A stretch of 64,000 nt of DNA from Kondoa malvinella (lineage: Eukaryota; Basidiomycota; Agaricostilbomycetes; Agaricostilbales; Kondoaceae): NCBI GenBank assembly GCA_039545315.1, contig BCIM01000009.1:310001-374000 (forward strand), read 5' to 3'. The first letter of the stretch is position 1. Every line of letters begins with the position of its first letter. Positions 1-64,000 of the stretch are shown one piece after another. The position numbers were made by a program, and so were the translations under genes. The notes under the pieces are model-generated. The model had not been told where the DNA came from and made no database searches. It was given only the letters and a program-made list of their open reading frames with translations.

Positions 1-1151
1 CACCTTACAGAGCATCTTCGAATGAACGGCGTATACTGGGGCTTGACCGCTCTGGCGCTGATGGGCCAGACGAACGCGCTCCCTAGAGAAGAAATGATTG
101 ACTGGGTCATGTCCTGCTGGGATGAAGAAGCTGGTGTGTATCTCTTCTAAAGTGCAGACGGCCGCTGATGTACACACAGGCGCCTTCAGCCCTCATCCGG
201 GACACGATGTGAATATCCATCCTACACTCAGCGCGATCCAAATCCTAGCTACGCACGATGCGCTTCATCTCCTTCACAAAGACAAGCTCGTCGCTTGTCA
301 GCTTCCTCCTCTTTCCCCTCCAAATACTTCTGATTCCGCGTACAGTCATCTTATCACTGCAAGACCCTAAAACAGGCTCATTCATGGGCGACGAATGGGG
401 CGAAATAGATTGTCGTTTCTCTTATTGCGCCGTATCTGCTCTATCGCTACTTGGAAGACTCGATGCGCTAGATAAAGACCTGACGGCGAGTTGGATTATC
501 GCTTGTGTGAATTTCGATGGTGGATATGGCATGGTTCCCGGGGCCGAGAGTCATGCTGCATATGGTCAGTCTGATCTCCATCTCTCCTGTGTAAGAGTAG
601 ATGTAGACAGCGGGTTGACAGTCTGGACTTGTGTCGGGACATTGGCAATATTGGACAAGCTGCATACAGTCAAGAAGGATATGCTGAGTTGGTGGTTATG
701 CGAGCGACAGCTGCCCAATGGAGGTTTGAATGGTAGACCGGAAAAGTTGGAAGACGTGAGTGTTTGTCGTACCTTTAATAATCAGCCTGACGAACTCGTA
801 CATGTCACAGGTCTGCTATAGCTGGTGGGCTCTAGCCTCTCTATCGATACTAGGCCGAAGTGATTGGATCAGCGGCTCAAAGCTAGCCAAGTTCATTTTG
901 TCATGTCAGGTAAGCGCATATCGCTCTTTCACTCGAATACGCATCGAAGGTAATTGGTGCTACAGGACACGGAGAAAGGAGGTATAGCAGACCGACCAGA
1001 AGACGTAGCAGACGTCTGGCATACGGTCTTTGGTATCGCGGGTCTCTCTCTGCTGAAACATCCTGGGCTCGAAGAGGTCGACCCGGTATACTGTATGCCA
1101 GCCAGCGTGACTCGCAGATTGCAAATACAAGGCATGCGTTTGCCTTCCTAG
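1..1151 (+). CDS. BET2: Rab geranylgeranyltransferase (type II) beta subunit, 5' partial
   Basis: Catalytic beta subunit of the enzyme that attaches geranylgeranyl groups to C-terminal cysteines of Rab GTPases, working with an alpha subunit and Rab escort protein in the cytosol. The gene enters the window already in frame at base 1, so the N-terminus and start codon lie outside. Repeated prenyltransferase alpha-alpha barrel segments are visible ([63 protein letters not shown]). The zinc ligands of the family are present: Asp and Cys in DVCYSWW and His in DVWHT. At least four short introns interrupt the visible part (near 112-170, 290-350, 565-620, 755-812 and 911-963). The stop is TAG at 1149-1151. 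Family assignment is secure. Type II rather than farnesyl or type I is inferred from the sequence around the GGxxGRP and DVCYSWW blocks. Confidence 0.9.
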
Positions 1152-1286
1152 CCTTGAGGTCCTCATGCTCTGCATTCCTTGCATGAAGAGGCTTAGTTCT
1201 AGTCCTGTGTCGGCTTGAGCTAAGCTTAGCTTCGCTTTTGTTTGTTTACTTCTTTTGCACGACCACGCGTCAAAGAGCCGCAAGAC

Positions 1287-2370
1287 ATGGACTCTACATT
1301 CGCAGAAGGGGACAGCAGCGCTTACATCCCGCAAGACTTGTTATCCACCTTAACGAAAGATCGCAAATACACTTCTCGACGACCTAAAACATCCTCACAG
1401 ACCTCTTTCACTGGTCCGCGCAGCCCAGAACAAGCACGAAAGCTCAAAGACGAATCAGCTACTATCCTGTCTTCTCTGAATCGGAGAGGTGTGCTGGGCG
1501 AACAGCCGTCATACACGCCAAACAAGAGATTGCATAGTTCTGCTTCTGGTACTTCAGATGAAGGTCAAGGGACGGCTAAACCTGCTTCACGCGTCGGACA
1601 TCCGAGGGTGTCGTCTACTTCCAGCTCGAGGAGCTCGTCCGCTTTGAGCGCTAGGAGTGATCTTATGCTCGTCAATGAATCTTCGCCGGAGGAAGTAGCG
1701 CAGTTGAAAGCGAGATTGGCAAAGGTGGAAGGAGAGAAAGCAGTGTTGGAGAGGCAATTGCAAGCAAAGGCCAACGGAGTGGGAGAAGTGCAGCTTGAAG
1801 CGCTTAAAGAACAATTCTCGACGCAGGAACGGCTGCTCGGTGCATATCAGGTTTGTCCTCTCTGTTGCTCTGGGCTTCGGCTGAAATATTTGTAGAGAGA
1901 GAACGAGAAAAGCTTGACGGAACTCTCCGCGCTGCGCAATAAGTATGCTTCTGCCTAACCTGACTTGACCCAGCTGATTGTTGAACAGGGAACGAGCAAT
2001 GGCTACGCATCTACTGAAGCTTCACGGTCCAAACTGGGAAGCTCAAGTATTCGACTCATCACCTTCTACTGGCAGCTCGCGGACCACGTCTACCTCTCCC
2101 GTTATACGTTCAAACAGCCGAAAGACTTTAAGTACCTCTCCCTCTATCGAACAGACTATATCTCCTTCGACATCTGCCTCAAACGAGTCCCAAATACAAG
2201 GTCAAGCTCAGGATAATGCTCGTCTATTGGCGCACATCGCTTCTGTTCAATTACTGGTGCAAGGCATGGAAAGGAGGCTAATAGAAGCGGAAGAGGACAT
2301 GAGTAGGCGAGAGAAAGAGGCGAGGCGGGAGGGCGAACGGGCTAGGGCGTTGATGCAGCAGGCAAAGTGA
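1287..2370 (+). CDS. Serine-rich coiled-coil protein, function unknown
   Basis: I do not recognise this protein. The chosen ATG at 1287 is the first in the frame that stays open through the region. The first half is rich in Ser, Thr and basic residues and looks disordered. A coiled-coil stretch follows (heptad-like EEVAQLKARLAKVEGEK and QLEALKEQF), interrupted by two introns near 1851-1893 and 1941-1986. A second Ser/Thr-rich part and a last helical segment (RRLIEAEEDMSRREKEARRE) end at TGA 2368-2370. Such architecture is common in fungal cytoskeletal or septum-associated adaptors, but nothing specific supports that here. It lies 135 bp downstream of BET2 on the same strand and converges with the KCH gene. 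Confidence 0.65.
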
Positions 2371-2690
2371 GGGGTTCAGGCTTGTGTATATAGTGTCAAT
2401 GAGGTGAGCCGTTCCTCTACGAGACGGATAAACTGGCTAATGTATAGGCAGGTTGGATTCATTGGTGGCGTGTTGTATATAGCGGAATTTGACGCACTAT
2501 ATCCTACTTATCGATACCTACAGTTCGGAAGTGATAATCTTTAAACAATGCCATACCTATAGAAGAACTACATGCTGCTGGCAGGGATGATCCTCTTGAA
2601 AAAAATGTACAATGCATTCTGAACCACATGAACCCTGTTACAAACCCAAGTCTCCTCAATAAACAGGAAATGACTGCTAATCCGCGCATG
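2371..2690. other. Convergent intergenic region, nothing coding seen
   Basis: This 320-bp gap separates the 3' ends of the coiled-coil gene and the KCH channel gene. Both strands have only short interrupted frames. It presumably holds the two 3' UTRs and polyadenylation signals; AT-rich runs such as the one near 2505-2600 fit that. Confidence 0.4.
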
Positions 2691-4683
2691 CTATCGCCGA
2701 TACGGCGCTTGTTGATTCCAATCCTGCTGTTGATCCGAGTAGTAGTCACCTAGATCATACGTTGATTCGGCTCGTGACATCCGTTGCTGTGGTGAGTTGA
2801 AGGCTGCCCCGCTGTACGCCGAGCCATGACTGTCTTGCCTTTGTCTGTCTGTTTGTTCGAAGAGTTGTCGACGTGATATCGGCTGTATGGAAGTGAACTC
2901 AAAAAACGGCCGAAGTCATTTGCCAGTCGACCACATACCTGATATTCCTCTTGCACATATTCTTGACTGTACGACTGATCCAGCGCATTTGGCCCAGGTG
3001 ACCTTCTTCCCCCATTGCCAAACTCATTCGGACCCGGACTCCGCCTTCCGTTGCTCATCAAATCATTCGGACCAGGCGACCGACTTCTAGGCTGTTGCGC
3101 GTAGTCCGAGAAATATTGAGGCTGCTGATCCATAGGACTCGAATAAGTCGGCACAGGAGGAGCGTCTTGGGTATCCCAATGTCTTTTCGAATCGTGCAAA
3201 GACGTTTGAGAGCGATAAGAAGGTGCTTTGCCGAGTGCATTGCCATATGGATCATTGTGTTCGCTCCCAGGCGTCTGGATAAGGCGGTCCATCGAATGCA
3301 CGCTTCCAGCATACCCTGCTTCACTTTCATACCCGAATGCAGGTAGTGGCTGTGGTCCATCATGCCCTCGCCAGCCCGTAGCGGGTGGATAAGCATGCGA
3401 TAAACTGGTCTGAGATTGGAAATAAACAGGATCTTTCCGCAGCGAGACGTCGGAAGAGGAATAGTCCCGCTTGTAGCGCGATTCATCTTCGTAGAGGTCG
3501 ACTTTCGGCAGGGTAGGTTGCGCTTGTGGTTTCTGCTTGAAATTGCCTTTCCGATCTTTGAGATGACTGAAATCGCCTGCTGCTTCTTTCCGAGCTTGGG
3601 CAGCTTCTTGCAATAAGCGCTTTCTAGTCTTTTTCTTCATCATCTCCGCTATCCTGTAGCACACAAAGCCATCTAATCAGCTTAAGCCAATAGCCCTTCT
3701 TTACGACGTGCCGCTTATCGATTTTGTGACAGCAGTACTCCTTCAAGTTCCCTTGAATGTGACACAGCAGTGGCACATACATGATGGCGGCGATCAGGAG
3801 TAGAACAGCAGATCCAGCCCAAACAACGACAGTAAAGATCATAGTAACGAGAATCGTTGCCTGTCAGAAACTATCAACACAGAGCACATTGACGCGAGTC
3901 ATCAAGAGCACTGACCCTGATCCATGAGCCATCGATGTAGGCTGTCACGTCGGTCGTGAAATTGAGCGCTTTGCCGAAAGAGTAGAGCGTAAGGGCGTTG
4001 ATGACCTGACGAGGTGCGTCTGCCAGAATGAGACGCTTCCATCCTGTCGGCGAAAACATGAAAACATCAGTCGTTAATCTGATACTCTGCTTATCAAACC
4101 GACCTTTGAAGGTAAAGAAGACAAAGAAAGCAATATCATCTTTCGTTTTTGTCGAGTTGTTGATTTGACAAAAGAAGCTGAAATGGTTATAGCTCTTGAG
4201 TGAATAGTGATTGTTGGCCATGACGTTCGTGAAAGCGTAACTGATGTCTCTTGACCGAATGATGGCTCTTGCTTTTCTCGCTTCCCATAACAATAGTAGA
4301 AAGGACATGATGATGCAGCCGGTAAAGATCCATTTGCCGACCTCGAACGGAATCATTTCTGCATTATTGGCCAGGATCGTGTTGTTCCATTTGTTTGATG
4401 CTTGCAAAACAATGGCAGTGTATAAATCGGAAATGTAGACTAGGAAAGATTTGGCAAAGAGGACGTAGAGGAAGAGATACCTGTAGGTTGCGAGAGATGG
4501 CTTAGAGCTTATCGATCAAAACCAACAGCAGTGCCTACCGGAGTCGAGTGAAAGTGCCAGTATCACGGAATGCGGCAACATCAATGAAATCGAACTATAC
4601 GCAACATATCAGCTTCATGTAATCTCACTGCTGCGAGTTCTCACCTTGTGATCCGGTACATCTTCACGCTTCCTGCCAACCAT
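2691..4683 (-). CDS. KCH1: KCH-family fungal potassium channel
   Basis: Plasma-membrane protein of the fungal KCH (Kch1/Prm6) family, which supports low-affinity potassium uptake and calcium signalling in yeast. The spliced start reads MVGRKREDVPDHK, then FDFIDVAAFRDTGTFTRLRYLFLY, the typical KCH N-terminus. Several membrane segments follow (YLFLYVLFAKSFLVYI, WIFTGCIIMSFLLLLW, a third near TLYSFGKAL, and MIFTVVVWAGSAVLLLIAAI), with the family block NNAEMIPFEVGKW between them. ATG was set at 4683 because exon 1 (4683-4645) then splices in phase to the conserved exon 2 starting at 4594. The cytoplasmic tail is long, polar and Ser/Pro/Gln-rich, with a local duplication of SPGPN/RRSPGPN units. 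A last intron (about 2943-2888) moves the end of the protein past an unspliced stop at 2750 to TAG at 2691-2693. Head-to-head with the tocopherol-cyclase-like gene. Confidence 0.8.
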
Positions 4684-5256
4684 ACAAAGCTTAGCTTGCA
4701 TCGAGCAAAGCAATGCATCGACTGACCATTTTGCGCCTGAACAACACATGACTTATCGCAGCCTCCCAGTCTATCACCCCTTCAACTGATGTGCAGCTCT
4801 TGATGTAGTATAGCCCGATGCAGCACTTGCAAAGCAGACTAAGGATACTTTCTCCAGCAAAGCAAAGACGCGACTTTGAGATAACGACTCGGACCAGCCG
4901 AGGACTCTAATGAATGTTTTGATGTTGCTATGTGTGTAGGGGGACAGTCGAGTATCGTTCGATGTGAGAAGACTGGAGCAGCGAAAAGGCCGTGACAAGC
5001 GAGACAACAAAGGTCAGAATCGCGTGAAATTTCTCGTTGCGAAGTCCTGCTGGCCTGAGCTTGTCGCACTGTTGAGTGAGCGTATAGGGTATATATGCAG
5101 GCTGTATGGTATTTTCCTGGCGAGGCGTGAGTCGAGGTTGCTCTCTATCCCCCCTCAAACTAGAAACGCGAACAATGCGGTACACTGTCTTTCGCGCTCT
5201 GTGACCTTGTCTGCGTCATCTGCGCCCCTTGCTGCTCTCTCTATTGCTCTCCTGCG
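4684..5256. promoter_or_regulatory. Divergent promoter region between KCH and tocopherol-cyclase-like genes
   Basis: A 573-bp gap between two genes transcribed away from each other, so it should contain both promoters. No frame on either strand looks like conserved protein. A TATA-like stretch (tatagggtatatatgc) lies near 5082-5097, upstream of the plus-strand gene. This is inference from layout; no factor site was assigned. Confidence 0.35.
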
Positions 5257-6612
5257 ATGCTTCCTTCGCTGCTCTCGAGTCTCGTGAGACACGTGACGGA
5301 ACTGTTCCAGTTCCTCATAGAGCTTCTTCTCCCTTCTCTGGCTGTCTATCTACCTAAAGTGGATCATTTTGCTCCTGTTCGCTTTCTCATCTTCGCTTCT
5401 CATCCAAATCTCATGGTTTGAGCAGCATGAACATGTCCGGTTTGAAGGTGTCTTTTCTCGGATCACGCTGGACGATGGCTCTTCCATCACTGTCATCATG
5501 TGCGGCGTGAGTCCTTGACTTTGTTCCTGATGAGCTCGTCTAAACAATGCGCAGGTCAACGGCGCAAAGAAAAAGCCCTACTACCTCAACTTTGTCTATC
5601 ACCCTAGCGCGACTTCTATGATAGACCCTATTGCTATCTCCCTCTATCCAGATTCGATCGATGCGAAAGTCTCGCCTCGTAAGCTTGTCTCTCGCCTGTC
5701 CGAGACATGCTGATGATTGTTTGCAGCATGGCAAGACTCGATCCAGCCTTATCGCTACTCCCTTTCTCCCAACACCTTCGCGCAATTCGAACATAATCGC
5801 GTGGTATACCGCCTTTCACTGCCCGAATACGAAGTCTCTATCGACATTACGAATTTGACTCGATTGTTTGATGATCCGCTTCAGACGCCTCATGGACCAC
5901 TCAGAAGACTACCCAGCACTTTTCCGCTGCATTGGCATATCCTTACTACATTTGCTGATGCCCAAGTTTCGATTAAAAAGTCTGGTGAAGAGATACTCAA
6001 CTCGCATGGAAGAGCTCGTTCGTAGTACCCCTCTTCCCTACGTTTTGTTGTTTGACAATGATATAGATGTGGAGAAGAATTGGGGTCTAGCTTTCCCTTC
6101 AGGCTGGACATGGACTCAAGCCTTCAACGATCAAGGTTCATTTGCTCTAGCAGGTGGTCAACTCCTCGGCGCAAAGTCCTGCATGCTCGTCGTCCGTTTA
6201 CCTGGTCTACAATGGGATTTCCGACCACCTGGGACTTTGATGGTGTTGAATCGGTTTTCGTTTGGTTTTGAAGAGGAGGTGAGAAAGGATGGGTTAAAGG
6301 TCACTGTCAGCGATTGGAAGAGGAAAGTGGTGTTGGAAGTAAAAGCCAAGGAGAATGTGGACCGTTGGCAGACTTTTAACACGCCAGCAAGGGATGGACA
6401 GTGAGTTGTCTAGCCTTTGGCTCTAGACCAAGCTGATTGTCCCCAGCAACAACTCTGCGTCATCGCAAACGCACAGCGCTACGGCTACCCTGATAGCATA
6501 CGAACGCAAGAGCTTTTGGAGTGATTGGCAAGAGGTGCGCAAACAGGCGTTCGCAAATGTTGCGCTAGAGTTGGGTGGATCGTATCGTCATCTGAGAAAC
6601 AAGTCGCAATGA
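5257..6612 (+). CDS. Tocopherol-cyclase-like family protein
   Basis: The strongest family mark is HVEKNWG..FPSGWTWTQ, the hallmark of tocopherol cyclase-like proteins, created when an intron at about 6019-6068 is removed (GCT C joined to AT GTG GAG). Upstream blocks FEGVFSRITLDDGSS, YEVSIDITN and PLHWHI also match that beta-rich fold. Plant members cyclise tocopherol precursors; fungi are not known to make tocopherol, so the substrate here is unknown and I infer only the fold. The N-terminus is hydrophobic. The start is weak: the in-frame region at 5321 has no ATG, so I used ATG 5257 with a 37-nt intron (5284-5320). Other introns lie near 5509-5554, 5679-5727 and 6401-6446. The stop is TGA 6610-6612. 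Confidence 0.55.
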
Positions 6613-6842
6613 CACTCCTTCTGCTTGTCCAGATGCTCATGTTGATCTCGAGGTCGACCCGGTAGCCTGGACCATGCAAAAAGACTTTTCGCTCCCGACC
6701 CACGTCATTAGACACCGCCAAAATCGACAAGGGCTTCAGAATGTCCCACCTTGACTCGTTAGGCCTTTTGACTGATTCGCAGCGCAAAATTTGAAGCGAA
6801 GATAAATACTGCGTGACGCCTTGAACAAGACAGCAGCACACC

Positions 6843-8690
6843 ATGCCAATCAAACAAGATCTGATCGCCGCAGGTGGTGAACTCAGTGCGTCCCTCACCA
6901 GCCTTTCTGAGCGCTGTAGTATCCCGCTCATACATTCTCAACAGTCGGCACCACAATGTTTCTGTTCTTGGGTAAGACATGCAAATCCTGATTGCTCATC
7001 GTCAAAAAGCTTAATTCGGCATTTAGGTCTGGGAGGCATCAAAACGGCACAAAATTCAGAGACTGTCTCGCAGCAGCAGACGTACGTCCTTGTCTGGGTC
7101 TAGGATGAAAGACTGATGTGTCTAGCAGTGCCGGGACAATCGCATTGTCGAACCAGACCATTCTGTTCATTAGCACTTCTATGGGATTCAGTCTACTAGT
7201 AACAGCTTGGATCTTCTATCGGTAAGCTCCAGCATCTTCACTTCATCCTGATAGGTTGACGGAGAATTGTAGTATCACTGGAGGGTCAGTTTGTCGCATC
7301 AGCAACTGACCTTTGCTAAGATCTAGGCAGACTCTTCAATCCCGCCATCACACTCGCCCTTTGGTTCATCGGTGGTGTCGAGTCATTTCGGGCCGTGTTG
7401 CTGGTCATCGCACAACTTGCAGGCGGAATCCTCGGCGCAGGTCTGGTCGCGCTATTGACGCCTTATGGAGGAGTAGAGAACACCATCACTACACTTGCGC
7501 CTTTCGTAAATGTTGCGCAGGGTTTGTTCATGGAAGCGTCAGTCATTTGCGATCAAGTGCTGCTGAAGCTGAACGCTAAAGCAGATTCTTGACTGCGGTT
7601 CTGGTCTTTTCTGTCCTTATGTTGGCTGCGTAAGTGCGAGTAGCTAGTAGTACGTACCTCCGCTGACAGAAGATGCCTTAGCGAGAAGCACAAAGCTACT
7701 TTCATCGCTGTATGTTTTTGCTTGACTATCGATGCCTTTGCTGACAGTTCTGTGTAGCCTATCGGTATCGGTCTAGTACTCTTCGTCTGCCAGCTTCTCG
7801 GTACTCTATGGACCGGATGTGGCATGAACCCTGCTCGAAGTATGCTTCTCGCATTTGATGAGTCTCAGCTGATGTCGGCAACAGGTCTGGGACCATCTGT
7901 CATCTCTGCTTCTTTCCCTAGCTATCACTGGATCTACTGGATTGGTCCGCTTATCGGTATGCTGCTCTACTGTGTTGCACCCCTTCACAGCTGACGAACC
8001 GTCTATCGGCAGGTTCTTTGATCTCGGTCACGTAGGCCGTTTTTCAGGTAGGCGATTTTTACATCCTCACCTCTATCTAGGCTCTACACCATCCTCAAGC
8101 TCTTCGACTATGGTAGTGTTGTGTTGTAAGCCCCTCTTTACCCATTGTGCTGGAGTATTCTTAGCAAGTTGGCTCAGGGGTCAAGACTCTGACAATACCG
8201 AGCAATCCCCATCTGTCGTATCGAAATTGAGCCAGTGGTCTGCTCGTCATGGCTTTACACGATCACAAAGAGACGCTCTTGCCGCTTCTGGCATGAAAAA
8301 GGCAGAGATCGACAAAGCTGAAGTGAGTGATCTGTGAACTGGTTGTCTGTAAACTGATAATTTGGCCAGCGTGGAATGATGCATGGAGCAGTCATTATAG
8401 AAGAGCAAGAAGCAGCAGACAACACGAATGGCCAAGCCGATGGCATGCTCGCACCAGCCATCGCCGGCAGGCCTGAAATGTCCACGCGTCCATCGCATGT
8501 TCAACAGACGCTGCCAAACGGACAAGTCGGCTACGTGCGTCAGGACTCGACTCGTGGACATTCTGGCGGCTCTCAAGGCGGATATGCCACTGAATCTGGC
8601 GCCCATCCTATCTTCGATCCACCCCTCACGGATGCCAGAGGACAGGACATTGGTGCTATGGCTGCACCTGCAACGCATAAATCTCCGTAA
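6843..8690 (+). CDS. Aquaporin (MIP family), copy 1
   Basis: Membrane channel for water or small solutes. The spliced protein starts MPIKQDLIAAGGELIGTTMF and has six hydrophobic segments. Both pore signatures are present: LFNPAITLALWF and CGMNPARSLGPSV. The residue after the second NPAR is Ser, not the Asp usual in glycerol channels, which favours an orthodox aquaporin. About ten short introns are inferred. After the last membrane helix (LYTILKLFDYGSVVL) comes a polar cytoplasmic tail rich in Gln, Gly and Asp, ending at TAA 8688-8690. Bases 7332-8187 appear identical, in reverse complement, to part of the second aquaporin at 14016-15877, whereas the first four exons and the tail differ between the copies. 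SMC6 lies directly downstream. Confidence 0.85.
7332..8187 (+). repeat. 856-bp inverted repeat, left arm
   Basis: This segment matches the reverse complement of 14487-15342 over the same length of 856 bp. Where I compared bases (both ends, the intron near 8055-8085 and the last membrane exon) there is no mismatch, and all four overlapping conceptual translations I compared on both strands are identical. It begins one base inside the exon encoding the first NPA motif and ends in the codon run for WLRGQD just after the last membrane helix. Outside these borders the two genes diverge abruptly. Confidence 0.9.
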
Positions 8691-9145
8691 GCGCGCCTCG
8701 TCATGCCTTTGACTTGACTGATGGAACTTTCAGACTCGGTCTGCACAGACTGACTGGTATCTTGAGCGGAAAATAGTTGTTTGCACGACAATTAAGTGGG
8801 GAACACATACACGGACACTCGCATTGTAAGCTATCTATTGGTCACACTATGTGCGTTCGCAGCAAAAGAAGGAATTCACTGTGCAGCACCGGACACTTCT
8901 TCGATATCTTTCCTTCTTGGCGGCTTGATTACAAAGTGCGCATAGGTCACAAGTGTGGCCGGCATCATGAGTTGCTGGACAACATGCATGAATGCTAAAG
9001 CAGCGCACCGCATTCAACGACAGCCAATGACACGTATACCGCTCAGGGCATAACCGCTGCAATATACCACTGCCTAAGCAGTATACATCAGCTTGGAATG
9101 CCCAAAGTCATATAACCTGAATTCAAGCTGTCAACAAATATCAAC
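8691..9145. promoter_or_regulatory. Intergenic region upstream of SMC6
   Basis: A 455-bp stretch between aquaporin copy 1 and SMC6. No convincing coding frame or RNA gene was found. It should contain the aquaporin 3' end and the SMC6 promoter. Confidence 0.35.
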
Positions 9146-12100
9146 ATGAAGCGCTCCGCGTCTGCAGCCCTCAGCGTCCCCGACAGTAGCGATGAAGATA
9201 AGCCTGCTGTTGTTCGTTGTGCCTCAAAGTGAAGGCGACCATGCATGATTGTTTTGATCCGTCAATAGAAACGCGTTCGAAGTACTGCCCAAGACATACA
9301 AGAGGATCTTCAGCACTACGAGGAAGCCGTACCAGGTGCATCGCTAGCCTGAAGAGCTCTGGTCAGACAGCTGAAGCCGATATAGAGGATCATGACGTGC
9401 AAGCTGAGGATGATACTGCCATTGAGGCCGGTGCTACTCAATTGGCCAAGCAAGAGAAGCTCGAAGAGAAAGATCAAGGCAAGGCAGCTCAGGCTGGAGT
9501 TGTCAAGTCAATCGAGTGCGTGAAATACCGTAGATAGTAAGTCGACTGACCATACGACAGAGTAACGGACTTCATGTGCCATCCCAAGATGACTCTCAGA
9601 TTGGGGTAAGCTATCTCGCTGAGCCGGCTGCGCATCGCTAAATCGAATACAAGTGATCGCATAAATGTCAGTTCTCTCTGACGAGCGAAGGTCATTATGT
9701 TTAGATCGCCCTTCTAGTTCATCGTTGGTCACAATGGAAGTAAGCTGACTGTTTTCTAGTACAAAATGCACAACTGACCAGACGATAGGCGGAAAATCTG
9801 CTTTCATGACCGCCCTGCAAATTGCTTTGGGTGCAAAGGCTGTTGTCACTGTAAGCGAACCGTATGCAGACGCTTTTATGCAGCTCATCCAATCTTTTCA
9901 GGGTCGTGGTAATGGCCTCAAAGAGCTTGTCCGAAACGCTCCCGAGTGCACAAAAGCTACCATCACGATCCGTCTAGCCAACAAAGGTCTTGATGCACAT
10001 CGACCCGAAGTCTATGGCGAATCTATCTTGATCACGCGCACGATCTCCAGAGAGAATGGAGGAGGAGGATACAAGATCGCTGCCCATGACGGCTCTGTTA
10101 TTTCCAAAAAGCGCACCGAATTACAGGCTATCATAGATACCTTCAAGATTGAAGTCGACAATCCCGTGTCTTTCCTCTCGCAAGACAATGCACGCCAGTT
10201 CTTGCATAATGCCACGCCGCATGAAAAATACGTCTTCTTTCTTCGTGGAACGCTATTACAGCAACTGACTGAGGAATACGCACAACTCTACGACCTGAAC
10301 AAAGAGATCAAGGATTGCATAGGCAAACAGAGACAAGAGCTGCCAAACCTCAAGAAGGATGTAGAAAAGGCAATGCAGCGACAAAGAGCTGCAGGCGCAG
10401 CTCATGTCCAGACAGCCCATCTGGAAGAAGCCAAGAATTGTTTAGCCTGGGCCTTTGTCTCGGAGATAGAAGACACGATGGAAGATCGAGCTGCCAAAAT
10501 TCCGGAAGAGCAGGACAGGGCCACTATGATCGAGAACAGACTTGAGAAGTACAAAGTCAGCCAATAATACCACAGGCTTACCAGCACTAAATTATCACGT
10601 AGATCGCATTGGATGAAGCGAACGAGAGCTTTACCGATCTTGAAGCGAAAGTCTCGCAGGCGCAGGCGTCAAAAGATACACTCATTGACGAATTGGATGA
10701 GATCAGAAGACAGTTGAGAGAGTCTGGCGCGGAACTTAAGCGTCTGGGTGTAAGCTAAATATGCGAGCAAGTCTTTTTCATAACTCTAACGCAAACTTGC
10801 ATTTCAGGCCGAAGGCCGCCAGATGAAGTCAGCTATCGAAGAAGCAGAACAGCGCGCAGCTGCCTTCAAGGCTCAGCTAGAGATAAGAAATGGGAAAGAA
10901 TACACAGGACGACAACGGCATGCGCCAGCAACAGAAAGATGCCATCGAAGCCATGAAAGAACAGTCTAAAGGCCTACGCAAAGATCTTACAGTAGCTCGT
11001 CAGAACCTGGAACTACTTCACGCCAATGCTGAACAAGGCTCAGAGGAGTACAGAGTGCTCAAAATCGAGATTGGTAACTCGCAACGCGATGTGGAAGAAT
11101 GTACTCAAAAGATATCACAAGCACATCGAGGCAAAAGTGACCCCTTAGCGCCGTATCGAGGTGATATCAAAGGCGTGCTTGCTGCAATCCACCAAGACAA
11201 TGGCTGGGCTGGCAACAAACCGATCGGGCCCTTAGGGACATACATAACGCTCAAGGACCAACAGTGGAGCAATACCATCGATACAGTGTTAACCGGTCAG
11301 TTGAATGGTTTTGTTTGCTCTTCTCGTCGGGACGTCAAAAGAATGTCAGACATACTCAAGCGATTCAATCTTAAAGATTCTCCTGTCTTTGTTGGCAACC
11401 GCAACCCGCGCTTAGAAGAACAACTACGTCAAGTAGATCCGGGGCCACAGTTTACAACTATATACAAGGTGCTGAGTGTCAGTAGACTCAGCAAACAACC
11501 CCCCACTGTCTAATTCTCGCATCAGTTCTCGCATGAGCTCGTTCGAAGCATTATTGTCGACATTGCAAAGCCAGAGTCAGCGATCCTCGTGACTGATAGG
11601 GCAGAAGGCGACCGTATTATGATGTACCCGCCTCGCTATGTCCGCGCGTGCTACACGCCTGATGGGTATCGCCTCGGAGGAGTGTGAGCCTTTCGTGAAA
11701 CATGCTGATACTCACCTGACTTCTTCTCGTCACAGGAAGGGTGGAAAGCAGTCGACAGCCTTGACCCGTTACCGAGGCTTGCCCAGATTGTCCAAAGATA
11801 CTTCTGCAGCTATGGCGTATGTCAATTAGTATGTTTGAGTTGAATATGGACTCAAGGATCCCGCAGACATTTCGAGAAAGACAAGCAGCATGCCACATCT
11901 CGACTGCAGCACTTCAGCCGCAGACGCGCTGAGATGGATGCTCGTCTAAAGAGCGTACATGATCGTAAGAAAGACGCAAAGGTGGCTTTGCTGATCTCAA
12001 TGCCAGAGAAACGCTCTGACATTTCCTATCAGCTTGCAATGCGCTCTCTACAAGACCAAGATCGGAAGATTGCGAACGATATCGGAGCACTAGAGGACCA

Positions 12101-13807
12101 GATGCTCATAAGCGAGCCAGTCAGCGTCGCTCATCTTGAAGGACCAGCTGAATGTTCGTACCTTTACCATCTACGCTCTGCAAGTCTGACAAATGACGTT
12201 GCAGGAGCACACTGCAAAGGCTGAAAGCGGGCGCACACAATTCCAAGCAAATCGCGAGCGTTGGACAGCCCTGTCTCGACGAAACCACCCTATGGTCACC
12301 GAAAGAGAAAGACTAGACGCACGCAAGCTTGCTATTGAACCAGATGTTGCAAGGCACCGGGTGAGAAACCGATTTCTGCTTTCCTGAGGTCCCGGAGCTC
12401 ACGGAGATTCGACCAGGCGAAAGCTCAAAGGGCCCTTGATGTGAAGAATCAATGTCAGAGTGATGTACAACAATACGAAAGCAAGTTGGAAAAGCAAAAG
12501 GCGAAAGTGGCGGCACTCGAAGCAGCTTGGAACACGATCACTGATCAGTTAGAGGTATGTTCAGCGAGATCTAGTGACACGTAGGCTCAAACAACATCAG
12601 GCAAGAACAGAAGAAGCGGCGCAGATCTGCGCACGAGACGCTGTTACGCTAGATTTGAACAAGACCACAAAAGCCTACCAAGCCGACGTCCGAGCCCTCA
12701 CAAAGGCCCTGAGTATGACTACAAAGCGTCAAGGCGTGTCTGTCGATTTACTCAACGCAGAAGTGGCAAGATCGCTCGAGATACAGAAGAAGGCCAAACA
12801 GTCTATCAAGGATTTGACGGAATTATTTAAAGTAAGTGCCTCGCTGCTTCATTCCTTGCCTACGTAAGTGTCTAATCGGTGTATATAGGCGCTGAATGCT
12901 GCCTACATAAGTCGATCAGATCGTTGGGTACAATTACGGAAAATGTTTACAGTCCTCGCGCGCATGGAATTCACCAAGGTTAGTCAGTGTCAAGTTAGAC
13001 CCTGGAAGTGGTGCCGGTAGGCTAATTAGCTTTGTCGCTTCGAAAATGTTCAGTATATGTCTTTACGGGGCTACATCGGCAAGATGATCGTTGATTACGA
13101 TGAAGAGACAATGAAGATATGGGTACGTAGCTTGCCTCCTAGGCAATGGCATATAGCATACAGCGACGTATAGGTGAAACCCGAAGAGAGCAATGGCAGA
13201 AAGAAAGCTCCGTTCAAAAATGCCGACAGCTTATCGGGTGGTCAGTAGCTTTCATTTGCCTGATCTTTATTGATCTGGTACTTCAGGCGAGAAGAGTTTT
13301 TCGACTGTTTCGTTGCTGCTGACCCTCTGGGCATGCTTTTCCTGCCCTATTCGGGTCCTTGACGAGTTTGATGTCTACATGGATTCTGTCGCTAGATACG
13401 CTGCTATGAGTATGCTTGTGAGCTCGACCTTGTTTGATATTGGTGCAGTGCTTGATACTGCTTACAGATTGAAGGTGCACGCCTGAGTAATGGCCGGTAT
13501 GCTTTGTACTCTTGCGCGAAAGCTGTGTGCTCACGAGCTATGCAACAGACAACACATTCTCAGTAAGCTTCCGAAAGCCTACAGATGCCATGCTGACCGT
13601 CTCTTAGTATCACCGAATGCGGTTACCAACATTTCCTTTAGTCCAGACCTTCGAGTACACAAAGTGGTATGTCCTCGCACCAGCTGGACCAGCACTTTGT
13701 GACATGTGTTTTCATTGTAGGCCGATCCCCAGCGGAACCAAGTAAGCAACCTCAATCTGCTCTACGTGCAGTCTAACGGCATAGCACAGGGCCGGTTGAC
13801 AAATTAG
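9146..13807 (+). CDS. SMC6: SMC6, structural maintenance of chromosomes protein of the SMC5/6 complex
   Basis: ATPase subunit of the SMC5/6 complex, which acts in the nucleus in recombination repair and replication-fork stability. The Walker A motif GHNGSGKSA forms by splicing across an intron at 9740-9788. The block DNPVSFLSQDNARQFL is the SMC6 Q-loop region and distinguishes it from SMC5. Long coiled coils flank a hinge (around 11130-11830), and the C-terminal head has the signature LSGGEKSFSTVSLL and Walker B RVLDEFDVYMD. The N-terminus before the ATPase head is acidic and disordered. About 17 introns are inferred, including a pair bracketing a 13-nt exon at 9654-9666. In the first coiled coil the frame seems to shift by one base near 10870-10910 with no usable intron there. 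The stop is TAG 13805-13807. The gene sits between the arms of the aquaporin inverted repeat. Confidence 0.9.
9654..9666 (+). other. SMC6: Probable 13-nt microexon of SMC6
   Basis: The exon ending TTG GG at 9605 and the exon starting TTC at 9718 need 1 modulo 3 bases between them to stay in frame. Bases 9654-9666, flanked by AAG and GTCAGT, supply exactly 13 nt and give LRLGDRINFIVGHNG, matching the usual SMC6 spacing before Walker A. The flanking introns would be 48 and 51 nt. This is inferred by eye. Confidence 0.6.
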
Positions 13808-14015
13808 ATCTGCACAAGCTATGTATTGGAGCCTTCGACAATGTTGTTTGTACAAGAGTGTAATAGATTATATAAATATGACGAGTGCCCGTGTATGTAC
13901 CCCTATTTAATATGATGCAGTTTCACGTTATAATCATCAGCTCAGAATACCGTGCAGCTTGTGCAGGCCCAGACTGCAATACTCAATAAGTACAGCCAAC
14001 CTGAATAAAGACAAC

Positions 14016-15877
14016 TTACATGTTCTTGTGCCTGTGAGGAGACGAGATAGCACCATCGTCCTGAGCGCCGGCGTGGGAGAGAGACTGCTCGACCGATCGA
14101 TCGTCTTGTCTTCCGGTACCGGATGCACCTTTCGTACCATCTTGACGAACATAGCCAACTTTTCCATTAGGTAAAGTCTGGCGTACATGTGTTGGCCGAG
14201 TAGACATTTCAGGGTTGCCCTCCTCGCCAGCTCGAGCGCTGCCATTCATTTCTGCGTTTTGCTGATCTTGGATTGCAGCTCCTTCCATCATCCCGCGCTA
14301 TCAAGACATCAGCCAAAGATCTGGAGCTTTGGGTGTATCACTTACTTCAGCTTTGTCGATGTCCGCCTTTTTCATGCCCGCTGCGGCCATAGCATCTCTT
14401 TGATGGCGCGTCAGGCCATGATGTGCAGACCACTGACTGACCCTGGAGGCCACCGAAACAGGTTGGGTGGCATCCGCCTCGTCCGCGTCTTGACCCCTGA
14501 GCCAACTTGCTAAGAATACTCCAGCACAATGGGTAAAGAGGGGCTTACAACACAACACTACCATAGTCGAAGAGCTTGAGGATGGTGTAGAGCCTAGATA
14601 GAGGTGAGGATGTAAAAATCGCCTACCTGAAAAACGGCCTACGTGACCGAGATCAAAGAACCTGCCGATAGACGGTTCGTCAGCTGTGAAGGGGTGCAAC
14701 ACAGTAGAGCAGCATACCGATAAGCGGACCAATCCAGTAGATCCAGTGATAGCTAGGGAAAGAAGCAGAGATGACAGATGGTCCCAGACCTGTTGCCGAC
14801 ATCAGCTGAGACTCATCAAATGCGAGAAGCATACTTCGAGCAGGGTTCATGCCACATCCGGTCCATAGAGTACCGAGAAGCTGGCAGACGAAGAGTACTA
14901 GACCGATACCGATAGGCTACACAGAACTGTCAGCAAAGGCATCGATAGTCAAGCAAAAACATACAGCGATGAAAGTAGCTTTGTGCTTCTCGCTAAGGCA
15001 TCTTCTGTCAGCGGAGGTACGTACTACTAGCTACTCGCACTTACGCAGCCAACATAAGGACAGAAAAGACCAGAACCGCAGTCAAGAATCTGCTTTAGCG
15101 TTCAGCTTCAGCAGCACTTGATCGCAAATGACTGACGCTTCCATGAACAAACCCTGCGCAACATTTACGAAAGGCGCAAGTGTAGTGATGGTGTTCTCTA
15201 CTCCTCCATAAGGCGTCAATAGCGCGACCAGACCTGCGCCGAGGATTCCGCCTGCAAGTTGTGCGATGACCAGCAACACGGCCCGAAATGACTCGACACC
15301 ACCGATGAACCAAAGGGCGAGTGTGATGGCGGGATTGAAGAGGCTGCATTTGGATGAGTATGGATGCTGCTAATAAAGCTGCACACGTACCCTCCGGTGA
15401 TACTGCATCGCTTTGTCAGCCAGACATATCGATTAGAGTGACAGCGCGTACCGGTAGAAGATCCAAGCTGTGACCAAGAGACTGAACCCCATTGACGTAG
15501 AGATGAACAGGATAGTCTGGTTCGACAGAGAGATAGTTCCGGCCCTGCGACGCATCAGCTTGGTGACTATCAGCCGTAGAATATCGTACGTCTGCTGTTG
15601 CGTCACAGTCTCTGAATTCTGCGCCGTCTTGATGCCTCCCAAACCTATTCCGGAAATAAGCTTTGTGATGCAAATCTAGGATCTGCAGACGGACCGAGAA
15701 ACAAGAACATAGTAGTCCCAACTGTTCGCGAGTACCGATATCAGCTGCAGGTTTGCGCAGCAAGGCTCGTCGACTGACTCAATTCACCACCTGGAATAGG
15801 CATTTTCAGCTTCTGGGTGAATCCCTGATAGACAGGTGCTTACCCGCAGCTATCAAGTCTTGTTTGAGCTTCACCAT
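14016..15877 (-). CDS. Aquaporin (MIP family), copy 2
   Basis: Paralogue of the aquaporin at 6843-8690, in the opposite orientation. The start at 15877 gives MVKLKQDLIAAGGELIGTTMF. Both NPA boxes lie in the tract shared with copy 1 (14487-15342). The exons before the tract carry many synonymous and some replacement differences from copy 1, for example in the exon encoding GGIKTAQNSETVTQQQT. The cytoplasmic tail after WLRGQD is related but clearly different and ends in HKNM at TAA 14016-14018. Copy 2 has an extra intron splitting the AAGGE codons (about 15842-15793) that copy 1 lacks. It converges with SMC6, 208 bp away. Function should be as for copy 1; different tails may give different trafficking or gating. 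Confidence 0.85.
14487..15342 (-). repeat. 856-bp inverted repeat, right arm
   Basis: Reverse-complement partner of 7332-8187 with equal length and no mismatch seen where compared. The arms are 6.3 kb apart with SMC6 between them. Introns inside the arm are as identical as the exons, which purifying selection on protein would not explain. Confidence 0.9.
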
Positions 15878-17231
15878 CCTGTCTCCTAGTGTTGTCGTTG
15901 AAGTGCAAGAAGCTAATTAAGTGATGTAGCGAGACAAAACAAGGCTTTCGACGACTTTTTCGATCAAGTAAACAGGGCGGCTAAATGACGTGCGCGGAGA
16001 CAGCGCGGGGAGTTTGTCGAATGCGCTGTGCCGCTTCTCTAATAAGCAGCATAGATCCATACACGTCACGCAAGAAACAGTTCGGCCCCCGTAAGCAGTA
16101 GTCGCCTGTAATGGCGATCAATCGTGGACATCTCCGACAAAGCCGGTGTTTGGTTGAGATAGGTTCCGAAGTACAAGAGGCAATTTGACAGATGTAGCTG
16201 GCAGAGAATAAAATAGAGAGAGGGAAAGCAGGAAAGCAGAAAGACAGCAAAGTCGTATCCATCGGCTATCGTGAAGGACATGCAAGAGATATTCAGGCCC
16301 CAGTGTATTCGAAACTGTCATGCAATCGGTTCGATAAGAGGGCAGGACTTGCAAATGATACAAATTTGGGGCATCTTTCTTCGCCTGTAACACGCCGTTT
16401 TAGGACTAATGTTGGCTGCATCAGATTTCGGCGTCTTGGATTTATGTGAGACAGATACGTTGAAGCGCCCACCATGGTGCAAGTGCGCTAGCGAGACGCA
16501 TTGATCGCAATTCATAATCGCAATTCTTGCAGATGCCAAATTTCACGATAAGTGGAACATGAAGGAAAGCCCTTCAGTGCAGCATATCGATGCCTATGAT
16601 TACCAATATGAGCAGTAGTGTAGGCTAAAGTATCGTCCGTAGCTTAGCGTCCTTGCACTGTCCTTCGAGTCTTCGCTGATGACAGTTGCAAGCTCTCTGA
16701 CGAACGCATGACAAGTGACTGTCTTGGTACGCGTTCCGGGCCGATGCTCGAGGTCTTCTTAAGCTTCTTGCATGTCACTTTGAGCAGCTTGACTACAGCG
16801 GACGTGTGTTTATCAATCCTAAGGCCAGAGCATTGAAATCGAGTTTGCCGAGCTTCTGGCTTCCCTCGCAAAAGACGCGCAGCAGTAGGCTTGACCTGGT
16901 GATTGCTTTTGCTGTACTTGATTGGTACACTCTGCTAGCAGACGTGGAGAGCTGTGTGCTGAGATTCCAAGATCCACGACGGCTCGCTTCGAGGCTATAG
17001 ACAACTTCGGTATCGCAGGTGGGGTATAGTCCTCAGGCAATGATATCATCTCGTAGCCAGGTCTTAAGACGGAATAGCTGCTATTGGCCGTTGTCGAACG
17101 AAATGTATTCATGCTCGGTTGTCGAGCTACAGCCAGCTGAATAGTCTTCCTGTTCCGTATCCTGTCTGCCAGAAGCCTGTTTCGATCTATCTTGCGTTTC
17201 CTGGCAATCCTTCTCCTGCTAATACTCGAAG
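15878..17231. other. 1.35-kb region with no confident gene
   Basis: The gap separates the start of aquaporin copy 2 (minus) from the HD-domain gene (plus), so two promoters are expected. It is long for this gene-dense window. The longest open frame is on the minus strand at 17250-16819 (143 codons from an ATG inside the first exon of the HD-domain gene). It is basic and Ser-rich at first and matches nothing I know. I could not join it to a convincing downstream exon. Confidence 0.3.
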
Positions 17232-18210
17232 ATGTCGGACAAATTGGCATTCATGCACATTGTCGAGCAGCTCAAGGTGCCCCTCGGATACTCTATGAAC
17301 CTCTTCTATGTATGCCTATACTTTCTTTTATTAGAAAACGAAACGGACAGGCTGGGTCAGAGAAGGAGTTCAAGGTGTCGAAAGGTAGCCAATCTCCAAT
17401 GAAGTAGGAAATTCTGTTCTTATCAGGTATGATCAGTATAGCGGATCATATGTATCGGTAGGCTACATCCTAGACTGTCCTTCGCCTTTCATAACGCTGT
17501 CCAGGATGGGCATGTTGGCCATGCTGAGCGAGTATGATCACCTCGACATTGGCCGATGTGTCATGCTAGCGTTAGTACATGATGTAAGCTCCTTCCAGAA
17601 CCTTTCTCGATTCCTCTGATAACCTGATCAGCTCGCCGAAGCTCAGATAGGCGACATCACACCGTTAGATGGCGTATCAGACGAAGAGAAGGAACGCCGG
17701 GAAATCGTATGCTTTACTGTATGCTTGTCTCTCAAAAGCTGACTGCAATGCGTAGGAAGCGATGGAACATTTTCTAACAAAGCTTTTACCAGCCGAATCA
17801 AAAGCTTCAAAGCGGATACGATCACTTTGGCGAGAGTACGAAGATCGCCAGACCGATGAATCCAAGTTTGTCAAAGATCTGGATTTGTTCGAGCTTGGTT
17901 TGCAAGGGGTAGAGTATGAACGTGGTGAGGCAACAGCTTTACAGGTTCAATATCAGCTCATGGTGAACCGGGTAGATCAAGGCTTTGATCTGTCGCCTTT
18001 CTTCAAATCTACTCAGCGTACGCTCTTCAAATACCTGTAGCTGATCATCTTTCTCATTGGCTTACGTAGACAAGATCAAGTCGGAAGAAGTTCAGGGATG
18101 GTCCGCGGCATTGTATGTCCTGAACCCACACATGCTGAATCGTCGCTGATCGTGTCTCAAGAATGGAAGAGCGCAAGAGCATACAGGAATCAAAGAGCTC
18201 TAATGCTTAG
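17232..18210 (+). CDS. HD-domain 5'-deoxynucleotidase, HDDC2/YGK1 family
   Basis: Metal-dependent phosphohydrolase of the HD superfamily; yeast and bacterial relatives remove phosphate from deoxynucleoside monophosphates. The spliced protein begins MSDKLAFMHIVEQLK and continues KRTGWVREGVQGVESIADHMYRM. The metal-binding His and the HD pair are visible in SIADHMYRM and LALVHDLAE, followed by the family block IGDITPLDGVSDEEKERRE. A later block DLFELGLQGVEYER also fits. Six or seven introns of about 45-60 nt are inferred. The last exon gives MEERKSIQESKSSNA before TAG 18208-18210. Its length, a little over 200 residues, is usual for the family. The start is supported by phase with the second exon. 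Confidence 0.8.
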
Positions 18211-18320
18211 GTGACCTTTGTAGCATGAAATACCCTTTTAGACAGCATTCACCGCTTGCAACCGTTTGATCTGATCTGACCTGACTGCCTCTCTGTACTA
18301 CTCGCATGCAGCTATAGTCC

Positions 18321-19798
18321 GTGCTTAAAGCCCGTGTCGTGGCTCTTTCCTTCCTGGCGTGCCCTAATCTGACAAGCGGCGCATTTGGCGACTTGAGGCC
18401 CTCTCTGCCTGCTGTATCGGTAGCCCTATGCCAGTGCATCGCAGATAGAAGAATCTGCAATGTTCATTTCCAACAGCAATACCAGCAGCACGTTCATGAG
18501 CCTGAGCAAGATGATAGCTCGAATGTCACAATTTGGTGCAACAGCTGCGGCCTGGATTTCTATTCGTGGAATGATTTCGACGAGCACAAGCTGGACACAC
18601 GCTACCACTTTTGGTGCAATTCCATAACGAGGACTGCGACACTTGGGACGATCTGGTGGAACACTTTTTGGACTGGCCAGATCATTTCTACTGCGAGGAC
18701 CACGATGCGCACTTTGATGATAATCAACAGCTGTGCGAACACTTTGAGTAAGTCTTGTCCTGCAGAGCTGTTGTCATTATGCCGAGGCTAGCTTAGATAT
18801 GAGCATGTGTTGTGCCAGCCTTGCAAGTCAGTCGCGATGGTCCACAGTGCCGTTCCATACTGATCTGTGGTCAAGCATATCTTTCCCTGATGGCGGGGCG
18901 CTCAATCATCATCTGCAGAACGATGGACGGCACTTCTTCTGTTTTCAGTAGTGCCGTCATCTCCCCTCTAGGAGGAAATTGACGCAGCACAAACGAGGGC
19001 CAGCTCACAAGCCTCGGAACGTCCATTGTCCCTGTAATCTCATTACGCCAGTATCCGAATTGCGCTGACTGACTGATATAGACTGCCCAAAGCGCTTTCT
19101 CGATGTGACTGGCATGACGAGTCATCTCGAGAGCGGTTCCTGCACGAGGTAGAATCGATCCCTCGTTCTCCACTTTACACTGCTAAGGCCTATCCAGCGG
19201 ATCAAATAGACATTCGGTCAACCGCCATGTCAGACGAGTAGATACTTCTAATCTGATTACGAACCCGGCCCGCTTCCTTGGTGGAGCAGATTGGGAGCCC
19301 AAGGCCATCTATGCTACATAATTGGCATGGAATGGCTGGGTAAGATGATCATCCCATTCATCCGACATTCAAGCTAACTGCAAATGACAGGATCGCGCCT
19401 ACGAATGCTATTATTGTCATAAACAGTACCGTCATCTCAAAGACCTGAACCAGCATCTAGCTTCACCGGTACACGACAGCAAGATCTACATATGCAGAAA
19501 TCGACATTGCCGCTATGAATGCAGCGCGCTCAGTACCCTGATCAGGCATTTTGAATCGGGCGGTTGCGGAGTTGCGATGTTTCAGCAAGAGGTGGAAGGT
19601 CGACAGAGACGAGCTATTGAACGTGAAGATGAGATTAGGGCTAGGTCGGAGAATCATCAACTGGTAGTGCAGAGGCATCAGCATGTGAAGAGCCCTCAGC
19701 AAGTTGCTCAAGAACTCTGCAATCGAGCAATGGAGCTTCAAGAGCAAAGCAGAGCCATATTGAACAACCTCGGTATGGCAATGAGCTTCTTTTCGTAA
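18321..19798 (+). pseudogene. C2H2 zinc-finger gene, probably degenerate
   Basis: Repeated C2H2-type fingers of a fungal family are readable in pieces: WCNSCGLDFYSWNDFDEHK, a second unit with DHFYCEDHDAHF, a unit with HHLQNDGRHFFC, one ending SHLESGSC, and a clear last pair, YECYYCHKQYRHLKDLNQHL and RNRHCRYECSALSTLIRHF. The units fall in different frames. Frame changes occur near 18620 and 18850, an in-frame TAG lies at 18949-18951, and an in-frame TAA lies at 19319-19321 within a block that is otherwise conserved (IYAT, stop, LAWNGWD). No ATG lies in the first open frame. Introns could explain some breaks but not the TAA in the middle of a conserved block. The last exon (to TAA 19796-19798) stays open and encodes a helical Gln-rich tail, so a shorter gene may survive there. 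Confidence 0.6.
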
Positions 19799-20153
19799 AG
19801 ACATACAGTGCGTCCTTCTTTTGGAATCTCGTCTTCAGGCTGATGTTTCATCAGATCATTCAGAGCGATTGACCTGCTGATGAGCAAACTCAGAGAAGTC
19901 AAAGCTGGAAAGGGTAGTCGGCGGCATTGTACGTGACCAGCTTCTCGCTCGATACCGCGACTGATTTGATTCAAATGATCCACAGAAGGGCAAGCACACG
20001 AGCGCATATCGTATAGGGATTAGATGACCTGTAATGCATCCCTTGAAGTTGACTCTTAGACAGCATCATCCAATACCTTTGTTCCGAACATATCCTGCAT
20101 TGCCTGTCCCAGCAGCCTTGATGCTATAAGAGCGGCCTATCCAGTAGCACATC
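19799..20153. other. Intergenic region, nothing coding seen
   Basis: A 355-bp stretch between the zinc-finger locus and the TBC-domain gene. Frames are short on both strands. It should include the promoter of the TBC gene. Confidence 0.35.
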
Positions 20154-23100
20154 ATGTCTGCCGCAGCCCTATCCAAAGCCAGAAAGGCGGTCTACTTCAC
20201 TGAAGAGACGCATCAAACGCGCTTTCGTGATTTCTTTGGCCTGCCAGATGGGGAATCTCCTCTTGCCGAACTGAATGGTGTATTGGGCTTGAAAGGCAAG
20301 AGCGAGGTCTACGCAGGCAAGATCTATCTCTCACAGCGTCACCTATGCTTTGCTTCAATGGACAAGCGCTCATGCCGCGTCTCGCTGCCTCTGTATGCTA
20401 TCCGAAGAGTAGAGAAGCTTGGTACTGGATCAGCTAGCGCCAACAGCCCGCTAGAGCGTGTCAGCGTAGGTGTATATGCCCTATCTATCGGTGTCTGGGA
20501 AGGCAATCGAATTGTACCGTGCTTCAGCTGCTCGATAGCTCTTCAGGCTGAATGTCGCTTCGTCAGATTCTGCAACTGAATGCTCTGCGGCCGACATGCG
20601 ATCAATTCGCTGCACAACTACGCACCCAGCTTAGAGCAGCTCTTCCGCTCATGAAGTCGCTCAAGCCTCTCTCGCGAACATTCTACTCTGAAATCCTAGT
20701 TAATGAAGAGGGCGAAAAGAAAGCTGAACCGCAACCTGCTGTCTCGCTCATTGATATGGAAGAAAAAGACCCGAAAGCTGCTGAGCAATCAGAGTGGACT
20801 ACTGTCAGTGGATTAGAAGGTGGTTGGCATGCTGGTCTTGGGCAGATATACAAGTATCCTGGTGATCCAAAGAAGTGCGCATACCGGTTGACATGTCGTG
20901 TCCATCTAATGTAGGATTCAGGTTGAAAGAGAAGTCAAAGCTGAAGCTATGGAAGGACTATTTCGAAGGTTAGTCGAGGCCGGACAGAGGCTAGCTCCTT
21001 GATCTAATGTCAATTAGTTCATGGTCGCAATTTAACAACAATCCGTTATCCACCGTTCTCGCGTCTAGTTCAAGTTGGTCTCCCAAATCGACTTCGAGGC
21101 GAGATCTGGGAGCTCAGTTCAGGCTCCATTCACCTTCGCGCCGAATTTCCAGGCGAATACGAAGCGATTCTAGCTCGACATGCAGGTCAACGGTCATTAA
21201 GCACAGACGAAATCGAGAAGGATCTGAATAGGTCACTGCCTGAATACGGCGCATATCAAACAGAAGAAGGCATCAACACTTTAAGGAGGGTGCTCACAGC
21301 ATATAGCTGGAAGAATCAGGTCAGCTAGATATCTAGAGAGTCTGAAATGGTCTCACTCTGTGCAGGAACTCGGTTATTGTCAAGCGATGAACATCGTTGT
21401 CGCTGCCCTTCTAGTGTAAGATGATTGAATCCTAGTCTTGAAGGGGCTCACCTTCCGTCTGATAGCTACACGAGCGAAGAGCAATGCTTCTGGCTGTTGA
21501 ATGTGCTCTGCGATCGCCTTTTGCCTGGCTATTATTCTCCTGTCGGTCTTGCGAGTATTAGCTTTTGCCGTAAGCTGATACTGTCTCTACCTGACAGACG
21601 ATGTATGGCACTCTACTGGATCGTCCGTCGTCTTGCTAGAGCACTTATTCGCTGCTGACATGCCGCTACAGAAAAGGTCTTCGAACACCTGGTCCAGCGA
21701 TGTCTGCCCGTCATACACGAGCATCTGCAGACAGTGGACGTGCAGCTCTCCGTGGCTAGCCTGCCATGGTTCCTTTCGCTTTTCCTCAGCTCCATGCCTT
21801 TGATATTTGCTTTCCGGTGAGTTGACTCAGTGCTGCCAAGGATTTGCTGATTTAGCGCATCGTAGTATCGTTGATTGTTTCTGCCTTATGGGTCCAAAGG
21901 TCCTCTTTCAAGTCAGCTTAGCTATCCTCAAGATCAACGGAGAACAGCTTCTTCAAGTGACAGACGATGGGATGTTCATCAGGTAGACGGCAGTCGCTCG
22001 CCTACCAGCTTCCGCTGATTACGGAGCTGCAGTATCATGAGAGACTACTTCGCCTCTCTTGGCGATTCTGCGCATCCAGCATCTACAGATCCTCGCATGA
22101 AGCAGGTTACGCGGTTCCAGGAGCTGCTCGTGGTAGCTTTCCGAGAATTCGGCGGCATAATTACCGAAGATACAGTCGCGAATGAGCGCAAACGATTCCG
22201 AGCAGAGGTCATAGACTCGATAGAAGCGTTCGCAAAGAGAACAGCAATACGAAATCTGCAGCCTGGCCGCCTAAGCAAAGCCCAGACGTCTGTGGTTTAT
22301 GACACTTACCAGACGTCAATCCTGAAGGCCAAAGAAGGCAACGTCACCAGCTCGACACCGAATGCAATCCTTTTGAATGCTCGCTTCACGGATGCAAGCG
22401 ATCGACCTGAAGTTCGGATCGATGCCAGGACATTCGGCTTCTTTATCGCGGATGTTGCGTGGGTTATCCACGGTGCTCAGCCCGTCATGACTTACTCTTG
22501 ACGCAGCACCTGGGCGCGAGATGAGCATGTCGTCAAGAACGCCTTCCACAATCATACAGTCCGGCGATGTGCTGATCACGAACTAATCAATCGGCTCTTC
22601 TTTGAATGGGACAAGTCGCGGCAAGGTGCTCTGTCACTTCAAGTGAGCAAACAGCATCTGTCTGCGATCGCATTGCTTAATACTTGATTCTCCACACAGG
22701 ATGTGGTCGATGGACTGAATCAGGTCGTCTTCAACGATATGCTGGAAAACATTGCCTGGTTCTTCGGTCTGCACGATAAAGAAAAGGACGGCTACTTGAC
22801 CAAAGACGAATTTCTCCAGCTTTCAGAATCTTTACTGTTCATCTTCCGCAATGAAGTCGGAGATCAATATCTGGCAGCCGTCAGTAGGGTGAGTACGACA
22901 ACCAGGTCTACATGATGCAGTATAATGACTTCCTTGCGACTTACAGCTTTTACAAAACGCTTTCGAGTACGCCGACAGCATAGCAAAAGACGCTCAGGAT
23001 GATGCATCTAGTGCTACAAATTCGTCAGAGGAAGCAGCAACACAGCGAGCGCGAGCCAACTCTGTCGACGAAAGCCCAAAACAGCCTTACCTCAATCTTG

Positions 23101-24124
23101 CAACGTTCCGTATGGTCGTTCTCGCCGATGAACTCCTGGAAGCCTTCTTTGAGATCGATCTGACAAAGTCATGGAAGCTAGAAACGCCTGTGGTGGAGAC
23201 GCCTGTCAAGTCTGGGTTCCTTGGCGGTCTCTTCCAAGCGATAGCAACGGACGAGAACAAGGTATGCCTTTTGGTCATGGTACTGATATGAGCGCTAAGT
23301 TGTTATACAGGAACGCTTCAATCGACTGGCTGATGCAGTCGGACAAACGCTAGAGATCCAGACAATAGAACAGAAGCCTTCTATTGGCAAGACCGACGCT
23401 CTGTCTAGCTCAAACGAGCTCAAGTCTCGTGAATCGATGTTCTCTCCTCGTATGGCACCTTCACCTTCTCAGTCTTCACCTTCTATGCGCTCGCCTTCCA
23501 TCAGGTATGATCCTTTTCATCCTCACTTCGATTACAAGCTAAAAGCAATGTATTCAGCTCATCTTCTTCACAAAAGCCTTCGATATCCACAGAGACCTCG
23601 ACTTCGCCTACATTATCGACCTCCACGTCAACGAGCTCACTTGTGCCGCCGCCTTTGAAACGATTGCCGAGTGTATTACCTGAGCGAGAGAAGTTCCTCA
23701 GTACGTGATAGTCTGCTCATACGGAGTATATGCTAAGCGAAGGCCATCGCTGTATAGTTGACACCGCGGTGGAAGATGAAGATGACCTCGATATCGGATT
23801 ACCTTCACCTGGGCAATTAGTCGACGAGTAGGTCTACCTCGCAGTCGATTCTGCTATCGCTGATTATACTCTCCAGTAATCTCATGGAAGACATAGAGTA
23901 AGCTGGGCTGGATTTAGCTAACGGCACGAGCTAAAGATCTTGATGTACAGCTCTTTCTTGCTTGCTAACGCTAGCGATGAGCAAGGACTTTCTGAAGCGG
24001 AAAAACAGACCACGAAGAGTAGGCTCTCGCGGTATCTGTGTGCTCCTTGCTGATGCTGTTGGTCTGCACTACAGAATTGATGGCAGAAGATGCGGAGCTC
24101 GAGAAAGAAGAGATGAAGATCTAA
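20154..24124 (+). CDS. GRAM and TBC-domain Rab GTPase-activating protein (Gyp2/Mdr1 type)
   Basis: GTPase-activating protein for Rab/Ypt proteins in membrane traffic. Starting at ATG 20154, an N-terminal GRAM domain ([43 protein letters not shown]) precedes a TBC domain. The TBC catalytic residues are present: Arg in [12 protein letters not shown] and Gln in GYCQAMN. After it comes an EF-hand-like helix-loop-helix ([18 protein letters not shown]), then a long Ser/Pro-rich disordered region and an acidic C-terminus with [12 protein letters not shown] at TAA 24122-24124. This order matches yeast Gyp2/Mdr1 and animal TBC1D8/9. More than a dozen introns are inferred; the one at about 21556-21600 joins YYSP to [11 protein letters not shown]45 follows 142 bp downstream. 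Confidence 0.85.
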
Positions 24125-24266
24125 CAGATCTTGCTATGGAAGGGACACTCTCGCTTGTATTATATGAAGACTGTACGAATGCTAACATATCAGATAGTCC
24201 AGTACACGCTAGTATGCTGACTGCGCTCGTCTCGCATCGACCACACCAAAGATACCCTAACCCGCT

Positions 24267-26766
24267 ATGGACGCGCTGAAAGGCGTTCAATATTATACCA
24301 ACAAGTTCGTGACTTCTGTGGGCGGCATCAAAGTGCTGCTGCTAGACGCAGAGACTGTGCGTGCGAATCAACAAGGCTTGCATTGGAAACTGGTCATGAC
24401 GCTGTTGGCCGTATAGACGCCTACTGTCTCTTTGGCTTCTACGACTTCGCATTTACTGTCACATGAAGTCTACCTTACAGACAGAATAGAGAATGTCAAC
24501 CGAGAACGCATGCCGCACTTGAAATGCATTGCTTTCCTTCGGCCGTCGCCAGAGAGCTTGCTGGCTCTGGAAAGGGAGCTTGAACGACCCAAATATGGAG
24601 GCTATTGGTTATGTGCGCCTGGACAAGCTGTTCTTGAGGCAAAGAAGCTGATGCGAGCGTGGCAGACTTTACCAATGTTCTGAAGAAGTCAGCGATAGAG
24701 CGGCTAGCGGAAGCAGACGAGCATGAAGTCGTCAGAGAAGTGCAGGTGTGTATGGGTATATCGTCCGACAGCGTCAGCTCATTGGTCTGTAGGAATTCTT
24801 TGCCGATTATTTGCCCATCACCTCTTCGCATTTCTCCCTCAACCTCTTACCTTCTCCCCTATCTCCTTACGAGCCTGCGAGGTATGGAATCTACACGACA
24901 TCGCTTAAAGTAGCTTACAAGGGTTCCAGACGGCATCGTCTATACTCTGATCTGCCTTCGCAATGGGATCTCTCGCCAGATACAGGCAGCTTCGACAGGC
25001 ACGTCGAGAGTCTCACAGCGCTTCTCTTATCACTCAAGAAGAAGCCTATAATACGTTACGAGAAGATGAGCAATATGGCCAAAAAGCTCGGGCAGGATGT
25101 TCTGGTAAGCTCAATAACATCTTTGTCCGATATGGACTTACAGGGTCTTCTTGGGTCTACAGTATCAATACTCTGCCGAACCTCAGCTCTTCGACTTTCG
25201 ACCTTCGGCGTCTCCACCTGTATTGCTCATCCTAGACAGGCGGAACGACCCTGTCACACCTCTTCTTTCACAATGGACATATCAAGCTATGGTCCACGAA
25301 CTCCTAGGCATCACAAACGGGAGAGTAGACCTTTCTAGCGCACCAGATATCACAGAAGATCTCAAAGTCAGCTTTCTACTTTTGGCCAAGCCAACATGCT
25401 GATTTGTTTGCAGGAAATCGTCCTGTCACCTGAACAAGATCCTTTCTTCTCCAAAACTCTGTACGACAACTTTGGTGACCTCGGAGCACACGTCAAGACC
25501 TACGTCTCAGATTACCAAAACCGTTCCGCGGCTCCATCAATGAAGAAAATCGACACTATAGCAGACATGAAGCGTTTCGTTGAGCAATACCCAGAGTTTA
25601 GGAAATTGGGCGGAAACGTGAGCAAACATGTTGCGTTGGTGGGTGAATTGAGTAGGTTGGTGGATAAGAACAAGTTGTTGGAAGTCAGCGAGCTGGAACA
25701 AAGTCTGGCGACTAGCGAGAACCACAGTGCGGATCTGCGGGTAGGTATCGACACGCAAGTGGTTCCATGCGCTCACTCTTGCTGATTCGTACAGGTCTTG
25801 CAAGAACTGATAGCATCGCCTGAAGTACCAGCAGAAAGCAAGCTTCGACTAGTCATGCTGTACGCTCTGCGGTATCAGAAATTCAATGGCAATGCGATAC
25901 CGAGCGTCATTGGCTCGCTACCTCAAAATGGCGTGCAAGAGGGAGATGCTGCTGTGAGTTCAGTTCGCGGGTCAACTCTTTTTGGCTGATCGCCTTTCAG
26001 CTGGTCCATGTCCTGCTGAATTTTGCTGGCGCAGATCAGCGGCAAGATGATCTCTTTGCGAACGAAAACTTCTTTTCGAGAGGTAGATCAGCACTGAAGG
26101 GCTTGAAGGTAAATTGTCCCCTCTGGTCTCGAACGCTTGTCTGACATCCGTCGCAGGGAGTGGACAACGTGTATACCCAACATACACCTCATCTAGCTCA
26201 AACACTGGATCTCCTTATGCGCGGCCGACTGAAAGAGACTAGCTATCCTTTCCTTGAAGGGCAAAGCTCGATCAACCCAAACTCAGCAACTGCTAGACCA
26301 CAAGATATTATCGTTTTCATGATTGGCGGTACTACATATGAAGAAGCTCGTACGGTCGCCTTGCTCAATTCGCAAGCACACCAGAGCAACGGCCAAGGAC
26401 AAAGTGTTTCCTCCGCGCGAATACTATTAGGCGGCACTGGTGTGCTCAATTCGAAGAGGTATGATCAGCTACTGTACCGTGGTGCTGAGCTGAGTCTGCT
26501 TCCCCAGCTTCCTTGGTGTCCTTCGAGATGCGGCGAGTCGGTTCCCTGGCACGATGACTTCTTCTGCGCTCGCTCTTCGGCCGACGAGCAATAATGTCCC
26601 GCCTGCGAATATGAACATGAACGGCGGTGGGGTGAATTTACAGATCGGCAATCTCAATATCAACTCGAAGCAAGCGAACGCGCAATTGGAAGCAGGGTTG
26701 AACGACGGGATACAGGCTGCTCGAGGGTTGTTCAATAAGGTCAAAAGTGGGGGACTTGGGTTCTAG
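24267..26766 (+). CDS. VPS45: VPS45, Sec1/Munc18-family protein
   Basis: Cytosolic SM protein that binds syntaxin-type SNAREs and controls fusion at the trans-Golgi and endosomes on the route to the vacuole. The start [20 protein letters not shown], followed by [15 protein letters not shown] and HEVYLTDRI, is typical of VPS45. Later blocks are [40 protein letters not shown] and [20 protein letters not shown]. The frame then continues through [18 protein letters not shown] to a Gly/Asn-rich tail not common in the family ([15 protein letters not shown]) and ends at TAG 26764-26766. About nine introns are inferred. The neighbouring upstream gene is a Rab-GAP, so two traffic regulators are adjacent. 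Confidence 0.9.
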
Positions 26767-26928
26767 ATGTATTACGATGATTGTAAATTACTAGTTTGTC
26801 TTACATTTCATGGGCTCAACTCTGCTCTGTCGCTGCGGATGGATCTAGATCTCCCAACAAACGTTATCAAGTAGAATCATGAATACAAAGGGCATTGAAT
26901 GCACTGTTCCAAGGGCTCTATCTGGAAC

Positions 26929-27432
26929 CTACGGCCTGCTCGATCCTACGAGATCCGCATAATTCTTAGGCTGAGGTACAGGTTTCGACGCTTCCTGTCT
27001 TCGTCGTTCGGCCTCTTGTTGTTGTTGTCTGGCCTTCCCTTCTGGACTGTTGTGAGGATCATAGTCCACACCATGATGTTCCCGATAGGCCTGGTACCAA
27101 GCGGCTGTAGCATTATCCTATGATTGCCAGATATGAGCTCCACGCTCTCACAGCGGCGATAAAAGGGCATACCTTTGCCAATTGAGCAATTTGAAGCTGA
27201 GCACCTTTGTAATGGAGTTCATGACCTCTGGCCGGTAGTTGGGCAGGATGGTAATCATGATCTTTCCCAAAGGGATGCGCTTGTAGAGAAATCTTCGAAG
27301 CAGATTGGTGATGGCAAGGAGATTGATTGAAGGATAGAAAACAAGAGTTATGGCCTGGAGTAGACAAGGGTAATACTGAAAGTCGTCAATGATATTGCCG
27401 GCAAGTCGGAAGATTGCTTCTTGCCCAATCAT
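26929..27432 (-). CDS. Unresolved minus-strand gene, 3' exons only
   Basis: A last exon at 27117-26929 is well supported. It follows a clean acceptor (CATAG) and encodes NATAAWYQAYREHHGVDYD, then a basic, Gln/Glu-rich tail ending LVGSSRP at TAG 26931-26929. The exon before it can be read in two frames that both splice in phase: one hydrophobic (LLQAITLVFYPSINLLAITNLL), suggesting a membrane protein, the other polar (GHELHYKGAQLQIAQLAK) with a more usual 62-nt intron. I cannot decide between them or find the start. Further minus-strand open frames reach 28000 and may belong to the same gene. Function unknown. Confidence 0.35.
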
Positions 27433-28165
27433 TCGCGAACCGGGAAGCGTACTGTGGATAGGAAATACCAGCTTGTTGAGCGCAACCTTTAGCGGTTCAG
27501 CTGTGCGTGTGGCCGAAAAGAAGAAAAGAAAAGCTGAGGGCTTTTTGGGGGCGACAGAAGGCTACATCCGTTCATAGAAAGCAAGAGGGCATCTTCAAGA
27601 TCGTAGTGACAAGCTGAATTGGCAAAAAAGTGACGAAAGGATGGATACAAGGCAAGGAATCAAACGCCGAAAGAGCGAAAGAACCTGGTAGTCCTTGTAC
27701 CTGTGCGCGATGAGTCACGGCGTCTGTGAGATCTGCTAATGAAAGCGCGCGCATTTGTCTGCTTGGTAATAAGCATGGGACATCGTGGACAAGAGCTACA
27801 ATCTTCAGCAGAAAGATGTTGGCATTCTGAGTCGGAGGAGTTTGAGCTGGCGTGTGCCAACAAGATAGCAGACAGATTGCAATCAGGCCAGTTTGAAAGC
27901 AACCAAGCAAGAGGATCACGACAGCAGGATACGAGACATTTCACAACGGCGCGACGAAAGCCTCGCATAGAGATCGAAGAGCACAGCATTCCTTCTCCTG
28001 TGAATTAGACCCGTGTGCTAGATTGTGCCTTGCAGAGAGTCGAGAGCTTTGACATGCCGATCATCATCACATTTGCTTGACACGCAACCTCCATCGCAAG
28101 CAGTTGCCGAAAGAAGTACTTCTTGAAGGGCTCAGCATTCAACTGCCAGTCCCAGCCTAACAGCC
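27433..28165. other. Region upstream of CFA synthase, partly open on the minus strand
   Basis: The 733-bp stretch holds the promoter of the CFA synthase gene at its right end. Minus-strand frames at 27919-27572 and 27989-27660 are open for about 110 codons each but resemble nothing I know. They could be 5' exons of the gene ending at 26929. Confidence 0.3.
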
Positions 28166-29903
28166 ATGTCTTCAGAGAACTACTTCAAGACGAAAAACTA
28201 TGCGCAATCTTCAGGCATCGTGTCTTTGGCGGATCGAGCCTTTCATTCAGGCAAAGAGCTCGTCGTTGGTCGCTCTTGGGGTCCTCTAGTCTTGATGGCT
28301 CGCACGACCATCGTCTCGTTGATGGAAAAGATTCAACATGGTCAACTGAGAGTATTGACGACAGAGGGGATTTACACTTTTGGTAACCCAAAGGTTGAGG
28401 GCTACTGTCCTGGCTTGAGTGCGGATGGGGAGCTCAAGGCTGAAATCAAAGTGGTCAACGATGCTTTCTGGGTCAGGATGCTGGTGTTGTGCGATTTGGG
28501 TGAGCTGCTCGATAAACGTCCGAAGATGCATTCTCAAATCTTCTTGCGACAGGCTTTAGTGAAGCTTACATGTCTCAGGACATTGAGGTCGACAACCTAG
28601 AGAATGTCTTCAAGGTATGCGTTCCCTTTCCTCACTCGTATCCAGCTGACATTGTCGGAAAGATGTTTATCCTCAACAGAGAAAGTCTGTCAGAACTAGG
28701 CACTTCCGCATCGCGCATCTTCACCGGTCTGCAATACCTAATGAACTCGCGCTTCGTCAACTCTATCTCAAACTCTATTTCCAACATTTCAGCCCACTAT
28801 GACATTTCCAACGACATGTTTGAAGCCTTCTTATCTCGCGACATGACTTATTCCTGTGGCATCTACCCTTCTTCACAATCCCAAGAAGAGAAACGCTCAC
28901 AAGACGAATTGGAGAATGCGCAGTATGCGAAATTACAACACATTATCCAAAGAGCCAACATAAGAAAAGGTGATCGAGTGCTCGAAATTGGATCTGGGTG
29001 GGCTTCTTTCGCTATTGAAGCTGTTCAAACTTGTGGCTGCACCGTCGATACCCTTACACTATCCGTAGAGCAAAAGAAATTGGCAGAAGAAAGGATTGAA
29101 GCTGCTGGTCTCTCGCAATCCATCACTGTCCATCTGATGGATTATCGAAATATGCCAAAAGAGTGGGAGAAAGCTTTTGATCGGGTAGTGAGCATTGAAA
29201 TGATTGAAGCGGTCGGATTGGAATTCTTGGATACTTATTTCAAGATGGTCGATTTTGCTCTGAAGGCCGATATTGGGGTTGGCGTCTTTCAGGTCATTAC
29301 TATTCCAGAGAGGAGGTTTGAAAGGTATCAGTAGTGCGTATTTTCATCGTTGTGTATGAACTTGGCTGATCTAGGTGCAGCGAGATTGACTTTATTCGCA
29401 AATACGTGAGCTGAGCTTCATGTCTTTTTGCTGCCTGGTTGTTGACTATCATCTAGATCTTCCCTGGCGGTGTCCTACCATCAGTCACAGCCCTAACGAA
29501 TGCCATCAGCAAAGGCTCGAAAAACACCCTCGTCCTTGAAGCACTAGACAACATCGGTCCCCGTGCGTCGTATATCTCATATCAATAGATCCACACTGAT
29601 TAATATATAGACTACGCACCGACACTACGAGAATGGAAAGCCCGTTTCGTGCAGAATTATGATTCTCGAATCGTGCCTGCTTTGAAAGCTGCCTACCCGG
29701 AATTAAAGACGAAACAAGACGCAGAAGTATTCAGGAGGAAATGGATCTGTGCGTTTCCCTTCCTTCCAATACGCAACGAAAGCTGATTATGAGGGATAGA
29801 CTACTTTGATTACTGCGCTGCTGGATTTGCCATGCGCGTCATTAACGATCACATCTTTACTGTGAGCAGAGAGGGGAATTTGACGCTCGAGGTCGAGCAG
29901 TAG
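28166..29903 (+). CDS. Cyclopropane-fatty-acyl-phospholipid synthase family methyltransferase
   Basis: SAM-dependent enzyme that adds a methylene group across the double bond of phospholipid acyl chains. The protein starts MSSENYFKTKNYAQSSG. The CFA-synthase entry block SNISAHYDISNDMFEAFL with TYSCGIY, the SAM-binding motif VLEIGSGWASFAIEA, the post-I region TLTLSVEQKKLAEERI and the block FDRVVSIEMIEAVG are all present. The C-terminal half has IFPGGVLPS and the block YFDYCAAGFAMRVIN close to the end, as in bacterial CFA synthase. About five introns are inferred; the first (about 28500-28549) joins CDLG to FSEAYM. The stop is TAG 29901-29903. Relatives are common in bacteria and fungi. In fungi, sphingolipid C9-methyltransferases are related, but the motif set here is closer to CFA synthase. 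Confidence 0.85.
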
Positions 29904-29969
29904 GGTTTGGTCGTTGTTACAAAATCTAGACATCGTTATAGATGGTTTGTAATACAATTGTTTGATACA

Positions 29970-30877
29970 TTAAGCGTCTACTAGTAGTACATCTGTGTGC
30001 GAGCGTCAAAACAGGCTGTGCTAGGTCGACTGGGAAAGAAAGCTTACATTCCCTTGTTGAAAAGGCGAACTTGATGACTGATACACTAATGAGCCTGAGA
30101 CTACACGAGAGAGGGTTGAGGCCCACCATCTCCATTTTTGAGCTCGTAATACCGCGACTCGGGCAACTTTTCGTCGTTGACAACAGTTCCATTCGCTGAC
30201 TCAAGGTCGATGATGAATGGTCTAATAAGATGTTAGCGAAAGTATGGCGAAGGCAAATAACCTACTTGGTCAAGCTCTTTGTATCCCCGAATTCATTCTT
30301 CTCTCTGATCTGCCTGAACTGAATCACGGCATGCTGTTTCGACGCTGAAGGATGTTCTATAGGGATATCCGCAACCACTCGATCTCTTCCTATCAGGTAG
30401 CAAGACTGTTTATTGATATGTACCAGATCTGTATCAATATGAGCTTCGTTGTCTGTCGCGAGATGCTGCTGTTCAACTGACCAACTTGCTCTTTCCCCTT
30501 GAAGACATACAAACGCCAGCCTTTCGTAGGTTTCCTAGCTTCAGGCGGTTCATTATACTTCAACACGACCCCTTTGAACGTATTTGTTTCAGCTGCGAGT
30601 TTCCCAGAATTGGCAAAGTTGGGTCCAGCTGGTGGTTCAGCGCTTTCTCGTTCTGAAGGCTTCAAGCCAGGCGCTAAAGAATTTTGAGAAGGTAGAGGGG
30701 AACGAGAACGCCTCTCCTCTCGTCTGCGAGGTGATTCAGACTGTTTTGAATTTCAATCAGTTTGTGCGAGCTGCTGCTGATGGGAGAATGAATGACTCTG
30801 TCTCGTCTTCGACTGCTGCGCTCTCGTTCTGGCGAGCGTGACCTGCGTCTGGATGTAGATGCGCGCGGTGAAGGCAT
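29970..30877 (-). CDS. PML1: FHA-domain splicing factor, Pml1/SNIP1 family
   Basis: Subunit of the RES (retention and splicing) complex that binds the spliceosome and keeps unspliced RNA in the nucleus. The N-terminus is an Arg/Ser stretch (SRRRSRSPERERSSRRRDR). After an intron comes the conserved lead GLKPSERESAEPPAGPNF, then the FHA domain with YLIGRDRVVADIPIEHPSASKQHAVIQF and SANGTVVNDEKLPESRYYEL. Two small last exons complete VIKFAFSTREYVLLVDA, which is the family's C-terminus and confirms the splicing. The key FHA residues (Gly-Arg, Ser..His and Asn-Gly) are present. The start at 30877 is the first ATG in frame. The stop is TAA at 29972-29970. Converges with CFA synthase, 66 bp away. Confidence 0.85.
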
Positions 30878-31217
30878 GGCGTGAATGTGATCGAGAGCAA
30901 GTTGCAATGTCGTCTCTTATCCCGAAACGAGCGGATACCCTGAGCTGCGATAGTCTAGCTTATGTGATTTTTGTCATCTTTATTGGGCTGCTGCACTGCT
31001 GTAGTATCCAATTGTATACTCGTGTTCTACCTACATGCTCCCAATTCGACACTTCATGCAAGAACATCCTCAGCCTTCGTGCATCGTTCTGAGAGGCGGC
31101 GACAATAAGCTAGGGCTCTGATTTCCATTGGATAGACGTACAGCTATAAGCGGACCAGCCGTCATTATCCAGATAACGTTGCGGTCTAATCCATCTTGGT
31201 GCACCCGTGTTCTGTGA
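30878..31217. other. Intergenic region between two minus-strand genes
   Basis: A 340-bp gap holding the PML1 promoter and the 3' end of the secreted-protein gene. No coding frame or repeat was recognised. Confidence 0.35.
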
Positions 31218-31886
31218 TTATATTTGGAGCAGTGCAGACAGTGCATAGATTGTTAGAGCCTTGAAAATGCGGTCAGCTTCTGATATACAGTTGATATGGA
31301 GACAAATACCTCGTGTGAAGGCTGTAGTGCATTTCTTCAGGCAGACGCCATTGACTGTCCAGCATTATCAGAGACTGCACTCTATGACGTCACAGTAGAG
31401 CACTCACTTCGCTCTTCGTCTGAAGCACATTTAAGTACACACATTGGCTGTATCGACGTCCCTTGTTTTACTACCATCACTTCATAATCTCCTTGACACT
31501 TGGTACAGTCGTTATGTGAATCTAGTCAACCATCAGGTCGATATCGAATACAGTAGAGAGATAGAAACCTCTGCTGAAACCATTCTTGCACTTCAATAGG
31601 CAGCGTATACCAACTGTTGAACAGACAGATGAGCGAAAGTAAGAAGGGAAGTGATATACAACATACCTATCTCATAGTTGACCAGATCAGGACAGTATTG
31701 TGGTGAAGGTTGAGGAGAGCTGGTATCGCGTTTGCGAGAGGGAGCGCGAGCTGAGAATTGCCTTGCAGCTACTCGTTCGCGAAGGATCATCGGATCTTCG
31801 TGGATGACTGTATCGCGTGGTAGAGGTTGAGCAGCGGTGAGACTGAAGAGCAGCGAGAAAGCCAGTAGAAGAGATGGGAAGAGCAT
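31218..31886 (-). CDS. Small secreted cysteine-rich protein
   Basis: The protein begins with a clear signal peptide (MLFPSLLLAFSLLFSLTAAQ) followed by a polar, Arg-rich stretch with possible dibasic processing (RKRD). After splicing, about eight cysteines follow in the mature part (PQYCPD, IRCLLKCKNG, DCTKCQGD, MCV, VCLKKC). Introns are inferred near 31670-31614, 31569-31524, 31410-31358 and 31315-31286; the second and third joins keep the Cys pattern in one frame, which supports them. The end at TAA 31220-31218 is less certain. No known family was recognised. Size, signal peptide and Cys content resemble fungal effector-like or cell-surface proteins, but no function follows from that. Confidence 0.5.
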
Positions 31887-33314
31887 TGTTGCGAGCGATC
31901 ACAAGAGAAGAAGATTGTCGAGAAAGCGGTTGAAGCGAATGAAAGAGCAACATATTACAGGTGTATCGCGGACCTCGCGCGAGACAATAGCGCCCGTAAT
32001 GGCATTAATTGGAGATAGAGACATGGATGAGACAGTCAAGGCGACCAAAGCGGGTACCTGTTTCTGCTTTGACATTGAAACGCCAACACTACCCAACGGT
32101 TGTGAAAAGGCAAGCGACGACAAAAGAGTGTAAGCACAGGCAGCTGCTGACGCTGAGATTCTGATAGAGTCAACCCCTTGACAAAAGCCGCATGAAGAGA
32201 TTCTGCTCGCACGACGATACGACGCTAGTTCCGAGACAAGTCAAGTCTTTTGGCTGTAAAGAGCAGAAGATTACTTTGCTAGCTGCTCCTTTGCTGTGAC
32301 GAGACTGGTCGCTTGTGGCACAACTGCGCAAATTGCGGTCATCTCGAAGTCGAGCAGGGTCGAGCGCTTTTACTCGTCAGGCAAGCATCTGGAACTGGTT
32401 GGGTGTCTCTACTACCCAGCAGCTGCTTCGTCGTAGAAGGCAACAGGCAAAGCCATTCGTCACAAAGTATTCTGCGCATTGAACAGCATGAAGAAATGTC
32501 ATATCGAAGTCGTCGAAGCGAATATGAATGCATTCTCATTGATTGTCAAGAGCCAGTCGTCCATCTCTCGCTTCCTTTGTGCTTCTAGTCATTCGGCAAG
32601 CGAGAACCACACAAGCTTCCTGATGCGTTCACAGAGCTACACTACCAGCTCGGGCTGCCCTTCCTTGTTCAAAAGTTGGGCCTGAAACACTTTCTTCGCT
32701 TCTTGCTGCGCTTGACTTCATTCGCGCGATCCCTGATGTACCCACGTCGACGTCTTCAAATCTCGCCTGCCATGGGGGCATACGACCCCAAACGTGGACG
32801 CAGAAGATGGCTGCTTGATTACTAGCAAGTATCAGCGTAAAAAGCTATCTCGGACAGACAGGGCTATAGTGAGGAACTTTCCTTGCAGGCAAACAAGGTG
32901 TTGGACAGATCGAATCAGAGGAAGTTCAATCGTGCGAGTTGATGTCAAGATGGTGGGCAAGCTGTGATTGACAGATGATCAAGGAGTATGCAGGTGATCT
33001 ATGATGTCAGGGAAGAGAAGGGCATTTGGAGTCCTGGACGCAACAAGGGTAGAGACTCGAGCCTCGAGCAAGTCACCGACCAGACAATGCATCATCGCCT
33101 AGATAGAAGCAACATGTACCTCTCTGCTATTTTAGCGATCACAAAAGTGCCCGCTTTAGCATGTGCAGCTGTTTATGGTTGACAGCTTCTTATCCGTGAC
33201 AGCGTCTTCCTGAATCAGCGATTCTTCCCCTTCCCTTCTTATACACCAAGGTCAGAAGGAGCTGGTAGTGCTATAGTCAAATTGACACCAAATCGCTAAG
33301 ATTGACATCACATC
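31887..33314. other. 1.4-kb region with broken reading frames, no gene assigned
   Basis: Between the secreted-protein gene (minus) and the lipase gene (plus). Plus-strand frames of 60-90 codons occur at 31930-32133, 32313-32588 and 32590-32825, the last reading as a basic protein with GAYDPKRGRRRWLLDY before a TAG. They cannot be joined with confidence, and a competing frame over the same bases is also open. The region may hold a divergent spliced gene, a decayed gene or a noncoding RNA. Confidence 0.3.
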
Positions 33315-34811
33315 ATGGTCTCCAGAAAGGCACCTTGGGCTCCAACAACCGCTGAAGAGGCAGCCTACTACACGGGAAATGGACCTGAAGCCTCGCAATC
33401 TGCTCTCTTCACTGGTCTTATAGAACCGATGCTTGTATGGTTCGGCCTGTACCAAACACCAGATCCCTCGTACGGTCGACTGGATTTACCGCGTGGTCCC
33501 AGTGAAGCAGCTTTGAGAAGAGACTATCGCTGTGAAGATACTCAGCTGTTTTTGAGCAAAGATGGGCAAGTCGAGAGTTCGAGTACAATCATTCGAGCTG
33601 TTCCGGGCAAAGAATGGTTATGCTATACCGTCTTTGAAAACGAGAAGAAAGATGTAGGAGTAGATATGCTGATCTGTCATGGTCTGTCTATCTGTATTCC
33701 GATGGGTCACGACTGACAACGAGTAGGATATTGCGACTACGGCATGGCATTCGCACCTCACGCTCGATTCTTTCTCGACCAAGGCATTCGTCTCATCATT
33801 CCGTATGTCTTCGTTGCTGTATCATCATCATCCATTCATCCTGGCAAAGGGATCTACCATCGCACGGCCGTTCTTCAGGATTACACACCCATCTGAAATC
33901 TGCTTCTCAACTGCCTGATGCCATCCATCTCGTTCTACGCGATATGCAGCAGAAAGATGCCCGCCAAGGTGCTAAAAGGCGACTCTTCATCTTTGGTCAA
34001 AGCATGGGAGGATATACAGTTGTCAATTATGCTGCGAGACAACAAGAAGAGGTCAAGCTGGCTGGTGTTATCGCGCTGTGTCCTATGCTTCAGATTGCGC
34101 CTGAGACTAGACCGCCTATGATTGTGGAGATGGTTGGAAGATTGGTCAAGTCGTTCGGTGCGAGATTGCCTTTGGTGCATGCGATCAGAGGAAAAGTCAG
34201 CGACGAGTATGTTTAATATCTACTTCTGTGAATCTTGATTGATCATTTCTCGTTTGTACAGTCCATGGGTAGAAGAGCGGTTCAACAAGGAGTCCGTTTC
34301 GCTGATCATTGATGTCGATCTTGCTGATCTAGAATGGTGCAACAGTCCTCAGACCGTAAGGTTTCAGTTCGGCCGAGGGGCACAGTAGACTGATCAACTT
34401 GTCTTCAGTACCACGGCAAGCTTCGCATCGGAACGGGCTTCGCTTTTCTTTCAGGCATTACTTCCATCGAATCCGTCTTTCCCCGGGTCAAACTACCATT
34501 ACTGCTAGTACACGGGGTGCGTCCTTCTCTTTTCGACCTCGTGCATAGCTCACCCAAGAGCAGACGAAAGACCGAGTCACAGACCCCAAGAAGACGCAAG
34601 AGCTTTACGCGACCGCCGCGAGTCAGGATAAAAGTCTCCGCTTGGTCTGTTCTTGCTCGCGCGCGGCTTCTAGTATTAATTCTGATCTCTGGCATAGATG
34701 GAAGGCTATGAGCATGTTATGCTTCGTGTCGGGACCGATGACAAAGATGACGAGCCTCGACAAGCTGTTCTGACAGTCGTGCGGGATTGGATATTGGAGA
34801 GGCAAGGATGA
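33315..34811 (+). CDS. Monoglyceride lipase-like alpha/beta hydrolase (Yju3/MGLL type)
   Basis: Serine hydrolase that probably releases fatty acid from monoacylglycerols at lipid droplets or membranes. Start MVSRKAPWAPTTAEEA at ATG 33315. The oxyanion region LICHG..YCDYGMAFAPHARFFLDQGI and the block IIPDLPSHGRSSGLHTHL match serine aminopeptidase S33 domains. The nucleophile elbow is GQSMGG, the likely catalytic Asp lies in VTDPKKTQELY after LLLVHG, and the catalytic His lies in the last exon (MEGYEHVMLRV). Six introns are inferred; the last two (about 34519-34559 and 34645-34697) bring the Asp and His exons into frame. The stop is TGA 34809-34811. All three catalytic residues are present, so the enzyme should be active. 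The lipid substrate is inferred from family only. Confidence 0.8.
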
Positions 34812-35639
34812 AGCGACATGCGCCGCACTCCTCGCGTGCTTTCATTCGAGTGCATTCTTCTCGTTTGGGCGGTTCTTCTAGAATCTCGTGAGTCTATTTA
34901 TTACTGCAGACACGAGTTGGAATCTGACTTGTCTGGTAGGACCCTCTCCCTACAATAGCAATGAATACAAGATCCAGCATTGTCGCGTCGCTGACCAAGG
35001 GCAGGGATTTTCGTGAATTGGATGTGCGCCTCCTCGTATTCGCTCTCATGCACCTATTTACTCAATCACAGTGTTAAGAACCTGCAGGCCGGCTTCTCCA
35101 GCCCTGCAGGATGGATGTCGCGTAACTCTGCGACCTTTGTCTTGTCTTCTACTCGAGACTTGCTCAATCCTACCGGGGAGCTCTGCCAATCTTTTCCATC
35201 TCCGCGCTCGCCGGTGCTCTTTGAGCTCCCATGACTGCTTTCGCAAACGTTCGAAGGGCAAACTTTATTTGCCCGAATCCTCCTTCTGATTAGCGTGGAC
35301 TCTACTCGAAGGAGAATTCTAGCCCTGGCGGGTGCTACTGTTATCGACTGCTAAATGCTCTGCTTCTCCTAGCTGGGACCGCCTGTCAGTGGCTTCAATT
35401 GATTCGAGGTCTCTTTTTATTCTATATGAGGTAATCAGAGCATCCCTTCGAACCATATGGCTTGCTCTACAACTCCGTTCATGGCTTGCCGGATAGCAGC
35501 CAAGGCTTCTCTTCCGGCTATCTGTCCTTGACGATCATTCGCCTCTGTAGCAAAGTTAGTTGATTTTTCTGCTCTCAGATCTGTTCGCCGCCAGTAGATC
35601 CTCCTTTCTTTAGCGCTTTTTATCCTCCGCCATCGTTCT
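34812..35639. other. Intergenic region, nothing recognised
   Basis: An 828-bp gap between the lipase and the orphan gene, both on the plus strand. Frames are short and look random on both strands. Pyrimidine-rich stretches near 35340-35430 and 35540-35625 may be the promoter of the downstream gene. Confidence 0.3.
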
Positions 35640-37114
35640 ATGCCCAGAACGTACAAGATGCCAACTTTCATGAATGGCTTGCGCACGAAGCAGCTCCCTA
35701 TTCCGCCGTCCACTAGTACAGCAACGCGTCATATTCCCACGTTCAGAACTCCTGAGGGCAGCGACGCTCGGGCTGCCACTACTAAAACGTATGCAGACAT
35801 TCGAGCTACCTTGCTCAAGACCTCAGAAGCTCGAGACCGCGGTAAGTGCTTGCAAAGCTCAGAGAGCGACCCGCTAATGCGTCTACCAGATATGCTACGA
35901 GCGCTCGTCCAGAACCTCTGGGAGCACAACATAGCTGTAGAATGGCGTCTGGACATGGTTCTCTTCCCTGACGGCACCAAAGAAAGCGAAGTGGACAAAG
36001 GGGACTTTCGACCCTCAAAAACCATGAACCTAGCTGTGGCAATCGATCAGCAGATCGCTGCTTTAAATGGGGACTTCGCCTCGGGTATCCTGGTCTCACC
36101 ATCATACAAAACCCACAGCTTCCGCCTAACGCTGAGATTCAAGCCTGAAGTTCTGTCTGGCGAAGATGCGAACAAACCACCTCCCGTAATCGGTAAATTC
36201 GTGATGCATATGCGGCACCATGGTAGTGAAGAGCAAAAAGGGCGGGATTACGCAACATTGATGGCCGGACACTCTCTCGGTTCGGAGCAAGCGAAACATT
36301 TTGCCAAGTCCGAATTAGCGATCGTCAAAGATTGGCATGGTCACACCACTGTACCAATCAACTTAGAACGCTTCCATCAGAGTATTTACACGGCAGGAGC
36401 CATCATCGCTCGGCGCTGCGGATATGAACGTGGGTCAGCGCGTCAGGCGATTGCAGCAAGGCTGATACCGTAATAGGGCTACTACACGATGCTACAACAG
36501 CCCTAAATCCGCACACCGGTCTGAGCTCAGCCAGTTATTCCCCTTATGCATTGGTCGCGAAGGAGGGTGAAAAATCCTTATTCTTCGATTTGTACCGCAT
36601 GTGCGTCATCATGTCGCGTCACAAATACTGGCTGACCTTCTCTTGCATACCAGGCCAGACATTTGGACAGGCTTCGCCCCTTCAGATGATGCTGCCTACT
36701 CTGCTGCTGTCGGACGCTTGCGTTTCCTCCATCTTCACCTGGCTCTGGCAGTGAAAATCGATTACAAAACAAGAGACAAACCTTCAAAGTACGACCTGAA
36801 AGTATCCTTGCATTGCATTCACCCGCCTGGTACAATCGCTAAGGAGTCAGCCTGGTCCTGCATTTCCCACATGTCTGTCACGCATGGCCAGAAAATTCAA
36901 AGTCCATCCAGATACGTGATTACTGATGTTCAGGTAGCTTCTAAGAGTTCTCCTAGATCTCGCTAACGACGCATAACAGGATCGTTTGCAGCACTCCCAG
37001 CCTACCTTGACCCCTGCTCAACATGCTGATGTACAGCAAGCGATCCGGGTCGCTGTCAGAGCCATTGAGCGGGTCGCTGAGTGCGGGCCATCTACTTCGT
37101 TGGCTACAGTATAG
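35640..37114 (+). CDS. Orphan protein, function unknown
   Basis: I do not recognise this protein. A single model of about 420 residues can be built from five exons. Exon 1 starts at ATG 35640 (MPRTYKMPTFMNGLRTKQLP). Introns at about 35841-35888, 36382-36446, 36600-36652 and 36934-36979 each have GT-AG ends and join frames in phase; the second joins LERFHQ to SDCSKADTVIGLL, and the third joins FFDLYRM to PDIWTGFAP. The stop is TAG 37112-37114. The protein is soluble, with no signal peptide or membrane segment, and mixes alpha and beta patterns (HSFRLTLRFK, KYDLKVSLHCIHPP). Reading it as two separate genes is possible but needs two missing starts. Its neighbour 116 bp downstream is carnitine acetyltransferase. 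Confidence 0.55.
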
Positions 37115-37230
37115 AGATTATGGCATGCATAGAATTGTTTCCGTCCATCATCTCTCGGTTAATTCGGCTATTTGCATCCCACTGAAGTCGGAATCATTCA
37201 ATCGCTTCGGAATACTCTTGCTCTTGTTCA

Positions 37231-39541
37231 ATGACTGGCGCTCGGAGGCAGCTTGTCAAAATGACACGAAACCTGAGCAGCACGTCCGCCAACAAGCAGC
37301 AAGGCATGATGCGGCATGAAGCTGGTCTGCCCAACTTGCCTGTCAATTCTCTCGCGGAAACATCTGCTCGCTGGCTAGAATCAATCAGACCTTTCGTGAC
37401 AGAGCCTGGACAGCCTCTTCCTACAGCTGAGAAGCCCAATGAAAGATATCTCCGAGCACAACAAGCTGCCGAAGAATTTCTCGACTCGCCTTTGGTCAAA
37501 CAACTTCAGCAGAGGCTGCAAGACCGCGCAAGCAAAACAGATAGTTGGCTCGCAGACTGGTGGAATGAAGCTGCCTATCTCCGTCCAAGGGATCCTTTGG
37601 CTTTCGCAAATTACTTTTATGCCCATGTTGATGATTTGTCGTATGTGGGGCTCCCGTCTCGCTCCAACAGAAGCTCATACTCGCTCTTGTAGGAGGAAAG
37701 ACCCTGCTAAAAGAGCCGCAAGTCTTGTCCGGGCTGTCTTGTTCTTCCGAAGAATGTTGGAAACCGATGTTCTCGAACCAGAGATGGTCAAGTTGGTCGA
37801 TTTAACGAAGCTTAGCTCGCCATCCTGATCATACACATACAGGACTACACCGCTAGCAATGAATAGCTACGAATACCTCTTCAACACCTGTCGCTATCCT
37901 GGCAAGGAAATTGATACTGCCAAGAAGTTCGACCCAGACACACATAATCACATTGTCGTGCTAAGACGCAACAAGTTCTATGAAGTGCCCATAATGGCTA
38001 GCTCTGGAGACTTTCTCAGCGAAGCAGATCTGCAACAGTATGTCTCGCCTCAAGGGGGTTCAGCTAGATGCTGATGTGCATACAGACAATTCCAGCGCAT
38101 CATAGATCAGGCTGGACCAGAAGATGATTCCAATCCAATCGGTGTCTTGACGACAGGCGATCGAAGTGTTTGGGCTCAAGCGAGAGAAGACCTAGTCAAT
38201 CTTTCATCCAAGAATGCCAAGTCGCTCGAAAAGATAGAATCAGCGATCATCCTCGTTTGCTTGGACTCTACGAAACCAGTCACCCGCGATCAGCTTTCGT
38301 GGAACTTGTGGATTGGAGACAAGCCGAACAGGTTTATGGACAAACATCAGAGTAGGCTTTCGTGCTGATGACTCCGCAATGCTAATTTGGTTGCAGTCAT
38401 CGTCACCGAGAACGGCAAGTCGGGCTTCAAGTGAGTACCATGGGTTGTCTTCCGAAGCTTTTGCTGAATTGGACTGTAGCGGCGAGCACTCAATGTCGGA
38501 CGGCACACCTACTTTGCGCATCAACGAATTTATGCTGCGCGGTCTCGCACAACAGAAGATTGACCTCGGCTCACCTACACCTGATACTAAACTCGCTCAA
38601 CCTAGACAGCTCCTCTTTGAAGTTGACAAAAAGGTGAAATCTCACATCACTCAAGCAACAGAAGCGCTAGATAAGCTCAAGGGAGAGCATGAGATGCATG
38701 TGTTGAACTATGAGGGCTACGGCAAGAACGTTATCAAGGCTTTCAAGACTTCTCCAGATGTGCGACTTCTATCATCTCGGGTTGGTCGGACACAGCTGAC
38801 AAGTGTGACAGAGTTGGGCGCAATTGACAATGGCTTATGCATATTACAAGATGACTGGTCGTCTAGCACCTACATATGAATCTGCTCAAACGAGAAAGTT
38901 TAAGCGAGGGAGAACCGAAGTCATCCGCAGCGCTACACCGGAAGTGCTAGAATGGTGCCAAGTCATGGAGAGTGATGCTCCAGCTGCAAAGAAGGCCGAG
39001 ATGATGAAGAGGGCTGCTGGTTCTCATATCAAGTATGCTGGTCTGGCAGCAGATGGCAAGGGTGTAGACAGACACTTCTTCGGTATGTCTATTCTGCTCT
39101 CCGATCCCCTCAGCTGATAGTATAACAGGTCTCAAGAAGCTGTTGCAACCCGGTGAAGAGCTTCCATCCATATTCTCCGACCCGGCATTCGGCGAATCGT
39201 CTAATTGGGTTTTATCGACTTCGCAGTTGTCCTCAGAATACTTCAACTGCTGGGGTTACAGCGAGGTCAGTCCAGCCAAGAGAGAGCGGAAACAGTTACT
39301 GACAGTCACCCTCTTTAGGTCGTGCCTGAAGGCTTCGGTCTTGCCTACTCGGTCAACAACGAGAGCTTGAGGTAGGGTTCATCTTGACTGCAAATCCAGC
39401 TGTCTGATTGCGCTCGGCAGATTTTGCATTTGCACTCGTACTGGGAAGGCGAAGGAGTTGGCACACTACATCGGCGAGGCTGCAACGGAGCTTCGACAGA
39501 TGCAAACAGCAGCTGCCGGTAGCGAGAAAGCGAAGCTTTAA
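37231..39541 (+). CDS. CAT2: Carnitine O-acetyltransferase
   Basis: Transfers acetyl groups between CoA and carnitine, letting acetyl units leave peroxisomes and enter mitochondria. The start block GLPNLPVNSLAETSARWLES, the DSWLADWWNEAAYL region and the active-site segment GKSGFNGEHSMSDGTP (catalytic His) match choline/carnitine acyltransferases. Further blocks are YGKNVIKAFKTSPDSWAQL, TYESAQTRKFKRGRTEVIRS and STSQLSSEYFNCWGYSEV. The first 25 residues are basic and hydroxylated (MTGARRQLVKMTRNLSSTSA), like a mitochondrial presequence with a second Met at position 11. The last three residues are AKL, a peroxisomal PTS1-type signal. This mirrors yeast Cat2, which goes to both organelles. About nine introns are inferred. 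The stop is TAA 39539-39541. Converges with the molybdenum-cofactor sulfurase gene. Confidence 0.9.
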
Positions 39542-39632
39542 GTCGGTTGTACTTCATCCGAAGCGGAAACAGTGTAAGGCGCTGTGGAAAGATCTGTACG
39601 ATGCATTACTAGATGTGCAAATGAGTATTCGT

Positions 39633-42247
39633 TCAAACAATCACTGCTTGAGACTCACGATGTACGCCGAAGATGATCTTGCCTAAGCCGTTCCTTCTCC
39701 TGCAGCTGAGTACATTGAACGGCTCCTTGCTCTTGATGCCGGTGACTTGATCAATGCAGATCATCTGGCACCGACGGCAAGGTGCGATGACTTGGAAGAC
39801 CTGTGTGCCGACGCGCTGCTGTGTCGTCAGCTGCTGTAGACGAAAACAGGGAAGCAGGACCCACCAGCAGGTTCCATTGGTCTTCCGCAAAGGCAGCTTC
39901 ATGCGAGAGACCTCGAGAGCGAATGGCAAAGTTGCCTCTGAAGGTGGAAGATGCGATGATCTGCTTTTCGCCCGATGTCTGGTCTTCGTTGACCCATTCA
40001 TTGACTAATTCGACGCTAGCTTCGTTGACCAGCAAAAATGGACTTTCATTGGACAGCAGAATCGGAACTCGCGAAGCCAGCGAGTCAAAATGCGCATGCC
40101 GAGTAGCTGAATCGGAAGGGAGACGCGCGAGCTGACATGAGACGCCGAGATAGGCGGAAAGAGCTGTATTGAGATCTTTCGCTTCCGGTACTATTCTCGT
40201 CCTAACATCGGAAGAGCAGACCGACGCGTCAAGGAAGTCGAGACAAGATTCGATAGGCTTCATCTCCTCTAGCGGGATGAAGAATGGATGGTTATCTGGA
40301 AGAAGAATAACGAGTCGGCATGATTGCATGTCGATATGCGGTCGGACCAGAGCCATTTTTGGGTAACGCTTTTGACTCAGTGCGTTGCCCATGCTGTTGA
40401 CTAGCATCCATTCGCGGTCATACTTCAATCCATTCGGTCGGACTTCCCAAGGCTGATGTTTGGGTATAATCTGGCCAGCACACGATTTGATCGGGTCTGC
40501 GTGATTGTCAGCTAGCCTCTTTAATACATAGAGAAAACATACAGACTATAAGCTGGTCCAGCTCGAAAGCATCTTCAGTTGGGCTCGAGTTGATCTCGCG
40601 AAGTATATCGGGAACGACGTAGAACTTGCGTAGGAACTTTACCCAGGCAGAAGCATCTTGAGGAGTCGAGAAAGCACCGAAGCTGATCCTAGCGATTCCA
40701 GTAGGTATGAGATTGGTTCCAGCCGCTCCCCCAAATTCTTCCTCATCCCAGCTGCACTCATCCCGTCAGCTCGTGATAGCAGCAAGCTAAGAGAACTGAC
40801 CACATTCTCCCTCGAGCATGATTCGCTCTTATGTCCGCATCGTTCGCTCCTACACATGCAGATATCGTCCCAGTCGCACAGAGCCCACCAGTCCGAATAT
40901 GAAAGCCTAGCTAAAGTCAGGCAAGGCATAAACGGGTGTTCAAGGCGGCAGGCCTACCATTGATAGCAGCCAACTTGTCCAGCTCGACATGCCCGATCGG
41001 TGTCCCAGATACGTCCAGCAGACTGAAACCGATTGTAGCTCCGTTGTTATAATCACTTGATCGATTATAGATCCGACAAACAGGTTGGCCGCAGCCATGT
41101 TTCAGATCAAGCATCTCCTTCACAGTCCATTCCGCTACTCCAGTACTATGCGTCGACGCCTCTTCCAAAGTCCGGAAGAGTCGTCGATGAGTATCCATAG
41201 CATGATCCAACGCAATAATGTCTAGAAACGGTAATGTGCCATCTTCGAAACGAGAATGCAGACTTGGTGTTTTAGAAGCGCTATCTCGAGGCGAGAACCA
41301 GGTTGGGTCGTCTACTGTCATGGCGTCTACGCTGCCTCCGCCGAAATAACCTTTGACGAGGTTGTTGCCGCTTGAGCGTTTGATGAGGACTGCTCCGAGA
41401 CCGGTTGGGAAGCCCTGTAATGGATTGAGTTTTAATATGATAAGGGTAGACGAGGCGCACGTAGATCTTGTAAAAGCTAAAGGAAACAAAATCTGGTGCT
41501 TCGTCTAAAGGTATTTGACCGAGATCCATACTTGACGTAGAGAGGAAAGCAGCAGCGTCTAGAACAACCGTAGTATTCTTGTGTCTACGTTTCGCATCTC
41601 GACACAAAGACAAAGGCAGTTTCCGACCGGTAGCATTGCATTGAGCGGCATAAGCGAACAGAGTAGCTTTCTCGTGATTAGAGTTAATCCAAGTTTGAAT
41701 ATCGGACAGAGACATAGGGTGTACGCTTGCTCCTTCTTTAGCTGCTAGAGCTCGCATACCAACAAGGGAAGAATGTGCTTCTTTAAAGTATCGAAAAGCG
41801 GTATTGGACCAAGGGAAAGTCTCAGCGATCAATTTGAAGCCAGCTGTTGCTCCAGAAGTGAAGATGAGATCCCAGTCTTTCTGTTGCGTTGGTACGAGAT
41901 GAAAGAGTTCTTGCATGACTCTGCTTCTGACGTTATCTATACGTTGAGAGGTCCGAATAGAGGCTGGAGAGCGAGAGTGTGGGTTGCTATAGAGGTTCTT
42001 GGCTAGGTCGAGCTGAAAGTTGGCTATAGTGGAGAGGGGAGCTGGAGGTGATGCAGCATAATCAAGGTATACTCCTTCATCTGAGCAGTGATTGGTATCA
42101 GAGACTTCCCAATAGGTGCAATAGACGCTACTGACCTTTCAAAGCTGGACATTCGCGATTCCTGAGCTCTACAAAGTCTTGCATCGGCATACCATAGCAT
42201 TCATTTGGCAAGTGAAATTTCTCGTTCATGGCTTGACCGGCAGACAT
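39633..42247 (-). CDS. Molybdenum cofactor sulfurase (MOCOS/HxB type)
   Basis: Adds the terminal sulfur to the molybdenum cofactor of xanthine dehydrogenase and aldehyde oxidase. Start MSAGQAMNEKFHLPNECYG at 42247. The N-terminal PLP-dependent, NifS-like domain has DEGVYLDYAASPPAP, LIFTSGATAGFKLIAETFPW, VVLDAAAFLSTS and the Schiff-base lysine in SFSFYKIYGFPTGLGA. The conserved Cys-containing block HIRTGGLCATG follows. The C-terminal MOSC half has QPWEVRPNGLKYDREWMLV, ASTFRGNF-like and CRRCQMICIDQ blocks. About eight introns are inferred. The stop is TGA 39635-39633. Both domains are fused as in eukaryotic MOCOS. Divergent neighbour is xanthine dehydrogenase, its expected client, with 166 bp between the start codons. 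Confidence 0.85.
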
Positions 42248-42413
42248 GAGCTTCACCCGGATGGTGTATTGGGTATTTATGTACAGATTGAGCCAGGTAT
42301 TATGCCTTCATGAGAGATATCGGTTGGTAGATAACGGCAAAGACATTGCCACTTTTCTTGTTTGTCGGGAGGGCCTTTCAATAGCTTGGACCTGATTGGC
42401 GAACGCACGAAGG
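42248..42413. promoter_or_regulatory. Shared divergent promoter of MOCOS and XDH with a GATA-type site
   Basis: Only 166 bp separate the two start codons, so both genes probably use one bidirectional promoter. AGATAA at 42329-42334 matches the HGATAR site of fungal nitrogen-control GATA factors (AreA/Nit2 family), which govern purine use in other fungi. A single short match can occur by chance, so the regulatory claim is inference. Confidence 0.45.
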
Positions 42414-45400
42414 ATGGTCAAGATACCAAAAGATCTTCAAGCGATAGCTGAATATTCATCAACGCTATCCTTCTTTCTCAATGGCAAGAAAGTCGTGTTG
42501 GACGCCAGTCTCGTTGACCCTCAATCCACGCTTTTGGACTTTATAAGGACGCAGCGCAGTCTAACTGGTACCAAATTAGGATGTGAGTTAACCTTTGAAT
42601 GCAATTAGTATAAGGGCTGAGCTATTTCATGCAGGCGGAGAAGGTGTGTAATACCTTAGCTGAGAAGGGCGGGGAACTGATAAGCGTATCAAAGGTGGTT
42701 GCGGAGCCTGTACAGGTCAGTATCGCTAGCCGTCTCTTCTTTAGTTTGCTCATTGTTCCCACTAGTCGTCATACAGCGCAAGGTCTGTTGAGCGCTTGGC
42801 AGGATGAGAAGCCGCTGACATGAATGACAGCACCCTGGAACAGGCAAAGTACAGCATGATGCTATCAATGCATGTCTCGCACCTTTGGCAATGGGTGAGC
42901 AGCCCGCTAGCTACATCGCCAAAGTGTCTAATGGTAAATCCAGTGGACGGAAAGCATGTTATCACAAGTAAGTCAGTCCGGAAGGAGGTCTAGCCAAGTC
43001 TGATGTGCATCTAGTCGAGGCACTTGGGACTGTCGAGAACCCTCATCCGTTACAGCAGAGATTAGCTGCATTGCACGGCTCACAGGTGAGACGAAATCGG
43101 GCGTATGCGAATCAGGCTAATATCCTTGCAGTGCGGTTTCTGTACACCAGGTATAGTGATGAGCATATACGCTCTGCTTCGGAATAGTATGTACGAGAAA
43201 GGGTTCTCGTTGAGCGCAGAAGAGATCGAGCTGGAAGTAAGCTCATCCCTGTTTCCTACAGAGTATGTTTGACGTATCACAGGGCGTACTGGATGGGAAC
43301 TTGTGCCGGTGTACTGGCTACAAACCGATATTGGACGCAGCGAAATCTTTCGTCACCGACTACGTCCAAGGCAAATGTAGGATGCTCTTCACTGCTCTCT
43401 TGACTCTACTAAAACTCCTCAGTGACTGATACAATCTCCATCGATGATTTGGCGCTTCCGGCGAATCTCAAAGCAGCAAACATTGATGTCCCTCGGCCCA
43501 AAGACGATTTTTCGGGTATAGCATCCGCTCAAGCTCTGAATGGCACTGCGCTACATGAGGTCGATGGTCCGAAAGCGCCGGATGGATTGCTTGATAATGA
43601 TGCGACTGATCATACCAGTCCGTCTGGCTTTGACAATGCATCAACGACACTGACACATGACGCAGAAATCAAAGCTGGCGTTGGCAAGACGAATTCAGGC
43701 AATGCCAAGAATGGTTGTGGTCGAACGGATTGCTGCAAATTGAACGGCTCAGTCAAGACAGACAAGCCTCTACCCATCTTTCCCGTTTTCGACTTCAAGC
43801 CTTACAAGCCAGGAACAGAACTCATCTACCCTGCAGCATTGAATTCGCACAAATACCAGGCTCTAGCGTTTGGCAATGATTTCCGTCTTTGGCTTCGACC
43901 TGTTACTCTTGACCAGCTCGTACAGATGAAGAACGCTTATCCGAAAGCAAAGATCGTCAGCGGTTCAAGTGAAGTTCAGATCGAAATAAAGTTCAAGGCT
44001 GCGCCATACAATGTCTGCATCTATGTCGCCGATATTCCAGAATTGACAGGCTATGAACGACCTGCGGCGGATGCGAATCACTTTACGTTCGGCGCCAATC
44101 TACCACTCTTCGAACTTGAAACGCTATGCAAAGACTTATACAAAGAACTCGGTCCTCAAAAAGCAAGTGCGCTCAATGCTATACAACATCAGCTCCGCTA
44201 CTTTGCAGGTCGCCAAGTCCGCAATGTAGCTTCAGCATCGGGCAATCTAGCAACCGCTTCGCCTATCTCTGATCTCAACCCAGTCTTGCTCGCTACGAAA
44301 GCCACTTTGGTAGCTCAATCAGCTGATAAAGGCGAATTCGAATTACCAATGACTGAATTCTTCCTTGGTTATCGCAAGACTGCTCTACCGGAAAATGCGG
44401 TGTTGACAAAGATCAAAGTGCCTCTGAATCAATCCAAGACTGAACAGCAAGTCGTGAGAGCTTACAAGCAAGCCAAGAGAAGGGACGATGATATCTCGAT
44501 TGTCACTGCTTGCCTTTCTGTGGTTCTAGGCGAAGATGGGATTGTGAAAGACTGCGGACTGGTCTATGGCGGTATGGCAGCTATCACAGTGGAAGCGAAG
44601 GTAGCTTCGAAGGCTCTGATTGGCCAGCCTTTTGGCAAGAAAGAGACCCTCGAAAGCGTTTTGGCAGCTCTAGAAGTCGACTTCAACCTCCCGTACAATG
44701 TTCCTGGAGATATGGCTACTTTCCGAAGAACCCTTACTTTGTCATTCTTCTACAAGTTCTGGCATGAAGTCATGATTGAGCTGGAACTCAAGTCGGACTC
44801 AATGCCACCTCAGGTCGACGATATCACTCAGCAGATTCACCGGAAGCTTACTTCTGGCGTAAACGATAATTCTGCGCCGTATGCGCAAGAGGTTGTGGGT
44901 AAGCAGATGCCTCACTACTCTGGCGGAAAACACGTCACTGGTGAAGCTATCTGTGCGTATTTGCTATTCCGAAAGCTCGTTGCTGAACATAAGCAGATAT
45001 TGACGACATGCCGAAATACCACAATGAATTGTATGGCTGGATGGTGCTGAGCGACAGAGCGCATGCCAAAATCCTGGAAGTCGACACTAGCGTAGCACTC
45101 GAGATGGAGGGCGTCCATGGATGGGTCGACCACAATGATTTGCCTCGACCTGAAGACAATTACTGGGGCTTGCCAGGTCTGTCAACTTGGTTCGTTCCGA
45201 AAGCATGGACTGAAGGATGTGTGACAGGCGGCAAAGAGCCCTTCCTCGCCGTGGACGAAGTTATGACTGCTGGTATTCCTTTAGGTCTAATTCTGGCAGA
45301 AACAAAGTTCCAAGCACAAGCAGCCGCCCGAGCAGTCATTGTCCGATACGAAACCTTGCCTGCTATCCTATCTATGGAAGAAGCTATCGAAGCAGAGAGC

Positions 45401-48154
45401 TACTTCCCCTATAACAAGGTCATTGGCACAGGAAGCGACAAAGACATTGATGCAGAGCTGGACAAGTGCGATCATGTCTTTGAGGGTATGGCTCGAATGG
45501 GTGGACAAGGTCAGCGGAATGACATGATGCTTCCACCTGAGCTGACATTGGCGCAGAACACTTCTATCTCGAGACGAATGCCAGCATTGTCGTTCGTAAG
45601 TGGTCATCATGGCAGGCCAGTATCTTTGCTCAGACTGTCTGATGCAGCCAAACTTGAAGATGGAGAAATGGAGATCTTCTCGTCTACCCAGAATCTGACA
45701 GAACTTCAAGTAGGCTTTGCTCTTGTGCAGACCATGCGTATGCTTACCGAAAGTAGGAATACGTTGCGCAAGTGACGGTGGGTCGCTTGATCGCTTTATT
45801 GGCGTAAGCTGAAGCGTATACAGGGAGTCGACTCCAACAAGCTCGTTTGTCGCGTTAAAAGGCTGGGAGGAGGATTTGGTGGAAAGGAGACGAGTGAGTG
45901 CCTTACATGTAGACTTTACGTGTGCTTATGACACATGTATAGGGTCTTGTCAGCTTGTGAGCAACTCAATCACTCAATCGATCTGTTTTGACTCTGATCT
46001 GACAGGGATGCATCCTGGCTATGGGGGCCAAGAAGTACCGTCGGCCTGTGCGATGTATGCTTGACCGTGACGCCGACATGGTTACTACTGGCCAAAGGCA
46101 TCCTTTCCTTTGCCACTGGAAAGTTGGAACAGACAAGAATGGCAAACTTCAAGCTCTGTATGCGGTCGTCTCACCGGATAGCCGGTAATCGTGCTGATAC
46201 AGTGACACAGGAAAGCCAAGGTCTACTGCAACGGTGGCCATTCCCTGGACATCTCCGCTGGTGTGATTGATCGTGCTCTCGGCCATATCGAAAACGCGTA
46301 CTTCATTCCTCATGTCTTCGCGCATGGCAAAATCTGCAAAACCAACACCATGTCGAACACAGCTTTCCGCGGGTTTGGCGGACCTCAAGGCATGTTTATC
46401 GCCGAATCGTGAGCATCGTCTGCCCAAAAGGTGAACAATCTGACCAGTCTGATAGCTACATTGAAACCATCGCCCATGAGCTTGGCAAGAGCGTTGACGA
46501 GATCCGGGGCATCAACCTGTACAAAGACGTTCGTCGGACCGCTGCTCTCATTTTCACACCAGCTGAATTGCGACCAACAGGGTGACAAGACACACTATCA
46601 GCAGACAATTACAGACTATCATGTCCCTCGGATGTACAAAGAGCTTGCGACAGAAGGCAAACACGAGCAGCGGCGTCGGGAAGTTGATGCTTTCAACAAG
46701 GAACACAAATGGCGGAAGCGCGGTCTGTCGTTGCTACCGACCAAATTTGGTATCAGCTTTGGTGTCAAATGGTTTAATCAAGGCTCCGCCCTCGTACATA
46801 TATACAAAGACGGCTCGGTATTGGTAGCACATGGTGGCCACGAAATGGGTCAAGGTCTTTACACCAAATGCTGTCAGATCGCGGCACAAGAGGTCCGCTC
46901 CATTCTCTGAGAGTATATCTGCTTTCTAAGGTGCTCATAATCTGCCCTAGCTCGGTGTGCCCTTCGATACGGTCTTTACATCAGACTCGGCTACAAATTT
47001 GGTACCGAATACGTCCGCGACTGCAGCATCAACCGGTAGCGACCTCAATGGATATGCTGTGAAGAACGCCTGTGCTCAATTGAAAGAACGATTAGCTCCT
47101 TACCGAGAGCGCTATGGGCCCGATGCTACCCTCAAAGACATGTGAGCGAGAACCTAACCTTTCTGATGGAGCTTATTGCTTTCTTAGTGCTCACGCGGCA
47201 TGGAGTAGGAGAATTGAACGCGTTACCCGATCTGTCTCTGACTTTTGATTGTTAGTGGACCGAGTGCATCTTTCAGCAACCGGTCACTACACAACGCCAA
47301 AGTAAGTGCTCAGTTGCTTTGATGAGATCGCCTGCCTACATTTGACACAGGATCGGATATGTATGGCAGAACTGTAGGTTCTTCGTGTGCTTGAAAACAA
47401 TCTGGCTGAACTTTGGCAGATGGAGATCCACCTCGAGTTGGCCAACCCGATGATCTTTACTTTTATTACACGACCGGAATTGCACTCGCAGAAGTCGAAG
47501 TCGACATGCTCACTGGCGACTCGACTGTTCTTCAAGTGGATCTGCGCATGTGAGCAATTCCGCTGTACAATCCGACCATGTCTGACCTTGAGTGTAGGGA
47601 TGTCGGAAAGTCTCTCAACCCTGCCATCGATATTGTAAGTCAGAGTTCGTCGGACTCTTACGCAGTCTGACAGACTGACAGGGCCAAATAACCGGCGCCT
47701 TCGTGCAAGGTCAAGGTCTGTTCACGATGGAAGAATCACTCTGGCTCAGACACAACGGCACGCTCTTCACGCGAGGTCCTGGCGCATACAAGATACCCGG
47801 CTTCAGCGATATTCCACAGACTTTCAACACATCCTTATTGCGCGATGCATCTTGGCCAGATCTAGGCACGATACATTCGAGCAAAGGTGTCGGCGAACCA
47901 CCGCTCTTCTTGGGTTGCAGTGTCTATCTGGCTATGCGCGACGCTCTGAAGAGCGCTCGTGCTGATAATGGAGTAACGGAAATCCAACCTTTCATCTCAC
48001 CGCTCACTTCTGAACGCAGTGTGTTTTCTCCTTCATTTACGCTGGCCTTTGCTGAACCGTTCTATCAGTCCGATGCAGTGTCGCTGATCCGATCCTGAAG
48101 CGGAGTACAGTCGAGCAGAAAGAGGGCGAGCATGGTTTCTTTGTGCGTATTTGA
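42414..48154 (+). CDS. Xanthine dehydrogenase (purine hydroxylase I)
   Basis: Molybdo-flavoprotein that oxidises hypoxanthine to xanthine and urate for use as nitrogen. ATG 42414 (MVKIPKDLQ) is in frame with the plant-type 2Fe-2S domain; its ligands appear after splicing as KLGCGEGGCGACTVV. The second cluster is CGFCTPG...GNLCRCTGYKPI. The FAD domain spans about 43800-44800 (KIVSGSSEVQIEIKF, GRQVRNVASASGNLATASPISDLNP). The molybdenum domain includes GGKHVTGEAI, GGQEHFYLET, KRLGGGFGGKE, the active-site Arg in NTAFRGFGGPQGM and the catalytic Glu in GVGEPPLFLG. Eighteen or more introns are inferred. The last, about 48022-48068, joins TSER to IRCSVADPILKRS and gives the end at TGA 48152-48154. 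All catalytic residues are present. Xanthine rather than aldehyde or nicotinate is favoured by overall match and by the adjacent sulfurase. Confidence 0.9.
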
Positions 48155-48436
48155 TCATGATCAAACGGTACAGCTTTTGGGCTATACGAGGTCGTGGGTG
48201 TTCGTGTATATTTCGCATACAAGTGTATTGTACCCTGTTATGGTGTTATAGATCTGCCTTAGCTTGAAGTTACTTGAGTCTTGACATCACCACAGGTTGA
48301 CGACCTCAAACGACCGGCCGCGTTCTCTTTTCGACGGGACACCACCCGCCGTGACCCACTAAAGGGATATCCTCCTACTGCTCCTCTTACATTACCGCGC
48401 GCTGCAAGTTGCGCTCGCTTGCCCATCTGCAACGAT

Positions 48437-51400
48437 ATGTCCTTCGCTTCAAACGGCTTTGGTGACCGCTACAGTGCGGCAGCAGATCACCACGTAAGTA
48501 TCAGTACAGCGAGAGCCTGCATGCGCTGATTGGCGTCCTATCCATCTCGCAGCCCACTCGACCCGTCAGTTTATGCCTTGGCTGTCCATTTTTGAGCAGT
48601 CCCTCAATCCATTGCAATACAGGTAGATAAAGCCAAGGCCGAGTCGGACCTGTCTTTGAATATAAAGAAGGCTACTTCAACCGAGGAGACTGCGCCAAAG
48701 CCAAAGCATGTCCGGAGTACGCAGAACGCTTGAAACACGAGGGCGGAACAGCTCATATAGCCCTATCCTCTTGCACAGAGGCTATCGTATACACCTGGGA
48801 CTATCGCTCCTCTCATTCAATATGGACCGGTCTACGAGTGCTTCCAATTCTGTCAGACGAAGTATCTGCCTTCAAATCGCTGGTCTTTATACACAAAGTA
48901 CTCCAGGACGGTCATCAATCCGTGAGTTTATCATTCAAAGCGAGACATAGCCAGCCGACGTTGTACCAAGTGCCTGAGAGAAGCTCAAGATAACGCAGAT
49001 TGGCTAGAAAGTTGTTCCAGAGCAGTGGGAAGCGAAGGTCAAAGAGGCTATGGTCCGCTCATTCGAGCCTATGTCACTTTACTGCTCGCCAAACTCCGCT
49101 TCCACAAGAATCACCGAGATTTCAACGGTGTGTTCGACTATCAAGAATACGTCACACTTCGAGGCATAGACGATCCGAATGAAGGTTACGAGACTATAAC
49201 GGATCTCATGACGCTGCAAGATCAAATCGACTCTTTCCAGAAACTCATCTTTGCTCATTTCCGCGCAAGCACGAACAACGAATGCCGCATATCTGCTCTT
49301 GTGCCGCAAGTCAAAGAGAGCTATGGTATCTATCGCTTTGTGACCAGCATGCTCCGAGCTATGAACAGACGTGAGCCTCTAGCTTTATATGTTCGCCATT
49401 TGCATTTAATCTAAGTTTGATTCGCAGAGATCGAGGATGGAGGCATTTTAGAGCCGCTACGAAGCCGGTTCGCTTCGCAACATCATAACCTGCGCAGGTT
49501 TTACTACGAATGCTCAAACCTGAAATACCTTACCGCCCTGATCAACGTTCCCAAACTCCCTCAAGACCCGCCTAACCTGACTGATGTCGCACCTGAATAT
49601 GTACCTACGCAAAAGACTGATACTCCAGCACCGAAAGAACCTCCTCGTGCACCTTCGGCCGATATTAATGAGCAAGCTCGCATGCTGAAAGAGTTTGAAG
49701 ACAAAAAGGCCGAACAGACGCGCTTGCAAATTGAGCGTGAAGCTGAACAGAGAAGGAACGCGGAGCAGGCTGCTAGGTCTCAGCGGGAATTTGAAGAGCA
49801 ACAGCGTATGCAAGAAGAGCGAGATCGACAAGCGCAAGAGGACTTGGCGAGACAGCAAGCTATGCAGCAGCAACAGATGCAACAGCAACAATATTCTGGT
49901 AGACAAATGGAGCTCGAGCGGGATATTTTGGCTATGCGAGGCCAGTACGAGCGAGATCAGATGATGCTCGAGCAGTACGATAGGGTACGTCAGAGTCGAA
50001 TACTTTCGGCTTTCGCTGATGCCATTCCTCGATTGTACAGAGAGTCAAAGCCCTCGAAACGGAGCTTGCTGGCATTGGTAACAATATTCAAGCTCAGCTG
50101 AATTCGAAAGACGAGATGCAAAAGTCGCTCATGGACCAAGTCACCCTCTGGCGAAACAAGTATGAGGCGCTTGCCAAGTTATATACCCAGCTTCGAGCAG
50201 AGCATCTCGACCTGCTAGCGAAACAGAAGGCAATCTCGCTGAAAGCCAATTCAGCACAAGAGAGTATCGATAAGATGGAGCGTATGGAGAAGGATATGAA
50301 GAACAAGAACATGGAGCTGGCCGATATGATCAGGGAACGCGACAGGGCTCGCTTTGAGTCTGACCGGATGAAGAGCGTACGTGCCGTTGTTTCATCTATA
50401 CCAGTAGATTCTGAGACCCTTTGTACATATAGAGCCAGAAGGAGGATCTAGAACGCTTGAAGAGAGATCTTCGCTTTGCTGAGGAACGAGCGGAAGATGC
50501 TACCAGAAACAAGAGCTCCGAAGTGTCAGGTCTCCTTGGCAAGTACAATCGCCAGCTCAATGAATTGGAAGAGTCTCTTCGCGTAAGGCAACGCTAAGCA
50601 CTATCAGTCCAGCGCTGATAGCGCAGCTTTGATTACAGTCAAAGCAAATGCAAATCGACGATCTTCTCCTTAAGATCGAAGAGCGCAACGGCGAAGTCGA
50701 GCGCGTTCGACAAGAAAAGGATCAAGAGATCGAAATCATGCAATTCTCGCTCGACGAGACGACGGACCGCCTAGTGAACTCGCATACCGACAAGGGTGAA
50801 GCAGATTCCGCCGTGAATGCTCAGATCGATGCTCTTCTACTAGACCAGCACAATAACCTCAACAAAATTATTGACTCCATCTTGCAAGGCTGTGTGACCA
50901 AGGTCGATGACTCGATGTATGATCTTGAATCCGACATGTCTGTTGGCAACTCGAATGCGACACCTCAATTGTCCCTTTCAGCCATCGAACAAGCACAAAC
51001 TTCCGTTATGGAGTTCTCCTCGGTCTTTTCTGCCTACCTTGCCAACGAAAAGGGCGGCGAGCATGTCCAAGTCATTATGACTGCCAACAGTCTCGCGCAG
51101 GCCGTCACAGAAGTTCTAGGAGACGTCAAGGGCATCACAAGACTGGCGACAGACGATGATGCTGCAGACAAGCTGATCAAGAGGGCCAAAACGCCAGGAG
51201 AAGCTATCGTTCGCTTCCTTCTCTCCCTCCAATCCTCCCGCCTACAAGGATCGTCCCTCTCGACAAAGCGCGAAATTGTCATGAGCCAGAATATGGAGTC
51301 GCGCAACGCCCTTCAGACACTAGCTACCGCTGTTGAGCAGCTTGTGCCCAAATCTTCGATGAAGGCGAACGGCGATATTGGCAACTTGGTCGAACAAGAA

Positions 51401-52202
51401 ATGTCTGCTGCTGCTCGAGCCATTGAAGACGCAACGAACAGGCTACAAGGTCTCATGAACCGACCCAAGGACTCTTCTCGACACTCTTCGATTGACATAC
51501 AAGTTCACGATGCGATTCTACAAGCTGCTATGAGCATCACTGGCGCTATCGGGCGTTTGATTGCCGCTGCGACATCCTCACAGCAGGAGATCGTCGCTCA
51601 AGGCAAAGGATCAAGCTCAGCTCAAGCCTTTTACAAGAAGAACAACAGATGGACAGAAGGTCTCGTCAGTGCCGCACGAGCTGTCGCGTGGGCAACCACG
51701 ACCTTGATTGAAACGGCCGACGGTGTTGTATCCGGTAGTCGATCGCTCGATCAGCTCATCGTCGCTTCGAACGAAGTCGCCGCTGCAACTGCTCAGCTTG
51801 TTCAAGCTTCGCGCGTCAAGTCTTCCTTCATGTCGAAGACACAAGAGAATCTAGAGAGGGCAGCAAGAGCAGTGTCTGATGCCTGCAAAGCACTGGTCAA
51901 GCAGGTCAAGGCCATCACAGCGAAACAGATGCAAAATGACGAGGAGACGCTTGATTATGGCAACATGGCTTGTAAGTGCCGACTAGTCTTTTCCAATTAC
52001 TCAAGCTGACTTTCTTCTGTAGCACACGAATTCAAGACAAGGGAGATGGAGGCTGCTGTAGAAGTCATTAGCGCTGAGAGAAGGTTGACTGATGCTCGTC
52101 GCAAGTTGGCGGAAATGAGAAAGTGAGTGCACAGCCTATCTGTCTGGCATGAAAGCTGACAGATTATATAGGCTTGGCTATGCGAACGATGAGAGCATCT
52201 AA
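48437..52202 (+). CDS. SLA2: SLA2/End4-type endocytic adaptor (HIP1R family)
   Basis: Links clathrin-coated endocytic sites in the plasma membrane to actin. Start MSFASNGFGDRYSAAADH at 48437. The N-terminal ANTH domain binds PIP2 (KHVRKCIVYTWDYRSS, SLVFIHKVLQDGH, YGPLIRAYVTLLLAKLRFH). A Pro-rich linker and a Gln-rich run (QQQQMQQQQ near 49866-49890) lead into a long coiled coil over about 49680-50770. The C-terminal THATCH actin-binding domain occupies about 51000-52200 and ends YGNMASHEFKTREMEAAVEV, RRLTDARRKLAEMRKLGYA, as in Sla2/talin relatives. About ten introns are inferred. The stop is TAA 52200-52202. Order and length match the family. Confidence 0.9.
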
Positions 52203-52343
52203 AGGGACTCTGTATAACCTGTAATATATCACGATGACTGGACGATGTTGTCATGAGACCAGCTCCAGGAGACAAGTAGCGAGCGTGCGCGAAGGCCATT
52301 GACAATAGTACAAGTTGTCTAGACCAGCTAGTTATTACATTTA

Positions 52344-53921
52344 TCATCCAAACAAAGGATCAAGTACTAAATCATAGTTTCCACCTGCACCTCCTGCCTT
52401 CTTGTCCGCAAGTCGAGTAGGCGCAGAAGGACTGGCATAGGGTTTCGACTTCCTGTGCGATAAATAGAAGCTATCAGTACGAAATTGAGAAGCTAATCCC
52501 ATACGCACTTTTCGCCCGCTGCTTGACTTGGGAAACTTTGGAATGCTTCAGGATGCTTAGGAAGTGGCGATTCACTATCATACACTTTAGGGGGCGATCA
52601 TACGAGTAGGCGCACAGACCGACGTGAACCAATCATGCCCGAAACCCTCTTGAGCCGTTATCCTCTGACTTGGATCGTAGCATAGTAATTTGTTCATCAG
52701 GTCTAGTCCAGCTTCTGTTGTATGTCTGAAGCGTTGGCGTAGTAGCGACGTGCTGCTTCACATCAGTAAACGAAAAGCATTTGTGACAGGAAATGGCGAA
52801 CGCAGGCACAGCACTCAAATTGAAGCTCTTCGCATTAGGTAGCTTATCGAACCCGGGCCAGTTCTCTTGTGTAGGTCGTCCGAGTAGTTTAAAGATCTTG
52901 TTGACTTGGTCTATCTCGCCTTTGCCAGGTACGAGAGGTTCTTTGAGAATGAGTTCGCACATGATACAACCTATGGACCAGATATCGACTGCTGTACTGT
53001 ATTCTGTTGCGCCTAGTAAGAGTTCTGGTGCTCTGTAAGACCGCACACACGTACATCAGAATAATCTGATAACGAGTAGTTGCGACCTACCGATACCACA
53101 ACGTCACTACCAGCTGAGTCATATCGCCCAGCGGATCTCCATACGTCCTTGCCAAACCGAAATCCGCAACTTTGATTTGCCCCCGATTGTTCATCAACAG
53201 GTTTGACGTCTTTAAATCTCGATGAACGATCCAATTATCGTGACAATACCCAATAGCCGAAAGCAATTGTTTGAGCAAAGTCTTGATTTCGCTTGCTAAG
53301 AAAGGTTGTGGCATGACGTGCAAAAGGGTTTTGAGATCATGTTCTATGAAATCGAAAACGAGAAAGACTCTGCCTTGAACTTGTCAGCACTGCGACGGAA
53401 AGAAGGAAGATTGGAGCGCACTGAGTTAGAGTATCACCTACGACTATTTCCCTGCATTTGACTATGTTTTCGTGAGCGGAGGAGGCCATTAATGTTCGAA
53501 TCTCGCGCAGTGAAGTGATAGGGAACCCGTTCGTTTCTTGTTGCATTTTGAGCTTCTTTAATGCCACTCTGTTCTCACCTCTGTCAACACATATCTGCAA
53601 TGTAAGAGAGAGGCGAATGCACATTTCACCAGTTTCCTTGTCTCTAGCTCTCGACACGACGCCATAACTCCCCTCTTCAATATGGTTCAAGCGTTCATAG
53701 CAATAAACACTTCTGCATCCATGCAACCCTGCCAAATAATGTAAATTTCTGCTGTTGTTGTTTGACGATTTGATCGCAGTCAATTTGGAGGCAGCTCGTT
53801 CTGAAGTCTGTTTGAGCTTTTTAGCCCTCTTGCGTTCCTTTTCAAGTCGCTCTTCTTCTGCTGCGGCTAGTGCAGTCTCGTCTGTTTCCCATTTCGACCG
53901 TTTCCGAGGTGGTTCGCTCAT
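52344..53921 (-). CDS. CDK11-type (PITSLRE) cyclin-dependent kinase
   Basis: Ser/Thr kinase of the CDC2-related PITSLRE group, linked to transcription and RNA processing. The N-terminus is short and basic ([25 protein letters not shown]). The Gly loop reads [12 protein letters not shown], the catalytic Lys lies in [10 protein letters not shown], and the C-helix motif is literally [24 protein letters not shown] and the T-loop end [14 protein letters not shown] are intact, so it should be active. The tail is basic and ends [14 protein letters not shown]. Six or so introns are inferred; the one near 53044-53087 joins WYR to APELL. The stop is TGA 52346-52344. Tandem with U1A, whose 3' end lies 84 bp upstream of this start codon. 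Confidence 0.9.
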
Positions 53922-54005
53922 CGTTCATGGGCAAGCTGAAGTAAAACATGCAAAGTAATACATTGGAGCATAGCACTAGCACTCCTGTCTCTCTCCCTCT
54001 GGAAT

Positions 54006-55196
54006 CTACTTCTTTGCGAAAGTGATCTGTGCCCAGCTTGCATTAGTACATTGAAAGCAATGGATGTCAGCAGGAATAAGCACCTTGATCTTCATATCTT
54101 GAATCTTGGTATTGTGCAAAGCATCCCTCGCAGTGGACGAAGCATTCTCGTCCTCATACTCGACGAACGCAATATTCTTCCTTCCCGGAATCGTACGCAC
54201 TTCATTCATCGACGGGTATCTGCACCCTGCTTTAGCCTTTCCCGTCACAATGATGTATTGGAAAACGTACTGCCTGAACAAAGCTTCCAATGCTTCTTTC
54301 GTAATGGAATCTGGTAAATTCTGAATAAACAAAATCTTGTTGGGCGGCAAGTATTCGTCTGGCATTTGCAATATTTTCCTGTTGGGCGCAAGAGGTGCAG
54401 CTGCTGCAGGTGTTTGGCCTAATGCAGCGGCTTCTGCTTGTGCTGTCAAATCTACGACATCGATACATGTTCCAGAGAACAAGCTGATATTGAGACTGAC
54501 CTTTCTTTGCTGCAATCTTCTTTGTGAGCTCTTTCTTGCGCAGAGGGTTGTTGCCTCTCGAAATACCTGTAGGTCATATGGTCATTACATACCAATACAG
54601 GTAAGCAAAGACCTTGACCCACGTTTCCTTTGCAGCCTTTCCTCTTTATGCGCCTCTAGCTCATCAGGCGTCTTTCTCTTGACCACAGCATCCGCTCTAG
54701 TTTTCGCAAAACTCAATTGCTAACCACAACCACGCCCTTAACAACCACATCACAAGTCAAAGGGAGAAGGGACACATACCATAGCTTTTCCATACAAAGG
54801 AAACTTCTGAGCGTCCTTGATGGCTTTCGCAGCTGATTCTTTCGTGTCCATAGCTACGAACGCTTGACCTCTCATTCGAACATTGGCATGCGCTACTACA
54901 TCTAGGACTGGTCCGAAATTGCGAAATAGATTTCGGAGCGTTTGTTTCAACACTGTGTGCCCGCGCATCAGCTTGTCAGCGAGTAGCATAGGCCTGGGTA
55001 TGTAGAGTTGGAATATACCTTTGGTCTTTACTCGCTCGTTTATATTCTGCACATAGATGGTTTCAGAGGCTGGCATTTCGTGAGGCAGAGGTGCTTCAGT
55101 CTCTGCTTTGACTTCTGTTGCTGCATCTGCAGGCGGAGGAGGAGGCGGTGGCAGGGCTGTAGTAGTAGCAGGCACAGGTGTAGGATCCACTTCCAT
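54006..55196 (-). CDS. U1 snRNP protein A / U2B''-type RNA-binding protein
   Basis: Binds U1 (or U2) snRNA stem-loops in the spliceosome. The start MEVDPTPVPATTTALPPPPP gives an Ala/Pro-rich leader. The first RRM has RNP2 in ETIYVQNINERV and RNP1 in RMRGQAFVAM, the latter being diagnostic of the U1A/U2B'' group. A linker with KRKTPDELEAHKEERLQRK and KKIAAKKAQAEAAA follows. The second RRM has PNKILFIQNLP and NIAFVEYED, and the protein ends MKIKITFAKK at TAG 54008-54006. Five introns are inferred. Fungi often have one protein for both U1 and U2 roles, so U1A versus U2B'' is left open. Confidence 0.9.
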
Positions 55197-55393
55197 ATTT
55201 TGAGCGATTGACGGTTTGGAGTCGACCTCGAGATGCAATTCGAATAGTCGAACATAGCAAACGAGAAAAAGGGTCGTAATAAGGAAAGCTATGTACAATA
55301 ACGCCATATACGAATCATAACGCCATTTACGAGATCCTAGACGTAGACGTATCCATGCATAACCACCAACCACCGCTTCAATCCATACTAAGC

Positions 55394-56272
55394 CTAGCAC
55401 ACAACACACTTGCTGCTTTTCTTCTCCTTGCGCGGTTGAGGATTAAGGACGGCTCGAATAGCTTCATCAAATACGCTCTTCAACCCCTTTTGCGTTAGAG
55501 CGGAACATTCCAAATATCTGTCAATCAAACAAAGTTCAGCGTAAGTCTCAAAAGACTAAGCAGAAGCAAGACTGACCTGACGGCCCCTACTTCTTTCGCC
55601 AACTGAACCGCTTCACTATACTGAATAGGCATCATCCTTCGATCCCTTAATTTCGCTATCGTTTCCTGATCTTCCCTCAAATCCAATTTGGTGCCAACCA
55701 GCAGAATAGGGATATTAGGCGCATGGTGATTGATCTCCGGTAGCCACTGTCGCAGGAATTACTCCCCCATCAATATTTATACTGAAGAACGAGTATCGCA
55801 AGCAGACCTTTCCTTTAACATTTTCAAACGAAGGTGGAGAAACGAGGGAAAAGCAAATGAGGAAAACGTCCGTTTGAGGGTAAGACAAAGGTCGAAGTCG
55901 GTCGTAATCTTCTTGTCCTGCAGTATCCCAAAGACCGAGGTTGATCGGTTTCCCATCCACCATTAGGTTGGCTGAATAATTGTCAAATACTGTTGGGATG
56001 TATTCGCCCTAGAAGACTGTGTGAGTCGATGATGATCAGGCAGGTATGCAATAAGCACGGACGGGAAAGGCATTCTACAATGGCGAATTAGCGTCAGATA
56101 AGGTTTTCACGCGAGCATAGAGCAAGCTTACGGTCGTATAACTGATCAGTAGACATGTCTGTACATGTCAAGTTTCGCCAATCAGCATTGAAGCTGATAG
56201 CGTTCCGACTACACATACCTTGCCTACAGCACCGTCACCGACTACGACTAGTTTGATAGCAGACATGCTCAT
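55394..56272 (-). CDS. RAC1: Rac-type Rho GTPase
   Basis: Small GTPase that controls actin, polar growth and NADPH oxidase in filamentous fungi. The P-loop GDGAVGKT, effector loop with [16 protein letters not shown], switch [25 protein letters not shown] and [17 protein letters not shown] are all present. The pattern [23 protein letters not shown] favours Rac over Cdc42. The C-terminus is basic (PRKEKKSSK) and ends in the CaaX box CVVC; a terminal Cys is unusual where Rac normally has Leu. Two ATGs in frame (56272 and 56266) could start it; I took the first. About five introns are inferred. The stop is TAG 55396-55394. Confidence 0.92.
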
Positions 56273-57539
56273 GTTGATATAGAGTATGGCAGGGGGAGAC
56301 TGTGGGAGGCAGAAAGGGAGAGGAAAGCTTGTATTTCTAGGCGAACTTGCTTCAACTTGCGAAATTGACTAGTCTCTGTTGTGTAGTACTCGGTGTTACT
56401 GCTACACAGCTCTTGCTTGTATGTATTGCTTCAAAGGCAGGCAATGTCTTTGCGTCGGGAGGATAACCGATTCGAGCGACGCGTGTCAAGGCAAGAAAAG
56501 GGCAAACGATAATTGGCAGAGGTGCTGCAGGCGCTTGTGCTTGATGGACTGCCGCAGAGCTGCAAGGACACTTGAAGGACTTGTTTTCTGAGCTCTTGGC
56601 CGTTTTTGACGTCGAACTTCTCTCTTTTCTTGAATCGCGAGAAGGTCTGGCAAGTGGATCCGAGCGCGAAGCTCTCCTCTTGTCTCGGTCTCCTGTATGG
56701 AGTAATACTCACTCTGACATTCTTAGCGGAGCCTGCTGCGCCCGATATCTCGCTGATTGGAACGCGTGACTTTATACAAAGCTCTTGGCTTGTTATCATC
56801 TCTCTTCCTTCTGTCTCCTTACACTACATCTCGCTGCAGCTCTCGTCTATCGTATGTTGTCTTGTTATTTCTCCGCTGGTCTCGTAGAGGTGAAGAATTC
56901 GCTTCATGTCCTTCGTTGAGTCTTCTCTGGCGGTTCACACTTGCTGCGCACTCGCTATGTTTGCGCTGCTGCGCCTGAGTTGCCATCGAGACGCAAGCCT
57001 TGCATCCTGTGTTGTTTGCTGCCATCAGAAGCCGCAAGGAGGTCATGAACGTATGCTCTTGGTAGGACCGTTAACACGATACTCGCAACTCAGACTGCAT
57101 CAATCGACTCTATGCTTGCAGAAGAGATTGTCCTCGAGCAAGTATTCGATCCTGTTCATCTAATACACCTCGCGACTCTTCTGGCTTCTGAGCCTCACAA
57201 GCGCAATCCTAGCCCGCGCGCCATGTGCCATCATATTCTCCCTTGGCTTTCAGCACATTCTGCAGATTGCTCTTTCCCCTTGGCAATTTTATGCCACAGC
57301 AGCAACCCAGCAGCCCCGCTGAGCCGTTCTACATTGCCATCGACATTGAGCCATCTAGAATCGCAGTCGAGCAGTCTATACGCCAATCAGACTCGCGTGA
57401 CAAGGCCAACAAGAGACGGCTTACTGTCAAATTCTGTTCCCGCTTGTAGCTACCACACTACTTTGCCTCGCTTGTCCAAACAATCGACATCCTCATCCAT
57501 CACACAGTCCAAACTATCATCCATTGGTTCGAGGGTCCT
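56273..57539. other. 1.27-kb intergenic region, no confident gene
   Basis: Between the RAC1 start and the 3' end of the acyltransferase gene. The plus strand carries a 171-codon frame at 57112-57627 and another at 57225-57449; both are Ser-rich, have no recognisable motif, and the longer overlaps the acyltransferase 3' exon on the opposite strand. The right side near 56280-56400 should be the RAC1 promoter. A small plus-strand gene cannot be excluded. Confidence 0.3.
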
Positions 57540-59123
57540 TCAATACCCAAGCAAAGTCCCAAATCCCTTGAAGACGCATAAACAGACGAAAGCGCCAGGT
57601 AACATCAAAGCGAAAAGCTTGACTTGATCCCAAGCTTGCAATTCCAGTCTGAGGCGAACGGCTTCTCGTTTCGACGCGTTGTTAGCACCTGAGAATGAGC
57701 CGGTCGCGTACTGCTCAAGGTTAGCGGGTACAAGGAGCGAAAAAAGAAGAGACGAACGAAATGATCTAGTAGCGCATCTTTTTCTCGCCAGCGATTCAGT
57801 AGCCATGCGCTGAATTCTGCTTTTTCTTCAGGTGTAGACTCGGTAGGCGGTGTGCTGGACGTTGACGCTATCATGCCTCTTCAGCTCGATGCCACGAAGC
57901 AAACCTGACAAGTACCAACCTGACACAGCCCCAATAGGAACATCCTTCACTGGTAATGAGCGATAATGTAGATGTATACCCGGCGGCGGTTCGTTCCTTC
58001 CAAAGGTAGAGAAGAGCTGTAGGTCACTCTACCAAATTAGTCTACTGGTAGACTTATCCGAGACGGTTGCCTACCGTATAGTACTCCTGTGCATGACCTC
58101 TAGCCGGTACACCCTCGTACCCAATAGTCAAGTCGACCAATTCCAGGCTGGGCAATCGAGGCGATAAAGCGCGAAGGCAGAATTGCAAGCCCGTCGAGCG
58201 AGGGAGGAGGCAGTTCTTGAGGCCCTCCTGTTTCACATCCGAATTCTAAGGTGCTCTAAGCACCAGAAGCCGGATGACTCACAATCCCAGTCTTTTCTGC
58301 GTACTTTGCGGATTTGCCTCGTTCATTCGCGCTATGTACTGTGCCTTCCGGGACTGTACTCGACTCATACACTTAGCTCATAGTAAGCAGAGTATATAGA
58401 TCGCGTACAGATGAGCAAGGTAAGCGGGTCGCCCGACCTCTCAAGTCTGGTGCCCATTTTCGCTAATGTCTTGCCGAGCACTTTCTGGTCTGCGACCCAA
58501 GAACGAGCGAGGAACTGTACATACACGTCATTGTGAATCCCGAAACGAGATTTGAGACGAGAAGACGTACTACGAAGCGAAACAATTGCATGGCAGGACC
58601 GACAATCGGTGCCCAGCGCAGAGAATCTTTGAGGATGATGATGATGCTGTTTGGTATTTCCGCTAGGTACAGCAAAGACCAGATGTAAGCCCAATCCGTA
58701 TAGATTTGATGATTCGACATCAAGACTGTGCAACAACATCAATCCCTTATCGCCCATGCGAAGCAGACTACATAGCGCACCACTATGTTGCGGCAGATGC
58801 AGCCATTGACCTTCACCTCCATCGAACGTAACGAGTCCTTCGGCTCTTACATCTTCGTCCGCAGTCAAAAGAACCGTCGTAGGCGCAAAGTGCTGAGTGA
58901 TCCAAACGAGCAGATAGCCATATTGAGCTTTCGTGAGATCAATGAAAGGCCAATACAACTTTCTCCGTGTCCAAGGGATGATGGCTAAGGGAGAAGCGAG
59001 CAATTGGGTCGTGTGCATGCAGATCATAGCGCTCAGAAACACAGCACAGAAGCGCAAAGTAGACCATATTGGCATAGGAGGTCGTTCTGACAGTGGCAGC
59101 ATCGCTGTTGGCTGCTTACTCAT
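57540..59123 (-). CDS. LPAT-family lysophospholipid acyltransferase (Cst26/LCLAT1 type)
   Basis: ER membrane enzyme that puts acyl chains on lysophospholipids; yeast Cst26/Psi1 and animal LCLAT1 set stearate on phosphatidylinositol. Start MSKQPTAMLPLSERPPMPIW at 59123. A first membrane segment (LRFCAVFLSAMICMHTTQLL) and the catalytic motif NHQIYTDWAYIWSLLYLAEI (NHx4D) are followed by ILKDSLRWAPIVGPAMQLF, as in this branch. The C-terminal part has WLLNRWREKDALLDHF and a last hydrophobic segment (LFALMLPGAFVCLCVF), ending GTLLGY at TGA 57542-57540. Five or six introns are inferred. A His-to-Asp spacing of five (HQIYTD) matches HX4D. The acyl acceptor is inferred, not shown. Confidence 0.8.
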
Positions 59124-59291
59124 GAGAGGTCTAAGAAAAAATTAAGGCCTTGCTAACAATAGTCAAAAGTGATCGGGCGGCCGACAGATGGACGCGCAAG
59201 TGGACATGCATTACGCTTTGCAGGCTCATGATACAGGTAGTACACTCTCTCTCTTCAGACGATTCCAGTCGGTGTAGGTTCTGCGAAACAA

Positions 59292-61314
59292 TCAGCTAAC
59301 ACTTTCAAGCATGGAACAGGACTGACTATATAATACAGTTGTAACGAACTACAAGGCATCAGCATCAAAGATGACAAAGGGGTAAGAGAACACACCTTCT
59401 TCCTATACCTCTTGGTAATACCCACGCTCAACAAGCCTTTGGTAATAGGACTTGCGGCCAAATGATCAATAACACTGTGATCCGGTTTGGGCAATAGGGA
59501 ATTGTCATCCCCACTCCCTTGCGCGACCAACACGATAGAGTTCAACACCCCACGTTGCAGCTGCGCAGGTAAAGAAGGTGGAATAGCAGGATGAGCCAAA
59601 TTCGGATGGCTAGGTGTAATGTTTGGATGCTGGATCGGTTCAGGTGGCAGACCGCGTTCGATGAGTTTCCGATTATGCTCATCTTGAGCTTCGTACGCTG
59701 CTTCTTCTGCTTCTTGCATTTCACCAAAGGAAATGAGTTCTTCTGGGATGGTCGTCGTCCATCGCTGTTCGAGCAGTTCCTGCCAGTAGTCTTCTTCGTC
59801 GATGTGCTGTTCTGCAGCTTGTTGTTGCGCTGCGTTGACGCTCGCCGTGCCAGGTACAGATACTTGCAGATAGTTGATCAAATTGCCTGGATTCTACATC
59901 AGCTTTGCTCAACGATGCACCGTTGTACTGACCGTCCTGATCAGTAGCACTAGGTAGATTCCTGCTCGTCTTCCATTGCTTATCCACGATGAACTTGAGC
60001 CTATGCGGCCCAGGCGGTAAATTGACAAGCGCAGAGAAATCCGTCTGACTCCTGCCATGACGAATCAGTCTCTTCTCTCCTTCCTCCCTAAGCTCGGACT
60101 TACTTTTTCTTCCTCAACTCAATCTTTGTAGTCCAACCTTTGGCAAAAGTACCCGTGACATAGACTTTCTGCGGCATTCCATCTCCTGATTCTGGACCTC
60201 CTTCTTTACCTACGCCTTCACCAGGTGTCCAAGTCAACAATGTAGGAATCCCATCTGGCCCAGCACCTAAATCTACCGTAGCTGCTTTGGCTGCTTCTAC
60301 TGCTAAAGGATTGTTTGCTAGACTACCTGTCAAGACGGCCAAAGGTGCAGCAGCTGGTAATGGGATAGAGGGAGATGAAGCCACTGAAGATGGAGAAGAT
60401 GGTAATTGGGCACCATCGATCGGAGCGAGGATTGATCCTGAAAGTTCTGTTGTGGATAGACTTGGCGAAGCGACTGGTGTTCCTGTTGCGCTACCGATGG
60501 GCGAGCCGACTATTAGGGAAGTTGTTGGGCCTGCTGCGGTACCGAGAGATGATTGATTGATCGAAGAAGGAACTTCTGGTGCGACTACCGTGGTGTGAGG
60601 TAGACTTGAAGGCGGGAGGATGGATTCTAGTTGACTTGCGAGACTTGCTGAAGTGATCTGTGATGACGGCGCATGACTGAAATTGCGCGGGAGAGGGATA
60701 GGATCGGGAGAATGAGCCAGTCGACCTGGCGAGTGTTCACTTGATCTGTCTTTGATGACGGTTTCGAGGACAGGAGGAATGACGTTTGTAGCTACTACGC
60801 TGAGCGACTCGGCATGTCGAAGTGAAGGCGTAAGGCGAGCGCCATCGTCTATCTCGTTGCCCTTATCATTTTCGCCTTGCAAGTCTTGAGCATTTCCACC
60901 GAGGTAAATATCGCTATCGTCAGGAGAGAAGGGTATATTTGATCTCGAGGATAAGAAGTAAGGCGATTCCGAAGACGGCACGCTAGCTGTTGGCGTAGAA
61001 GGTTCGCCATACTGCGCAGAAGCGACAGGTCTGTTCGAGGTCGCAACTGTCGGTTTCGACTTGTGCTTGACGTTCGTTGGGCTGATCTGATGCCCAGAAT
61101 GTGCAGCTGTGCTACTCGAAACAGTAGCCGACGAGGCAGAAGGCGTAAAAGCCAAAGATGCATTCAAGTCTGGCAATTCGATGGACTTTCTTCGTTTGCC
61201 TTTGCCATTGTAGTTTGCTGATGTGACTGTTGCTGTAGATGATGCTGATAGGGAGCTGCGTAAGGGAGGACGCCTGTTGTTTGCGCCGCCCTCTGACGAA
61301 TTCGAGTTTCCCAT
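59292..61314 (-). CDS. SNF1/AMPK complex beta subunit (Gal83/Sip type)
   Basis: Scaffold and targeting subunit of the SNF1 kinase that responds to low glucose. The start MGNSNSSEGG (ATG 61314) has Gly2 and Ser residues as in N-myristoylated AMPK beta. A Ser/Pro-rich disordered region of about 360 residues follows. The glycogen-binding-like CBM48 starts at KVYVTGTFAKGWTTKIELRKK and continues over an intron into FSALVNLPPGPHRLKFIVD. The C-terminal ASC domain has LPKPDHSVIDHLAASPI and VGITKRYRKK; removing an intron of about 50 nt adds FVTTVLYSQ and the end at TGA 59294-59292. That last join restores the family's VTTVLY block and so supports the model. Head-to-head with the F-box gene, 294 bp apart. 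Confidence 0.88.
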
Positions 61315-61608
61315 CACTCGACAGGCTGAAGGGTATCACGATTGTATGGCTGAGGTGTATAATCTTCCGCCTAATGAGTGTCACTGGCGAGCCATTTTTG
61401 TTTGCGAACTGGCTCTCACAGGTCAACCTTGCACAATTCTCCAGACTCCCTGATAGCCGCTTGGAGAATACCCTGAGAGGCCGGAGCATAGCTACACTCG
61501 TTTGATATACCCACCCAGTGCATCCCTCTGATACCATTCCATCCTCCGACGCGGTATTCCTGTCCATCTCGTCGCCTGCTCGCCTGCAGCCTGTGACTTG
61601 ACCAAAGC
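61315..61608. promoter_or_regulatory. Divergent promoter between AMPK-beta and F-box genes
   Basis: 294 bp between two start codons pointing away from each other. No conserved coding frame was seen. No specific factor site was assigned. Confidence 0.35.
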
Positions 61609-62773
61609 ATGTCTACGATCAGCGGCTACACATTTACATTGCCGACTGAGCTGCTCGACAATATCCTGGCCCATCTCAGCAGTCGCGAACTCTTTCAGTG
61701 TCTGACAGTCTCGAAAGTATGGCATCACAATGCAGTTCGCAACCTCTTCATAAGCCCTTCCATCAAGCGAGCAGAAGCCATTACTCAATTCTTACGCTAC
61801 CTTATGCAGCATAACGACAAAGCTCTCAAGGTTCGGGGGTTGAACATCAGCGTGAAGCGTTACCACACTCGAGATCAATTCGACCTCACTTCCGCTGTGC
61901 ATCTATTACACATGCTACCGAATCTACGACATCTGCGTCAGTTCCCAATACCTGTCCTCGGGCAAGAACATTGCATACAAAACATCACAGAACTGAATCT
62001 CGTTTCCTTGCATGTTCGAGAACGCATCATCCTACCAGGTGGGAAAGCACACACAGTCACTTTCGACCAATTCTACCCTGTCCTTGCAAGACTAGTCAAC
62101 ATCAAAGCCCTCACGTTATCCGACATGGCCGGTGCACCTTCAGCAGACCTGTACCTCCCTTCTTCCATCTTACCAAGACTCGAATGGATCCAACTAATAA
62201 AATGTCGAGAATTACACGACGCTCAGCTCGAACGACTCTTTCAGTCCTTTCTTCGTTTCCCTATCGCAATCTATATTAACCACCTACGGAAACTTTCTCC
62301 TATAGGTCTATACACTGCCATTTTCCCACAAGCACATACCATCACCCACTTATCACTCAAAGGCACCTTCAACAACTCGCGTCAAGCTTCCGTCGATCCA
62401 GCATTCTTATCCACCCTACCTCGATTATTGCATCTAGCGACATGCACGACTTTTCTCCCTCGAACAGGTTTAATGCACATTCCATCTACTTTACAAGAAT
62501 TGGAAACTTCTGCTTGTGCGCAATTGACGGCGGGGTACATGTTGGCTGGTTTGCAGAAATGGGCGGCGGTTAGAGATGGACCGAAGAAGTTGAAATTGAG
62601 CAGGCATATGTATACACCAGAGGATATCTATGATATCAAAGTGGGTCGTCTTTTTACCTAATGGCCTAGAAAGAAGCTGATGCGAATAAAAGGTGACTTG
62701 CGAGCAAAATGGGATAGTCTTGGTGATCAAGGAAGAGGATAACAGAGATGCAGGGAATATCACTCTTCAATGA
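61609..62773 (+). CDS. F-box protein with leucine-rich C-terminal part
   Basis: Likely substrate receptor of an SCF ubiquitin ligase. The F-box is at the N-terminus (LPTELLDNILAHLSSRELFQCLTVSKVWHHN). The rest has repeated Leu-rich segments (LVNIKALTLSDMAG, LPRLEWIQLIKCRELHD, THLSLKGTF, LPRLLHLATC), like degenerate LRRs. The first exon is over 1 kb without an intron, unusual for this window. One intron (about 62640-62690, ending AAAAG) joins it to a last exon ending VIKEEDNRDAGNITLQ at TGA 62771-62773. Without splicing the protein would stop at 62661. The substrate is unknown. Confidence 0.75.
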
Positions 62774-63021
62774 GTAAGGGAGCCGCATGCGCACAGAAGA
62801 GTTAGAGCTGGTTCGGAAGCTTTGTGAGTAGACTTGCAGCAATCCGACATGGCAAGACTCATGTCGAAATGGTGTCTACAGGCATTGTAGATCATCATGC
62901 ATCAACTGCAAAGCGAATCGGCTGGCAAGCTTTCGGCAGTAGCGATAGTGAACTCGACTCCTTTGCCTCAATATGGCTTAATTATCACTACTCTAAGGCC
63001 ACTCTAGCTTGACCAACCAGC

Positions 63022-64000
63022 CTACACGCTCTTTCCATTCTGCTCAAGGTACACTTGCGCCTCGGCTGCCTTTTTGTGATAAAGCGCCTCTACCTCAGTC
63101 CATACTCTCGCCTGTTTACGATTCGGCAACTCCATCAAAGAAGAAAGAAGATCAGAAGAGAATGCTTCCGAAGCTTCTCTTGGTAGAAGAGTAGGTAGAT
63201 GGTCGATCGAGACGACGGTCATTGGGAGTTCAGGTGATCTTAAAAGACCAGTCAGTCGACCGTTCACAGACAGAAGAAGTGAAGCTTACCCTAATTCGAC
63301 GTCTACCGTTGGTTTGTCGAATGTAGTGTTGATTGAGTAAATGGGCAGAGGGTTGTTTGGGTTCGTAGTATCGCATGAAACGTCGACTACTACGCCGAGA
63401 TTCCGCTTGGTGCCAGCTTGCTTGATGAACTCTTCTGTAAGGAAGGATGGGATCTTGCTCGTGAGGTAGATGCAGTTCACGAAGATGTCAACTGTCAAAT
63501 GGTATGAGTGGATGAAGCAGTTATGCAACACAACACCACTGACCATCTAAGAGCTCAGGGAAAGGCCCGCCTTTAGCTGTTTCTGCCATATCCCACTTGA
63601 CAATGTTTGAGCTGCAAAACCTGTCAGCCTACGCTTTCTCCAGTAATTTGAGTAGACTGACTCGTCAATGCCAGCTTTTTGAAAGAGATCTACTGCACCA
63701 CGTCCGCATCGTCCCAGTGCACCAATCACTAATGCCTTCACGCTTCGCCCAAGCTGACTTTCCATGCTCTTGACTTTCGCCTTGACCTCTTTGACCAGCT
63801 CTCCCTCATTCGGGTAAGGCTTCAAACCGCCCAATCTCTTCCCTCGTGACTGTTCATCCAGAGCCAACACACCGACAGCTGCGCCTGCAAAACCAGCATG
63901 GAAGCCGAAAGCAGCTACTCGTCTTCCGTTTGTTTCTTGCAGGAACTCAATGTCATAGAGTGTACCAGGAGGAGTAGCTTTGGTGAATCTAGCCAACACT
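63022..64000 (-). CDS. LYS1: Saccharopine dehydrogenase (NAD+, L-lysine-forming), 5' partial
   Basis: Last enzyme of the fungal alpha-aminoadipate route: splits saccharopine to lysine and 2-oxoglutarate. The gene runs off the right edge of the window, so the N-terminus is missing. Visible blocks are [27 protein letters not shown], the dinucleotide-binding segment [69 protein letters not shown] and [23 protein letters not shown]. Three introns lie near 63662-63610, 63545-63490 and 63290-63240. The protein ends YLEQNGKSV at TAG 63024-63022; no PTS1 signal is present, though yeast Lys1 is partly peroxisomal. Confidence 0.92.

What the first reader, a model, noticed from the sequence alone, without database searches (positions are those of the whole stretch)
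7332..15342. Identical 856-bp inverted tract inside two diverged aquaporin genes: recent gene conversion
7332-8187 and 14487-15342 are equal in length and appear identical in reverse complement, introns included. Directly outside, the paralogues differ: the exon encoding GGIKTAQNSET has about eight differences in 55 bases, upstream introns are unalignable, and the tails diverge from the codon after GQD. An old duplication with a sharply bounded identical core is the classic mark of gene conversion. The tract covers the pore with both NPA boxes and leaves both termini different, so the channel core is homogenised while the regulatory ends stay distinct.
Basis: partly seen in the sequence, partly recalled or inferred. 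Interest (0 to 1): 0.8.

Follow-up and report, generated by a model that had tools for sequence, protein, structure and literature searches.

The report
Gene conversion between two fungal aquaporins
Two old, diverged water-channel genes that face each other in a fungal chromosome share a perfectly identical 856-base middle, introns included, which most likely means that one recently overwrote part of the other; it is a clean but ordinary case of gene conversion.

Summary
7332-8187 and the reverse complement of 14487-15342 are identical at 856 of 856 bases, the maximal exact match; a search of the 19.09-Mb genome found these two places only. They lie in two aquaporin (MIP, PF00230) genes, copy A (+, 6843-8776, 411 aa) and copy B (-, 15877-13937, 398 aa), that converge on an SMC6-like gene. 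The nearest named relatives are Pucciniomycotina fungi. Fourfold sites differ at 18 of 33 upstream, 0 of 101 inside and 27 of 49 downstream of the tract. Seven whole introns (349 bp) inside are identical; of seven flanking intron pairs, five align no better than the best of 300 shuffles. Both ends are in register. The best explanation is DNA-templated ectopic gene conversion, roughly within the last 1% of the pair's age. Identical introns argue against a cDNA donor and protein-level selection. The functional gloss is weaker: the first 78 residues lie outside the tract, yet 72/77 are identical there, so purifying selection alone keeps that part alike. No relative with both copies was identified, so donor and flank-by-copy phylogeny stay open. 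Side lead: a 19-bp telomere-like repeat at six contig ends.

The parts
7332..8187 (+). identical tract, copy A arm (507 exon bases, 7 complete introns of 349 bases)
14487..15342 (-). identical tract, copy B arm
6843..8776 (+). aquaporin copy A, 15 exons by manual GT-AG model, 411 aa, MIP domain residues 12-231
   Evidence: the in-frame intron 7840-7884 was added after comparison with relatives; no RNA evidence
13937..15877 (-). aquaporin copy B, 16 exons by manual GT-AG model (one extra intron near the start codon), 398 aa, MIP domain residues 13-231
   Evidence: no RNA evidence
6843..7331 (+). diverged upstream part of copy A (residues 1-78); 5 of 77 aligned residues and 18/33 fourfold sites differ from copy B
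15343..15877 (-). diverged upstream part of copy B
8188..8776 (+). diverged C-terminal tail of copy A; 59 of 148 aligned residues and 27/49 fourfold sites differ from copy B
13937..14486 (-). diverged C-terminal tail of copy B
9150..13800 (+). SMC6-like gene between the arms (approximate limits; exons not modelled)
   Evidence: piece 9806-10564 matches solved SMC6 chains (5 of 5 distinct sequences listed, best E 2.4e-36) but no Pfam family at E 0.001; piece 10887-11510 has a weak SMC hinge match, 21.9 bits against a cut-off of 22.5, and a weak Laminin_I match, also under its cut-off

Best explanation
Two aquaporin paralogues made by an old duplication sit in inverted orientation with 6.3 kb between the arms. 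Recently, a break or lesion in one copy was repaired with the other as template. Repair synthesis copied 856 bases of donor DNA, exons and introns, and the new strand rejoined the recipient in register at both ends. The left end lies at the edge of a diverged intron and the right end at the start of the fast-evolving tail exon, where little homology remained. Shown: the identity, its sharp and in-register limits, the old divergence of both flanks, and identical introns. Inferred: that it was one event, the repair route (synthesis-dependent strand annealing is the simplest), and recency. Unknown: which copy was the donor, and whether earlier conversions had kept the cores alike.
For: 856/856 identity and two places found in the genome. 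Fourfold differences 18/33 upstream, 0/101 inside, 27/49 downstream; Fisher p about 2e-20. Seven whole introns identical, whereas five of the seven flanking intron pairs do not exceed their shuffle maxima. Upper 95% bound on divergence inside is 0.77% over 387 roughly neutral sites, against about 0.99 substitutions per fourfold site in the flanks, a ratio of about 0.8% (the flanks are near saturation, so this is rough). Both ends in register, reading frames intact in the models. No N in the window, and 19 of 20 sampled 10-kb stretches of the assembly have no N.
Against: No read data, so a few suppressed differences inside the arms cannot be excluded. No relative with both copies was identified: P0001 and P0002 are the best two hits for both queries, so the predicted discordance (core by species, flanks by copy) could not be shown. 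The flank tree itself joins A and B (92% bootstrap; the alternative with A next to P0001 and P0002 is not rejected, AU p = 0.227). Introns 1 and 2, and less clearly 3 and 4, keep some similarity outside the tract, so that side is not wholly unalignable. Recombination is suppressed by divergence in model organisms (PMC8072546, passages seen: single-strand annealing in yeast less than 50% efficient at 3% divergence), so a single event across diverged introns is not trivial.
Confidence: 0.92

Rival explanations
1. Assembly artefact: one arm is a collapsed or copied stretch, so the identity is not in the chromosome.
For: No reads are available; inverted near-identical arms are a known place for errors (recalled); one sampled stretch, the start of contig C5, holds a run of 2608 N, which may be a gap or a withheld stretch.
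Against: By reasoning: collapse merges sequences that are already nearly identical; it does not turn about 20% divergent exons and diverged introns into identity and then rejoin each copy's own flank in register. No N in the window and 19 of 20 sampled stretches without N.
Confidence: 0.04
2. Serial concerted evolution (a version of the best explanation, not exclusive of it): the cores never diverged much because conversions recurred since the duplication, and the last one left the present perfect identity. The flanks escaped early.
For: Explains how recombination could work despite strongly diverged flanks; introns 1 and 2 on the left keep some similarity while the right-hand introns keep none, as if the left side escaped later.
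Against: Fourfold divergence is the same on both sides (18/33 and 27/49); a single event explains the sharp limits.
Confidence: 0.3
3. Conversion came with a crossover, so that the SMC6 segment between the arms was inverted and the tails of A and B were exchanged.
For: Inverted arms on one chromosome give inversion when a crossover occurs (established knowledge).
Against: Nothing here shows an exchange; no relative with the locus was available to compare.
Confidence: 0.1
4. Selection on the protein, or a cDNA donor, rather than copying of genomic DNA.
For: The pore region is conserved in the 16 relatives read.
Against: 0 of 101 fourfold sites and 0 of 349 intron bases differ; selection on the protein constrains neither, and a spliced cDNA donor would have removed the introns.
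Confidence: 0.01

Closest known systems
Ectopic gene conversion between paralogues in Aspergillus flavus / A. oryzae (PMC12844118; abstract and section 3.2 read)
   Same: Fungal paralogues in one chromosome region, pairs with different transcriptional directions, near-identical or identical within a species, with introns highly similar as well as exons.
   Different: There several gene groups, recursive conversion, gene splitting and a two-species comparison; here one pair, one sharply bounded tract inside the gene, no second species.
Aquaporin with solved structure 2w1p and entries 2w2e, 3zoj, 5bn2 (best PDB match; that it is the yeast Aqy1 of Pichia is recalled)
   Same: Same family; match over residues 4-264 of the first copy A model (E 2.8e-41), both NPA boxes aligned.
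   Different: Here a C-terminal tail of 164 (A) and 151 (B) residues after GQD, and Gln where 2w1p has His seven residues before TGAG (alignment).
Aquaporins of Pucciniomycotina (Cystobasidium minutum P0009, Mixia osmundae P0011, Cyphobasidiales P0007)
   Same: 50-65% identity over 74-97% of the query, the GQD junction and a long tail.
   Different: Whether they have an inverted neighbour is unknown: the protein search gives no gene order.

Membership tests
ectopic (interlocus) gene conversion | paralogues with a bounded stretch of far higher identity than the flanks, at neutral sites too | tested here: met
ectopic (interlocus) gene conversion | ends in register at homologous positions, gene structure unchanged | tested here: met
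ectopic (interlocus) gene conversion | phylogenetic discordance: converted part groups by species, flanks by copy | tested here: inconclusive
   core A = B; flanks also join A and B (92% bootstrap), alternatives not rejected at 5% (AU p 0.227 and 0.053); no relative with both copies identified
ectopic (interlocus) gene conversion | non-reciprocal: donor unchanged, recipient overwritten | not testable with these tools
   needs a sister strain or species with the locus
ectopic (interlocus) gene conversion | present in the real chromosome (reads) | not testable with these tools
   no reads; assembly evidence only
aquaporin (MIP, PF00230) | family profile above the curated cut-off | tested here: met
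   161 and 161.9 bits against 25
aquaporin (MIP, PF00230) | two NPA boxes | tested here: met
   residues 81 and 195 of copy A
aquaporin (MIP, PF00230) | water transport | not testable with these tools
   needs an assay

The most novel reading that the evidence does not exclude
The core is a cassette kept identical by repeated conversion under selection for one shared pore, while the two tails have been free to diverge for as long as the pair has existed. Copying runs across introns too diverged to pair, because only the ends of the repair tract need homology. This would be modular concerted evolution inside a channel gene.
Probability: 0.12. Interest if true: 0.5.

Novelty: new member of a known kind. 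Interest (0 to 1): 0.3.

Why it matters
It is an unusually clean natural conversion tract: old flanks, a perfect core, and an inverted pair with only 6.3 kb between the arms and an SMC6-like gene inside. It warns that trees or dates built on the pore region of these genes would call the duplication recent when it is old. It also suggests repair copying through introns whose counterparts in the flanks hardly align. It does not by itself show anything new about aquaporin function.

Tried and rejected
Protein-level selection and a cDNA donor were rejected because introns and fourfold sites are identical. A third copy as donor: none found (counts are lower bounds). The genome search with PF00230 gave 12 matches on contigs C2, C5, C9 and C12, four of them this pair on C9; none of the eight outside C9 appeared in the DNA search with the tract. 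Donor by base composition: third-position GC is 0.526 (A, N part), 0.641 (B, N part), 0.562 (core), 0.455 (A, tail) and 0.520 (B, tail), which does not decide. A search with copy B to find a B-type orthologue gave the same two best hits as copy A (120 of 733 matches listed, and 120 of 343 for copy A). Paper searches on conversion were seen as listings: 21 papers, 15 listed; 1; 2; 8; 9; no listed title is about conversion between fungal aquaporin genes, which is all I can say about print. The first gene model missed an in-frame intron (7840-7884); two searches were run with that model (15 residues too long), and it was corrected. Trees used 14 of the first 20 proteins listed: P0003 was dropped because it looks like two aquaporins in one gene model, and P0014, P0015, P0016, P0018 and P0019 were simply not taken; further hits were not used.

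Full report
The observation. The two arms 7332-8187 and 14487-15342 are identical at 856 of 856 bases in reverse complement, and this is the longest exact match around that point. A search of the genome that holds the window (19,088,850 bases, 20 contigs, window at C9:310001-374000) found these two places and no other (the tool calls such counts lower bounds). The next four inverted pairs between the two genes are 75-89% alike.

The genes. Manual GT-AG models give copy A on + (6843-8776, 15 exons, 411 aa) and copy B on - (15877-13937, 16 exons, 398 aa). One in-frame 45-base intron (7840-7884) was recognised only after comparison with relatives that read NPARSFGPSV there. Both proteins match Pfam MIP far above the cut-off (161 and 161.9 bits against 25), with NPA boxes at residues 81 and 195 of copy A. 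The copies converge on a + strand gene whose piece 9806-10564 matches solved SMC6 chains (best E 2.4e-36). The best named hits are Pseudohyphozyma bogoriensis, Cyphobasidiales sp., Cystobasidium minutum and Mixia osmundae; three of these four were looked up and are Pucciniomycotina. The window is most likely from that subphylum; no species name came from any call.

The contrast. Upstream of the tract 5 of 77 aligned residues and 18 of 33 fourfold sites differ; inside 0 of 169 residues and 0 of 101 fourfold sites; downstream 59 of 148 residues and 27 of 49 fourfold sites. Pooled, 45/82 against 0/101 gives p about 2e-20 by Fisher's test. Seven complete introns, 349 bases, are identical inside. 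Of the seven homologous intron pairs outside, two (introns 1 and 2, upstream) align better than all 300 shuffles; introns 3 and 4 lie about two standard deviations above the shuffle mean but below the maximum; intron 5 and the two downstream show nothing. The left limit is the second base of an exon beside an unalignable intron; the right limit is 10 bases into the exon that starts the tail.

What it means. Identity at neutral sites and introns speaks against protein selection and a spliced cDNA as donor. Collapse of reads should not erase divergence of the size seen in the flanks, and each arm continues into its own flank in register; the window has no N, and 19 of 20 sampled 10-kb stretches have none (the exception is a run of 2608 N at the start of C5, a gap or a withheld stretch). 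A few suppressed differences cannot be excluded without reads. Ectopic gene conversion is therefore the best reading. With no difference at 387 roughly neutral sites the divergence is under 0.77% at 95%, about 0.8% of the flank fourfold distance of 0.99; since that distance is near saturation this is only an order of magnitude.

What stays open. Divergence suppresses recombination in model organisms (PMC8072546, passages). Either repair synthesis ran through the introns with homology needed only at the ends, or earlier conversions had kept the cores alike. The protein searches identified no relative with both copies: P0001 and P0002, unnamed proteins from short contigs, are best for both queries. 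In the flank tree A and B are sisters (92% bootstrap), and placing A or B with P0001 and P0002 is not rejected at 5% (AU p 0.227 and 0.053), so the age of the duplication relative to those relatives, the donor, and the flank-by-copy test are undecided.

The functional gloss. The tract does contain both NPA boxes, but the first 78 residues are outside it and are still 72/77 identical. Purifying selection alone keeps that part alike, so homogenisation of the channel is not shown to be an adaptation. The tails differ but keep shared blocks (alignment), and nothing here shows that they are regulatory.

Precedent. Conversion between fungal paralogues with different transcriptional directions, introns included, is described for Aspergillus flavus and A. 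oryzae (PMC12844118, abstract and section 3.2 read). This is a new member of a known kind.

Noticed in passing
G000 contig ends: C1 right, C2 right, C3 right, C7 left, C12 left, C17 left (L037, L018, L038, L039, L021, L040): A 19-bp unit CCTGCGTTATTGAGGTTAT lies at six of the 40 contig ends, always in the same outward orientation; in four of the six (C1, C3, C7, C17) it is mixed with a 9-bp TGAGGTTAT step. All 8 exact matches to a 21-base probe lie within 65 bases of a contig end; the one further match, with 2 mismatches, is internal. (TTAGGG)3 within one mismatch had no match in the genome (the tool warns that simple repeats can be skipped in DNA searches). It looks like a non-canonical telomere repeat in a basidiomycete; the arrays are short (1-3 full units). 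A 2023 survey section that I read (PMC10100673, section 7; its Table S2 not seen) names only short TTAGGG-like motifs for the Basidiomycota. Three searches of the paper library (9, 0 and 84 papers, 12 of the 84 listed; listings only) showed no title on such a unit.
   Followed up: partly
L041 (C2:226826-227225), about 178-223: The only internal near match: two copies of CCTGCGTTATTAGGG, 19 bases apart on the - strand (190-204 and 209-223), joined by TTAT so that they read TTAGGGTTA. It could be an interstitial telomere remnant or the template region of a telomerase RNA; neither was tested.
   Followed up: partly
copies A and B, inside the tract, seven residues before TGCGMNPAR: Gln stands where the solved aquaporin 2w1p has His, a selectivity-filter position by recall. 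Among 154 homologues held, a pattern count gives H 64, E 62, Q 23, other residue 4, no match 1; 16 of the 23 Q are among P0001-P0024, the hits nearest to this protein.
   Followed up: partly
P0003 (Pseudohyphozyma bogoriensis MNV49_003165): One 519-residue gene model holds two successive, diverged aquaporin stretches, which suggests neighbouring aquaporin paralogues, perhaps a fused model, in another fungus of the same subphylum.
   Followed up: no
L018 about 9197-9520 (right end of C2): A reading frame that looks like a retrotransposon gag lies within 1 kb of the terminal repeat array (by eye, not searched).
   Followed up: no
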